DNA of 50,777 nucleotides from Chloroflexota bacterium (GTDB lineage Bacteria; Chloroflexota; Dehalococcoidia; UBA2247; RBG-13-53-26), in assembly GCA_003551705.1 (NCBI GenBank), contig PUNJ01000065.1, positions 1 through 50,777 on the forward strand, given 5' to 3'. The notes under the pieces were generated by a model, which worked only from the letters and a program-made list of their open reading frames with translations, had not been told where the DNA came from and searched no databases. How positions within the stretch are numbered: position 1 is the stretch's first letter; each line of letters begins with the position of its first letter. A program made the position numbers and the translations under genes. Shown one piece after another: positions 1 through 50,777 of this stretch.

Positions 1-71
1 AAGGCAGGAGAGAGAGGCGAAAACACTTTATAGAACAACCGGACATCATTGTCAACACTGCCCTACGGGAC

Positions 72-1031
72 TTACCGGCCGGAGTCCTCCGCCCGGGTGG
101 AGTACCATTTAATGGTCTCTTCAAGACCAGCCTCGAAGCTTATCCGGGGACTCCAACCCAACTCCTGCCTAAGCTTGGAACCGCTCACGGCATAACGCCT
201 GTCATGCCCCGGACGGTCCTTGACCGAGGTCAGCAGCGTTTCAGGCTTGCCCAATATTCCCAGTATGCTCCGGGCCAGGTCGATATTCGCCCGCTCATTG
301 TCGGCACCAATATTATACACGTCGCCAACCCGGCCGCGGTGCATTATGATGTCTATGGCTTCGCAATGGTCCCGGACGTGTATCCAATCGCGTACGTAAA
401 GTCCATCACCATAGATAGGCACTTGTCTGTCCCGCATGGCATTCAGGATAACCGTCGGCAGGAACTTCTCCGGATGCTGCCGGGGACCGTAGTTGTTCGA
501 GCACCGGGAGATCACTACCGGCAGATCATACGTCTTATAATAGGCACGTACCATCAGATCGGCCGCGGTCTTGCTGGCCGAATAAGGCGAGTTCGGCTGA
601 AGCGGGGATTCCTCCGTGAAGGCATGTGGCGAGTCCAGATCCAGAGCGCCGTACACTTCATCGGTGGAGATCTGATAGAAGAGCTTGACCTTATGCCTTA
701 AAGCCGCATCCAATAGCACCTGAGTACCAGCCACGTTGGTCTGGATGAATACCTGAGGCTCGGTGATGCTGCGGTCGACGTGAGATTCAGCGGCGAAGTT
801 GACCACAATGTCCACATCCCGCATCAACTCGTCCACCAGACAGCCATCCTCGATCCTGCCCTGTACAAAGCTGTGTCCAGGGTTGTCCATGGCACTACCA
901 AGATTTTCCCGGCTTCCAGCATAGGTCAAGGCATCCAGATTGACCAGATGGTAGTCTGGATACGTCTCCAGCAAGTAGTGTACGAAGTTTGAACCGATGA
1001 AACCGGCTCCACCAGTGATGAGCAGTCTCAT
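72..1031 (-). CDS. rfbB: dTDP-glucose 4,6-dehydratase
   Basis: Converts dTDP-glucose to dTDP-4-keto-6-deoxyglucose, the second step of dTDP-L-rhamnose synthesis, in the cytoplasm. The 319-residue product has the N-terminal Rossmann motif GGAGFIGS (residues 7-14) that binds NAD, and the extended-SDR catalytic motif YSASK near residue 150. A Thr-Asp-Glu triplet (STDEVYG) matches the dehydratase active site. Its ATG overlaps the rfbD stop in an ATGA junction, so it is the last visible gene of a minus-strand rfbACDB operon. Length is slightly shorter than the usual ~330-360 residues. Family assignment is firm; rhamnose as end product follows from the neighbouring rfbA, rfbC and rfbD. Confidence 0.95.
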   Translation of the reverse strand: MRLLITGGAGFIGSNFVHYLLETYPDYHLVNLDALTYAGSRENLGSAMDNPGHSFVQGRIEDGCLVDELMRDVDIVVNFAAESHVDRSITEPQVFIQTNVAGTQVLLDAALRHKVKLFYQISTDEVYGALDLDSPHAFTEESPLQPNSPYSASKTAADLMVRAYYKTYDLPVVISRCSNNYGPRQHPEKFLPTVILNAMRDRQVPIYGDGLYVRDWIHVRDHCEAIDIIMHRGRVGDVYNIGADNERANIDLARSILGILGKPETLLTSVKDRPGHDRRYAVSGSKLRQELGWSPRISFEAGLEETIKWYSTRAEDSGR

Positions 1032-1885
1032 TTTGACCCCATCTCCTTCCGCAGCCGCAAATATTCCGCCAGCGCCTCCTTCCAGGGTGGCATGGCCCGT
1101 CCCAACACTTCATTCAACGGGAAGGGATCAAGCACGCTGTTTGCCGGCCGCCGCGCTGGAGTAGGATACTGGTCCGTGGTAATGGGCATTACTTCCATTT
1201 CCATGCCCGCCGTGCGGAATATCTCCACAGCAAAATCGTACCAGGTTGTAGCACCGGAATTGGTCCCATTATAAACACCATAACAGCCCGACTCAATGAG
1301 CTCCGCCACCGCCCCGGCCAGGCTATGGGTCCAGGTCGGGCATCCCCTCTGGTCGCTCACCACCGATACCTGCTTCTGCTTCCGGCCCAATCCAAGCATG
1401 GTCTCTACGAAGTTCCTGCCCTGCAGGCCAAAAAGCCAGCTCGTCCTGATCAGGTAGAACTTGCGCAACAACCAGAGCACGTATTTTTCTCCAAGAAGCT
1501 TTGACCTACCGTAGGCGTTTATGGGGCAGGTCGAATCGAATACCGAATAAGCGCCCACCTTCTGTCCGTCAAAAATGTAGTCGGTACTGAAGTGCACAAG
1601 CGGAATACCGGCCGCCTGGCAGGCAAGACAAAGGTTCTGCACACCCAGTCCATTGACAAGGCAGGCTTTGTGCTCTTCTCTCTCTGCCCCGTCCACGTTG
1701 GTGTAGGCGGCACAATTGACTATTACGTCCGGACGAATGCTGTCAAGAGAGGTCTTTAACGTAGACAGGCTCAATATATCCAGAGCACTCTCAGCCGGCG
1801 CAATCACCTCATGATCTTTCTGTTCGAGACAGGGGACCATGTCCCTTGCCAGCATCCCTTCCGACCCGGCGACGAGTACTCTCAT
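1028..1885 (-). CDS. rfbD: dTDP-4-dehydrorhamnose reductase
   Basis: NAD(P)H-dependent reductase for the last step of dTDP-L-rhamnose synthesis. The 285-residue protein begins MRVLVAGSEGMLARD, a Rossmann nucleotide-binding turn. It carries the RmlD-typical VNCAAYTNVDGAE segment, the STDYIFDG motif and a catalytic YGRSK. I chose the ATG at 1885, which overlaps the rfbC stop by four bases (ATGA). An in-frame ATG six codons upstream is possible but would add non-homologous residues. The same kind of overlap links its 3' end to rfbB, so translational coupling along the operon is likely. The reaction is assigned from family motifs and operon context. Confidence 0.93.
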   Translation of the reverse strand: MRVLVAGSEGMLARDMVPCLEQKDHEVIAPAESALDILSLSTLKTSLDSIRPDVIVNCAAYTNVDGAEREEHKACLVNGLGVQNLCLACQAAGIPLVHFSTDYIFDGQKVGAYSVFDSTCPINAYGRSKLLGEKYVLWLLRKFYLIRTSWLFGLQGRNFVETMLGLGRKQKQVSVVSDQRGCPTWTHSLAGAVAELIESGCYGVYNGTNSGATTWYDFAVEIFRTAGMEMEVMPITTDQYPTPARRPANSVLDPFPLNEVLGRAMPPWKEALAEYLRLRKEMGSK

Positions 1886-2343
1886 CCCATCTTCACTGCC
1901 CAACTGTACGGTATGGCCGGATCGTCGTGCGGCACCCGGTGCTCATCCGGTGTTTCGTACTTGTATACCTCTGTCGGCGTGTTCACTATCAGGGCCACCT
2001 CCGGTCCGATCGCCGTGAAACCATGATAGACCAGCGGTGGAATCCTGACCAGAATAGGATTCTTAGTGCCCATGAAGAACTCGTTAATCATTCCTCTGGT
2101 TGGTGAATCCTCGCGGGAATCATAAAGCACAACCTTTGCCGTGCCGCTGACGCAGACAAAATGGTCCGTCTGGAGCTTGTGGTAATGCCAGGCCTTGACA
2201 ATGCCAGGATAGCAGGCGGTCACATAGACCTGCCCGAATTTCTCGAACTCCTCCCAGTCCGACCGGAACATCTCCATGAGCCAGCCCCGGTCATCAAGCA
2301 ACAGACGGAGCTTTCGTACACTTACTCCAGAGATATGCTCCAT
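1882..2343 (-). CDS. rfbC: dTDP-4-dehydrorhamnose 3,5-epimerase family protein
   Basis: Cupin-fold sugar-nucleotide epimerase expected to epimerise C3 and C5 of dTDP-4-keto-6-deoxyglucose. The 153-residue protein is shorter than classical RmlC (~180). The histidine-rich strand KAWHYHKLQTDHF (H53, H55, K56, H61) aligns with the RmlC active-site region, and the C-terminal VPHDDPAIPY matches the family's D(D)P(x)I segment. It sits between rfbA and rfbD with a four-base overlap to rfbD. Because of the reduced length a related sugar-cupin activity (a 3- or 5-epimerase or an isomerase) is an alternative, but the complete rfbACDB set favours the rhamnose epimerase. Confidence 0.88.
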   Translation of the reverse strand: MEHISGVSVRKLRLLLDDRGWLMEMFRSDWEEFEKFGQVYVTACYPGIVKAWHYHKLQTDHFVCVSGTAKVVLYDSREDSPTRGMINEFFMGTKNPILVRIPPLVYHGFTAIGPEVALIVNTPTEVYKYETPDEHRVPHDDPAIPYSWAVKMG

Positions 2344-2372
2344 GGCCGCCTCCTATCTTGTTCGCAAACTCG

Positions 2373-3440
2373 CTATAGCTCCAGCGTCGAGTCACAGCCT
2401 ACGAAAAGCTTGATCGACTTGAAACGGTCATCCGATTTCCTCAAGTGAACGCCCTTGCCAATAAGACTGTCTTCCAACCGGTCTATCCGGCTGATTACGC
2501 TATGCTCCAGGATCACTGAGTTCTGAACCCAAGAGTCCTCCACGGTGGTCCCCGTACCAACGCTGGTAAAGGGACCGATGAAAGAGTTTCTGATCGAACA
2601 ATTCCGCCCTATGGAAACAGGTCCCCGTATAACGCTGTTCTCGATTCTCGACCCATTACAGACATTTACCCTGCCCAGTAACTGGCTGTCGCCGTCGCAA
2701 TAACCGCATATGTTCCTTTGCAGCAGATCGTCCAAGACCACCCTGTTCGCCTCCAGCAAATCGTCCTTCTTCCCAGTATCGAGCCACCATCCGCTCAGTA
2801 TATGGCTGCGCACTTCCCTGCCGGCATCCAGCAATCCCTGGATAGCATCCGTGATCTCCAGTTCACCCCGCCACGAAGGTTTGATACCGGCAATGGCCTC
2901 ATGTATCCGAGGGGTAAACAGATAGATACCCACCAGGGCCAGATTCGTCTTGGGCTCCTTCGGCTTCTCCACCAGGTGGACCACCTCATGCCTCTCGTTC
3001 AATTCAGCCACTCCAAAAAGGCGAGGGTCCAAGACCTCCTTCAGCAGTATCAATGCTTCAGGCGACTGGATGTCGAAGTGCTTCACGAAATCGCCCACGC
3101 CGCCCTGGATAAGGTTGTCCCCCAGGAACATCAAAAATGGCGAATCGCCGAGGAATTCCCTGGCGGTAACTACAGCATGCGCCAGACCCAAGGGCTGGTC
3201 TTGCAATATATAGGTGACTTCACATGCCCACTGTGAACCATCCCTTACCGCCTCCTGAATATTGGCGCCTGTCTCCGGCGAGATTACGATACCGATATCC
3301 TTGATTCCGGCCTCCGCGATCTGGTCCATAACGTAGAAGAGGATCGGTTTATTAGCCACGGGAAGAAGCTGCTTTGCTATTGTATTGGTTATGGGCTTGA
3401 GCCTGGTCCCTTTGCCACCTGCCAGGATTAGGGCTTTCAA
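2373..3440 (-). CDS. rfbA: glucose-1-phosphate thymidylyltransferase (long form)
   Basis: Joins glucose-1-phosphate and dTTP to give dTDP-glucose, the entry step of the operon. The N-terminal nucleotidyltransferase signature LILAGGKGTRLKPIT (residues 4-18) and the downstream KQLLPVANKP are clear. At 355 residues it is the long type: after about residue 240 the chain continues as hexapeptide-like repeats (for example NSVIRGPVSIGRNCSIRNS) predicting a left-handed beta-helix, as in GlmU-like and archaeal/actinobacterial thymidylyltransferases. It is the first gene of the minus-strand operon, 29 bases before rfbC. Long-form enzymes can have relaxed sugar-1-phosphate specificity, so the rhamnose role rests on its neighbours. 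Confidence 0.92.
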   Translation of the reverse strand: MKALILAGGKGTRLKPITNTIAKQLLPVANKPILFYVMDQIAEAGIKDIGIVISPETGANIQEAVRDGSQWACEVTYILQDQPLGLAHAVVTAREFLGDSPFLMFLGDNLIQGGVGDFVKHFDIQSPEALILLKEVLDPRLFGVAELNERHEVVHLVEKPKEPKTNLALVGIYLFTPRIHEAIAGIKPSWRGELEITDAIQGLLDAGREVRSHILSGWWLDTGKKDDLLEANRVVLDDLLQRNICGYCDGDSQLLGRVNVCNGSRIENSVIRGPVSIGRNCSIRNSFIGPFTSVGTGTTVEDSWVQNSVILEHSVISRIDRLEDSLIGKGVHLRKSDDRFKSIKLFVGCDSTLEL

Positions 3441-4087
3441 TATTGCGCTCCTTCACCAGAAATATTTACCGTTCCTGGACTAGAGGATATACAGAAGGTC
3501 CATTCATTATACCGGCCCCCGACTACGCCACGCCAGTAACCGGGGCAAGTTAGTCCCCTGCCGGGATTGTCCAAGAATATATAACATATTTCCACTACCA
3601 GGTAAATCCCGCACATTCACTGCACACGTTATGCCTGTTGATGCCTTGCCAAGCAAGGTATTGACAAGAGGCAACTTTTGTGTTACTTTCCAGTCGAAAA
3701 GGGCACGTTGAAGCAATGCTCCTGCAAAGGCTCGCCCCCAAGAGACCTGTCGGGGTCATCCTCTTCTCTACCAATTGGTAAGGCAGCGCTTGCTGGGCTT
3801 TGTCTCAAAACGAGCAGGGCCCGAATATCTGACAACCTCTTGTTCATGACAGATGGCAATTTATGGATATTCCGACTCGAGTCAGGAGGTCAATTCAGCT
3901 CGAGAGCGGCATAGACACCAGTTCGAGTATTAGTCCCTGTTCCTGTCCGTCAAGAGTTCACTGCTTGCCAGGGCAGTCGTATATGAACGTCGTACCTAGA
4001 TTTTGCTTTTTGTGGCCGGAATTTGCTTACGATGGGCATGCTGATTGAGCAGGGATAATATGCACGCCAGTAGAGAAGGAGGTAGAT
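3441..4087. other. divergent intergenic region
   Basis: These 647 bases separate the minus-strand rfb operon from the plus-strand flavoprotein block and must hold promoters for both. I see no convincing gene: the short open frames on both strands lack family motifs and ribosome binding sites. A TTGACA at 3661-3666 has only a poor -10 candidate (TACTTT, 17 bases downstream). A strong Shine-Dalgarno (gaaggagg) lies at the right edge just before the GTG at 4088. Around 3745-3810 some words recall a scrambled tRNA but no cloverleaf forms. Confidence 0.7.
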
Positions 4088-5794
4088 GTGAGTAAGAACC
4101 CCAGATATGACGTGATCATCGTCGGCGGTGGCCCTAACGGGCTGGGTATCGCCGCCTACCTGTCAAAATGCGGCCTCAAAGTCTGCCTGTGCGAGGCGCG
4201 GCTCGAAGTAGGAGGAGGCTGCGAGACCATTGAGCCCATTCCAGGCTTCCGTATAGAACCTCATGCATCATACAACTATGCCGGTGCATCGCCGGCCTGG
4301 GAGCAACTCGACCTTGGCAGATTCGGTCTCAGGATGGTGCCCGCCAACGTTTGGGGCACGGCTGCTACCCAGGACTGCAAACGTGTAACCTGTTCCAGTC
4401 GCTGGAATCCCGAAGCCGTACGCGAGGCCGGACGTATGTGGGGGGAGGAGGTTGCCCAGCAGACGGAAGCCATCTACAGCGTTTTGGAAACTCAAGAGTG
4501 TAAGGACTTCCTCAGGTCCATATTCTGGACCCCACCACCTCCCGATGGCTACAGCACCGACCCCGACGACCTGCCGTGGGTCAAGGCCATCAAGAACCTG
4601 CCGCTGATAAACCTTGTCTATGATCACAGCTGGCTGGACATGTCCGTGCTTGATATCACCAATATCATCTGCAGCGAGGAAGCGCAGAAAGTCGGACTCT
4701 CCATTGCTGCCTGGGACAGCGGACCCGAATTCACATCAAAGGGAATGGGGATCGTTGGTCTGGCGGATACCTTCTTGATAATGTATGCGTCCGCCTCTCC
4801 TCTTGGAGGCTTCCATTCCTATGCTCACGCGACCATGCGTTGCGCTCTGGCACATGGCTGTACCATCCTCACCAATTCACCGGTAGAGGAGATTATCGTC
4901 GAGAACGGCGAGGCCAAAGGCGTCCGGCTGGCCGATACATCGCCATCCGCCGATAAGGTCATCTATGCAGACAAGGCCGTGATCAGTAACGCTCACGTTC
5001 AGAAGACCTTTCTTGAAATGGTCCCCTCAAGGCACCTGGACAAGGGCTTCTACCAGAGGGTGAAGGATATAAACCTCAACGGCGGCAGCCTGTTCAAGCT
5101 GGACATGATTGTGAAGGAGTTACCCCGCTTCAAGGACAAGGCAGGCGAGTTCATGGATAAGTACCCGGCATGCTCCAATGTCTTTCCAGTGGACAATATG
5201 GAGGTACTTCTTAACCAGCGCAACGCCGCCAATGTAGAACGCAGGCACGCAAAGAGCAAGGACGAAATGATCCTCCGCTGCGTCCGGCAAAGTGTATATG
5301 ACCCCACCCGCTGTCCGCCTGGTTATCACATACTTTATAACTACATCGTAGTGCCGCCCCCGGAATACCACCGGGATGGTCCGGAAGCTTGTAACAAGGC
5401 CTCGGAGGAGATCGTAGACCTCATGCTGTCGCACTTCCGTGACTACTGCACGAACATGGGCGACGACAACATCGTTGCAAAGTACGTTTGCACGCCCTAC
5501 GACTCTTCTTTCAGAAATGTGGGTTTCGTGGGCGGAAACTGGCAAGGTATCAGGGCTTGCGAGGACCAATGGGGCGTCAACCGTCCGCTACCGGAGCTGG
5601 CCAGATACCGGACTCCAATCGATAAACTTTACCTCTGCAACCAGACTTCCCATCCCGGGGGCCTGGCCTTGATGGCGGTGCCATACTGTCTTATGCACAT
5701 ACTCATAGAAGACCTTGACCTCAAACCCGGCAGCTGGTGGTATCCCTCGCCTTATTACATCTCCGATCGCGAGGTAAAGACCGGTGAGATATAG
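4088..5794 (+). CDS. FAD-dependent oxidoreductase, phytoene desaturase/PYROXD2-like
   Basis: A 568-residue amine-oxidase/CrtI-superfamily flavoprotein. The N terminus carries the FAD dinucleotide-binding motif GGGPNGLGIAAYL (residues 13-25) followed by the E-x(6)-GGG segment typical of phytoene desaturases. The C-terminal FAD closing motif appears as NQTSHPGG...AVPY. The start is a GTG preceded by an ideal gaaggagg. Members of this family desaturate or isomerise hydrophobic, often isoprenoid substrates, but many have unknown function. No phytoene synthase or other carotenoid gene is nearby, so carotenogenesis is unlikely. It is 36 bases upstream of a paralogue, suggesting co-transcription and perhaps a functional pair. 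Substrate unknown. Confidence 0.85.
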   Translation: MSKNPRYDVIIVGGGPNGLGIAAYLSKCGLKVCLCEARLEVGGGCETIEPIPGFRIEPHASYNYAGASPAWEQLDLGRFGLRMVPANVWGTAATQDCKRVTCSSRWNPEAVREAGRMWGEEVAQQTEAIYSVLETQECKDFLRSIFWTPPPPDGYSTDPDDLPWVKAIKNLPLINLVYDHSWLDMSVLDITNIICSEEAQKVGLSIAAWDSGPEFTSKGMGIVGLADTFLIMYASASPLGGFHSYAHATMRCALAHGCTILTNSPVEEIIVENGEAKGVRLADTSPSADKVIYADKAVISNAHVQKTFLEMVPSRHLDKGFYQRVKDINLNGGSLFKLDMIVKELPRFKDKAGEFMDKYPACSNVFPVDNMEVLLNQRNAANVERRHAKSKDEMILRCVRQSVYDPTRCPPGYHILYNYIVVPPPEYHRDGPEACNKASEEIVDLMLSHFRDYCTNMGDDNIVAKYVCTPYDSSFRNVGFVGGNWQGIRACEDQWGVNRPLPELARYRTPIDKLYLCNQTSHPGGLALMAVPYCLMHILIEDLDLKPGSWWYPSPYYISDREVKTGEI

Positions 5795-5830
5795 GGAGAG
5801 GCATAACAGTGGAAAGAAGGAGGCAATGCG

Positions 5831-7513
5831 ATGACGACAACTCGCTTCCCATATAGAAATGACGGCGAATATTCCAAGAGAATTCATCCTGTCATGCCCA
5901 ACCAGTTGGAGTGCGACGTCGCCGTGATAGGCGGCGGTCCCAACGGCCTGATGACTTCAGCCTATCTGGCCAAGGCCGGGCTCAATGTAATCCTGCTGGA
6001 GAGACGCGGCGAGATCGGCGGAGGCCTGGCTACAGAGGAAATCCTCTACCCCAATCATTACGCCAATACGCATGCAATCTACCACATGATGGTCGAATAC
6101 ATGCCCGCTTTCAAAGACTTCAACCTTGGCCAGAGGGGCTTGCTCTGGGTAGGACCGAATGCCCAAACAGGTATGATTTTCAGCGACCGGAGTTCCATCC
6201 TGCTCCACCGCATGGAAGAGGACACCTACGATTCCATAATCAAGTATTCGCAGGAAGACGCCGACAAGTTCATCGGCTGGATCCGGAAACTCCACAAGAT
6301 GATGGACGAGTTGCTTGCACCCGGCACCTATGCCCCTCCACTGCCCGCCGTGGAACTGGCCGTGAAGATGCACCGCACACAGATAGGCCAGGAGTTGATG
6401 GAGATGATGGAACAGACGCCGTACGATATCATCTGCCAGACATTCAAGCACCCCAAAGTCAGAGCTGTCTTCCTCTATATGACGTGCATGTGGGGGCTGG
6501 ATCCCTCAGAGACAGGACTCGCCTTCCTGGTACCCCTGATGATCAGCCGGGGAATGCAGAAATACCAGTGCTATGGAGGCTCACACAAACTGGCGGGCAT
6601 ATTCGGTAAAGAGATTGTCGCCAACGGCGGCACCATCATAGAGAACGGCGAAGTAGTCAAGATACTGGTCGAGAACGGCAAGACAACTGGCGTGGAACTA
6701 TTCGACGGCACCATAATCAAGGCTAAGGCTGTCGCCTCCAGCCTCGACCCCAACACCACCTTCAACAAGCTGGTGGGTGAGCCGAATATCTCGCCAGGCC
6801 TGGCCGAGCGCAGCAAGACCTGGAAAGCGGATAAATGGAGCCTCTACAGTCTCCATATTTTGACGCCCAAGCCCCTGGAATATGATGTTCAGGACGAACT
6901 CCGAATAAATGAGTCCCTTATGAACATCATGGGATTTGAGAACGAAGACGACGTCATGAAGTTCTTCTTGGACGTGCGTGCCGGCAAGCTAAATAACATA
7001 GGCGGTCACGCCACATGCGAGACCTTATACGACCCTACCCTCGTAGACATCAAGGGCAGACATGTCTCCAAGTTCCAATTCCCAGCGCCATACGCCCTGG
7101 ATGGCGATCCCAAGAACTGGGAAAGCAGAAAGAAGGATATTGAGAACAAGGTCCTCGATATGTGGTTCAGCCATCTCAGGGGCATGTCCAAGGACGACAT
7201 CATCAAGCTGACCAGCGAATCACCGGTGGACGTCGAGACCCGCATCCCCTCCATGATCAGGGGAGGCATCAAGCATGGCGACTATAACGCCTTGCAGATG
7301 GGCTACTACAGGCCCGACGAGACCTGTTCCTCCACTCGGACTCCCATTCAGGGGCTCTACGTCTGTGGAGCATCCACATATCCCGGCGGGATGGTGACCG
7401 GCGGTCCCGGTTATATTGCCAGCAACGCCATCGTCGAGGATATGGGCGCCAACAAGTGGTGGCAGGAGCCTGCCTTCATCACCAGATACGTAACCGACTA
7501 CCTAAAGGACTAG
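5831..7513 (+). CDS. FAD-dependent oxidoreductase, phytoene desaturase/PYROXD2-like (paralogue)
   Basis: A 560-residue flavoprotein related to the gene just upstream. The FAD-binding motif GGGPNGLMTSAYL lies at about residues 35-47 after a ~25-residue N-terminal extension, and an E-RRGEIGGGLAT segment follows. The C-terminal FAD contact region reads GLYVCGASTYPGGMVTGGPG. A strong aaggagg at 5817-5823 precedes the ATG. The two copies have diverged widely outside these motifs, so they probably act on different intermediates or form a heteromer rather than being a recent duplication. A long GC-rich hairpin follows the stop codon. Redox substrate unknown; a desaturase or dehydrogenase of a lipid-like compound is the family-based guess. 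Confidence 0.85.
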   Translation: MTTTRFPYRNDGEYSKRIHPVMPNQLECDVAVIGGGPNGLMTSAYLAKAGLNVILLERRGEIGGGLATEEILYPNHYANTHAIYHMMVEYMPAFKDFNLGQRGLLWVGPNAQTGMIFSDRSSILLHRMEEDTYDSIIKYSQEDADKFIGWIRKLHKMMDELLAPGTYAPPLPAVELAVKMHRTQIGQELMEMMEQTPYDIICQTFKHPKVRAVFLYMTCMWGLDPSETGLAFLVPLMISRGMQKYQCYGGSHKLAGIFGKEIVANGGTIIENGEVVKILVENGKTTGVELFDGTIIKAKAVASSLDPNTTFNKLVGEPNISPGLAERSKTWKADKWSLYSLHILTPKPLEYDVQDELRINESLMNIMGFENEDDVMKFFLDVRAGKLNNIGGHATCETLYDPTLVDIKGRHVSKFQFPAPYALDGDPKNWESRKKDIENKVLDMWFSHLRGMSKDDIIKLTSESPVDVETRIPSMIRGGIKHGDYNALQMGYYRPDETCSSTRTPIQGLYVCGASTYPGGMVTGGPGYIASNAIVEDMGANKWWQEPAFITRYVTDYLKD

Positions 7514-7520
7514 TTAACCC

Positions 7521-7550
7521 GGGCAGGTCGGAGACATCTCCGACCTGCCC
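7521..7550. terminator. perfect 14-bp inverted repeat, terminator-like
   Basis: GGGCAGGTCGGAGA and its exact reverse complement are separated by only CA, eight bases after the stop of the second flavoprotein gene. The RNA would form a very stable hairpin. There is no U-tract after it, so it is not a classical intrinsic terminator. A transcript-stabilising hairpin or a factor-assisted terminator fits. A good promoter follows at 7691, consistent with a transcription-unit boundary. Confidence 0.6.
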
Positions 7551-7690
7551 CCATAAGCAGCAGCTTCGATTCCACAAGGAGGCGCGGTTACTTACAGGCA
7601 AAATCCGGCCCCATTGACGTGACCGGGCTGCCGTGCTCGAAATTCGGAATCGAATAGCGTGCCCGAATACCTTTCCATAATGCTTCGAAC

Positions 7691-7718
7691 TTGACATAGT
7701 GTAACGGCAGCTAATAAT
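7691..7718 (+). promoter_or_regulatory. sigma70-type promoter
   Basis: A perfect -35 hexamer TTGACA (7691-7696) is separated by 16 bases from AATAAT (7713-7718), which matches the -10 consensus at five of six positions. The predicted start near 7725 gives a ~43-base leader ending in aggagg before the ATG at 7768. It probably drives the HMGCS-like/thiolase unit. Confidence 0.6.
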
Positions 7719-7767
7719 CTAGCATTGCCGTGCGAGATCTAGCGCAGCTAAAATACAGGAGGTGGCA

Positions 7768-9213
7768 ATGGTCGGTATAACATCTTATGGTGCCTACATA
7801 CCCTGGCATCGGATGAACCGGGAAGATTGTGTAAAAGCCTGGGGAGGCTTCGCAATGCCCGGTGAAAGGGCCGTGGCCTACTATGATGAAGATAGCCTTA
7901 CCATGGCCGTGGATGCGGCCAGGGATGCTTTGGCGGACTTCGATTCCACCAAAGTCGATGGGCTCTTCTTTGCCACCACTTCCTCTCCATACCGGGAGAA
8001 GCAGTGTGCGGCAATCATGGCATGGCCACTGAACCTGCGCAACAACATCAGAAGTGTTGATGTCAGCACCTCCCTCAAGTCAGGAACATCAGCACTGGCC
8101 CTCGCAGTCGATTCCATCAAGGCCGGGACACTCAACAGTGCTTTGGTCACCGCCGCGGACCTCCGACTGGGTGCGCCGGCCGGTATGCTGGAGCAACAAG
8201 TGGGGGATGGTGCCGCTGCATTCCTGCTGGGACGGGAGAACGTCATCGCTGAGATCATCGGTATGTACTCTGTCGCCGATGAACTCGTGGGAACTTGGCG
8301 CTCCTCCGAGGATTTCTATCTCCGTTCCTGGGAGGACCGAATGATCATGGACGAGGGCTACGCAAAGATCCTCCCCGAGGCCATGGCAGGAGTGCTCAAA
8401 CTTTGTGAGCTGACCCCCAAGGATATTACCAAGGTTGTCTTCGACCCACCCGCAGACGCCAGGAGGCATGGCAAGGTAGTATCGCAAGCAGGATTTGAAC
8501 CCGGCCAGGCACAGGATATCTATGGCCTCTATCTGAACGTGGGTATTACCGGCTCAGCCATGGCACCCATGATGCTGGTAGCTGCCCTGGAAGACGCCAA
8601 GCCCGGAGACAAGATCTTGTTTGCCGGGAGCGGGGACGGAGCAGACGCTTTCATCCTGCAGGTAACAGATCAGATAACCAAGCTCAAACCGCGTCGCGGG
8701 ATAAAACAGAACCTTGTCTCCAAGAGAGTGATGGCCAATTATAACGACTATATGCGATGGCGAGACATGGTCCCCCTGGAAGCTGCCCGCAGGCCCGACA
8801 AACAGCATATCCGCCTGTCCGCAAACTGGCGGGAGCGAAAACAGCTACTGGGACTCTGGGGAGTGAAGTGCCTGAAATGCGGCACACCCCAGTACGATAA
8901 CGGCGCAGCTACAACGGGCCCAATCCGCATTTGTGCAGGTTGCCAGGCCCAGGACGCTTTTGAAGACTACCCCTTTGCACACAGGAAGGCTACAGTTTTC
9001 AGTTATACTCAAGATAACCTGGCCCCAGTCATAGACCCTCCTGCCTCTGTGGTACTGGTAGAGTTCGAAGGCGGAGGAAGGGCATTCTTCGATCTCACGG
9101 ACCGAGACCCGGCGAAGGTAGAGATCGGCATGCCGGTAGAAATGACCTTCAGAAAACTGCAACTCGACCGGGGCATCACCAACTATTTCTGGAAAGCTCG
9201 CCCAATAAGGTAA
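7768..9213 (+). CDS. HMG-CoA synthase-like protein fused to DUF35 zinc-ribbon/OB-fold domain
   Basis: A 481-residue fusion. Residues 1-310 have the thiolase-superfamily fold of HMG-CoA synthases (start MVGITSYGAYIP). Residues 355-481 are a DUF35 module: zinc ribbon C368-x2-C371...C389-x2-C392, then an OB fold. I took the ATG at 7768 because aggagg (7757-7762) is correctly spaced; a GTG at 7762 overlaps that site. By motif alignment the three catalytic residues of archaeal HMG-CoA synthase appear replaced: Glu by T71, Cys by L103 (in SLKSGTSAL) and His by D226. It precedes a thiolase by 15 bases. In archaea DUF35 bridges thiolase and HMGCS, so this may be a scaffold or CoA-binding partner of that thiolase. 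Confidence 0.85.
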   Translation: MVGITSYGAYIPWHRMNREDCVKAWGGFAMPGERAVAYYDEDSLTMAVDAARDALADFDSTKVDGLFFATTSSPYREKQCAAIMAWPLNLRNNIRSVDVSTSLKSGTSALALAVDSIKAGTLNSALVTAADLRLGAPAGMLEQQVGDGAAAFLLGRENVIAEIIGMYSVADELVGTWRSSEDFYLRSWEDRMIMDEGYAKILPEAMAGVLKLCELTPKDITKVVFDPPADARRHGKVVSQAGFEPGQAQDIYGLYLNVGITGSAMAPMMLVAALEDAKPGDKILFAGSGDGADAFILQVTDQITKLKPRRGIKQNLVSKRVMANYNDYMRWRDMVPLEAARRPDKQHIRLSANWRERKQLLGLWGVKCLKCGTPQYDNGAATTGPIRICAGCQAQDAFEDYPFAHRKATVFSYTQDNLAPVIDPPASVVLVEFEGGGRAFFDLTDRDPAKVEIGMPVEMTFRKLQLDRGITNYFWKARPIR

Positions 9214-9228
9214 AGGAGGAGGCAAAAG

Positions 9229-10398
9229 ATGCCAGGGAGCATAAAAGATAGAGTTGCTATTGTAGGCATGGGTTGCACCCAATTCGGGGAGCTATGGGGC
9301 AAGGGCCCCACTGATTTGATTGTTGAGGCGGTTAATGAGGCATTGGCCGATGCCGGTATCGAGATGAAGGACGTTCAAGCCGCCTGGGGCGGAACCCTAT
9401 TCAGCGGCGCCGGTGGCCGCACAGTCAGTGAGGCCCTCAGGTCACAATACATACCTGTAACCCGCGTAGAGAATGCCTGCGGGTCAGGCCATGAAGCCGT
9501 CCGAGGCGCCTCCTACGCCATCGCGGCAGGCATTTATGACATTTGCCTGGCCGTGGGCTATGAGAAGCTCAAGGATGAGGGCATGAGTGGACTGCCTGGT
9601 ATGGAGAACCGCACCAACACACACTATCAGTCCAGCATGCCCGGCGTTTTTGCCATTATGGCCACTCGTTACTTCAACAGGTACGGTCTCAGCCCGGAAG
9701 AGGGCAAGAGTATGCTGGGTAAGATCTCCGTCAAGAGCCACCGCAACGGGGCCATGAATCCCAAAGCACACCTGAGAAGAGAAATCACCCTCGAACAGGT
9801 ACTCAATGCGCCCATTATTGCCTGGCCCTTGGGACTATTCGACTGTTGTGGCGTATCGGACGGGGGAGCAGCCGCGATTCTAGTCAGAGCCGACATGGTC
9901 AAGAATTTCCCCAACCGACCCGTATACATCAAGGCACTGCAAATATGTGCCAGCCCTACCACGGGCAGGATGGTAACGGACTACGATTACACGCACGTTG
10001 AGGAAGCCCACCGGGCCGGAATTGCTGCCTACAAAGAGGCCGGCATAACCAACCCCAGGAAAGAAATAAGCATGGCAGAGGTGCATGACTGCTTCTCCAT
10101 CACGGAAGCGGTCACCATGGAAGACTTGCAGTTCAGTCCCAGGGGACGAGTCAAGGAAGACGTCGATGCCGGTGTCTTCACCCTCGAAGGAGAACTGCCC
10201 GTCCAACCTGACGGTGGCTTGAAGTGCTTTGGACATCCCATTGGGGCCTCTGGCATACGAATGCTCTACGAGCCTTACCTACAATTCCAGGGCAAGGCTG
10301 GCCAGCGTCAACTCAAAGACCCCAAACTGGCTCTGGCCCACAACATGGGCAACGAGCCTTATGCACCAGTGGTCAGCGTCTGTATAGTCGGGACATAA
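9229..10398 (+). CDS. SCP2-type thiolase / acetyl-CoA acetyltransferase family
   Basis: A 389-residue thiolase of the SCP-x/lipid-transfer-protein group. The nucleophilic cysteine is C84 in NACGSGHEAVRGA. The family's HDCF motif is at residues 286-289 and the GHPIGASG loop at 335-342 supplies H336. The C terminus lacks the classical CxGGG thiolase cysteine, as expected for the SCP2 type. A good gaggagg precedes the ATG and the gene directly follows the DUF35 fusion, resembling thiolase-DUF35 complexes such as archaeal acetoacetyl-CoA thiolase/HMGCS and benzoylsuccinyl-CoA thiolase BbsAB. Expected role is CoA-dependent carbon-carbon cleavage. The related Ltp2 aldolases are an alternative, but the retained C84 favours thiolysis. 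Confidence 0.87.
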   Translation: MPGSIKDRVAIVGMGCTQFGELWGKGPTDLIVEAVNEALADAGIEMKDVQAAWGGTLFSGAGGRTVSEALRSQYIPVTRVENACGSGHEAVRGASYAIAAGIYDICLAVGYEKLKDEGMSGLPGMENRTNTHYQSSMPGVFAIMATRYFNRYGLSPEEGKSMLGKISVKSHRNGAMNPKAHLRREITLEQVLNAPIIAWPLGLFDCCGVSDGGAAAILVRADMVKNFPNRPVYIKALQICASPTTGRMVTDYDYTHVEEAHRAGIAAYKEAGITNPRKEISMAEVHDCFSITEAVTMEDLQFSPRGRVKEDVDAGVFTLEGELPVQPDGGLKCFGHPIGASGIRMLYEPYLQFQGKAGQRQLKDPKLALAHNMGNEPYAPVVSVCIVGT

Positions 10399-10422
10399 AA
10401 CCTGGTGCCGGCAAGAAACTGG

Positions 10423-10447
10423 AGCGGGGCTGCTCAGCAGCCCCGCT
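10423..10447. terminator. 11-bp perfect hairpin, probable terminator
   Basis: AGCGGGGCTGC and GCAGCCCCGCT flank a three-base TCA loop, 25 bases after the thiolase stop. The GC-rich stem ends in CTTTC, so only a very short T run follows. It plausibly ends the HMGCS-like/thiolase transcript. Confidence 0.6.
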
Positions 10448-10590
10448 TTCACTCTGGCAAAACTGCCGCTACTCGAGCCAAGTTGAACACACCTGCCAAA
10501 CAGTTTACAATCAAGCGTAATGAATCCCGCCATGGTCCCCATCCAGATACAAAAATATAAGGTAGATTTCTTCATTCCCTAAGGAGCTTC

Positions 10591-12528
10591 ATGAGCAGTT
10601 TCGCAAACCTTTTTCAACCCGGCACGATCGGCACCTTGGTCGTCAAGAACCGGATTATAATGCCCGCCATGGGCACGCAATTGGCCGACGCCGAAGGCCG
10701 GGTGACCCAGCGCTTGTTGGACTACTATAGGGCCAGGGCCCAAGGCGGCGCCGGATTGATAACCCCTCAGTTCGCCTCCGTGAGCGCCGATGCCACCCTA
10801 CCCTTCACCATGCCCATTTACCATAATAGCCACATCGATGATTGGAGAAAGCTGGCGGATACCGTACACGAGGCGGGATCCAAAATCTGTATACAGCTTA
10901 TGCATATCGGCATGCTCTTTATCTATTCCGGCTTTGTTCCTGAAGGCATGGTGGTTAAGGCGCCTTCACTGACTACATGGTTGAAGAACACCCTCCCCTA
11001 CGAAGAGATCAGCGTGGACGACATCGATCGTTACGTGGAAGACTTCGCTCAAGCCGCCCGCCGGGCCGTGGCGGCAGGCGCCGATGTTCTGGAACTGCAC
11101 GCCTGTCACGGCTGTCTGGTGAGTAGCTTCATGTCCCCTATAACCAACCGCCGCAAGGACGAGTATGGAGGCAGCAATGTCAACCGTGCCCGATTTGCCC
11201 GTCGTATAGTCGAGCGCATGAGGCAGGAACTGGGCCCTGCGGTGCCCATAATGGTGCGCATGAACGCCTGCGACGACCTGGAAGGTGGCATTACCATAGA
11301 CGAGGCGATCGAGCAGGCGACCATTCTGGAGGCAGCCGGCGCTGATGCCATCAATGTTTCCTCCGGACTCGAATACTGGACGACCTTGAGCATACCTACT
11401 TTTCTCTTCCCCGAAGGACCCATGGTGCCGTTCGCAACAATGATCAAGCAGGGAATAAGCGTACCGGTGGTGGCAGCCGGCAAGATAGGGCCAGAATATG
11501 CGGCAAGCGTGATCAATGAGGAGAAAGCGGATTTCGTAGCCCTGGGCCGACCATTGCTGGCAGACCCGGAACTCCCCAACAAGTTGAGGGAAGACCGCAT
11601 AGACGACGTCCGTCGCTGCATCTACTGCAACAATTGTCTCAAATCAGCCACCGACCCGGCGGCAGGACCCATGTCCTGCTCGGTCAACCCCTTTGTTTCC
11701 AGAGAAGCCAGATATCCCTACCCAGCCACCCCAACTCCCAAAAGGATCATGGTAGCTGGCGGAGGACTGGCCGGTATGGAGACGGCCATCTATCTCAAGG
11801 AGCGCGGGCATCAGGTGACCTTATACGAGAGGGAAACTCAACTCGGCGGACAATGGAATGTGGCCTGCGCCTCTCCGGGCAAGGAAGGCTACAGGGCCTT
11901 GTCTGACTATCTCATCAAACGCCTGGCCCAACTGGCGGTCCCCATCCATGTGAATACCGAGGTGACCACGAACATGGTCATGGAACACAGTCCAGACGCC
12001 GTGGTGATCGCTACGGGGGCTGTGCCGACTGGACTGCCGGTACCGGGAGCGGATAAGCCGCATGTCGTTCAAGGGCATGACGTGCTGGCAGGCAAAGTGC
12101 CGGTGAAGGGCAAGTGTGCGGTCATTGGCGGGCGATTCATCGGGATTGAAGCGGCCATAATGCTGGCCGAGAAGAACTACAAGGTGAGCATCATTACCAA
12201 GGCCGGTTTGGGAGAGAACGGTGTCAAGCTGGAGAAGTTCAACTTGCAGACCCTTGGGAATAGACTCTTTGATCTGGATATTCCTCTCTATCTCAACTCC
12301 ACGGTAGTGGAAATAACGGACCGATCAGTATTCATTGCCATGGGAGGCGAGATCTACCCAGTGCGCGCCGACACTGTGATTCTCTCGGTAGGTATGAGAT
12401 CGGTAGACAGCCTTGCCAGAGAATTGGAAGGCTCGGGCTTGGCTGTGTACAAGGTCGGCGACTGCGTACAACCCAAGGATGCTGCTGACGTGTCCTACCA
12501 AGCGGCCCGATTGGCCTCTACCGTATGA
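10591..12528 (+). CDS. NADH:flavin oxidoreductase, dienoyl-CoA reductase/TMADH-like
   Basis: A 645-residue three-part Fe-S flavoenzyme. Residues 1-340 form an old-yellow-enzyme FMN TIM barrel. C343-x2-C346-x2-C349-x13-C363 binds a [4Fe-4S] cluster with spacing close to trimethylamine dehydrogenase. An FAD/NAD(P) domain follows, with VAGGGLAGMETA at about 388-399. Relatives include 2,4-dienoyl-CoA reductase FadH, enoate reductases and bile-acid BaiCD/BaiH. The barrel motif HACHGCLVSSF has C175 where FadH-type enzymes carry a proton-donating tyrosine (HGYL), which suggests altered chemistry. It probably reduces or oxidises a conjugated double bond in a CoA ester or cyclic enone; the substrate is unknown. 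The start ATG has aaggagc upstream. Confidence 0.87.
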   Translation: MSSFANLFQPGTIGTLVVKNRIIMPAMGTQLADAEGRVTQRLLDYYRARAQGGAGLITPQFASVSADATLPFTMPIYHNSHIDDWRKLADTVHEAGSKICIQLMHIGMLFIYSGFVPEGMVVKAPSLTTWLKNTLPYEEISVDDIDRYVEDFAQAARRAVAAGADVLELHACHGCLVSSFMSPITNRRKDEYGGSNVNRARFARRIVERMRQELGPAVPIMVRMNACDDLEGGITIDEAIEQATILEAAGADAINVSSGLEYWTTLSIPTFLFPEGPMVPFATMIKQGISVPVVAAGKIGPEYAASVINEEKADFVALGRPLLADPELPNKLREDRIDDVRRCIYCNNCLKSATDPAAGPMSCSVNPFVSREARYPYPATPTPKRIMVAGGGLAGMETAIYLKERGHQVTLYERETQLGGQWNVACASPGKEGYRALSDYLIKRLAQLAVPIHVNTEVTTNMVMEHSPDAVVIATGAVPTGLPVPGADKPHVVQGHDVLAGKVPVKGKCAVIGGRFIGIEAAIMLAEKNYKVSIITKAGLGENGVKLEKFNLQTLGNRLFDLDIPLYLNSTVVEITDRSVFIAMGGEIYPVRADTVILSVGMRSVDSLARELEGSGLAVYKVGDCVQPKDAADVSYQAARLASTV

Positions 12529-12530
12529 AT

Positions 12531-12560
12531 TTGATCCTCATGCCTGACGATGTTTATACT
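12531..12560 (+). promoter_or_regulatory. candidate sigma70-type promoter
   Basis: TTGATC (12531-12536, four of six to -35) and TATACT (12555-12560, five of six to -10) are 18 bases apart, just after the upstream stop codon. The predicted leader is about 58 bases before the ATG at 12625. Confidence 0.42.
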
Positions 12561-12624
12561 GTTAGGGTTATCTGGTGAAGGAACGTCGTCAACGAATGCA
12601 GAAAGTAACCGGGGAGGTCTCTTG

Positions 12625-14760
12625 ATGAACTGCAGCATTCCTGATCAATGGGATATCCAAGTAGACTTGGCGGTCATCGGTTCCAGTTGCGGCGGGCTTA
12701 CCGCTGCGTGCAAGGCCAAAGAACTGGGGCTGTCCGCCATCGTTCTCGAAAAGGCTTCAACCCTGGGAGGGGGCACCGCTTTCTCCGGGGGTGTAGTCTG
12801 GATCCCTTTCAATCATCACATGCTGGCCGCAGGGCTTCAGGACAGCAAAGAAGCCGCCTTGGAACATATCCGCTGTTCGAGCATGGGCAGGCATGATGAA
12901 GACCTGCTCGCCACCTATCTCGATACCGGCCCGGAGATGGTGCGCGACGTGGAACGCATCACGCCGCTTAAGATGGTGTCGGCAGATAATCTGCCTGATT
13001 ACCGGGATGAATTGCCCGGCGGCAGCAAGGGTGGGCGGCTTCTGGCTCCCGACCCGCTTAATATGGCGCAGCTTCTCTTGGATGCCGAACAGAAGTACCC
13101 TGCCATTGGCAAGATCCGTCAATCGCCTTTCCCGCTGTATTCTGCCGTGCCCCTACCTACGAACGATCCCCGTTTCTACGTTGCCGGCCGGGCCCTCATA
13201 GGAGGTTTGCTGCTTGGCTGTATAGAAATGGGGATTGAGGTTCTAGACGGTACCCCGGCCAAGAAGCTCATTGTGCAGGATGGCCGGGTCATAGGCGTTG
13301 AAGCGGAGAGAAACGGCAGTCCCTTTTTCGTTAAGGCGGACAGGGGCGTCCTGCTAGCCACTGGTGGATCGGAATGGAACGATGCCTTGAACAGAAAGTA
13401 CATGCGAGTGCCCAAAGTTCACGGCATCACTCCGCCCAGCAATTCGGGCGATGGTCACATTATGGGTATGGAAGTCGGCGGCGCAGTAGCTCTCATGGAC
13501 CTTTCCCTGCTGATGCCGACTGTCCGCATCCCTGGCGAGGAAATCGACGGCGAGCCCATGTACCGCATTTTTCAGTTCTGGGTTGGCCAGCCAGGCAACA
13601 TCCTGGTCAATAAGAATGGGAAGCGCTGCTGCGACGAGGCCTTCTACCCGGACATCGGCCGTGCCTTCGAGGAAATGGATGCCCAGAAACTGACCCATGC
13701 CAACCTTCCCATGTACTGGATAGTGGACCAGGGCTTCAGGGACTGGATGACGGTCGGTACTCTGCCCCGCGGGACCGAGATGGCCGACTGGCTCCAGAAG
13801 GGCGAGACCGTAGAGGATCTGGCTGAGAAGCTGGGCCTGCCCCCTGCCAACCTTAGGGAGACCATCGAACGGTTCAATACCTTCGCCAGGGAAGGAAAGG
13901 ACCCCGACTTTCACCGGGGCGAGAGCGCCTATGACCGGCGGTGGGGTTACCGGCCCAAGCACAAACCCAACCCAGCCCTGGGCCCGTTGGAGAAACCGCC
14001 CTACTACGGCCTGCAGATCCACGTAGGTTCCGTTGGTAATCTGGGCGGCCTGGTGACCAACAGCAACGCCCAGGTCCTCAAAGCGTCCGGGGAGGTCATA
14101 CCCGGCCTGTACGCCACCAGTAATACGGCGGCGGCCCTACACTTTGGCTGCGCCTATACCAGCGGCATGGTGGGAGGCAAAGCTATGACCTTCGGTTGGA
14201 TTGCGGCCAGGCACGCCGCTGGTTTTAAGGATGGCGAGAAGGCGGCAGTCCCGGCGGCTCGCACGGCTGCGGGACGGCAGGCCGCGACGGCGCAGGCACA
14301 ACAATCCCAAGTCGCTGCCCAGGCGTCCGCAAGCACAGACTCGCCGAGCGCGTCGGCCAAGACCATAAACATCCTTAATGAGGATGGCACCAGCCTGCTG
14401 GGGCTGCAGTCTGTAAGCAAGGCCGGGGACCGGCTCTGCATGAAGGGCAAGCTCATGGGTAGTTTTGATACCAAGATGTACCTGAACGCCGGCGGACTTT
14501 ATCAGATGCTCGGTCTCATGATGGGGAAAGCAGTGCTTCTGTTCTTGCTGCTGTCTCCCTGGTACTGGATCAAAGGTTATATGCAGACCACCCAGGATAC
14601 GGGCGGCGCGAGGACCGGGCGGATCATGGCTACCGGACTCCTTGCCCTGGCCGCGTATGCCATACTGGCGTTCATCATCGCCATGATAGTCCTGGGCATT
14701 TACAATCTTCTGGTGTACCACCGCCAGACCCCGCGCAGCCAGACGGCAGCCCGGGGCTGA
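12625..14760 (+). CDS. KSTD/fumarate-reductase-like FAD protein with C-terminal membrane hairpin
   Basis: A 711-residue flavoprotein. Residues 1-540 match the FAD_binding_2 family (3-ketosteroid dehydrogenases, fumarate reductase flavoproteins): FAD-binding GSSCGGLTAAC near residue 16, GGGTAFSGGVVWIP, and the C-terminal SGMVGGKAMTFGWIAARHA with a preceding tyrosine. An Ala/Gln/Ser-rich linker follows at about 541-575. Two hydrophobic stretches at about 625-645 and 671-697 predict a membrane hairpin, absent from ordinary KSTDs and from the paralogue at 21724. I chose the ATG at 12625 for its ggggagg at 7-base spacing; an upstream in-frame ATG lacks such a site. Likely a membrane-tethered dehydrogenase of a cyclic ketone passing electrons to a quinone or membrane partner (inference). 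Confidence 0.82.
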   Translation: MNCSIPDQWDIQVDLAVIGSSCGGLTAACKAKELGLSAIVLEKASTLGGGTAFSGGVVWIPFNHHMLAAGLQDSKEAALEHIRCSSMGRHDEDLLATYLDTGPEMVRDVERITPLKMVSADNLPDYRDELPGGSKGGRLLAPDPLNMAQLLLDAEQKYPAIGKIRQSPFPLYSAVPLPTNDPRFYVAGRALIGGLLLGCIEMGIEVLDGTPAKKLIVQDGRVIGVEAERNGSPFFVKADRGVLLATGGSEWNDALNRKYMRVPKVHGITPPSNSGDGHIMGMEVGGAVALMDLSLLMPTVRIPGEEIDGEPMYRIFQFWVGQPGNILVNKNGKRCCDEAFYPDIGRAFEEMDAQKLTHANLPMYWIVDQGFRDWMTVGTLPRGTEMADWLQKGETVEDLAEKLGLPPANLRETIERFNTFAREGKDPDFHRGESAYDRRWGYRPKHKPNPALGPLEKPPYYGLQIHVGSVGNLGGLVTNSNAQVLKASGEVIPGLYATSNTAAALHFGCAYTSGMVGGKAMTFGWIAARHAAGFKDGEKAAVPAARTAAGRQAATAQAQQSQVAAQASASTDSPSASAKTINILNEDGTSLLGLQSVSKAGDRLCMKGKLMGSFDTKMYLNAGGLYQMLGLMMGKAVLLFLLLSPWYWIKGYMQTTQDTGGARTGRIMATGLLALAAYAILAFIIAMIVLGIYNLLVYHRQTPRSQTAARG

Positions 14761-14774
14761 CGAGAAAGGAGAAG

Positions 14775-15971
14775 ATGATGGCGGAACTAAACGATCTCAG
14801 CGGCCCCTTTGATCCCAACATAAGGTTCGACAATTTCTCCAAAGAGTTCCTTATCAAACTCCTCAATGTCTGGCAATGGGCGTGGCTTCAGATGGACACA
14901 GCCTGGTTCACTCAAGTGGAGGACCGCTTTGGATCTCCAGCAGCATGGGAGTGCGACCTGGAAATGTGGCTGCGGGTCGCGGAAGGATGCAATCCGCGCT
15001 ATGCCCGCATCGCCAATATTCCCATGCAGAATGTGGTCGATTCACTGAAGGTCCTGCAATTGCCCCTGGACAATACCATGGGCGGTCTCTTTCCTGTACA
15101 ATACGACATCCAGAATGAGTACCACGCTGTGGTCACCGTCAACAGATGTCCCTCCCTGGAAGCATGCGAGAAAAACGCTCCGGACCGCATCGTACCCATG
15201 TGCCAGGTGAACGAGCCTGCAATCATCCGGAAATACATCGTCAACCCCAAGGTGCAGGTAACCGCCACCAAACTACCACCGAGGCAGGGCCCGGACGATA
15301 TTGCCTGCCAGTGGGAGTACAAGATGGAGGCCCCATCGGGGACCAGGGCCAGAGGCCCTGAAGAGGTTGTGGACTTCTCGAGCGGCGACAAGATCCCGGA
15401 ACTGGATGACCTGAGTGGCAAGTTCTATCCCAACATGACCCAGGCAAATCTCTCCAAGGACTTCATACTGAAACTGATCGGTGCTTATCAATATGCCTGG
15501 TTGGTCATGAACGGCGGCTACTACGACGCAGTGAAGAAGCGCTTCGGGTCCGAAGCTGCCAATGATTGTGAACTGGCCACATGGATCAGGGTCGGCGAGA
15601 AGGTCAACCCGCGATATGTCAAGCTGGCCAACGTGGAACTGAATACCGTGATCGACTCGCTCAAGGTGATCCAGCTACCCCTGGACAATACCATTGGACT
15701 CTTCCCCTGCGAGTATGAGATTGTCAATGAGAACCAGGTATACGAAATCGTCACCAATTGCAGGACCCTCGACTACCTGGAAAAGGCCGAACCCGAGCGC
15801 ATATACCCCATGTGCCATGTGCTGGAGAAACCGGTCATCGAGAGGTACCTGGTGAACCCCAAGATCAAAGTGACACCGGTCACGCTACCGCCTCACGACA
15901 ACCGTGACAAGATTGCTTGCCGCTGGGAATTCCTCATGACAGATACCCCGCAATGGGAGCGGACCTACTAG
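14775..15971 (+). CDS. internally duplicated four-cysteine protein of unknown function
   Basis: A 398-residue protein made of two homologous halves (about 4-186 and 209-388), each starting with an L-x-D-LSG-x-F-x-PN motif and ending I-AC-x-WE. Four cysteines align in both halves: C60/C265, C125/C329, C143/C347 and C178/C382. They also align with the single-domain protein at 18033. The family seems close to what databases label DUF6125 or L-2-amino-thiazoline-4-carboxylate-hydrolase-like, but I cannot confirm this. The cysteines could bind a metal or Fe-S cluster. No signal peptide or membrane segment is visible. It starts 14 bases after the KSTD-like gene, with gaaaggagaag upstream; a second ATG follows immediately. 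Operon context suggests a role alongside the flavin enzymes. Confidence 0.75.
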   Translation: MMAELNDLSGPFDPNIRFDNFSKEFLIKLLNVWQWAWLQMDTAWFTQVEDRFGSPAAWECDLEMWLRVAEGCNPRYARIANIPMQNVVDSLKVLQLPLDNTMGGLFPVQYDIQNEYHAVVTVNRCPSLEACEKNAPDRIVPMCQVNEPAIIRKYIVNPKVQVTATKLPPRQGPDDIACQWEYKMEAPSGTRARGPEEVVDFSSGDKIPELDDLSGKFYPNMTQANLSKDFILKLIGAYQYAWLVMNGGYYDAVKKRFGSEAANDCELATWIRVGEKVNPRYVKLANVELNTVIDSLKVIQLPLDNTIGLFPCEYEIVNENQVYEIVTNCRTLDYLEKAEPERIYPMCHVLEKPVIERYLVNPKIKVTPVTLPPHDNRDKIACRWEFLMTDTPQWERTY

Positions 15972-16030
15972 ATTTGCCGGACGACACATCCGCAAGAGGG
16001 GCGACCGTAGTGCGTCGCCCCTCTACACCC

Positions 16031-16858
16031 ATGAAGATCTACGGTGTCGATTTCACCAGCGCCCCCAAGCCCTCCAAGCCGCTTACGCTTGCTCGCTGTC
16101 TTCTTGAGGGTGAGACTCTGCGCGTCCTTCGATTGGAAAAGCTGGTAAGCTTTGCCGAGTTCGAGCAGGTGCTGGCTGGACCAGGCCCCTGGGCCATGGG
16201 CATCGACTGCCCCTTCGGTCAACCGAGACGCCTGATCCAGGACCTGGCCTGGCCCTCGGACTGGAGGCGGTACGTGGACCTGATCGAAAGCATGGGCAAG
16301 GAAGCCTTTGAAAAGACGCTCCGGAATTATGGCAAGCGACTTTACCGTTGCACGGACAGGCTGTCCCGGTCAAGGAGTCCCATGCAACTGGACTTCATCC
16401 CCGTAGGGAAGATGTTCTTTCAGGCTGCTCCCATGCTGCTTCGCTCCGGAGCCACCATTATCCCCTGCCTGCCTGGAGACCCGCATCGCCTTGTTGTGGA
16501 GGCTTACCCGAAACTGGTTGTGAAAGCCCTGAACGGTAACGCTCCCTACAAGAGCGATACAAAGAAGAAACAGAGCCTCGAGCATATTGGGGTTAGGCGA
16601 CAAGTGGTGGAACGGATCGCCAGCCATGAGACCTATGGATTTCGTGTCGAATGGACAGACAGCCTGGCTGCCCAGGCCATAGATGATCCCTCGGGCGACA
16701 TCCTCGATGCCGTTCTGTGCGCCATGCAGACCGCATGGGCGTGGCAGCAACGAGGCAACGGCTACGGCGTTCCCCAAGATTGCGATCCAGCCGAGGGTTG
16801 GATCATCGATCCGGCCAATTGGTGGAGGAGAGGGCGACCGGATGCTCGGACGCGGTAG
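16031..16858 (+). CDS. DUF429 domain protein
   Basis: A 275-residue protein starting MKIYGVDFTSAP, with the GIDCPFGQPR segment near residue 57 and a late acidic region (AIDDPSGDILDAVLCAM). These fit the DUF429 family, thought to have an RNase H-like fold with conserved acidic residues; its biochemical role is unknown. The frame stays open upstream into the previous gene, but the ATG at 16031 is where family similarity begins, and starting earlier would overlap the upstream gene. The Shine-Dalgarno is weak. It ends nine bases from the convergent cysteine synthase gene, with no hairpin between them. Confidence 0.72.
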   Translation: MKIYGVDFTSAPKPSKPLTLARCLLEGETLRVLRLEKLVSFAEFEQVLAGPGPWAMGIDCPFGQPRRLIQDLAWPSDWRRYVDLIESMGKEAFEKTLRNYGKRLYRCTDRLSRSRSPMQLDFIPVGKMFFQAAPMLLRSGATIIPCLPGDPHRLVVEAYPKLVVKALNGNAPYKSDTKKKQSLEHIGVRRQVVERIASHETYGFRVEWTDSLAAQAIDDPSGDILDAVLCAMQTAWAWQQRGNGYGVPQDCDPAEGWIIDPANWWRRGRPDARTR

Positions 16859-16867
16859 ATGCAGGGT

Positions 16868-17791
16868 CTATGGCGGACATTTGGCGCATACGGAAGCAAA
16901 CAGGCTGGTGCTCAAATAGCGGTCGCCCCGGTCCGGCAGGATGACTACAATGGTCCCCCTGTCCATCTCCCTGGACAAACGAATAGCGCCAGCCACCGCC
17001 GCCCCGCTGGACATGCCCAAGAACAGCCCTGATCGTGTAGCCAGCAGCCGGGTAGCCTCAAAGGCCTCTTCATCGTTGACCGTGATCTTCTCGTCGAGGA
17101 CCTCCGGCTTGTATACCTTCGGCACTATGGCTTCCTGCATGTTCTTCAGGCCCTGTATACTGTGCCCCTCGGGAGGCTCAACTCCTACGATCCTCGCCGA
17201 AGGCTTTTTCTCTTTCAAATAGCGGCCAACCCCCATCACAGTTCCCGTGGTCCCCATTCCCGCCACAAAAACGTCTATTTCGCCGTCCGTCTGGGAGAAC
17301 ACCTCAGGGCCGGTGGTCTCGTAGTGAGCCAGAGCATTGTTCGGATTATCAAACTGGTTGGGCATGAAGTGGATATAGGGGGATTCCCCCACCAGGCTGC
17401 GTGCTCGGAGGATGGCCCCATCGGTACCCTCCTTCGCCGGCGTCAACATTACTTCGGCCCCCAGAGCGGTAAGCACACGCTGTCTCTCGGTCGTTACGCA
17501 CTCCGGCATGAAGAGCTTGACACGATATCCCCGGGCTGCACCTATGGTGGCCAAGGCTATGCCCATATTGCCGGATGTTGGCTCCACGATAACCTTGTCT
17601 CCGGTCAACTCGCCGGACTCTTCCGCTTTAGTGATCATATAGCAGGCAGGACGGTCCTTGACCGAACCCGCCAGACTGCACCCCTCCAATTTGCCCAGCA
17701 CCTTTACCTTTGGGTTCCCACCCACATTGTAAAGAGCGATCAAGGGAGTATTGCCAATGGCTGAAATCAGGGAAAAATCGTTCCTGGCCAT
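16868..17791 (-). CDS. cysK: cysteine synthase (PLP-dependent)
   Basis: Makes cysteine from an activated serine (O-acetyl- or O-phosphoserine) and sulfide. The 307-residue fold-type II PLP enzyme has the GNTPLIAL start, the cofactor lysine K45 in AGSVKDRPA, the substrate loop EPTSGNMGIALA and the phosphate-binding GTTGTVMGVG. The SVKDRPA form is common in CysM-like enzymes, so cysK versus cysM is not settled. It is read alone on the minus strand, divergent from the four-cysteine gene at 18033, with an AT-rich palindrome in its leader. The RBS is ggagggg. In this setting it may serve the high cysteine demand of many Fe-S proteins (inference). Confidence 0.9.
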   Translation of the reverse strand: MARNDFSLISAIGNTPLIALYNVGGNPKVKVLGKLEGCSLAGSVKDRPACYMITKAEESGELTGDKVIVEPTSGNMGIALATIGAARGYRVKLFMPECVTTERQRVLTALGAEVMLTPAKEGTDGAILRARSLVGESPYIHFMPNQFDNPNNALAHYETTGPEVFSQTDGEIDVFVAGMGTTGTVMGVGRYLKEKKPSARIVGVEPPEGHSIQGLKNMQEAIVPKVYKPEVLDEKITVNDEEAFEATRLLATRSGLFLGMSSGAAVAGAIRLSREMDRGTIVVILPDRGDRYLSTSLFASVCAKCPP

Positions 17792-17814
17792 ATGCAGCCC
17801 CTCCTATCGGAAAT

Positions 17815-17830
17815 CACGATATATATCATG
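17815..17830. promoter_or_regulatory. candidate operator palindrome upstream of cysteine synthase
   Basis: CACGATATATATCATG is a 16-base palindrome with one mismatched pair, 24-39 bases upstream of the cysK start codon and within its probable promoter/leader. It could bind a dimeric regulator. No regulator is identified, and AT-rich palindromes also arise by chance. Confidence 0.3.
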
Positions 17831-18032
17831 AGTAGTTTACCATAGAAGGCCGGTCTACTGACCCTTTCCGTCCTCTGGTTCGGCATTCGCCTCGCCCAAA
17901 AATGGAGCAGTTACGAGATTCAGGGCTCTACCTGATGGCAATTCGTAACCGAAGATGTTATATTGTTCGACACAGCCAGCGACCAGCGTGGGTGGCAATC
18001 TGCCGAAACTGACCACCAGAAAGGAGCACCAC

Positions 18033-18596
18033 ATGGAAGAACTGAAGGACTATTCCGGACCCTACATACCAAATCTGAAGTACGAAGATTTTTCCAAGGA
18101 AGTCCTCGTTAAATTGCTCAGAGCACATTCCCGGCAAATCAATGTCCTGCCTGCCTACTGGGCTGAACAGGTACGCAAGCGGCTCGGCAAAGAAGCCGAG
18201 AAAGAATGCCTGTTATATACCTGGTGCAGGATCGGCAAGTACGAAACGGGTTGGGCCATGGAAGCAGCCAACATCCAGGGCGACGACGTAGAGACGTACG
18301 TCAAGGTTACCCAGTTGATGGGCTCCTTTGCCCAAGGTTATTACAACTATAATTTTGACCTTAAGGACAAGAATGAGGCCACGCTGACAATAGACTACTG
18401 TCCCGCCTTTCGCGCCATGGAGAGGGAGGGTGACCTGGAATGGCTTGACTGGGTCTGCCAAGTACTCGAACATGAAGCCATGAAGGAATACGTCAAGCCG
18501 GTGAATCCTGATATCCAGGTCACACCGCTTCGTACTGGTCGTCGAAACAGCAAGGACGAACCTCACTGTAAATGGCTGTTTAAGCTCGAGAGATAG
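18033..18596 (+). CDS. single-domain four-cysteine protein of unknown function
   Basis: A 187-residue protein homologous to each half of the duplicated protein at 14775. It shares the opening LKDYSGPYIPNLKYEDFSKE, a cysteine-bearing W motif (C59 in ECLLYTW), C123, C142 in VCQVLEHE and the closing HCKW with C179. The NPDIQVTP segment is also shared. I chose the ATG at 18033 because aaggagc lies eight bases upstream and homology starts there; an in-frame ATG 26 codons earlier adds unrelated residues. It is followed after 193 bases by an AOR gene. No function is known to me; the four invariant cysteines suggest metal or Fe-S binding, or redox activity. Confidence 0.75.
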   Translation: MEELKDYSGPYIPNLKYEDFSKEVLVKLLRAHSRQINVLPAYWAEQVRKRLGKEAEKECLLYTWCRIGKYETGWAMEAANIQGDDVETYVKVTQLMGSFAQGYYNYNFDLKDKNEATLTIDYCPAFRAMEREGDLEWLDWVCQVLEHEAMKEYVKPVNPDIQVTPLRTGRRNSKDEPHCKWLFKLER

Positions 18597-18789
18597 AATT
18601 CGGAACGGCCTCACATGGGACCCGGAAGGCTGACGACAGCTGCGACAAGAACAGATTCTCAAGCGCCTTCCGGCATGAGCAAGACTGCTGGGCGAAGTCG
18701 CGGAGCCTGTACTGGCCCACATCGGTCAGCTTCATGCTATGTGCCCAAGGGGTATTCCTGGTTGACCGGTACCTAGCAAGGACTTAATC

Positions 18790-20778
18790 ATGCACCTGTA
18801 TGGATATGCGGGGGAGGTCCTTAAATGTGACCTCTCCTCCGGCAATTTTTCACGGATCCCCACAAACGCCTTGGCTGGCCCATACATAGGCGGTAGAGGA
18901 ATCGCCGCCCGATTGTTCTGGGACGAGGTCCCGCCTTCGGCCGGGGCCTTTGATCCGCAAAACGCTCTGATCATTGCTACCGGGCCGATGTCAGGACTGC
19001 CGGTTATAGCCGGTTCGCGATGGACAGTTTGCGGCAAGTCACCGGCGTCTTCCCCAGAACACTTCTCCTATGCCAACCTTGGCGGTCGCTGGGGTGCAAG
19101 CCTGAAATTCGCCGGCTTCGACGCCTTGGCAGTGACAGGTTCGTCGAAAGAGCCGGTATATATCTTGCTGGATGGCGATACGGTTTCAATAAGAAACGCA
19201 TCGAGCCTCTGGGGACGGGGAGCGATCGAGACCCGGAAGATGCTACAGGCGGAGCTGGGAGATTCAGCTCGTGTATTGAGTGTGGGCCCCGCCGGCGAAA
19301 ACCGGGCCGTAATGGCCACCCTGCTTGGGGACAATGATGCCAGCGGTTCGGCCGGTCTGGGAGCAGTCATGGGCTCGAAAATGGTCAAGGCCATCGTCAT
19401 CAGGGCCGCCCCCCGACGGACCGCTGTTGCCCACCCGGACAAGCTGAGAGAGCTTACGGAGTATTACCGTGGTCTGTGGCGCATTACGCTGCCTTCTTCA
19501 GCCTATCGGTACTCACCGGAAGTCGTACCCAGCTTTGGCAAGGAGAAGATGAAGAAGGGCGACCCTTGCTATGGCTGTCGAGGTTGCATGAGGAGATTGT
19601 ACGAAGCCAGTAACGGTCAAAAAGGCAAGTACTTATGCGCTTCCGCCCTGTTCTACCAGCCGTGGGTTGTAGCCCACCATGGGGAATGGGTGGAAGACCT
19701 GAGTTTCTACGCAACCAAGATCATAGACAATTATGGATTGGACTCAAAAGCCATGGACCAGATCATAGGCTGGCTGGATGGTTGCCGCCAGGCAGGACTG
19801 CTCACCGATGAAAATGCGGGGCTGGCGTTATCCAAGATAGGCAGCCTGGAATTCATCGAGACTCTATCCAGGATGATGGCCTTCCGGGAGGGTATCGGCG
19901 AGTTGCTGGCTGGCGGACTGCATTCAGCAGCGGCTGCCATGGGCCCGCAGCACCAAGAGATCGCTGCCCAAACAGGCTACCTCGGCATGTCGAAATATGC
20001 ACTGATCTACGATCCACGGCTATATATTGCTCACGCCATCCTCTTTGCCACGGAACCGCGCCTCCCCATGTCGCATCTGCATGAATACGGAACACTCATG
20101 GGCAAGTTTGCCTCTTGGGCAAAGGGTTCCCCAGGAGCACTTGCATCGGCAGACGTGGTCCGTGCCATAGCCAAAAGGTTCTGGGGCAGCGAGGCAGCAG
20201 GCGACCTCTCGACCTATGAAGGCAAAGCTTTGGCAGCAAAAATAATCCAAGACCGGGCGACCGCCAAGGAATCACTGATACTGTGCGATCTGGTGTGGCC
20301 TGTGCTGGATATGCAGAATTCACCCGACCATGTGGGAGATCCCGCCCTCGAAAGTAGACTTCTCTCATCTGTCACCGGCCACGATTTCGATGAGGAGGCG
20401 CTGTACAAGGTGGGGGAGCGAGTCTTCAACATGCAGCGAGCAATCATGGTCAGAGAGGGGCATCAGGGACGCCTTTCCGATCAGCCCCCGCTTCGCTGCT
20501 TTAATGAACCCCTTGAGTTCGATCAGATTAACCAGGACTGCCTCGTTCCCGGCAAAGACGGTGCGGTAGTCTCCCGCAAGGGAGCGATGCTGGACAGGGC
20601 TTCCTTCGAGCAGATGAAAGACGAGTATTACCGTTTGCGCGGCTGGTGTGTACAAACAGGGCTGCAGACCAAACAAACTCTCGACAGGCTTGGTCTGGGA
20701 GATGTAGCAACGGATTTGCACGACCGTGGACTGCTCGGGCCCGGCAAGAAAGACACATCACAAACCAAGGAGGCATAG
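18790..20778 (+). CDS. aldehyde ferredoxin oxidoreductase family protein (AOR-1)
   Basis: A 662-residue member of the tungsten-bispterin AOR family, which interconverts aldehydes and carboxylates with ferredoxin. The N-terminal domain has GGRGIAARLFWDEVP and the pterin-loop NLGGRWG at about 97-103. The Fe-S ligands are C260-x2-C263-x2-C266 plus a distal cysteine in SLILCDLVWP. Canonical AORs have C-x2-C-x3-C, so one residue is missing. It closely resembles the AOR at 44255 and differs from the canonical-looking one at 32555. The AOR stop overlaps the start of the next gene (TAGTG), so it is translationally coupled to the SDR. Substrate unknown; benzoyl- or cyclohexane-type carboxylate reduction is only one possibility. 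Confidence 0.87.
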   Translation: MHLYGYAGEVLKCDLSSGNFSRIPTNALAGPYIGGRGIAARLFWDEVPPSAGAFDPQNALIIATGPMSGLPVIAGSRWTVCGKSPASSPEHFSYANLGGRWGASLKFAGFDALAVTGSSKEPVYILLDGDTVSIRNASSLWGRGAIETRKMLQAELGDSARVLSVGPAGENRAVMATLLGDNDASGSAGLGAVMGSKMVKAIVIRAAPRRTAVAHPDKLRELTEYYRGLWRITLPSSAYRYSPEVVPSFGKEKMKKGDPCYGCRGCMRRLYEASNGQKGKYLCASALFYQPWVVAHHGEWVEDLSFYATKIIDNYGLDSKAMDQIIGWLDGCRQAGLLTDENAGLALSKIGSLEFIETLSRMMAFREGIGELLAGGLHSAAAAMGPQHQEIAAQTGYLGMSKYALIYDPRLYIAHAILFATEPRLPMSHLHEYGTLMGKFASWAKGSPGALASADVVRAIAKRFWGSEAAGDLSTYEGKALAAKIIQDRATAKESLILCDLVWPVLDMQNSPDHVGDPALESRLLSSVTGHDFDEEALYKVGERVFNMQRAIMVREGHQGRLSDQPPLRCFNEPLEFDQINQDCLVPGKDGAVVSRKGAMLDRASFEQMKDEYYRLRGWCVQTGLQTKQTLDRLGLGDVATDLHDRGLLGPGKKDTSQTKEA

Positions 20779-21578
20779 TGGAACTCGGTCTCACAGGAAA
20801 GACGATCATATTGACGGGCGGAAGCTCCAATATCGGCAAGGGGATACTGCTCGGTTTTGCTGCCGAAGGTTCACGTATAGTAAACGCCGACAGAGATGAG
20901 GTACAGGCAGTCAAGGCCGTTCAGGAGGCAAACAGCATCGGCGGCGAAGCAGTATTCGTTAAGACCGATGTAACCGACTGGCAATCGGTTCAGGACATGG
21001 TGAAAGCTACCCTGGAAAGGTTCGGTAAGGTCGATGTCCTGGTAAATAATGCAGGTGGCACACTGAGCATGTCTCCCTTCATGAAAAAGAAGAGAGAAGA
21101 GTGGAAACACGAAATAGACCTGAATTACTGGGGCGTCATAAACTGTACCCGCGCCGTGCTCGACCACATGATCGAACGCAAGCAAGGCCGGATTGTCAAT
21201 ATTGCCTCCGGGTCGGGCCAGATCGGACTCGGAGCCATAGATTGTGCAGTCTACGGCGGAGTCAAGGGCGGCGTGATAGCCTTGTCCAGAGCACTGGCTT
21301 GGGAATTGGGCAGGTACAACATAACGGTTAACGTGGCTTCACCGGGATGGATCGTACCGTACAATAAGGAGGATACCGGAGAAAACAGTTTCTGGAGCAA
21401 GTGGGGTTATGATTACTTCACTCCTGAGAAACTTGAGTCGGCCCAAAAATACTGGCCGATACGCCGCTTAGGCAGGCCTGAGGATATGGCGGACACCGTC
21501 TTGTTCCTGGCCTCCGATCGGGCGAGCTTTCTGACAGGTCAGACCATAAGCGTGAGCGGCGGCGTTGCCATGTGGTAG
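20778..21578 (+). CDS. SDR family oxidoreductase
   Basis: A 266-residue classical short-chain dehydrogenase. It has the cofactor motif TGGSSNIGKG (about 13-22), the NNAG motif, a catalytic serine in IASGSGQIG and the YGGVK motif with catalytic Tyr and Lys. The C-terminal RPEDMADTVLFLASD...TGQTISVSGG is typical of 3-oxoacyl-ACP reductase-like SDRs. The start is a GTG that shares a G with the AOR-1 stop codon and has aaggagg upstream. The open frame continues 44 codons upstream inside the AOR gene and should not be used. It likely oxidises a hydroxyl group on an intermediate, including possibly a CoA ester. Fatty-acid synthesis is less likely because no fab genes are nearby. Confidence 0.88.
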   Translation: MELGLTGKTIILTGGSSNIGKGILLGFAAEGSRIVNADRDEVQAVKAVQEANSIGGEAVFVKTDVTDWQSVQDMVKATLERFGKVDVLVNNAGGTLSMSPFMKKKREEWKHEIDLNYWGVINCTRAVLDHMIERKQGRIVNIASGSGQIGLGAIDCAVYGGVKGGVIALSRALAWELGRYNITVNVASPGWIVPYNKEDTGENSFWSKWGYDYFTPEKLESAQKYWPIRRLGRPEDMADTVLFLASDRASFLTGQTISVSGGVAMW

Positions 21579-21723
21579 TCAAAGCTCTGAGTACTTCACG
21601 CTCGACTTTCACAAGCGGAGTCGATATGTTACCATGTTCGCAAACGAGGGTACCGGCCAGTCACGAAGAGTGCCTGGCATCCTGTCTGCTATTCTGCCAA
21701 ATCTTTGAGAATCGGAGGTCTTC

Positions 21724-23325
21724 ATGCTGAAGCAGACTGCAGCTCCGTCGAAATGGGATCTTGAGGTTGACCTGGTATCGGTCGGGTCCAGCGGTGGCGG
21801 GCTCGTAGCCGCCATAATGGCGCATGATCTGGGTATGAGCACTGTCGTGCTGGAGAAAGCGGATACCCTCGGGGGAGGCACTGCCATATCCGGAGGAGCC
21901 ATCTGGATACCCTTCAATGACCACATGCTTGACATGGGTATACCCGACTCCAGAGAAGACACATTGACTTATATCCGCCATGTCAGCATGGGGCATCACG
22001 ATGAAGATCTGCTGGCTGCCTACATAGATACGGGGCCGGAGATGGTCCGCTACCTGGAAGCTCATACGCCGCTGAAGATGGCCTGCGAGGACGACGCCAG
22101 CCGTACAGAGTACTGTGCAGACGCTCCCGGCGGGAAACCCATGGGCCGCAAATTGTGGCCCCATCCGGAGACGGTGCCCCCTATTCTCGAAGAAGCGGAA
22201 AAGGTCCACCCGGATGTAGGCAAGGTTCGCAAAGACCCTGTCAAATTCCTCATCGGCCCTCGTTTCCCCTGGGTGCAGGGGCGCGGCCTCATTGGCGCAC
22301 TGGTTTTGGGATGCGTGAACAGAGGAATCACCATCATGACCGACACGCCGGGACGAAACCTGGTCGTAGAAAATGACCGCATCGTCGGCATCCGGGCGCA
22401 GAGGAACGGCGAGGACTTCTTCGTCAAAGGCCGCAAGGGCGTCCTGCTGGCTACCGGAGGATTCGAGTGGAACACTGAGATGAACAAGCGCTTCATCTAT
22501 TCACCGCCGCTGAACGCTTATACCTCACCCAGTAATGAAGGGGATGGTCATATAATGGCCATGGAAGCCGGCGCTGCCCTGGCACTCATGGACCACAGCA
22601 TATTTCAACCGGGACTAAGCCTCCCCACAGATGTCGTCGATGGTGGCAGGAAGTTGCATCGTCCCTTCATATACGGTTACCCTCACATGATCATGGTAAA
22701 CCGCCACGGTAAACGCTGCTGCGACGAGGCCTTTTATCCCGACATGGGGCGAGCCCTGTGTGCCTACGACAGGATCAAGGGGGAGTATGCCAACTGGCCG
22801 GTCTTCTGGATCTGCGATCAGAATTTCCGCGACACTATGCCGGTTGTTAATCTGAAAAGGGGGACCGATGTTGCGGAATGGATGAAGAAAGGCGAAACGT
22901 TGATCGAGTTGGCCGAGGCTCTCGGCATCCCGGCCGGCAACTTCGTGGAGACCGTTGAAAGATTCAACCGGTTCGCCGCCGAAGGGAAGGACCCTGATTT
23001 CCGTAGGGGGGAGAGCACCTTTGACAAGCAGTGGGGTGAGTTCGTATTCCCGGGACGTAAACCAAGCCCGCTCCTTGGCCCCATCGAGAAGCCTCCCTTC
23101 TATGGCGTCCAGATATCATTAACAACCGCGGGCAATCTAGGAGGTGTAGTCACCAACACGCATGCCCAAGTCATAGACGTCCGTGGCAACATCCTGCCCG
23201 GACTGTATGCCACCAGCAACACTCAGGCAATGCTTCCGTTGGGCCATCACTATGACAGCGGCGCCGCCCAGGGGAAGAGCATGATCTTCGGGTATCTGGC
23301 AGCCAAGCATATGGCCAAGACGTAG
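21724..23325 (+). CDS. KSTD/fumarate-reductase-like FAD protein
   Basis: A 533-residue FAD_binding_2 flavoprotein, paralogous to the N-terminal ~540 residues of the protein at 12625 and lacking its membrane tail. It has the FAD motif GSSGGGLVAA (21-30), LGGGTAISGGAIWIP, and a late HYDSGAAQGKSMIFGYLAAKHMA with the tyrosine expected near the KSTD active site. Other shared blocks include KRCCDEAFYPDMGRA. These enzymes introduce a double bond next to a carbonyl in a ring or act on enoates; the actual substrate is unknown. An ATG with atcggagg upstream sets the start. The leader has a small inverted repeat TCGACT/AGTCGA (21602-21624) of uncertain meaning. Confidence 0.84.
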   Translation: MLKQTAAPSKWDLEVDLVSVGSSGGGLVAAIMAHDLGMSTVVLEKADTLGGGTAISGGAIWIPFNDHMLDMGIPDSREDTLTYIRHVSMGHHDEDLLAAYIDTGPEMVRYLEAHTPLKMACEDDASRTEYCADAPGGKPMGRKLWPHPETVPPILEEAEKVHPDVGKVRKDPVKFLIGPRFPWVQGRGLIGALVLGCVNRGITIMTDTPGRNLVVENDRIVGIRAQRNGEDFFVKGRKGVLLATGGFEWNTEMNKRFIYSPPLNAYTSPSNEGDGHIMAMEAGAALALMDHSIFQPGLSLPTDVVDGGRKLHRPFIYGYPHMIMVNRHGKRCCDEAFYPDMGRALCAYDRIKGEYANWPVFWICDQNFRDTMPVVNLKRGTDVAEWMKKGETLIELAEALGIPAGNFVETVERFNRFAAEGKDPDFRRGESTFDKQWGEFVFPGRKPSPLLGPIEKPPFYGVQISLTTAGNLGGVVTNTHAQVIDVRGNILPGLYATSNTQAMLPLGHHYDSGAAQGKSMIFGYLAAKHMAKT

Positions 23326-23355
23326 AATGCCTGTGAACTGGTTGCCTATCACCAA

Positions 23356-23395
23356 ACTGGACACGGCCGGGACCGGATATTCCCCGGCATCCAGT
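23356..23395. other. two-part hairpin between genes
   Basis: ACTGG (23356-23360) and GCCGGG (23366-23371) pair with CCCGGC (23383-23388) and CCAGT (23391-23395), giving an interrupted stem 31 bases after the KSTD-like stop. It may attenuate or stabilise the transcript. There is no T-tract. Confidence 0.35.
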
Positions 23396-23424
23396 TCCCA
23401 TACCACGCGAAAGGAGGTTAGACA

Positions 23425-23883
23425 ATGTCCCAGATAGACGAAATCGAAGCAATCAAGAGGCTCAAGTACAAATACCTGCGTTGTGTGGACACGAAGAACT
23501 GGGAGGAATTGGCCCAGTGCTTCACCCCTGACGCCACCACGAGCTATTCCGGCGGCAAGTACAAATTCGAAGGCATTGACGCCATAATGGGGTTTCTGAA
23601 GGAGGGGCTGAACAAGGACAGGCCCACCATGCATCAGGTACATCATCCTGAAATAGAACTCACCAGCCCGACCACGGCCAAAGGGGTCTGGGCCTTGCAG
23701 GACTACGTGATTGACCTCAAGAGCAACACTTCATCACGCAGTGCCGCCTTCTACAGTGACGATTATGTCAAGCTGGACGGCCAGTGGAAGATCCAGTCCA
23801 CCGGCTACCAGTATGTCTTTATGGAGGCCTGGGACCGGGCCGATGTGAAGAGCCTGCGACTGCTCAAGAACATGTTTGGATAG
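23425..23883 (+). CDS. NTF2/SnoaL-like protein (copy A)
   Basis: A 152-residue protein of the NTF2-like (SnoaL_4-type) fold. It has the typical opening EIEAIKRLKYKYLRCVDTKNW, an ALQDYVID middle and a conserved histidine cluster HQVHHPEIE near residue 72. The fold includes ketosteroid isomerase, scytalone dehydratase and polyketide cyclases, as well as ligand-binding proteins. It lies between a KSTD-like gene and a paralogue, so an isomerase or dehydratase acting on a cyclic intermediate is a fair inference, though the KSTD gene itself may be misnamed by similarity. The RBS is aaaggagg. No signal peptide. Confidence 0.8.
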   Translation: MSQIDEIEAIKRLKYKYLRCVDTKNWEELAQCFTPDATTSYSGGKYKFEGIDAIMGFLKEGLNKDRPTMHQVHHPEIELTSPTTAKGVWALQDYVIDLKSNTSSRSAAFYSDDYVKLDGQWKIQSTGYQYVFMEAWDRADVKSLRLLKNMFG

Positions 23884-23917
23884 CAATCGGTGTATCCAAA
23901 CTTTCGCTGCAATCAGT

Positions 23918-24427
23918 ATGGTTGACTTGAACCAACTTGAAGCTCGCATCAGAAGGCTGGAAGACCTGGAGGCCATAAAAAGCCTCAAATACAAGTACTT
24001 CCGGGCACTTGACATGAAGCAATGGGACGAGTTCGCCGAATGCTTCACCGAGGATGCATGTACCAGCTATTCAGACGGCCAGTACCAGTTTCAGGGTATT
24101 TATTCCATTATGAAGTTCATAAAGCGCGGACTGGCCAGATACCACTTTTTCGGCCTGCATCACGGTCATCACCCGGAGATAACCTTCACCAGTGATGTTA
24201 CGGCCAAGGGTGTCTGGGCACTGTATAACTACATGATCGATACCCAAGAGGACAAGAGCCTGCTTATAAATGCATACTATCAAGATGAGTATGTGAAGTC
24301 AGGCGGCACATGGAAGATCCAATTCACCAGCTACCACCGGGTCTTCGAAGAAAGCTGGCTAAGGAGAGATGTACCAAGTCTCAAGCTCGACATGAATATT
24401 TTTGCTTCAAAGACAGACCCTTTATGA
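23918..24427 (+). CDS. NTF2/SnoaL-like protein (copy B)
   Basis: A 169-residue tandem paralogue of the preceding gene, sharing EAIKSLKYKYF-RALD-K-W, CFTEDA-TSYS, the histidine cluster HHGHHPEIT, AKGVWAL and the GG-WKIQ strand. The N terminus carries a short predicted coiled stretch (LNQLEARIRRLEDLE). The ATG at 23918 is preferred, although its Shine-Dalgarno is weak; a TTG at 23876 overlapping the previous gene is possible and would favour translational coupling. The two copies are perhaps half identical, so they are not a recent duplication and could form a heterodimer. Likely role as for copy A. Confidence 0.76.
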   Translation: MVDLNQLEARIRRLEDLEAIKSLKYKYFRALDMKQWDEFAECFTEDACTSYSDGQYQFQGIYSIMKFIKRGLARYHFFGLHHGHHPEITFTSDVTAKGVWALYNYMIDTQEDKSLLINAYYQDEYVKSGGTWKIQFTSYHRVFEESWLRRDVPSLKLDMNIFASKTDPL

Positions 24428-24457
24428 GGATGGAAAACAACCCGAAAGGAGACCGAC

Positions 24458-25507
24458 ATGGCAAACAATGACGTCTATATCAAGCTGGCAACAATGAACA
24501 ACAAGGCTGATTCCAAGGCAATGCTTCGCATACTGGAGCTTGCCATGACTCCTGAAGAAGCCGAGTTCCTGCTCGCATTGCCGGCCCCTACCGAAGACCT
24601 GGCAGCCAAGTTCAATATGGATGCAGATGCCATCCAGGCCAAGATCAAGGGACTGGCACAGAGAGGCCTGGTTACTGCTTCACGGAAGGGCCACCGTTAC
24701 CCCCGGGATCCCGGAACACTGCATGACAATATATTGGCCAGCGCACCTGACAAGATACCCGCCGGCATGCATAAAGCATGGATGGACCTGTACGAGGGTG
24801 AGGAATGGTGGCGGGAGATCGCGTCAGCGTTACAGAGCGTTGGTTCCCAGATCCTCCGTGTGGTTCCTGTGGTCAAATCAGTTCCAGCAGAAACAAAAAT
24901 GCTGCCTGTCGAAGACCTGGAAAACATAATCAACGCTCACGCTGATCTTATCAGCGTCCGCCGCTGCTGTTGCCGTGTCGGCGCCGCTGCTTGTGACCAT
25001 CCTGTTGAGGTCTGCACCCAGTTCGGGAGCCGTGCTGAGTATGATCTCTTCCGTAGCGGTGGCCGAAAGATTTCCGCCGACGAGGCCATCTCCATTTCCA
25101 TTGAGGCCGGCAAGGCAGGACTCGTACCTACCGTCACCAATATGAGCAAGATGGAGGCCCTTGAGTTCATATGCTATTGCGACTACTGCGGGTGTATGGT
25201 CCTGAACCCGTCCATCCGAGCGGGCAATGTTCACCAGATACTGGCAAGCAGTCGCTTCCTGGTCAAGGTCGATAACGAAAAGTGCAACGGTTGCACGGAT
25301 TGTGTGCCCGTGTGCTTCTTTGGCGCAGTCGAAATGAAGAAGATCGAAGGTTACTCCGATCCTAAGGCCGTGATCTACCCGGAAAAGTGTGTAGGCTGTG
25401 GTACCTGCGTCCTGAGGTGTGAACCCGATGCCATGATCATGGAAATAACAAGGCCCCCGGACAGCATTCCGGAGACCATCAGCGGTCCGTCATCGATCAT
25501 ACACTAA
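24458..25507 (+). CDS. 4Fe-4S ferredoxin-type protein with N-terminal helical/winged-helix region
   Basis: A 349-residue protein. Residues 20-85 look like a helix-turn-helix/winged-helix segment (EDLAAKFNMDADAIQAKIKGLAQRGLV is the recognisable part). A middle region has a cysteine group C170-C171-C172, C179, C186 and another CYCDYCGC at 239-246. The C-terminal domain has two [4Fe-4S] motifs, C276-x2-C279-x2-C282-x3-C286 and C311-x2-C314-x2-C317-x3-C321. It could be an electron carrier for the nearby AOR or flavin enzymes, or an Fe-S-sensing regulator. The start ATG has aaaggag upstream. A GC-rich hairpin after the stop closes the plus-strand block. Similar proteins are annotated only as 4Fe-4S binding; function is not established. 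Confidence 0.78.
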   Translation: MANNDVYIKLATMNNKADSKAMLRILELAMTPEEAEFLLALPAPTEDLAAKFNMDADAIQAKIKGLAQRGLVTASRKGHRYPRDPGTLHDNILASAPDKIPAGMHKAWMDLYEGEEWWREIASALQSVGSQILRVVPVVKSVPAETKMLPVEDLENIINAHADLISVRRCCCRVGAAACDHPVEVCTQFGSRAEYDLFRSGGRKISADEAISISIEAGKAGLVPTVTNMSKMEALEFICYCDYCGCMVLNPSIRAGNVHQILASSRFLVKVDNEKCNGCTDCVPVCFFGAVEMKKIEGYSDPKAVIYPEKCVGCGTCVLRCEPDAMIMEITRPPDSIPETISGPSSIIH

Positions 25508-25518
25508 GAGAACGTATC

Positions 25519-25544
25519 GGGGGGCGGGCCTGACCCGCCTCCCC
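25519..25544. terminator. GC-rich hairpin between convergent genes
   Basis: GGGGGGCGGG (25519-25528) pairs with CCCGCCTCCCC (25534-25544) with one bulged base and loop CCTGA, 12 bases after the ferredoxin-like stop and before the convergent hydrolase gene. There is no T-tract, but position and stability suggest bidirectional termination. Confidence 0.6.
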
Positions 25545-25593
25545 AACTTCCTGCCGGTCCATGGGTCGCCTGCAGCACTGGTTCCCGGCTGTG

Positions 25594-26442
25594 TCAACAG
25601 TCTGGAATCAGCCTCTCTATAGGGTACGGCACGTCGGCCCTTAGATATCCCAGGATTAGCCGGTTAAACTCATTCCGCATCTCCACTATCAAGGTGTGTG
25701 ACCCGCCGGCAAATTTCACCAGCCTGGCATCGGGCACGCCGGCTGCGATCACGTCAGCGCACGAATCAGGGAAGATGCGGTCACCGGTCCCGCTTAACAC
25801 CAGGGTCGGCGCTTCGATCAGCCTGAGCCTGTCCAGCGTGTAATGGCTGTTGCAGGCGGCAGCTTGGCCCGCCAGACCCTTCATGCCGTCCATCTTAAAC
25901 CTGAGCAGTTTTGCCAATGGCACCAGTAGCCAGCGGCATAGCCGGCTGTTGAAAGAGAGGGAAATTACCGCTGAGGTCGCTCTGGAGAGGTCCAGGGTTC
26001 CCAATTCATCCTCGGTGTATGTTTCCCTGCCTGTGATGGCGCTAACCAGGTCAGGCGAATAGCCGGACAGGCCTTCTCTACCGGCCATGGTAGACACCAG
26101 AACGAGCCTCCTCACCCTATTCGGGTGGTTTATGGCAAGCTCCTGGGCAATCATGCCGCCCATCGATACGCCCACGATATGGGCAGCATCAATTTGCAGG
26201 TGCTCCATCAGGGCCGCGATATCGTCGGCCATCGTCTTCGTTGTATAATCGCCTTCGGGTTTGTCGCTTTTGCCAACGCCTCGGTTGTCGAATGTAACCA
26301 CTTGGTAATGCCTGGCAAACACGGAAGCCTGGAAAAACCAACCTTGCCCCGTCCCCATAAAACCCATGATCAAAACCAGTGGCTCTCCACTACCCCGGAC
26401 GCGGTAGTGGATGTTGATGCCATTAACTTTGGTCAAAGGCAT
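25594..26442 (-). CDS. alpha/beta hydrolase
   Basis: A 282-residue alpha/beta-hydrolase fold enzyme. The nucleophile is S93 in the elbow GVSMGG. The oxyanion region is MGFMGTGQGW (about 26-35). An aspartate in SGTGDRIFP and a histidine in AGGSHTLI complete the triad. The ATG at 26442 (MPLTKVNG) starts the family homology; the open frame extends 89 codons further upstream, but that part is antisense-like and overlaps the next gene. Last gene of a four-gene minus-strand unit. It is similar to 3-oxoadipate enol-lactonase and C-C bond hydrolases, consistent with a degradative role; substrate unknown. Confidence 0.85.
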   Translation of the reverse strand: MPLTKVNGINIHYRVRGSGEPLVLIMGFMGTGQGWFFQASVFARHYQVVTFDNRGVGKSDKPEGDYTTKTMADDIAALMEHLQIDAAHIVGVSMGGMIAQELAINHPNRVRRLVLVSTMAGREGLSGYSPDLVSAITGRETYTEDELGTLDLSRATSAVISLSFNSRLCRWLLVPLAKLLRFKMDGMKGLAGQAAACNSHYTLDRLRLIEAPTLVLSGTGDRIFPDSCADVIAAGVPDARLVKFAGGSHTLIVEMRNEFNRLILGYLRADVPYPIERLIPDC

Positions 26443-26488
26443 GTTCTCGCCCTCTTCCTGCCTGAACAGTGATGCCCAAGCTGTATGT

Positions 26489-27520
26489 TTACAGTGAATG
26501 TGAGAAGCCTGAGACCTGTTTATACAGGCTCTTACCGTCTTGCTGGACCATGTCGACCTGGCCCTGATTTTTGAGCAAGTGCAAATGGGCCAGAGTCTCC
26601 TGTATGGCCAGTATTCGGTGCATGCCATCCAGCCCATCCCATACTCCCGTCGTCCATTGCACTTGGGAGGCGATGTCACGCGGGCTGGTAGGACGGCTGC
26701 CGACAGCACTCAGTACCTGATCAAGTCGTACTTCGTGATGAAGCAAGAGTTCATCGACTCGCCGGCTGAGGCCCGTGAAAGGTTTTTCGTGGGCGGGAAG
26801 AACAAGGTCCACATTCAGCAAACGCACCTGCCTGAGAGAGTCCAGGTAGTTGCCGAGCATGTCATCGTCCCCAAACAGGTCGGCTGTTACGTGGCTGCTT
26901 ATGCCTAGCAGAACATGGTCACCCGAAAACAGGAACCGGTTTCGCTTATCATAGATGGATATATGTCCTGGTGTATGACCGGGGGTCAACAACGCGCGAA
27001 GGGTCCCCGTGTCCCCTATGGCAGAGTCTTCACCCTCCAGGAGAATATCAGGGGCCAGGGTTACGGGAAAAAGGCCCCTGCCAAAGACCGCTACATGGCG
27101 GAACTGTTCCAGTTCATTCGACATCATTCCCAAGGCCCCGGCCCAATCTTCCAGACCCGTTCCCCAGTTCTCCAAAGGAGTCGTAATTAATTGCACAACA
27201 TCCCAGTCCGTCCGGTGCATGATCACATGAGGATTACCAACGGCCTTGATTCTGCTTGCCAGGCCGGAATGATCGGGATGGAAGTGGGTAATCACCAGCC
27301 AGCGAATATCTCTCAAAGTCAGCCCCAGGGCAGCCAGTTGTTCACAGAGGGCATCGAAGCAGGAACTGTGATTGAAACCGCTATCGATCATTAGCCAACC
27401 GGAACTCTGTTTTATCAGATAGCAAAGCGTACATGGAGGCGAATCAGGTGGAAAAAGCCCCTCCGGAAAGGGCACTTCCAGCATGTACACGCCCGAGGCA
27501 AACTCGATTGGTCTTTTCAT
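26489..27520 (-). CDS. MBL-fold metallo-hydrolase
   Basis: A 343-residue metallo-beta-lactamase-fold hydrolase. The binuclear metal motif is H79-F-H81-P-D83-H84 in THFHPDHSG. Further ligands are expected in GHTPGH and FSGDHV. A long C-terminal region (~100 residues) after the core is helical and may be a winged-helix-like extension as in LACTB2/GloB-type enzymes. Typical activities are thioester or ester hydrolysis, including glyoxalase II-like and acyl-CoA thioesterase. It lies 46 bases upstream of the alpha/beta hydrolase gene, in the same unit. No signal peptide, so cytoplasmic. Confidence 0.87.
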   Translation of the reverse strand: MKRPIEFASGVYMLEVPFPEGLFPPDSPPCTLCYLIKQSSGWLMIDSGFNHSSCFDALCEQLAALGLTLRDIRWLVITHFHPDHSGLASRIKAVGNPHVIMHRTDWDVVQLITTPLENWGTGLEDWAGALGMMSNELEQFRHVAVFGRGLFPVTLAPDILLEGEDSAIGDTGTLRALLTPGHTPGHISIYDKRNRFLFSGDHVLLGISSHVTADLFGDDDMLGNYLDSLRQVRLLNVDLVLPAHEKPFTGLSRRVDELLLHHEVRLDQVLSAVGSRPTSPRDIASQVQWTTGVWDGLDGMHRILAIQETLAHLHLLKNQGQVDMVQQDGKSLYKQVSGFSHSL

Positions 27521-27572
27521 TGGGACCCCTTTGTGTTGATATTTTGCTCAAGAAATACTCATTGTGGCCAAA

Positions 27573-28343
27573 TCATTCCTTGGCCCCAGGGCGCTCCGGA
27601 CTCTTATCCAAGGTTGGAGACCAGTTTGGACGCTCCTTCCTTTTCAATCGCCACCACCACCCATGCCAGCCAACGACACCCATCCGGCGTAGACTGCTGT
27701 TCAAGTCACGCCTTTGGTGCCTGAGATACTCCTCAGCTGGACGCGATATGTGGGCAGGGTACTGCGATAGTATGTAGACCTCCCCTTCCTGGCCCCCGTC
27801 ATGATCTTCCCGCTTAAGCAGCGTCTCATGTTCCCAGCAAAGCACGGCTCCCTTCTTCTGAAGCCTGTCCAAATGAAACGGCGTTATGCAGATGGGCAGG
27901 ACAAGCGGCTCACTGCTGGCTTGATAGACCACATATACCGTCTTGATGTGTTTCCGGGACGACTCCTGATTCAGAAACGCTGTCACCTCATGGAGGTCCA
28001 GCCCTTCCCTTTCCATCGCACCAAGAAGTGTGTCCATATGGAAAAGTGAATTTTTCGGTATTTGACAGATATAGCCTCTTAAGAGAAGCTCCTTTTTTGA
28101 CTCGACATCAACCTTGCTATAGACTTGGACCAGTTGGGCAAGCAGTCTCTGGACCCTGGGCCCTGGTACGATAGCATGACCACCATCCACTGCGGTCACG
28201 ACCTCCATTCCCTCAAGCTTGCGTAAGGCTTCTTCGATGTATGGTGGTGGTTCATTCAGCGCCATGGCAATGCTATCCAGGTACTCTGGTCCCTCATGGG
28301 CCTCGAGATAGTCCAGTACTCGTAATATAACTGGTAATGCCAA
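27573..28343 (-). CDS. unknown protein with helical N terminus and Trp-rich tail (copy 1)
   Basis: A 256-residue protein I do not recognise. The N-terminal ~70 residues look like a winged-helix domain (LRVLDYLEAHEGPEYLDSIA... then LRKLEGMEVV). The middle has LLLRGYICQIP and VYVVYQ...ITPFHLDRLQ. The C terminus has the motif VYILSQYP and a tryptophan-rich basic tail (GWHGWWWRLKRKER). It is a paralogue of the next gene at 28369. The start is a TTG at 28343 with ggag eight bases upstream; no better start is in frame. Located between the paralogue and the MBL gene, it is likely co-transcribed with both. A transcription regulator or a membrane/nucleic-acid-binding protein is possible. Confidence 0.62.
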   Translation of the reverse strand: MALPVILRVLDYLEAHEGPEYLDSIAMALNEPPPYIEEALRKLEGMEVVTAVDGGHAIVPGPRVQRLLAQLVQVYSKVDVESKKELLLRGYICQIPKNSLFHMDTLLGAMEREGLDLHEVTAFLNQESSRKHIKTVYVVYQASSEPLVLPICITPFHLDRLQKKGAVLCWEHETLLKREDHDGGQEGEVYILSQYPAHISRPAEEYLRHQRRDLNSSLRRMGVVGWHGWWWRLKRKERPNWSPTLDKSPERPGAKE

Positions 28344-28368
28344 CTTTCAGACTCCAGTCAACCTTAGA

Positions 28369-29115
28369 TCAGTCTTGCCCGGTCTTCTTACGTCTCCATA
28401 GCCAGCCACCCCAGAACATGGTATCCATATCTCTGAGATAGTGCACCAGCTCTTTTCCCCGATCCTTCATATACTCCCGTGCTGAAGTCGCCATCTCCGG
28501 CGGATATTGGGCCAAGATGTAGTCCTCCTCATCAGGCGTACGCTCATCGGCATCAGATTCGAGGGTATCATATTCGCAAGTCTTTATGTCACCCTGGCTG
28601 CGTAAGCCAATCCAATGATACGGGGTAAGGTACACGGGCAGGAGTATACTGGTACCAATTGCGTTAGTTTTTCCAAAAACGATGCCTATTCGCTTCACAT
28701 ACCCTCTTGTGATTTCCTGTTGTAGAAAGCGCCTCAGTCCATACCTGTCCAGACCCTCTTTCTCTGCGATATCGAGAAGGGTTTCCAGATGTATGGGATG
28801 CTGTGAGGGTACCTGGCAGATGAGACCCCGCACAAAGAGGTCTCGTGAACGTTCATGCGTAATTGTTTGATATACTTTGTGTAGTTGCTCGGAGAAGCAG
28901 TCGTTAGCCTGACTGGGCATGTAGAAATAAGCCCCATCCCGTTGGTCGATTATTCCCAGCGATACCAGCTTTTCCACTGCCTTGTCAACATGGGCCGGCG
29001 ATTCGCCTGTAGCGCCTGTTATCTCCTCGAGAGTTGCCCCGGTGGGATGACCAATGAGAAATTGCAGTACTTTGACGATAGACGGCATGGAAACTAGAAT
29101 TACCATTACACCCAT
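28369..29115 (-). CDS. unknown protein with winged-helix-like N terminus and Trp-rich tail (copy 2)
   Basis: A 248-residue paralogue of the gene at 27573. The N terminus (IVKVLQFLIGHPTGATLEEI...VDKAVEKLVSLGIID) is a plausible winged-helix DNA-binding domain. Shared blocks are LFVRGLICQVP, LPVYLTPYHW, EDYILAQYP and a terminal FWGGWLWRRKK. Several ATG codons lie close together at the start (M1, M4, M10), so the exact start is uncertain. It is the first gene of the minus-strand unit and is divergent, with a 46-base gap, from the AAA+ ATPase gene. This placement suits a local regulator of one or both units, but no target is known. Confidence 0.62.
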   Translation of the reverse strand: MGVMVILVSMPSIVKVLQFLIGHPTGATLEEITGATGESPAHVDKAVEKLVSLGIIDQRDGAYFYMPSQANDCFSEQLHKVYQTITHERSRDLFVRGLICQVPSQHPIHLETLLDIAEKEGLDRYGLRRFLQQEITRGYVKRIGIVFGKTNAIGTSILLPVYLTPYHWIGLRSQGDIKTCEYDTLESDADERTPDEEDYILAQYPPEMATSAREYMKDRGKELVHYLRDMDTMFWGGWLWRRKKTGQD

Positions 29116-29161
29116 CTTTCCGCCGGGGATAATCTCAACATGCTAATCGAGAGGAGGCGAG

Positions 29162-30682
29162 ATGTCAATGTCAAGAAGCCATCCCCGGCCCGATAGCGGA
29201 TCCTTAGAAGAATCCACGTCCATAGTTTACCAATTACGATGCGCTATATTAAACAGGATCAAGGCTGGGCAAGACGTCCTGCCCGAAATCCAGGGTCGGG
29301 AAGAAGCCAAGAAAGATGTAGCACGATCCCTGTTATCCGGGGCTCACCCTTACCTTGTATCCGAAGAGGGTACGGGCAAGACGCGGTTGGCCAGATCCCT
29401 GACTGCCTTGTTACCCCCCATATCAAGGATAGCAGGTTGTCCATACAACGACGATCCCAGGTGGCCCGCGTGGATGCTATGCCCGCGCTGCCGTGAAGTA
29501 GAGAACCCGGTCAAAGTATTCGGTACCGAGTTACTGCCCGGTATCCGGCGTTTCTCTCGCATCCAGGGAAATGAGTATACAAACGAAGCCAAGATGCTAG
29601 GCCTGAAAGATATACAGGCTATCGCCCAGGGTAGAAGTCCTTCGGACCCAACCGTATTCACCGGCACAGGAGTATTTCGAGCCAACCGGGGCGTCCTGTT
29701 TGTTGATGAACTTCCTGCCATCAGGACCAACGTACAGGTGCTGCTGCATCCCCTGCTCGAAGAGAACAAGGTGATCCTGGAAGAGTACAACTGGCAGTAC
29801 CCCCTTGATATTGTGCTTATCGCTACCGGTAATCCCAGAGGCTTTTCCCATGTCCATGAAGTACCCAGACCCCTCTTGGACAGGCTCGAACTCATTTACA
29901 TGGACATGCCTGAAGAGGCCGAAGAGAGGGATATCATGCTCAGGGAGCGATTCGGCATAAAAGCCAACCACATTTACGAGGAAGACTTCATCCCCGATTT
30001 TCAGGCCGATGCGAATGCCACAAGGACTGTTGCAGCACCGTGGTGGATAGTAGACTTGGTGAACCGCACTGTGAGACATAGCCGCACGTGTCCCAGATTG
30101 GAAAAGCGGGCCAGCATCAGAGCCAGTACGCGGAGCTTGGACCATACATACGCCAGTGCCGAACTGGAAAATAGGCAGGTAGTCAACCTTAAAGACGCCT
30201 TTGATGGCCTCAAGCTAGCCCTCAGAGGCCGGATCAGCCTTGGTCCTGAATTCCTCGATATGGATGAACCGCGCAAGTCTTTCATGCGAGCCGACCTTCT
30301 GGTAGAAGACTTGCTATGGAACGCGCTTGAGGATTTCCCAGCCGATTTTTTGGATGGCTGCGATGAAAAGAAGCTCGAGAAAGAACTTGCGGTCATGGCT
30401 ACCATGGGACGGGAGCAGGTGATGTCTGACGGCTTCGAAGAGATTGGAGCCATATACAACAGGATGAGAATGGCTGCCTCGGACAAGGGTAACCCGGACT
30501 TCTTTTGCGAGGTGGAAAGAGGTTTTGCTTCCGGCTCCACCAATTTGACTGATGCTGTCCAGCAAGAGTATTACTGGTCAGCCTTGGAGTTAATTGCTAA
30601 CCTGGCTATGCACAGGCGCATGGTAGGGTCCCTTGACCATAGCTCGTTCTTGATCCCAAGGAAAACGACCGAGATGAAATGA
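29162..30682 (+). CDS. AAA+ ATPase, ChlI/MoxR chelatase-like
   Basis: A 506-residue AAA+ ATPase of the magnesium-chelatase/MoxR group. It has Walker A EEGTGKT (68-74), Walker B VLFVDE (178-183), sensor-1 ATGNP (221-225) and RPLLDR around 236-241. Between Walker A and B lies a cysteine insert (C93, C107, C110) of the GCPYN...CPRC kind also seen in ChlI-like proteins outside photosynthetic organisms. It starts at an ATG with gaggagg upstream and overlaps the VWA gene by four bases (ATGA). No porphyrin-specific chelatase H subunit is present, so it is more likely a protein-remodelling or metal-insertion motor, perhaps for a metalloenzyme such as AOR (inference). Confidence 0.88.
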   Translation: MSMSRSHPRPDSGSLEESTSIVYQLRCAILNRIKAGQDVLPEIQGREEAKKDVARSLLSGAHPYLVSEEGTGKTRLARSLTALLPPISRIAGCPYNDDPRWPAWMLCPRCREVENPVKVFGTELLPGIRRFSRIQGNEYTNEAKMLGLKDIQAIAQGRSPSDPTVFTGTGVFRANRGVLFVDELPAIRTNVQVLLHPLLEENKVILEEYNWQYPLDIVLIATGNPRGFSHVHEVPRPLLDRLELIYMDMPEEAEERDIMLRERFGIKANHIYEEDFIPDFQADANATRTVAAPWWIVDLVNRTVRHSRTCPRLEKRASIRASTRSLDHTYASAELENRQVVNLKDAFDGLKLALRGRISLGPEFLDMDEPRKSFMRADLLVEDLLWNALEDFPADFLDGCDEKKLEKELAVMATMGREQVMSDGFEEIGAIYNRMRMAASDKGNPDFFCEVERGFASGSTNLTDAVQQEYYWSALELIANLAMHRRMVGSLDHSSFLIPRKTTEMK

Positions 30683-31956
30683 TGATCCAAGTTAGACAAT
30701 GCGACCGATGTTCCCCGGAGAAATCCGACCAAGTGGATGTTCTGCGCGACCTGGTCGATTGGCCTGGCCGGACAGTAGACGACATCAGCAGGCAAATACA
30801 CGCTTACGGTACACTGAAAGACAAGGCTAAGCAGGAGGCTGATAAGAGGCTTTCCCAGCGGCCGTCAAAGTTGCAGGAGTATGAGCAACGACTCAAGGAC
30901 TATGAGGAAGCAATGTCCCTGCAAGCGGCAGAGCAGTTGCTGGATGGTGAAGAAGCCGATGAAGTAGCCGACCGCATCTTATCGGACAAGGTTCGGACCG
31001 AGTTGGAAGCGGCCGCAAACTCACTTCGCTATCAACCCGATGATGTGGACTACCGGGACGTGGAATCGGTCCTGGAGGAGTTTCGGGAGAAGGGCTACCT
31101 GGATATCGAAAAAGGAAAGGTGACCATAACCTCTAAAGGGGCTCGGCTTCTGGCCGACCAGGCACTGGCTGGACTCATGCGCAAACTGGCCTGCATCGAT
31201 ACAGGGACCCACATGACGGAAGAAATCGGCTATGGCGCCGAGGTATCCACGAGTTCAAGGCCCTACCAAATCGGCGATGAATACACCTATGCCGACATCG
31301 AGAGGACCTTGCTCAATACGCTGGAGCGCGGCAGCAATATCCAAGACGGACTCAAAGCAGACGATTTTCGCATCTTTGAGCCCCAGCATCAAACCCGCAT
31401 CGCCGCAGGCATAATCGTGGATATAAGTGCGTCCATGCTGAGCGATGGGAAACTTGGCGCGGCCATTGAGGCTTCCCTGGCCCTGATGCAATTGATAGGC
31501 CGTGACCCCAAAGACTCGCTAAGGGCATTTACCTTTTCCGAGAAGGTGAAGCAGATTCCCCCTTGGGCCCTTGCTAATGAGGCCACTGGAGGTGGCAGCA
31601 CTGATATAAGGGCTGCCATGCGTACTTATCGGGTGGTCTCTCAGCACGACAAAGGAGACCGGCAGGCCTATCTGATTACTGACGCAGAACCCAATACCGA
31701 GGATGGCTCCTATGTGGGCTTCGAGAATGCCATGACAGGTGTAATCAACGAGGCAATGCGGTTCAGGGATGCAGGCATAACCCTTAACGTGATAATGCTG
31801 AGCGAAAGCCCAGCACTAAAGGAATTTGCACGCGGCCTTGCCAGGAAAAACCTCGGCCGCGTCCTCTTCACGACTGCAAAGGACTTGGGCAAGACCGTCA
31901 TAGAAGACTACCTTCGCACGAAATCGGCAGCCAAACACAAGCCCTGGGGGTACTAG
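30679..31956 (+). CDS. VWA domain protein, ChlD/CoxE-like partner of the AAA+ ATPase
   Basis: A 425-residue protein. The N-terminal half is helical and acidic. The C-terminal von Willebrand A domain starts near 240 and carries the MIDAS motif D248-I-S250-A-S252, with GGGSTDI and LITDAEP supplying further metal contacts. In known pairs, VWA proteins bind the AAA+ ring and present a substrate or metal. The EP-HQTRIAAGIIVDISASM segment is typical of the partners of ChlI-like ATPases. It overlaps the ATPase stop in ATGA. No transmembrane segment. Function is likely shared with the ATPase; client unknown. Confidence 0.87.
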   Translation: MMIQVRQCDRCSPEKSDQVDVLRDLVDWPGRTVDDISRQIHAYGTLKDKAKQEADKRLSQRPSKLQEYEQRLKDYEEAMSLQAAEQLLDGEEADEVADRILSDKVRTELEAAANSLRYQPDDVDYRDVESVLEEFREKGYLDIEKGKVTITSKGARLLADQALAGLMRKLACIDTGTHMTEEIGYGAEVSTSSRPYQIGDEYTYADIERTLLNTLERGSNIQDGLKADDFRIFEPQHQTRIAAGIIVDISASMLSDGKLGAAIEASLALMQLIGRDPKDSLRAFTFSEKVKQIPPWALANEATGGGSTDIRAAMRTYRVVSQHDKGDRQAYLITDAEPNTEDGSYVGFENAMTGVINEAMRFRDAGITLNVIMLSESPALKEFARGLARKNLGRVLFTTAKDLGKTVIEDYLRTKSAAKHKPWGY

Positions 31957-31965
31957 CTTCCTGGC

Positions 31966-32018
31966 CGGCGTTGCCATCGTTTGTCGCGCCCGACCTCCTG
32001 CATTGCATGGCAACGCCG
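31966..32018. terminator. 12-bp inverted repeat between convergent genes
   Basis: CGGCGTTGCCAT (31966-31977) and ATGGCAACGCCG (32007-32018) are exact complements separated by 29 bases, in the gap between the convergent VWA and ferredoxin genes. It could fold in transcripts from either direction. The large loop and lack of a T-tract make this only a candidate terminator. Confidence 0.42.
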
Positions 32019-32036
32019 TAACTGCCAGCATCTCTC

Positions 32037-32531
32037 TCAGGCGCTCTCAGGAACCGCATACTTCCTGATGAGTTCAGATATTCTCTGTGCAGCTTCCCGC
32101 ATTCTGACCAGATTTACAGTGCCGGCGTCCACGTACTTGATGGCCTGGGTCTCACAAAAATGCACACACGCCGGTTCACCGTCGCACAAGTCGCACTTGA
32201 TGACCCTCCGGGCAACGGCGTCCACCCCCATGGCCCCGAAGGGACAGGCAGCCACACAGAACTTGCACCCTATGCACCGGTCCTCGTCCAGTTTGATCCT
32301 GCCCAGGGTGTCATCCTGCTCCAAGGCCTGAACGGGGCAGACCATCATGCATGGTGCCGAATTGCATTGCTGGCAGACCATCGGAACCTCAAGGCAGACC
32401 GGCTCCCATTTGACGACCCTGAGTCTGGCCAGGCTTGCATTGGATGTTCCATGCTTCTTAAGCGAGCAGGCCACCTCGCAGAGCCTGCATCCGGTGCATC
32501 TGCTGTAGTCAACTACAAGCATCTTGCCCAT
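32037..32531 (-). CDS. polyferredoxin partner of AOR-2
   Basis: A 164-residue electron-transfer protein with four cysteine quartets: C12/C15/C18/C22, C53/C56/C61/C65, C86/C89/C92/C96 and C113/C116/C122/C126. This pattern is like HycB/DmsB-type and AOR-associated 16Fe ferredoxins and could hold four [4Fe-4S] clusters. It is 23 bases downstream of the AOR gene on the same strand, strongly suggesting it is the electron-transfer subunit of that enzyme. No signal peptide, so cytoplasmic. The other two AOR genes in the window have no such partner beside them. Confidence 0.88.
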   Translation of the reverse strand: MGKMLVVDYSRCTGCRLCEVACSLKKHGTSNASLARLRVVKWEPVCLEVPMVCQQCNSAPCMMVCPVQALEQDDTLGRIKLDEDRCIGCKFCVAACPFGAMGVDAVARRVIKCDLCDGEPACVHFCETQAIKYVDAGTVNLVRMREAAQRISELIRKYAVPESA

Positions 32532-32554
32532 GTCTTGCCTCCTCCCCGGCTAAC

Positions 32555-34438
32555 CTAGGCTTTCCCAGCCGGTGCCTTTGCCAGACCCAACCGGGAGAGG
32601 GTCTCCGGTTTGGGCTCCCCATTCACATCCCAGCCATGTGTCTCATAATACTCGTCCAGCATGACGTCATATTTCTCCCTGTCGATAGTCGCACCCTTGA
32701 AGCCACCCAGACCCAAAGGGGTCGCCTCCCGGAAGTATCGCTCAGGTAGTATGTCATCCTGCCTGCCGGCGCCTTCCCGAGTGTTGAACAAGCGCTCAAG
32801 AGTGTATACGCGTTCGGCAATGTCAACCATGTCCGCCGATGACATTTCAAGACCCGTGATTACATATGTCAACCTGGCATAGTCCTCCCAACCCAGAATG
32901 GAAGGACTCATGAACAGGGGTTGAAATTTGCAGGTCCCCAATGAATCCACGATCGCATAAATGAGTTCGTGCCACCAGATGGTCTTGGCACTCCCTTCGT
33001 AACTGCCAATGTCGGAGGACCGAAAGCCAAACAGCCTGTCCTTAACGTCCCTGGGCAGCAGATTGGCGTCGACGCCGGGCCGGCTGCGCAGATGGTCTGC
33101 CCCCCTGGTGGATGTAGCGATACCCAAGGCCATGGCCGGTGTAGCCCTCTCATCCGTGTGCATGCAGCTCATGCCCTTTACGTGGACGTTATAGTACCGT
33201 GTGTCCTCGCCCAGCACCTCTATTGCCCTCAGCGGGCCCTCGGCCAGAATGGCTCCGAAGCCTTCCCGCAAGGCGGTCTTCTTCACCATCTGGTAAACCA
33301 TGTTCTCGTCACCCCAGCTCAGATCCATCCCACCGGTAGTCCCGGTATCTATTATGCCCTTCTCATAGAGTTCGATCGCCCAAGCCAGCATGCTTCCGAA
33401 CTCCAGGGAATCGATCCCATATTTGTTGACGAGATAGTTCCCGGAGAGTACCGCCTCAATCCGGCGGCAGTCTACTTCCGCAGCCAGTGCCCCGAGCGTG
33501 CTCCACTCCGGACCTTCCATATAGCTGCCCTTGCCCGGCCCCTCTGGTACCACGTAACGGTGCCGGCAATGCACCGGACATCCAAAACAGGCAGCCATGC
33601 TTATCGAATACTTCTGCATGCTCTCGGCATACAGTCCCCGACCGTCAGGGACCTGGTTCCTTTGAAAATTGCGGTTTCTGACTCTTCCTATGAGGTCGGA
33701 ATCATCTTGGAACATGGGCGTGCCCAGAACGGAGAAAGCTTTCATCACCGCATTATCCTTAATGAGTTCCATGAAATTGCGCAGGTATTCCACGGCCTCC
33801 TGGGGATGCGCTATCGGCAGCCCGCCTGTTCCCCTCACGGCGATTGCCTTCAGTTGCTTAGAGCCCATCACGCAACCCATCCCCGTCCGTCCCCCAGCAT
33901 TCTTGAGCCCCGTAAGTACACAGGCATACCTGACCAGGTTCTCCCCGGCCTGCCCTATACAGGCAACCTTGATGTCCTCATCGCCAAGCTCCTGTCTTAT
34001 CATAGCCGGGGTCTCGAAAGTGTCCCTGCCCCACAGATGGCCGGCATTGCGCACTTGGATCTCGCCGTCACGTATCCACAAATAAGACGGTTCCCGGGCG
34101 GCGCCTCGGATGACCAGGTGATCGAAACCGGCAAAGCGCAATTCCGGGGCGAAGAACCCACCCATATTGGTGCTGCCCAAGAAACCCGTGAGCGGCGACT
34201 TGGCTCCCAGATGGCATCTGCCGCTGGACGGGGCGATGGTCCCTCCGAGCAGCCCCGCGCTCACAGTGAGAACATTGTCAGGCCCCATTGGGTCAACGCC
34301 AGGTGAAAGAGAATCGTACAGCAGATGTATATCCAGGCCCCTCCCGCCAAGGAAAAGGCGCCGTGTCTTCTCGGGTATTGTCTCGGTCTTGACTGCGCCG
34401 GAGGAAAGGTCGATGAAAGCTATCTTCTGGTCCCGCAT
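32555..34438 (-). CDS. aldehyde ferredoxin oxidoreductase (AOR-2)
   Basis: A 627-residue AOR-family tungsten enzyme. The cluster ligands C284-x2-C287-x3-C291 and C503 (SLGTCKF) match the canonical spacing, and pterin-binding segments such as GGRGLDIHLL and STNMGG are present. Of the three AORs here it is nearest to classical archaeal and bacterial AORs. It is expected to oxidise aldehydes to acids, or reduce acids with low-potential electrons, using the polyferredoxin encoded 23 bases downstream. The start ATG has gggggtg upstream. Transcribed away from the PfkB gene. Substrate specificity cannot be read from sequence. Confidence 0.9.
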   Translation of the reverse strand: MRDQKIAFIDLSSGAVKTETIPEKTRRLFLGGRGLDIHLLYDSLSPGVDPMGPDNVLTVSAGLLGGTIAPSSGRCHLGAKSPLTGFLGSTNMGGFFAPELRFAGFDHLVIRGAAREPSYLWIRDGEIQVRNAGHLWGRDTFETPAMIRQELGDEDIKVACIGQAGENLVRYACVLTGLKNAGGRTGMGCVMGSKQLKAIAVRGTGGLPIAHPQEAVEYLRNFMELIKDNAVMKAFSVLGTPMFQDDSDLIGRVRNRNFQRNQVPDGRGLYAESMQKYSISMAACFGCPVHCRHRYVVPEGPGKGSYMEGPEWSTLGALAAEVDCRRIEAVLSGNYLVNKYGIDSLEFGSMLAWAIELYEKGIIDTGTTGGMDLSWGDENMVYQMVKKTALREGFGAILAEGPLRAIEVLGEDTRYYNVHVKGMSCMHTDERATPAMALGIATSTRGADHLRSRPGVDANLLPRDVKDRLFGFRSSDIGSYEGSAKTIWWHELIYAIVDSLGTCKFQPLFMSPSILGWEDYARLTYVITGLEMSSADMVDIAERVYTLERLFNTREGAGRQDDILPERYFREATPLGLGGFKGATIDREKYDVMLDEYYETHGWDVNGEPKPETLSRLGLAKAPAGKA

Positions 34439-34762
34439 TTTGCACCCCCAGGCAAAGAGGAGATTGACTCATATTCTGATCGCACCGGGTGGAAGGTGCG
34501 GTCTCGAAAAGGACCGGTGCGCTTCACAAGGTCTGGCAAGCCTTTCGCCGCAATTGAAATGCATTCGGACGAGAGACAGGCGGCTGCCATATATGATAGC
34601 ACATTGCTTCAAGGTACCGTCTTCCCCACCTGCATGCCGGCAAAGGCCTGCCACTGCAGGTTCATGGCCCCACTGCTGCTTGACAGCCGTCTACCCGTCT
34701 GTGTACGCTTAATTCGTCTACCATCCCCCAGAGCGCCTGGGAATCTCCTTGCTGAGGTGTGT
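34439..34762. other. divergent intergenic region between AOR-2 and PfkB kinase
   Basis: These 324 bases hold no supported gene. An inverted repeat CGCACCGG (34481-34488) / CCGGTGCG (34514-34521) lies in the AOR-2 leader. A TTGACA at 34680-34685 precedes the kinase but its best -10 (TACGCT, 18 bases on) is poor. An open frame runs through in phase with the kinase, but no start inside it has a good ribosome site. Confidence 0.6.
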
Positions 34763-35692
34763 ATGAATATAATCGTTTCGGGGTCCCTGGCTTATGACAG
34801 GATCATGGACTTTCCCGGTTATTTCTCTGAGCACATCCTTCCCGACAAGATCCATGTAATCAACATCAGTTTTACTGTCAATGGACTCAAAGAGAAGTTC
34901 GGCGGCACCGCCGGCAATATCGCGTATGCCCTGAAACTGCTCGGCCAGGAACCGACCATCCTGGCAACTATTGGTCAGGACTATCAAAGATACTTCAACT
35001 GGCTGGAGAGGAACGGGCTCTCTGCGAAGCACATAGAGGTCATTGCGGATGAGTTCACGGCAGGCGCCTACATCACCACCGACCTGGCCGACAACCAGAT
35101 AACAGGGTTCAATCCGGGGGCCATGAAATATCCAACAACCATGTCACTTGGCGGGCTCGGTTCCGAGAAATCGCTCGTTGTTGTCGCTCCAGGCAACCTG
35201 GAGGATATGGCAAGGTATTCCCAAGAATGCAAGGAGAGGGGTATCGAGTACATCTTCGATCCCGGCCAATCATTGCCAATGTGGCAGGCATCCGACCTGG
35301 CTCGATGCGTTGAGGGAGCCAGTGTTCTAATCTCAAACGACTACGAACTGGAGATGATCATCTCCAAGACGGGCATACCAAAGGGCGGCCTCATGGAGCG
35401 CACAGGCGTCATCATAACTACCCTTGGAGAGATGGGATCACGTCTATGTACGCGCCGGGGCAGGACCGAGAACATACCGCCTGCCAAACCCAGCCGGGTG
35501 GTTGACCCTACCGGGGCCGGAGATGCTTATCGAGGCGGCTTTGTCGCCGGTCTCATGCAGGGCAAGGACCTGCTTGAGGCAGCTTTGATGGGCAGTGCCT
35601 GTGCTTCCTTCGCCGTCGAGACCCACGGCACACAAGAATATACCTTCACTCCTGAGGAATTTCAGGCCCGACTCGGCACCTGCTTGATCTAG
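34763..35692 (+). CDS. PfkB-family carbohydrate/nucleoside kinase
   Basis: A 309-residue ribokinase/adenosine-kinase-like enzyme. The N-terminal di-glycine motif is seen in EKFGGTAGNIAYALKLLG, and the C-terminal signature DPTGAGDAYRGGF contains the catalytic aspartate and anion hole. The sequence resembles bacterial proteins annotated adenosine or sugar kinase without assigned substrate. The ATG at 34763 (MNIIVSGSLAYD) begins family homology and follows gaggtg. The open frame extends 146 codons upstream over the AOR-2 start and should be ignored. It ends 14 bases from a convergent gene. Role in the local pathway is unclear; it may be unrelated. Confidence 0.85.
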   Translation: MNIIVSGSLAYDRIMDFPGYFSEHILPDKIHVINISFTVNGLKEKFGGTAGNIAYALKLLGQEPTILATIGQDYQRYFNWLERNGLSAKHIEVIADEFTAGAYITTDLADNQITGFNPGAMKYPTTMSLGGLGSEKSLVVVAPGNLEDMARYSQECKERGIEYIFDPGQSLPMWQASDLARCVEGASVLISNDYELEMIISKTGIPKGGLMERTGVIITTLGEMGSRLCTRRGRTENIPPAKPSRVVDPTGAGDAYRGGFVAGLMQGKDLLEAALMGSACASFAVETHGTQEYTFTPEEFQARLGTCLI

Positions 35693-35706
35693 AAGGGAAT
35701 TGCGGG

Positions 35707-37689
35707 CTACACCTGCCGTCCGGCGTCATAGCCGGCATGTATCGCCGCCATCATGGTCCCCTGTCCCTCACCGGCAACGCCTGAAGCATCGCCAATGATG
35801 TGCACGGGTATGCCCTTCTTCTCTGCAATCTCCGCCAAAAAGATATTGGGACGCCTGTCGCAGGCCAGAACGATGGTCTCTATACCTGGCAGGTGCTGCC
35901 GGCCTCCCGCCGTGTTCAGCCACACTTCATCGACGGGCAAAATCTCCACCTTCTCAATCCCCTTCAAGCGCTTGACACCCTTGTCGATCAGCCGTCCCGT
36001 CAAATAGTAGCGGTCGCAAGTGGCGAGTTTGCTGCCGAAGTGCGATCCTCGTTCGACAACGGTTACCTGCTTGCCCTGTTCGGCCAGGTAATCAGCTATC
36101 TGCAATCCCACTTGGTCTCCACCTAACACCAACACGTTATCCCCGGTCAGTTGTCTGTCTTCCACGAGTTCGTCGATCAGCAGCAGCTCTATTTCCTGGA
36201 TGTTGCCAAGACCTTCAAGGAACCCCAGGGGGACCTCGGGCAAGCTGCCGGTGGATATGATAACCGCATCGGGCCCAAAGTCATCTATAAAGGACGCATC
36301 CACAGGTGTATTCAAGTGGACCTCCACCCCCAAACGGTTCAGTTGCCGCTCGAACCAAGGTAGGCAATCACCGATTTCCTCCCTGCCGGGCATGGTTGCA
36401 GCAAGCTTGACCTGGCCGCCAAGCCAGCCACGGCTCTCGCAAAGTAGGACTCTGTGCCCTGCAAAAGCCGCTCGCCTCGCCGCCTCCAAACCGGCAACTC
36501 CGCCACCTACCACCAGCACCTTCTTGCTGGCGGAGGTCTTCTCTCCGGGAACCTCGTCCTTAAGCAGGTACTCGCGGCCCAGGCGCGCATTTACCGTACA
36601 GGAGGCCTCGGTGTACCTGAGTATGCCCTCTATGCACCCCAGGCAATCGGCCAAGCAATACCGGATATCCGCCAGCTCGCCACGTCGCGCCTTCTCTACC
36701 ATTTCGGGATCAGCCAGTTGCGCCCGGGACATCACCGTGAGGTCAGCTTTGCCCTCAGCAATAAGCCGGTCGGCCACCACCGGGTCCTTGATCCTGCCAA
36801 CTATCGCCACCGGGATGGAGACCAGCTTCTTGACTTCCTCACCGAAATGGGCCAGAGCACCTTGTTTCTCATACATGGGCATGATCGTGGCCCGCAGCGT
36901 GCCGAATGAACTGGCACCGGCACTCATACTGATATAAGCGGCACCCGCCTTCTCCAGAATGGGCGCCACCAAGCAAACCTCAATCATGTTCCAGGCACCC
37001 TCCCCAATATAATCGTCACCATTCATGCGCACCCCTACCGGAATGGAAGGCCCTACCCTGGCCTTGACAGCCTGCAGCACTTCCAGCAGGAACCTGATGC
37101 GATTCTGGAACGGCCCGCCATATTCGTCCGTGCGTTGGTTATAGAGCGGAGTGAGGAAGGTATTGATGAAATATCCGTGCCCAGCATGTATCTCCAGAAA
37201 ATCAAACCCCACGCTAACGCTTCTCTCGGCTGCGTCAGCAAAGGCCGCAATGAACTCCTTGATCTCGTCCCTTGTGGCCGCCCTGGTGTTCATGCCTATG
37301 GCATTGTATGAAGCTACCGGCGAGGCGGCGACCGCTTCCTCCGGCATTCTGGCCAGACCGTAATGGTTCAACTGCGCTCCGAACTTGACGTCAAACTGGT
37401 GCACAGCGCCCACCATTTCCTTAAGGCCAGGCACGACGCTCTCCTTCCAGAGGTGGACCGTTTTAACGGCGCTCGAACCAGCTGACCCGAGCGGGTGCAC
37501 CGGCATGGCTCCCGTGATTATCATCCCCGGCAGACTGCGCGCCCTCTCCACGAGGTAAGCAGTCATTTGCGGCGTCACGGTGCCGTCATCTTCTATGCCG
37601 AAGCCGGGGTCCATGGCGGACATGACTATCCTGTTATTCACCTCCATGGCTCCGATCTTGAGTGGTTGGAACAGGTGCTTCAGCTTCAA
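35707..37689 (-). CDS. NADH:flavin oxidoreductase, FadH/BaiCD-like (second copy)
   Basis: A 660-residue relative of the enzyme at 10591: FMN barrel (1-340), Fe-S site and C-terminal FAD/NAD(P) domain (VVGGGVAGLEAAR). This copy keeps the tyrosine of the HGY motif (Y173 in HAGHGYFINTF), expected to donate a proton. Its cluster cysteines are C345-x3-C349-x2-C352-x11-C364, a different spacing from the usual C-x2-C-x3-C or C-x2-C-x2-C. I chose a TTG start at 37689 because aaggagga sits directly upstream and inside the longer open frame, and homology begins there. It lies 32 bases downstream of the FAH gene, likely co-transcribed. Probable reductase of an unsaturated acyl-CoA or enone. Confidence 0.86.
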   Translation of the reverse strand: MKLKHLFQPLKIGAMEVNNRIVMSAMDPGFGIEDDGTVTPQMTAYLVERARSLPGMIITGAMPVHPLGSAGSSAVKTVHLWKESVVPGLKEMVGAVHQFDVKFGAQLNHYGLARMPEEAVAASPVASYNAIGMNTRAATRDEIKEFIAAFADAAERSVSVGFDFLEIHAGHGYFINTFLTPLYNQRTDEYGGPFQNRIRFLLEVLQAVKARVGPSIPVGVRMNGDDYIGEGAWNMIEVCLVAPILEKAGAAYISMSAGASSFGTLRATIMPMYEKQGALAHFGEEVKKLVSIPVAIVGRIKDPVVADRLIAEGKADLTVMSRAQLADPEMVEKARRGELADIRYCLADCLGCIEGILRYTEASCTVNARLGREYLLKDEVPGEKTSASKKVLVVGGGVAGLEAARRAAFAGHRVLLCESRGWLGGQVKLAATMPGREEIGDCLPWFERQLNRLGVEVHLNTPVDASFIDDFGPDAVIISTGSLPEVPLGFLEGLGNIQEIELLLIDELVEDRQLTGDNVLVLGGDQVGLQIADYLAEQGKQVTVVERGSHFGSKLATCDRYYLTGRLIDKGVKRLKGIEKVEILPVDEVWLNTAGGRQHLPGIETIVLACDRRPNIFLAEIAEKKGIPVHIIGDASGVAGEGQGTMMAAIHAGYDAGRQV

Positions 37690-37721
37690 GTCTCCTCCTT
37701 CAGCATCCGTTACAGGCATGC

Positions 37722-38507
37722 CTATCCTGATCCCTTAACAGTATTTCGTAGAATTCCTATGCCCCTTATTCTTACCTCGACTGTGTCTCCCGGTACCATT
37801 TTGCCGATGCCGGCCGGCGTGCCCGTGGCTATTACATCACCTGGCAGCAGCGTCATGACGCCGGATATGAAGCTGACGAGATGGGGAATGCCAAATATCA
37901 AGTCATTGGTATTGCTGGATTGCCTGAGTTGACCATTGAGATAGGTCTCCAGTTTGAGTTCGCCGGGTCGCTCTATGGCCGTCTCAATCCAGGGACCAAT
38001 GGGCGCGAAGGTATCAAAGCTCTTGGCTCTCGTCCATTGCCCGTCATCCCTCTGGGCGTATCTCTCCGATACGTCGTTGACACATGTATAACCCAGGATG
38101 AAATCAACGGCCCTCTCCGCCGGTACATGCCTGGCCGACTTGCCGATCACAACCCCAAGTTCACCTTCGTAGTCCACTCGATACTGTGGAAGTCGCGGCA
38201 GGACAATGACATCATCCGGGCCTATCACCGCTGTTGAGGGTTTCATAAAGATCAGAGGTGCCTTGGGTATTTCCAGGCCCGTTTCCTCAGCATGACTGCG
38301 ATAATTGAGACCTAGAGCAATGATCTTAGAGGGCTTGCATGGTGCCAGCACCTTCACCTGGTCGAGAGCATATCTCTTGCCATCGAAGGATATTCTCCCC
38401 GACCTGTCCAGTTGTACGAAAGGATCGCCACTAAGGCCAAGAATCTGATTATCCTCAAGAACACCGTATTTTGCTCTGCCGCGGTTACGAAATCTCAGGA
38501 TGCGCAA
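37722..38507 (-). CDS. fumarylacetoacetate hydrolase family protein
   Basis: A 261-residue FAH-fold enzyme. Metal ligands are expected at E114, E116 (DYEGELGVVIGK) and D145 (VNDVSER). The active-site-lid region IALGLNYRSHAEE and PLIFMKPSTAVIG are typical of the FAH domain (5-oxopent-3-ene-1,2,5-tricarboxylate decarboxylase, acylpyruvase, 2-hydroxyhepta-dienedioate isomerase). It hydrolyses, decarboxylates or isomerises a beta-diketo or 2-oxo acid. It precedes the OYE-like gene by 32 bases on the minus strand and fits a ring-degradation pathway. The specific reaction is not predictable. Confidence 0.88.
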   Translation of the reverse strand: MRILRFRNRGRAKYGVLEDNQILGLSGDPFVQLDRSGRISFDGKRYALDQVKVLAPCKPSKIIALGLNYRSHAEETGLEIPKAPLIFMKPSTAVIGPDDVIVLPRLPQYRVDYEGELGVVIGKSARHVPAERAVDFILGYTCVNDVSERYAQRDDGQWTRAKSFDTFAPIGPWIETAIERPGELKLETYLNGQLRQSSNTNDLIFGIPHLVSFISGVMTLLPGDVIATGTPAGIGKMVPGDTVEVRIRGIGILRNTVKGSG

Positions 38508-38714
38508 ATGCCCTCCTATTATGGGCTATTATAAGGCTGAATAGACCCATTTCCAAGAGCGGTTCTCGATTAGACGGGGAAATAAGAGAAGGACCACATT
38601 ATATCAGTTGAGACTTTGCCACAAACGGAATTCAGTGGTAACATAGCTGGTCAGGTAGAGTTGGCCAAAACAGGGTAAGGGATCAAGGCCGATATCCGGC
38701 AATAGTTATCTGCA

Positions 38715-39665
38715 ATGAAAGCGAATGGCATACTGAACCGCAGCCGCCGCAGAGCTAAGCTGCTACAACATTCGAGGGGTTTATTCAGGTACACTTTTCT
38801 GAGTTTCCTGCTGGCTGTATTTGCCGTTATCCGGGCTACCGTCAAGCGGTTTTCGGACCAGGAAGGAATGCACCTGTCTGCAGGCATAGCCTATTATGCT
38901 CTGCTGTCCCTCTTCCCTGTTTCCCTTCTCCTTGTCAGTATCTTCAGTTTCGTTATTGAGGCCGACCAAGTCGCAGAATGGGTTATTGAGCGTTTCGGTG
39001 AAGAAACTCCTGTCTCTCTTGACTTTCTGCGTGACACATTAACCAAGACAGCATCAGTACGCGGTCCCCTTGGCTTCCTGGGTGTTTTCGGCACCATACT
39101 GACTTCGACCCTGGTATTTGCAGCTATTATGCGCTCCATTAATCGAGCCTGGGGAATGGCGGGCACCGGCAAAAGGACCTTCCTCAGACGGAAGCTCTGG
39201 GAACTGGCCCTGCTCACAGCCCTGGCCCTGTTCTTCCTGCTGGCTTTCGCTGCGACAAGCGTTTTCGAGGTAATACGGGAACGCCCCATAGCCGGTTACT
39301 ATCTTACAACCCAGAGCGTTTACTGGACCCTCTTTCTGGATTCAATTACCTTCTTCGTCATGGTCGGCATACTTCTGGTGCTCTATAAGTACGTACCTAC
39401 CACCCAAGTACGATGGAGGGATGTCCTTCTGCCCGCCGTCCTGGCAGCCGGCGCCTACAGAATAGCCAACGGCCTGCTGAGCTGGTATATCGGCTCTCTG
39501 GGATACTGGAGTGCAATATATGGCTCCCTTACCAGCGTCATAGTCCTGCTTCTCTGGGTCTACATCTGCGCCAACATCCTCATACTTGGAGCCTCCATGT
39601 CGGCGGTGCTGTCCACCTTCGGACGCAAACCAGCCATGACGAGCCGGATCCGCATACCCGAATGA
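38715..39665 (+). CDS. YihY/BrkB family inner-membrane protein
   Basis: A 316-residue polytopic membrane protein with about six hydrophobic segments, starting with the basic N terminus (RSRRRAKLL) and a helix at about 27-41. The family motif HLSAGIAYYALLSLFPVSLLL is visible, and the YKYVPTTQVRWRDVLLPAVLAAGA segment is typical of YihY/BrkB. Once misnamed RNase BN, the family has no confirmed function; membrane transport or envelope roles are suggested. It lies 130 bases upstream of lepA and is divergent from the FAH gene. The Shine-Dalgarno is weak. Confidence 0.88.
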   Translation: MKANGILNRSRRRAKLLQHSRGLFRYTFLSFLLAVFAVIRATVKRFSDQEGMHLSAGIAYYALLSLFPVSLLLVSIFSFVIEADQVAEWVIERFGEETPVSLDFLRDTLTKTASVRGPLGFLGVFGTILTSTLVFAAIMRSINRAWGMAGTGKRTFLRRKLWELALLTALALFFLLAFAATSVFEVIRERPIAGYYLTTQSVYWTLFLDSITFFVMVGILLVLYKYVPTTQVRWRDVLLPAVLAAGAYRIANGLLSWYIGSLGYWSAIYGSLTSVIVLLLWVYICANILILGASMSAVLSTFGRKPAMTSRIRIPE

Positions 39666-39795
39666 AGACAACGCCACCAGTATTCATACTCCGTTTGCTG
39701 GCCTCCTCACCAGTTTGCGATAATAGTCAAATCCGGCCCAGTGTGATTTGCTGTACAATGATTTACATTAAAAGACTCATTCTTAAGGACTCCGC

Positions 39796-41589
39796 ATGAC
39801 CAATAATCGACGCAATTTCTGCATTATAGCTCATATCGACCACGGTAAATCTACACTGGCCGACCGCATTCTTGAGTTGAGCGGACTGGTCGGTGTAAAT
39901 GGCAGCGAGCAGGTGCTGGACGGCATGGAGCTTGAACGTGAACGAGGTATTACTATCAAGTCTTCACCCATCCGCATACCCTACCGGGCCGCAAATGGGG
40001 AAGAGTACATTCTTAATCTCATCGATACCCCGGGCCACGTTGATTTCAACTATGAGGTCTCCCGGAGCCTGCGAGCCTGCGAGGGCGCGATCCTTCTTGT
40101 TGACGCCACACAGGGAGTACAAGCACAAACCGTTGCCAACGCCTATCGGGCCATAGATGCCGGACTCGAGATTATCCCGGTCATCAACAAGATAGACATG
40201 CCGGCTGCCATGATCGATGATTGTTGTCTCCAGTTTGATGACATCCTGGGCATTGCAGTGGACGCAGCCTTGACCATATCCGCCAAGAAAGGTACCGGAG
40301 TACCTGAATTGTTGGAGGACATTATAACCAAGGTGCCTCCGCCACAAGGCAATCAGGATGCCCCACTCAAAAGCCTCATTTTCGATTCACAATACGATCC
40401 GTACCGGGGCGTCATCATGCATGTCCGCGTATTCTCCGGGAGCATAAAAGCCGGGGACAGGATCATGCTGAAGTCCAATGGCAAGACCTATGAAGTAGAA
40501 GAGGTGGGCTACTTCGGTCTGCGACTCATGCCCTGTGAGATCCTCGCTGCAGGCGAGGTCGGCTATGTATCGGCAATGGTCCGTACCGTGGCCGACATCA
40601 ACGTCGGCGATACCATAGTCTCGCCTGATCTCCCGCAGACCGAAGCTATATCGGGATTTAGACGTTCCCAGCCAGTGGTCTTCTGCGGTCTATATCCCAC
40701 CGATTCCAACGACTACGTCAAACTCAGGGTAGCCCTTGAGAAACTTCAGTTGAACGATTCTTCGATAGTGTTCGAGAAAGAAAGTTCCGCCGCTCTCGGC
40801 AACGGTTTCCGGGTGGGATTCCTGGGCATGCTGCATATGGATATCACCCTGGAACGGTTGCGCCGGGAATACGAGCAGGAACTCATCGCCACCCTGCCAT
40901 CCGTGGTATACAAGGTTACCACTACCAAAGGACAGATGCTGCACATCGATAATCCGTCGAAGTTTCCAACGCCACAGGAAATCGAGCACATAGAGGAGCC
41001 CATGGTCCGGGCGCATCTGATGACACCCACCGAATTCGTCGGGCCCTGTATGGAGCTGGCCAAGTCAAAACGAGGTATCATGATCGCCATGGAACACCCG
41101 GACCAGAGACGAACACTTTTTACTTTTGATTTCCCTCTCGCCGAGATTATCGTGGACTTTCATGACAGGCTGAAATCGACTACCAAAGGATATGCCAGCA
41201 TGGACTACGAGATGGCAGCATACCACGCAGCCGACCTAGTCAAAGTAGACATCCTCATCAATGGCGATCCGGTTGATGCCCTGTCCTACGTGTGCGTCCG
41301 GCAGGGTGCCCCTGCCCGAGGACGTGCACTGATCGCCAAATTGAGGGAACTCATACCACGCCAGCAATTCAGGGTGCCTTTGCAGGCTGCCATTGGAGGT
41401 AATATCGTGGCCCGAGAAGATATCCCAGCCATTAGAAAAGATGTCCTGGCCAAGTGCTATGGTGGCGATGTTACCCGTAAGCGCAAGCTTCTCGAGAAAC
41501 AGAAAGAAGGCAAGAAGCGCATGAAGATGGTGGGCTCAGTTGAGGTACCCCAGGAAGCCTTTTTCTCACTTCTCAAGGTCGACCAATGA
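39796..41589 (+). CDS. lepA: elongation factor 4 (LepA)
   Basis: Ribosome-associated translational GTPase that acts on stalled or pretranslocation ribosomes and in 30S assembly. The 597-residue protein has the standard G motifs: AHIDHGKST (12-20), DTPGHVDF and NKIDMP, plus the LepA-specific C-terminal domain ending in VTRKRKLLEKQKEGKKRMK. Length and sequence are standard. Its stop overlaps the hemW start by four bases (ATGA), so the two are probably co-translated. A TACAAT 37 bases upstream could be its -10 element, but no -35 is evident. Confidence 0.97.
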   Translation: MTNNRRNFCIIAHIDHGKSTLADRILELSGLVGVNGSEQVLDGMELERERGITIKSSPIRIPYRAANGEEYILNLIDTPGHVDFNYEVSRSLRACEGAILLVDATQGVQAQTVANAYRAIDAGLEIIPVINKIDMPAAMIDDCCLQFDDILGIAVDAALTISAKKGTGVPELLEDIITKVPPPQGNQDAPLKSLIFDSQYDPYRGVIMHVRVFSGSIKAGDRIMLKSNGKTYEVEEVGYFGLRLMPCEILAAGEVGYVSAMVRTVADINVGDTIVSPDLPQTEAISGFRRSQPVVFCGLYPTDSNDYVKLRVALEKLQLNDSSIVFEKESSAALGNGFRVGFLGMLHMDITLERLRREYEQELIATLPSVVYKVTTTKGQMLHIDNPSKFPTPQEIEHIEEPMVRAHLMTPTEFVGPCMELAKSKRGIMIAMEHPDQRRTLFTFDFPLAEIIVDFHDRLKSTTKGYASMDYEMAAYHAADLVKVDILINGDPVDALSYVCVRQGAPARGRALIAKLRELIPRQQFRVPLQAAIGGNIVAREDIPAIRKDVLAKCYGGDVTRKRKLLEKQKEGKKRMKMVGSVEVPQEAFFSLLKVDQ

Positions 41590-42698
41590 CGACCGGCCTC
41601 TACGTACACTTGCCCTTCTGTGCCAGCAAGTGTTCCTATTGTGATTTCTATTCTGTTCCCGGACGGCTCGACCTTGTCGACGCCTATGTCAGGGCGCTTC
41701 TCAAGGAAGTACGCCAGTACGCCGGCCTGCCCTTCACCACCCTTTACCTGGGCGGGGGAACACCCAGCCTGATTGGGCCCGATGGGCTTCGCAAGCTGAT
41801 GAAAGGACTGCGTCGGACTGCAAATGTCTCGGCTCTTCAGGAAGCCACTCTGGAGGTCAATCCCGAATCCGCGTCAGCCGAGTTCTTTCAGGCTGCGCTG
41901 GACAACGGTTTCGGTAGAGTGTCCATAGGTGTCCAGACTATGGTGGATACCGAACTCCGGTCGGTGGGGCGGGCCCATACCGCATTACAAGGGGCAGAAG
42001 CAGTCATGAGAGCCAGCGCGCTGGGATTCAGCAGTATCTCGGTCGACCTTATAGCCGGTCTCCCCGGGCAGAACCAGCAAAGTCTCCGGCGCTCCCTGGA
42101 CGGACTTCTATCCCTGCATATAGACCACCTGTCCCTGTACTGCCTGTCCCTGGAGCCCGGCACACCCCTGGCAGATCAGCCTCCTGCCAATCTGCCCAGC
42201 GAGAACAAGCAGGCAGATATGTTTCAGATGGCCAGGGACATGCTCGCCGCAGCCGGCTTTGAACACTACGAGATTTCAAACTTCGCCCGCTCTGGACATC
42301 AGTGCGTGCACAACTTGAATTACTGGCGCGGCGGAGACTATGCCGGCCTGGGTGCTTCGGCCTCCTCTCATCTGCAAGGCAGGCGTTACAAGAACCTGAG
42401 CGATCTGCAGGCCTATATGCGTCGCCCAGCCGCAGCCATAGAGAGCAGCGAAGAACTCGGCGCAGGCACCAAGGCAGCAGAGGAAGCCATGCTCCGCCTG
42501 CGCCTGATTCAGGAAGGTCTCGATGTTGGCGATTTGGCAGCCCGATTCGGTCACGACAGGATACAATGCCTCAGCGATAGACTGAGCTCACTGGCCAGGG
42601 AAAACGCCCTGATATTCGATGGTACCTCCTACCGGTTGCACCCATCCCGCGTGCTGACTTCCAACCCCATCCTTGCCGCCGTCCTGGAAGAAGCTTGA
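41586..42698 (+). CDS. hemW: radical SAM protein HemW
   Basis: A 370-residue radical SAM protein, formerly annotated oxygen-independent coproporphyrinogen oxidase-like; HemW is thought to be a heme chaperone for respiratory proteins. The radical SAM cluster motif is C12-x3-C16-x2-C19 (CASKCSYCDF) followed by the HemW-type YLGGGTPS and GVQT segments. It lacks the N-terminal extension that distinguishes HemN. The lepA-hemW overlap is conserved in many bacteria, supporting the call. Standard length. Confidence 0.93.
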   Translation: MTTGLYVHLPFCASKCSYCDFYSVPGRLDLVDAYVRALLKEVRQYAGLPFTTLYLGGGTPSLIGPDGLRKLMKGLRRTANVSALQEATLEVNPESASAEFFQAALDNGFGRVSIGVQTMVDTELRSVGRAHTALQGAEAVMRASALGFSSISVDLIAGLPGQNQQSLRRSLDGLLSLHIDHLSLYCLSLEPGTPLADQPPANLPSENKQADMFQMARDMLAAAGFEHYEISNFARSGHQCVHNLNYWRGGDYAGLGASASSHLQGRRYKNLSDLQAYMRRPAAAIESSEELGAGTKAAEEAMLRLRLIQEGLDVGDLAARFGHDRIQCLSDRLSSLARENALIFDGTSYRLHPSRVLTSNPILAAVLEEA

Positions 42699-42713
42699 CG
42701 GTGTCCGCTCAGG

Positions 42714-42743
42714 TTGGTCTCCCGTCCCGTGTTCCTTTATAAT
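42714..42743 (+). promoter_or_regulatory. candidate promoter with consensus -10
   Basis: A perfect TATAAT (42738-42743) lies 18 bases after TTGGTC (42714-42719, three of six). The expected start near 42750 would give a ~36-base leader before the ATG at 42786. The -35 is weak. Confidence 0.42.
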
Positions 42744-42785
42744 TGACCAGGTACATTGCCCTGTGCCCATTAACAAGAGAGGTTG

Positions 42786-44213
42786 ATGCGAACCGTGACA
42801 GAGAGAAATAGAACCAGAAACCTGGACAGTGCTTTTGCGCCGGCTTCCATAGCCATAGCCGGCGTCGGGCCCATGTCCGCCGGAAAGTGCTACCTGGACA
42901 GCCTCCACGACTCCGGATATAAAGGCGACATATACGCTCTGAACAACAAGGGCGGAAACATGGACGGCATGGTCCTTTACCGGAGCATCAACGATGTACC
43001 GGGACAGGTGGACCTCGTCATCTCCTGCATACCGGCAGCCCACGTTGTCCAACTCTTGCGGGGTTCCGCGGAGAAGGGCGTCAAGGTCGTCGCCATGTTC
43101 ACCTCCGGCTTCTCGGAGACCGGGAGGGCCGGGGCCAAGAATATCGAGGCGGAGATCGCCTCATTAGCCCGCTCCACCGGAGTCCGAGTCATTGGTCCCA
43201 ACTGCATGGGCGTCTACAGCCCGAAGGCCGGAGTATCTTTTGTGTCGGATTTTCCCAAGGAAGCCGGCAAGGTGGCCTTTGTCTGCCAGAGCGGCGGTCA
43301 CGCCATATACGTCACCAGGCTTGCAGCCGAAAGAGGCGTAAGGTTCAGCAAGGTCGTTTCCTACGGCAATGCCAGCGATGTTAACGAGACCGATCTCTTT
43401 GAGTACCTTGCCACCGACGAGGAAACGGAGATCGTAGCTGCTTACATTGAGGGCATCAAGGACGGTGCCCGCTTCCGCAATGCAGTCAGGACGCTGGCTG
43501 CCAAAAAGCCGGTGATTATACTTAAAGGCGGCCAAACACCAGAGGGAGCCCGGACAGCAGCATCGCACACCTCCTCCCTGGCTGGCTCCGACAGGGTCTG
43601 GGACAGCCTCTTCCGCCAGGCGGGTGTAATCCGTGTATACGGTCTGCATGAAATGGTGGACATGCTGGTAACGTTCACATTCATGCCTTTGCCTCGAGGG
43701 CGGCGGCTGGCCATGGTGGGCGGCGGAGGCGGAGCCAGTGTCTTGGCCACAGATGCCGGCGCCGCAAACGGCTTTGTACTGCCGCCAGTCCCAGCAGAAG
43801 TACGCGAGCAATTCAGCAGTTTCCTGGACAGTGATGCAGGCTTGATCTTGACTAATCCAGTCGAGCTCAACATGTTCCCCGACATGGAATTTAGCGTGGC
43901 CCGCACCATGCTGGCCCACGAGACCTACGATTTCATGCTTGCCAACCTGGTCTTTGGCCAGCAGCCCTGGCCAGCCTTTGATACCTGGTTTGATCTGGTC
44001 ACCGACACTGCTCTCAAATTACGCGCCACCATATCGAAACCAGTAGGAGTAATACTCGATTCCCACCTAGCAAAAGAAGCTGCTCATTTCAAAGCCGTGG
44101 AAAATAAATGTGTACAGAGTCGCATCCCCGTATACCACAATATGCTATCCGCCTGCCGGGCTATCGATCGTTTCATGAAACACCAAGCCAACAACGGTAG
44201 AAAGCCATTATAA
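42786..44213 (+). CDS. ADP-forming acyl-CoA synthetase alpha-type subunit
   Basis: A 475-residue protein of the NDP-forming acyl-CoA synthetase family. The N-terminal CoA-binding Rossmann domain has INDVPGQVDLVISCIPAA, the succinyl-CoA-ligase-like domains have VIGPNCMGVYSP, and the predicted phospho-histidine is H261 in TAASHTSSLAG. It has no ATP-grasp (beta) domain, and no beta-subunit gene is in the window. The full enzyme converts acyl-CoA, ADP and phosphate to acid, CoA and ATP or the reverse. A preceding TTG is in frame, but the ATG at 42786 is taken. It is 41 bases upstream of an AOR gene, so the two may be co-transcribed and interconvert acyl-CoA, acid and aldehyde. Confidence 0.85.
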   Translation: MRTVTERNRTRNLDSAFAPASIAIAGVGPMSAGKCYLDSLHDSGYKGDIYALNNKGGNMDGMVLYRSINDVPGQVDLVISCIPAAHVVQLLRGSAEKGVKVVAMFTSGFSETGRAGAKNIEAEIASLARSTGVRVIGPNCMGVYSPKAGVSFVSDFPKEAGKVAFVCQSGGHAIYVTRLAAERGVRFSKVVSYGNASDVNETDLFEYLATDEETEIVAAYIEGIKDGARFRNAVRTLAAKKPVIILKGGQTPEGARTAASHTSSLAGSDRVWDSLFRQAGVIRVYGLHEMVDMLVTFTFMPLPRGRRLAMVGGGGGASVLATDAGAANGFVLPPVPAEVREQFSSFLDSDAGLILTNPVELNMFPDMEFSVARTMLAHETYDFMLANLVFGQQPWPAFDTWFDLVTDTALKLRATISKPVGVILDSHLAKEAAHFKAVENKCVQSRIPVYHNMLSACRAIDRFMKHQANNGRKPL

Positions 44214-44254
44214 AATCATGTCCCTGATCGAAGCCGGGAAAGGAGTGGCCCCCC

Positions 44255-46180
44255 ATGACAGACCCGGGTTACGCAGGCAAGGTCCTGAAAATCGACCTCA
44301 CCAACAGGAAAGCGGTTGAAACACCCATTGAACATTATGCGACAGAGTTTCTTGGCGGCAGGGGCATAGCCGCCAAGCTATATTGGGATGAAGTCCCCGC
44401 CCAGTGCTCGGCCCTCGATCCCGACAACGCCCTCATCTTCGCCACAGGACCCATGGCTGGAACCCCGGTATTGACCGGGTCGCGCTGTCTTGTATCCGGC
44501 AAATCGCCCGCCATCTCACCAGAATACTTCTCCTGTGCCAACCTGGGTGGCCGGTGGGGATACGATCTGAAAGCGGCAGGTTACGATGTCTTGCTGGTCC
44601 AAGGTCGATCGGACAAACCCGTATACCTGACCATCCATGATGGACGGGTGGAATTCCATGATGCCACCGGTCTTCAGGAACTTGGCACGTTCAAGACCAG
44701 GCAGGCGCTGGCAGGAATATTGGGCAACGGAACGAATGCGGTCGCCATAGGTCCAGCGGGCGAAAGAATGGCGTCGATGGCCACCATCCTCGGTGATAAT
44801 GGGGCTACTGCCTCTTCCGGGTTCGGTGCTGTCATGGGAGCAAAGAACCTTAAAGCCATTGCCCTCCCCCGGGGGCGGTATAAAACCAGGCCTGCCCGGC
44901 CCGAAGAGCTTAGCAACCTGACCCGCCATATTCTAGAGCTTGGGTCGCAGATGATGTCGGTGGTGGGCAATATGGAATTTCGCATAACCGGACCCCGGAC
45001 CAGGAAGTCACCCTGCTTCGGCTGTCAGGGCAACTGCCTGCGCAGAAGCTACCGGGCCGCAGGAGGAGAGGAAGGCAAGTTCATGTGCCAGCCCGCCACC
45101 TTTTACAGGGCCATGTCTGAGGCCGTCTACGGACCGGGTTTGGATCCCGCCTTCCACGCAGCCCAACTCTGTGACGATCGCGGTTTGGATACAATGCCTC
45201 TTACCATGCTTATCCTGTGGCTCTTCAGATGCTGGCGGGCGGGAATCCTGACGGAGAAGGAAACGGGCATACCAATATCCAAAATCGGCTCCTTGGAGTT
45301 CATGCAAACCCTCGTCGACAAGATAGCCGCTCGAGAAGGGTTCGGCGACCTCATGGCACACGGTGTCACTGCAGCATCGCAGGCATTGGGAAGAGGTAGC
45401 TGGGAAGAAATAGCTCCCCACCTGTCCAAGTCGGGACAGCCCTGTATAGCTGATGCCCGCCTTTATCTGCCGACCCAGCTTCTACACGCAACCGAGCCAA
45501 GACCCCCACAGCCCCAGCTCCGGGAGATCAGTGTGGTGGTCACGCGCTGGGTAGCCTGGCTTAAGCAGCAGCAGGGCAGCTACGTGTCCACAGAAGTAGT
45601 CCGCGGCATAGCGCAGCGTTTCTGGGGCAGTCTCGAAGCGGCCGATTTCTCGCATTACGAAGGCAAAGCTATGGCAGCAAAAATGATCCAGGACAGGCAA
45701 TACGCCAAGGACTGCCTGGTCATGTGCAGCTTCCTCTGGCCCATCATGGATGTGGTTTCCACGGAGGACCATGCAGGTAGGCCCGACCTGGAGAGCCGTC
45801 TGGTCTCGGCCGTCACCGGCAGAAACATGGACGAGGCAGCCCTGAACGGGCTGGGAGAGCGTATATTCAACCTCCAGAGAGCCATCCTCATCCGTGAAGG
45901 ATACAGGGGCAAGGAGGAAGATGTATTGCCGGAAGCCTGGTTCAATCTTCCCTTGAAGAACGATCCCACCAACCCCGATTGTCTGGTGCCCGGAAGGGAC
46001 GGAGAACCTTTATCACGCCGGGGCGCTACCGTCGACCGGCATGGGCTGGAGTGTGCCAAAGACGAGTATTACTCTTTGCGGGGGTGGGACCCCGACACAG
46101 GCCTGCCTACTGTCTCGAGCCTGGCACAGTTGGGACTGGCTGAAATAGGGCGGGGACTGGCAAAAGGAGCGGATATGTAA
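44255..46180 (+). CDS. aldehyde ferredoxin oxidoreductase family protein (AOR-3)
   Basis: A 641-residue AOR-family protein, similar along its length to AOR-1 at 18790 (GGRGIAAKLYWDEVP, the same NLGGRWG loop, the same C-terminal ending before a LAQLGLAEIG tail). The cluster ligands C254-x2-C257-x3-C261 keep the canonical spacing, and a distal cysteine lies in DCLVMCSFLWP. It thus shows that AOR-1's spacing is a private change. The gene follows an acyl-CoA synthetase subunit and precedes an alcohol dehydrogenase, fitting alcohol-aldehyde-acid conversion. RBS aaaggag. Ferredoxin partner not encoded next to it. Confidence 0.88.
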   Translation: MTDPGYAGKVLKIDLTNRKAVETPIEHYATEFLGGRGIAAKLYWDEVPAQCSALDPDNALIFATGPMAGTPVLTGSRCLVSGKSPAISPEYFSCANLGGRWGYDLKAAGYDVLLVQGRSDKPVYLTIHDGRVEFHDATGLQELGTFKTRQALAGILGNGTNAVAIGPAGERMASMATILGDNGATASSGFGAVMGAKNLKAIALPRGRYKTRPARPEELSNLTRHILELGSQMMSVVGNMEFRITGPRTRKSPCFGCQGNCLRRSYRAAGGEEGKFMCQPATFYRAMSEAVYGPGLDPAFHAAQLCDDRGLDTMPLTMLILWLFRCWRAGILTEKETGIPISKIGSLEFMQTLVDKIAAREGFGDLMAHGVTAASQALGRGSWEEIAPHLSKSGQPCIADARLYLPTQLLHATEPRPPQPQLREISVVVTRWVAWLKQQQGSYVSTEVVRGIAQRFWGSLEAADFSHYEGKAMAAKMIQDRQYAKDCLVMCSFLWPIMDVVSTEDHAGRPDLESRLVSAVTGRNMDEAALNGLGERIFNLQRAILIREGYRGKEEDVLPEAWFNLPLKNDPTNPDCLVPGRDGEPLSRRGATVDRHGLECAKDEYYSLRGWDPDTGLPTVSSLAQLGLAEIGRGLAKGADM

Positions 46181-46218
46181 TATATTGCCTCTTACCAGGC
46201 GACAAGAAAGGGGGGACT

Positions 46219-47325
46219 ATGACAGAAAAGGGCAGAGCAGCAGTCTATCTAGGACGGGGACAACCCTTCGGGATGCGGGAGTACCCCATTCCCGAGCCTG
46301 AACCCGGCGCTCTCGTCGTCCGTATATCCCGGGCCAACATCTGCGGATCAGACCTGCACATGTGGCGGGGCGACCTCGACCTGGCGGCACTCGGAGCGCC
46401 CCTGCCTGCCATTCTCGGCCATGAAATGACGGGGACCGTGGCCAAGTTGGGCGACACCTCTACCACGGACTCGACCGGCCAGCCTCTGGCCGTTGGCGAC
46501 CGAGTTGTTTACCGTTACTTCTATCCTTGCGGCTGTTGTCCCGCCTGTGTCCGCGGAAATGACGCCGCCTGCCCGATGAACATGCTCTATATCGGTCCCT
46601 CCGAGCCATGGCCGCACTTCGTAGGGGCTTACGCGGAATACTATTATGTGAAGCCCAAGCACAATATTTTCAAGGTTCCCGATGACCTCTCCGATGATCT
46701 GGTGTCACCGGCCAACTGCGCCCTATCGGAGGTCATCTACGGCCTTGAGAGGGTGAAGCTGTCCTTCGGCGAGACCTTGGTAATCCAGGGTGCCGGGGGA
46801 CTGGGAATCAACGCCATTGCCGTGGCCAGGGAGATGGGGGCCGGCAAGATAATCGTCATAGACGGTATCAGGGACAGGCTGGACCTGGCGGAGTCCTTTG
46901 GGGCGGATGAGGTCATCGACATGAAGGAGTATTGCACGGCCGCTGATCGCACCCATAGGGTGAAGGAGCTTACGGGGTGGTGGGGGGCCGATGTGGTTGC
47001 CGAGCTGGCGGGATATCCGGAAGCAATTCCGGAAGGGCTGGCCATGCTGGGCAACGGCGGGCGCTATCTGGAGATAGGCAATATCAGCCTGGGCATGACC
47101 TGCGGGATCGACCCGTCATCCATGGTCATAGGCTCCAAGCAAATGCACTGCGTCGTCATGTACGGGCAAGACACTCTTGGCAAGGCATTGCGGTTTCTGA
47201 GCCGGAACAAGGACAAGTATCCCTTCCACAAAATACTGTCACATACTTACCCGCTGGAGGAGATCAATCAGGCTTTTGAGGACCAGAACCGCGGCCTGGT
47301 TAAGAGGGCGGCGATCATACCGTAG
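46219..47325 (+). CDS. zinc-dependent alcohol dehydrogenase family protein
   Basis: A 368-residue medium-chain dehydrogenase. Catalytic zinc ligands include C42 (NICGSDLH) and H68-E69 (GHEMTG). The structural zinc site is C104/C107/C110/C118 in PCGCCPACVRGNDAAC. The NAD(P) site is GAGGLGINAIAVA. It resembles sorbitol/threonine dehydrogenase-like enzymes. It follows AOR-3 by 38 bases with a strong aaagggg, so it probably forms the alcohol-aldehyde step next to the AOR. Alternatively it may act on a cyclic alcohol. It ends the unit; 197 featureless bases separate it from the next gene on the opposite strand. Confidence 0.9.
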   Translation: MTEKGRAAVYLGRGQPFGMREYPIPEPEPGALVVRISRANICGSDLHMWRGDLDLAALGAPLPAILGHEMTGTVAKLGDTSTTDSTGQPLAVGDRVVYRYFYPCGCCPACVRGNDAACPMNMLYIGPSEPWPHFVGAYAEYYYVKPKHNIFKVPDDLSDDLVSPANCALSEVIYGLERVKLSFGETLVIQGAGGLGINAIAVAREMGAGKIIVIDGIRDRLDLAESFGADEVIDMKEYCTAADRTHRVKELTGWWGADVVAELAGYPEAIPEGLAMLGNGGRYLEIGNISLGMTCGIDPSSMVIGSKQMHCVVMYGQDTLGKALRFLSRNKDKYPFHKILSHTYPLEEINQAFEDQNRGLVKRAAIIP

Positions 47326-47522
47326 AGTCCAGATAGACAGAAGCAGGACCAGAGACGGAGACCGCCCTCCCCAAGCAGGAGAAGAAGCCGCTTCAACAGT
47401 GGCTGGCAGGCGTACGCGGGTGCAGTCCCGTTTGGGGGCCTTTTCTCTGTATGTGGCAGCCTTGCGAACCACGCCTCTGTGAGACAAAAGGCGCGACCTG
47501 AAACCGCAAGGGGCTATTCACT

Positions 47523-47780
47523 CTACTCCCTGTCCTTCTTCTTCAAGCTCTTGAATTCCGCCTTGGCTCGCTTCTTCTCCATCTTGAGCGCCTTTTCCTC
47601 AAGAGAGGTATCCTGAGCGCCCTTTGACGAATTCTCGTTTCCCACCGTTGATTGCCGGTCCCGTCTGCGGCGTACCCTCTCGATAATAAGCATTGCCATA
47701 TACCGTCCGAAGTAACCGACAAAGCCGCCGGCCAGCACGATACCAATCCATTTCAGAATCTCCAACGGTTGTATGTCCAT
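47523..47780 (-). CDS. small single-span membrane protein, unknown function
   Basis: An 85-residue protein starting MDIQPLEILKW. One transmembrane helix spans about residues 8-32 (WIGIVLAGGFVGYFGRYMAMLII). It is followed by an RRRRDR stop-transfer cluster and a charged, coiled-coil-like Lys/Glu-rich tail. The start at 47780 is preferred; the longer frame runs into repeats upstream and adds implausible residues. No family recognised. It stands alone between an alcohol dehydrogenase gene and the repeat-rich intergenic region. Confidence 0.6.
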   Translation of the reverse strand: MDIQPLEILKWIGIVLAGGFVGYFGRYMAMLIIERVRRRRDRQSTVGNENSSKGAQDTSLEEKALKMEKKRAKAEFKSLKKKDRE

Positions 47781-47827
47781 AGAGGTATGATTATACCAAT
47801 CGCCTGCCAGTAACTGAAGGGGCAGTA

Positions 47828-47848
47828 GTGTAACGTGTAACGTGTAAC
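47828..47848. repeat. three tandem GTGTAAC heptamers
   Basis: GTGTAAC occurs three times head to tail, followed by GAG. Short tandem repeat of unknown role; part of the repeat-rich gap. Confidence 0.8.
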
Positions 47849-47917
47849 GAGTCCCCACCCCCGGCAGCACATGGCAACAAGCAACGAATTGCTCCGTGTT
47901 CTCCGTGGTTTATCGAC

Positions 47918-48058
47918 GACTGAGGACTGAGTCCGCCCCACCCTTGCCGGCACATCGCCCGTGTGCCTGTGAGAAGCGCAGAAGGTGGGTTACGTCCCTG
48001 CGTGCTTTTCGGGCCAGGCGCTTGGTCGGCATCGGGACTAACCCACCCTACACCGCCC
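47918..48058. repeat. dispersed ~140-base repeat, copy 1
   Basis: Nearly matches 50559-50696. It begins with a GACTGAGGACTGAGTCC-type word. It includes an internal inverted pair, GGTGGGTTACGTCCC (47984-47998) and GGGACTAACCCACC (48034-48047), complementary except for one bulged base. It ends CACCGCCC. No open frame. MITE-like or REP-like intergenic element. Confidence 0.85.
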
Positions 48059-48253
48059 ACGCCACTCCAACCCACCCGGTACCCGCCTCACCCAACTGCT
48101 ACCCCCATTTAACCGCAATGACAGGACACTTAACGTATGTTTCACCTGCTTCGTGTTACCCTAGTTAAGTCAGAATACCCCACTGAGTAGAACCGTTCCC
48201 GAAGACAGCAGAAAGACCGGACGGTTACCGGCGCCTGCTCCTGTTGACTGCCT

Positions 48254-49285
48254 ATGCCGTATATCGATCCCGCACAAGACAATCCCCCAATAGTGGTCGT
48301 ACAGGGACTCTTCAAGGCGTTCGGCCTTATAAGAGCCGTGGACGGCATTGATTTGACGGTCAAACCGGGTACCATCACCTCCCTGCTGGGGCCTAACGGC
48401 TCAGGTAAGACCACTTTTGTGCGCATACTCTGCACACTGCTGCAACCGGACCGTGGGACCGCTGAAATAGCTGGGTTGGATGTCGTCCGGCAAGCGGCCG
48501 CCGTCAGGTCCATTATCGGACTCGCCGGCCAGAACACAGCAGTCGACGATATCCTCACCGGCCGGGAGAACCTCATCATGATGGGCAGGCTCTACCACCT
48601 CGACAGCAAAGAGGCCAGGCGACGGGCCGGCGATCTGCTGGACTTCTTCGGGCTGTCTGATGCCGCTGAGCGAAGAGTCAAGACGTATTCCGGAGGTATG
48701 CGCCGGCGCCTCGACCTCGCCGCCAGCATGATCGCCTACCCACCCATGATCTTCCTGGACGAGCCAACCACCGGCCTGGACCCTCGCAGCCGCCTGGGAC
48801 TGTGGGAAGTGATAAAAGGCCTGGTCGAACGCGGTACCACCATATTCCTGACCACCCAGTATCTGGAGGAAGCCGACAGGGTGTCCGATACCGTGGCCGT
48901 CCTCGACGCCGGCCGGATAATTCGCCAGGGGACCCCACAGGAGTTAAAGGACTGTTGCGGGGGTGACACCCTGTTATGGGTGAAGCTGGCTAACCCGGCC
49001 TCCACGAACACCGCCGCCCACACCCTGAGGACACTTGACAGCGAGAAGCTCCGAGTGGACGCAGTCACTGGCCTATTACACCTGCCGGCCCGAGAGGGGA
49101 ACACTACTTTGGTACAAGTTGTACGACAGCTGGATTCCGCTGGCATCGATATCGCCGACCTCGGACTCAGGCAGCCTACCCTGGACGATGTCTTCCTGCA
49201 ACTTACCGGTCGTCGAGCCGAGACAGAGAGTAGGGAACAGAGTGACGACGGTCTTGAAGAAGGAGAGCCCTCGGGCAGGCCATGA
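48254..49285 (+). CDS. ABC transporter ATP-binding protein, DrrA-like
   Basis: A 343-residue ABC ATPase. Walker A GPNGSGKTT (46-54), signature YSGGMRRR (145-152), Walker B MIFLDEP (165-171) and the D-loop are intact. A C-terminal domain (DUF4162-like) follows residue ~240, as in daunorubicin-resistance DrrA exporters. It shares an ATGA overlap with the permease gene. The partner type and the C-terminal domain suggest drug or lipid export; the substrate is unknown. Confidence 0.93.
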   Translation: MPYIDPAQDNPPIVVVQGLFKAFGLIRAVDGIDLTVKPGTITSLLGPNGSGKTTFVRILCTLLQPDRGTAEIAGLDVVRQAAAVRSIIGLAGQNTAVDDILTGRENLIMMGRLYHLDSKEARRRAGDLLDFFGLSDAAERRVKTYSGGMRRRLDLAASMIAYPPMIFLDEPTTGLDPRSRLGLWEVIKGLVERGTTIFLTTQYLEEADRVSDTVAVLDAGRIIRQGTPQELKDCCGGDTLLWVKLANPASTNTAAHTLRTLDSEKLRVDAVTGLLHLPAREGNTTLVQVVRQLDSAGIDIADLGLRQPTLDDVFLQLTGRRAETESREQSDDGLEEGEPSGRP

Positions 49286-50076
49286 CAGGTTCCGACGTAA
49301 CTGTTCCCAAGCAGAAGTTCGTGTGGGTCTTCAAGGATACGCTGACCGTTGCATGGCGCAACGTCCTGCGTTTCAGGAGACTTCCCCGCCTGCTGGTCTT
49401 CTCCACCATTCAGCCGGTTATGCTGCTCCTCCTGTTCACATACGTGTTTGGGGGTGCCGTCGCCGACGATGCTGCAGCATATATCCAGTTCCTGTTGCCG
49501 GGTTTCCTCATCCAGGTGGTCGTCTTCGGATCGTCCCAGACCGCGGTCGGGCTGGCGGAGGACCTGTCGGGAGGACTGGTAGACCGCTTCCGGTCGCTGC
49601 CCATGTCACGACCTGCCTTCCTGGCCGGACGCACCCTGGCGGATACCGGCCGCTACCTATTCCTGGTAGCTCTGATAATAGGCATCGGCAGCGCCATCGG
49701 CTTCAGGTTCGAGAATCAAGCACTCCCTGCCATCGCCGCAGCACTGCTCGCGGTCCTGTTCGGCTTCGCCTTTACCTGGATCACGGCCTATATCGGGATA
49801 ATGTCAAAGGACGTGGAAACAGCCCAGGTGGCGGGCTTCGTCTGGATATTTCCTGTCGTCTTCGCCAGTTCCATGTTCGTACCCATAGACACCATGCCCG
49901 GCTGGCTCCAGGCATTTGCCCGGAACAATCCCGTCACCTTCACCGTGGACACGGTTCGAACACTATCCTTGGGGGGCGCTATATGGGAAAATTTATGGAA
50001 ATCGCTGGCATCCATAGCGGGCATTTTGCTGGTCTTTGTGCCGTTGACCGTCGACCGCTACAGGCGCATACCTTGA
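49282..50076 (+). CDS. ABC-2 type transporter permease, DrrB-like
   Basis: A 264-residue integral membrane protein with about six hydrophobic helices, starting after a cytoplasmic amphipathic N terminus (FKDTLTVAWRNVLRFRR). Motifs VMLLLLFTYVFGGAV and the GLVDRFRSLPMSRPAFLAGR loop match the ABC-2 family. It forms the membrane half of an exporter with the overlapping ATPase. It precedes msrB by 36 bases. Confidence 0.92.
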   Translation: MTGSDVTVPKQKFVWVFKDTLTVAWRNVLRFRRLPRLLVFSTIQPVMLLLLFTYVFGGAVADDAAAYIQFLLPGFLIQVVVFGSSQTAVGLAEDLSGGLVDRFRSLPMSRPAFLAGRTLADTGRYLFLVALIIGIGSAIGFRFENQALPAIAAALLAVLFGFAFTWITAYIGIMSKDVETAQVAGFVWIFPVVFASSMFVPIDTMPGWLQAFARNNPVTFTVDTVRTLSLGGAIWENLWKSLASIAGILLVFVPLTVDRYRRIP

Positions 50077-50112
50077 TACTGCCCCGGCTGCCCGCGAAGA
50101 AAGAGGCAAACC

Positions 50113-50556
50113 ATGGCGGAAAAAGTCATAAAGTCCGATGAAGAGTGGCGACAACTGCTAACTCCCCAACAGTATGAGATAACCCGCCGCAAGGCCACCG
50201 AGCGGCCTTTCACCGGCAAGTATCACGATCAAAAGGAGCCGGGCATCTACAAGTGCATAGCCTGTGGTAACAGGCTCTTCAGTTCCAGTACGAAGTACGA
50301 TTCCGGCACAGGATGGCCAAGCTTCTGGGCACCAATTTCTGATGGAGCGGTAAGGACAGAACCTGATGAATCACACGGCCTGGTAAGGACCGAGGTGCTG
50401 TGTGCCCGTTGTGATTCTCACCTGGGACACCTCTTTGACGACGGTCCTCCCCCTACTGGGCACCGGTACTGTCTCAATTCGGCTGCCCTCGAATTCATAC
50501 CCCGTGAGGAGGCTGAACGGGAGGAAAGCACGAGCGAGGCGAGGACTGAGGACTGA
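50113..50556 (+). CDS. msrB: peptide-methionine (R)-S-oxide reductase
   Basis: Repairs methionine-R-sulfoxide in proteins. The 147-residue protein has structural zinc cysteines C48, C51, C97 and C100, the family motifs SGTGWPSFW and DSHLGH, and catalytic C120 in HRYCLNS. The last ~15 residues (EREESTSEARTED) go beyond the usual family end, and the final few codons with the stop (TGA at 50554-50556) lie in the GACTGAG-rich edge of the dispersed repeat. The element has probably rewritten the gene's 3' end without harming the domain. Confidence 0.95.
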   Translation: MAEKVIKSDEEWRQLLTPQQYEITRRKATERPFTGKYHDQKEPGIYKCIACGNRLFSSSTKYDSGTGWPSFWAPISDGAVRTEPDESHGLVRTEVLCARCDSHLGHLFDDGPPPTGHRYCLNSAALEFIPREEAEREESTSEARTED

Positions 50557-50558
50557 GT

Positions 50559-50696
50559 GCTGAGGACTGAGTCCCCTCCCACGCCGGCACAACGCCCGCG
50601 TGCCTGTGAGAGGCGCAGAAGGTGGGTTACGTCTCTGCTTGGTTTTCGGGCCAGGCGTCTTGGTTGGCATCGGGACTAACCCACCCTACACCGCCC
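50559..50696. repeat. dispersed ~140-base repeat, copy 2
   Basis: Second copy of the element at 47918-48058, about 90% alike by eye. The inverted arms are at 50621-50633 (GGTGGGTTACGTC) and 50672-50685 (GGGACTAACCCACC). The left edge merges with extra GGACTGA units that extend into the msrB 3' end. Nothing else is seen up to 50777. Confidence 0.85.
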
Positions 50697-50777
50697 GCCC
50701 CACCACCTCGCTGTGGCGTTACCGGATGTTGCTGGACGCAATATGAGGTAAGCTCCACCAGGACCTGTTACTGGGGC

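Follow-up and report, generated by a model that had tools for sequence, protein, structure and literature searches.

The window, a stretch of 50,777 nt from a Chloroflexota bacterium of the class Dehalococcoidia, carries a gene in which a domain resembling HMG-CoA synthase (HMGCS) is joined to a DUF35 domain, directly upstream of a thiolase gene (Table 1). What does such a protein do if, as a preliminary description of this DNA held, the HMGCS-like domain has lost all three catalytic residues? That description left the choice between a structural or CoA-channelling subunit of the thiolase and a domain that catalyzes something new. The observation is confirmed and is far more general than one gene; our verdict is that the protein is a non-catalytic HMGCS subunit of the PhlA kind, joined to its bridge, which probably serves a fully equipped CoA thiolase and is present as multiple paralogues.

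Architecture and predicted fold of the fused protein

The open reading frame is unbroken and follows a Shine-Dalgarno sequence (AGGAGG, 7757–7762). Residues 1–335 matched two HMGCS models below their cut-offs (NF003274: E = 2e-65, 221 bits, just under the curated cut-off of 244; TIGR00748: E = 4.5e-46, 158 bits, cut-off 353), as well as the archaeal HMGCS in the PDB (6esq_I: E = 4e-34) and PhlA (5m3k: E = 1.5e-34). The C-terminal part has both hallmarks of DUF35, a Cys4 zinc ribbon and an OB fold, the latter matching OB_ChsH2_C/PF01796 (E of about 1e-10, over the PF01796 cut-off). Both the HMGCS-type fold and the complete zinc-ribbon/OB unit were thus correctly recognized in the preliminary description. 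The two parts form one reading frame in 71 homologues. Fusions of DUF35 to members of the thiolase superfamily have been mentioned in general terms (PMC2954200), and we found no description in the open-licence literature of a dead HMGCS-like domain fused to DUF35.

The AlphaFold2 (AF2) model of the fused protein was confident (mean pLDDT 87.1, pTM 0.89). Its top Foldseek match was the archaeal HMGCS 6esq_I (TM-score by target 0.86), followed by PhlA (9skh, 5mg5, and 5m3k: 0.83–0.84), MucABC (9vbt and 9vbo: 0.82–0.84), and then FabH. The joint prediction of fusion and thiolase that had been proposed as a check was run as a single read-through chain (stop codon read as Gln, short linker, unpaired alignment); it gave a pTM of 0.50, with both halves confident and their mutual placement not.

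Table 1 Features of the fused gene and its partner in the window.
Feature	Position	Strand	Basis
Fused HMGCS-like/DUF35 protein, 481 aa, ATG start	7768..9213	+	Profile matches, AF2 pTM 0.89
HMGCS-like (thiolase-fold) domain, residues 1–335, apparently catalytically empty	7768..8772	+	Profile and sequence matches, alignments
Codon of T71, position of HMGCS Glu82	7978..7980	+	phmmer, MAFFT, hhalign
Codon of L103, position of HMGCS Cys114	8074..8076	+	phmmer, MAFFT, hhalign
Codon of D226, position of HMGCS His238	8443..8445	+	phmmer, MAFFT, hhalign
DUF35 zinc ribbon (C368, C371, C389, C392)	8857..8958	+	Each Cys kept in 55/56 homologues
OB-fold domain, residues 405–462	8980..9153	+	PF01796, E = 1.1e-10
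Ribosome-binding site of the thiolase, immediately 3' of the stop codon of the fused gene	9214..9222	+	Sequence
Partner thiolase, 389 aa, C84/H286/C288/H336	9229..10398	+	NF004810, PDB 6esq_A

Loss of the HMGCS catalytic residues

The replacement of the catalytic Glu, Cys, and His by T71, L103, and D226, first read from motifs, was recovered by every alignment method used: phmmer, MAFFT with more than 80 homologues, a local-pair MAFFT alignment of 113 rows, and hhalign. The last is an independent profile-profile comparison, in which a profile of fused proteins only was aligned to one of canonical HMGCS (E = 1.9e-55). In the 113-row alignment, none of the 71 fused homologues has the Glu, the Cys, or the His at its position, and all three are found in 31 of 31 canonical HMGCS, so the loss is not due to chance. 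The catalytic triad is also complete at every canonical HMGCS locus (L018–L088). Within the fused family, the Cys position is occupied mainly by Leu or Ile (also by Met or Val, and by Thr, Gln, Asn, Pro, Ala, or His) and the His position by Tyr, Pro, Asp, or Asn; the residues at the Glu and His positions are freely variable.

A substitute pair would undermine the idea of a dead domain, as the preliminary description pointed out, and no near-invariant Cys or His emerged when every column of the HMGCS-like domain was scanned across the 71 fused proteins. The best columns were those of H234 (codon 8467–8469), a His in 55/71 where HMGCS has Tyr, and of position 54, a Cys in 54/71 but Ala in the window's protein. 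These alignments support a family-level loss of HMGCS catalysis.

A genuine HMG-CoA synthase whose catalytic residues have moved, working in the mevalonate pathway, would account for the HMGCS fold and the moderate model scores. We regard it as hardly credible: the three residues are missing in 71/71, the scores lie under the HMGCS cut-offs, and seven fused paralogues in one genome would be superfluous. In addition, the mevalonate pathway does not explain the fused protein, because the genome contains the MEP gene dxr and none of its proteins passes the HMGCS family cut-off.

Pairing with a complete thiolase

The thiolase gene follows the fused gene after 15 nt that contain its ribosome-binding site (AGGAGGAGG). 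Its product scored above the cut-off of NF004810 (553 bits, cut-off 403), and its top PDB match was the archaeal acetoacetyl-CoA thiolase (6esq_A: E = 1e-56). It has the residues expected of archaeal/SCP2-type CoA thiolases, namely the Cys nucleophile (C84), the HDCF motif (H286/C288), and the His of the GHP motif (H336); to the C84, H286, and H336 noticed earlier, C288 can therefore be added. This set is shared by the partners of other fused proteins: both Cys residues and the HDCF His were present in 51/51 aligned thiolases, the final His in 50/50 where covered, and all four residues in 13/13 partners of further, more divergent fused members, which brings the HDCF His and Cys to 64/64.

In the first survey of 56 distinct fused genes, nearly all had a thiolase directly downstream, mostly at a distance of 5–40 nt. 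Where an adjacent thiolase is missing, the fused gene is mostly at the end of a contig or locus; in one case the thiolase is 3.3 kb away, and no partner was found at the locus of one fused gene (L147). Distance matrices of the fused proteins and their own thiolases were correlated (r = 0.877 over 50 pairs). When partners were shuffled among the paralogues of a genome, the mean correlation was 0.31 and the best 0.58, with 0/2000 shuffles reaching the observed value. Linkage contributes to this co-variation and might even suffice to generate it; the correlation therefore indicates that the pairs were kept as units through duplications, and not contact as such.

Distribution, selection, and descent

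The window's genome contains seven fused copies. A further dead HMGCS-like gene in it is unfused, with DUF35 and a thiolase encoded separately. Of 197 genomes sampled from the class, 77 have family members (up to nine per genome among the matches listed), as do all 10 examined genomes of the window's family; in a phylum-wide sample the count was 23 of 400. Homologues in the genome collection belong to MAGs labelled Chloroflexi, Dehalococcoidia, Deltaproteobacteria, Thermodesulfobacteriota, and Acidimicrobiia. Fused/thiolase pairs appear to provide uncultured members of the class with a sizeable set of thiolases.

In eight genomes from at least three families, one or two fused/thiolase pairs lie directly after the gene for ribosomal protein L1 (L108:2968-12357 in G000:C106; L124, L128, L129, L140, L119, L104, and L103). 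The gene order is EF-Tu, NusG, L11, L1, pair(s), L10, with L10 following wherever the locus reaches that far, and the site is occupied by different paralogue clades.

Based on close orthologues, dN/dS was about 0.05–0.17 for the HMGCS-like part where calculable (0.17 in the least dS-saturated pair), 0.02–0.10 for DUF35, and 0.014–0.042 for the thiolase, with dS close to saturation in many pairs. Purifying selection acts on the dead domain, which nevertheless evolves faster than DUF35 and the thiolase. Such constraint means that the gene is not decaying. The loss of all three catalytic residues is what a decaying or misannotated former HMGCS would display, an explanation with next to no probability given that the gene is intact in nearly all genomes carrying it, is widespread and multi-copy in the class, and has a near-obligate thiolase partner besides the low dN/dS.

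Purifying selection could also mean that the HMGCS-like domain is competent for another reaction (for example decarboxylation, hydrolysis, or Cys-free acyl transfer) that would use R133, D147, E189/R191, or H234, and that it forms a two-step enzyme with the thiolase. The dead domain does have near-invariant polar residues (R133, E142, D147, E189, and R191), some of them unlike canonical HMGCS: R133 (codon 8164–8166; 56/56 fused proteins) and D147 both replace Ala, and the frequency of H234 points the same way. However, PhlA has an Arg at the place of R133 as well, although it is non-catalytic, and GDGA, including its Asp, is a common motif of KAS III enzymes, so R133 and D147 look structural. 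The mostly hydrophobic, variable Cys position and the free Glu and His positions resemble a relaxed pocket. We thus consider a second reaction unlikely; no result supports this half of the preliminary proposal. Its other half, a structural subunit of the thiolase, is the best reading of the pairing, the co-variation, the purifying selection, and the fold shared with archaeal HMGCS, PhlA, and MucABC.

In a tree of 113 HMGCS-like domains, whose root is not fixed and which is compatible with one or several losses, a branch (SH-aLRT 99) separates the fused and the unfused dead proteins of the class from the rest. Canonical HMGCS form a separate branch (SH-aLRT 99), and PhlA, MucA, and the sequence from locus L152 form a third group (SH-aLRT 99), apart from the fused clade; support for strict monophyly of the fused proteins is low (SH-aLRT 50). 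Sister to the fused family are loci with an unfused dead HMGCS-like gene, a separate DUF35 gene, and a complete thiolase (L113, at G000:C186:33442-36033; L148–L151 and L010). This unfused dead lineage suggests that catalytic loss preceded fusion.

Comparison with known complexes

A dead HMGCS-like subunit, known from a few enzymes of antibiotic biosynthesis, has a published precedent that the preliminary description did not mention, the PhlA subunit of PhlACB (PMC6392133), and MucA seems from its residues to be another. In PpATase, the PhlACB of Pseudomonas protegens, the HMGCS Cys and Glu are missing from PhlA and catalysis is left to PhlC alone; the PhlA and PhlC sites border one cavity, and activity requires expression of the entire operon, with the three proteins together (PMC6392133). 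PhlACB (PpATase; CsATase, 9skh) and the window's pair are alike in that a dead HMGCS-like subunit, a DUF35 partner, and a catalytic thiolase-fold subunit are encoded together; PhlA has Cys, Gly, and Gln at the HMGCS Glu, Cys, and His positions, so that all three residues are absent as in the fused protein.

This likeness, together with the fold matches to PhlA and MucABC, would fit a CoA-independent C-acyltransferase (a three-component Friedel-Crafts acylase of the PhlACB/MucABC type) in place of a CoA thiolase. We judge this quite improbable on several grounds. PhlC lacks the HDCF His and its active site is lined by Tyr298 (PMC6392133), whereas the aligned partners of fused proteins invariably keep the HDCF His and Cys; the PhlC-like partner at L152 has Tyr and a gap at these positions. 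Furthermore, PhlA-type sequences group separately in the unrooted tree, and the neighbours of the fused genes are beta-oxidation-like. PhlACB also differs in that it consists of three separate genes and is one biosynthetic system (for DAPG), whereas the window's HMGCS-like and DUF35 parts are fused and the family is multi-copy.

One genome of the window's class does contain a PhlA/PhlC-type pair (L152:2803-5099 in G040:C62), with Cys, Gly, and Gln at the HMGCS positions and a thiolase-fold partner in which Tyr replaces the HDCF His and the HDCF Cys is missing. Judging from these residues, it is possible that this pair is a Friedel-Crafts acylase.

The archaeal complex (6esq, Methanothermococcus) comprises the same three folds, its thiolase, like that of the window, has a complete catalytic set, and it gave the HMGCS part its best match by fold and the thiolase its best match by sequence. 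According to two papers (PMC6392133, PMC12329534), CoA binds at the interface of all three proteins. Its HMGCS is active with E82/C114/H238 and serves the mevalonate pathway with separate subunits, whereas the fused protein matches archaeal-type HMGCS by fold and profile and lacks all three residues. MucABC (9vbo/9vbt, Streptococcus macacae), a multi-component acyltransferase according to the PDB title, also has an HMGCS-like subunit without the catalytic set (Cys, Glu, and Gln at the three positions); unlike the fused family, it is unfused, sits on a long tree branch, and belongs to natural-product acetylation (mutanocyclin/reutericyclin). Finally, the benzoylsuccinyl-CoA thiolase BbsAB and the steroid aldolases Ltp2-ChsH2 and Sal-Shy combine a thiolase-fold enzyme with a DUF35 partner and act on bulky acyl-CoA, but have no HMGCS-like component, and the window's thiolase scored far below the BbsB cut-off (154 bits, cut-off 750).

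Genomic context and proposed function

Recurrent neighbours in 56 fused-gene neighbourhoods were acyl-CoA dehydrogenases (16), SDRs (14), and acyl-CoA synthetases (7), which are minimum counts because some genes were hidden by long antisense ORFs (apparently spurious and ignored). These neighbours point to beta-oxidation-like thiolysis, and the pair probably has a role in an unusual beta-oxidation.

The surroundings of the window's own copy (4088–7513, 10591–14760, and 18790–23325) are rich in flavoproteins, with two CrtO-like oxidoreductases, a BaiCD/OYE-like enoate reductase, two KSTD-like dehydrogenases, and an AFOR, hinting at cyclic or polyunsaturated substrates. A substrate prediction from the operon was dropped, as the CrtO-like, BaiCD/OYE-like, KSTD-like, and AFOR genes are not syntenic beside the orthologues of the window's pair.

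The fused architecture, the residue loss, the complete thiolase, the near-obligate pairing, the co-variation, the purifying selection, and the fold are directly supported. It is likely that they describe a non-catalytic HMGCS-like/DUF35 subunit that completes the CoA-dependent thiolase of the next gene in a two-gene assembly. By analogy with PpATase and the archaeal complex, the dead domain would most likely complete the CoA/acyl site and the oligomer of the thiolase; it is from such relatives that we infer physical assembly, a shared CoA site, the direction, and the substrate. In the mechanism that we propose, an HMGCS-like pseudoenzyme covalently joined to its DUF35 bridge would pair with the next-gene thiolase, so that two genes would encode what takes three components in the archaeal thiolase/DUF35/HMGCS and PhlACB complexes. 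The whole chemistry would reside in the thiolase, with C84 as nucleophile besides H336 and the HDCF residues H286/C288. The HMGCS-like domain would be the adjoining wall of a common CoA/pantetheine site, and the DUF35 part would keep the oligomer together. In this way the thiolase may be able to use 3-oxoacyl-CoA that is unusual or bulky, in pathways resembling beta-oxidation.

Loci with the other half silent

Mirror-image loci were found among unfused genes (L022–L087), in which an archaeal-type HMGCS with intact Glu/Cys/His is adjacent to a thiolase homologue. The nucleophilic Cys of the thiolase was lost in 49 of 61 such loci, which were chosen by similarity, are mostly from Anaerolineae, and do not amount to a census; the catalytic set was kept in 12. 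The Cys was replaced by Gly, Glu, Asp, or Asn, and the final His was usually lost too. Taken together, the dead-HMGCS pairs and the loci with a Cys-less thiolase indicate that either of the two halves of the assembly can be the silent one. We tentatively suggest, at a confidence somewhat short of even, that thiolase/DUF35/HMGCS is a scaffold with two active sites of which lineages silence either half, the silent half being kept to build the CoA site of the other. In one class the HMGCS would have died, been fused to the bridge, and expanded (in some cases within a ribosomal-protein operon), and in Anaerolineae the reverse would have happened. We found no description in the open-licence literature of this partnership with a catalytically complete thiolase, of the seven-copy expansion, or of the mirror-image set.

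For annotation, the result is a correction, since such genes would pass as HMG-CoA synthases and imply a mevalonate pathway. It also brings together many natural versions of one complex in which one half or the other has lost its catalytic role although its fold and its partner are retained. Such a series lets one test why archaeal-type thiolases retain an HMGCS-shaped partner, be it for the CoA site, stability, substrate size, or channelling.
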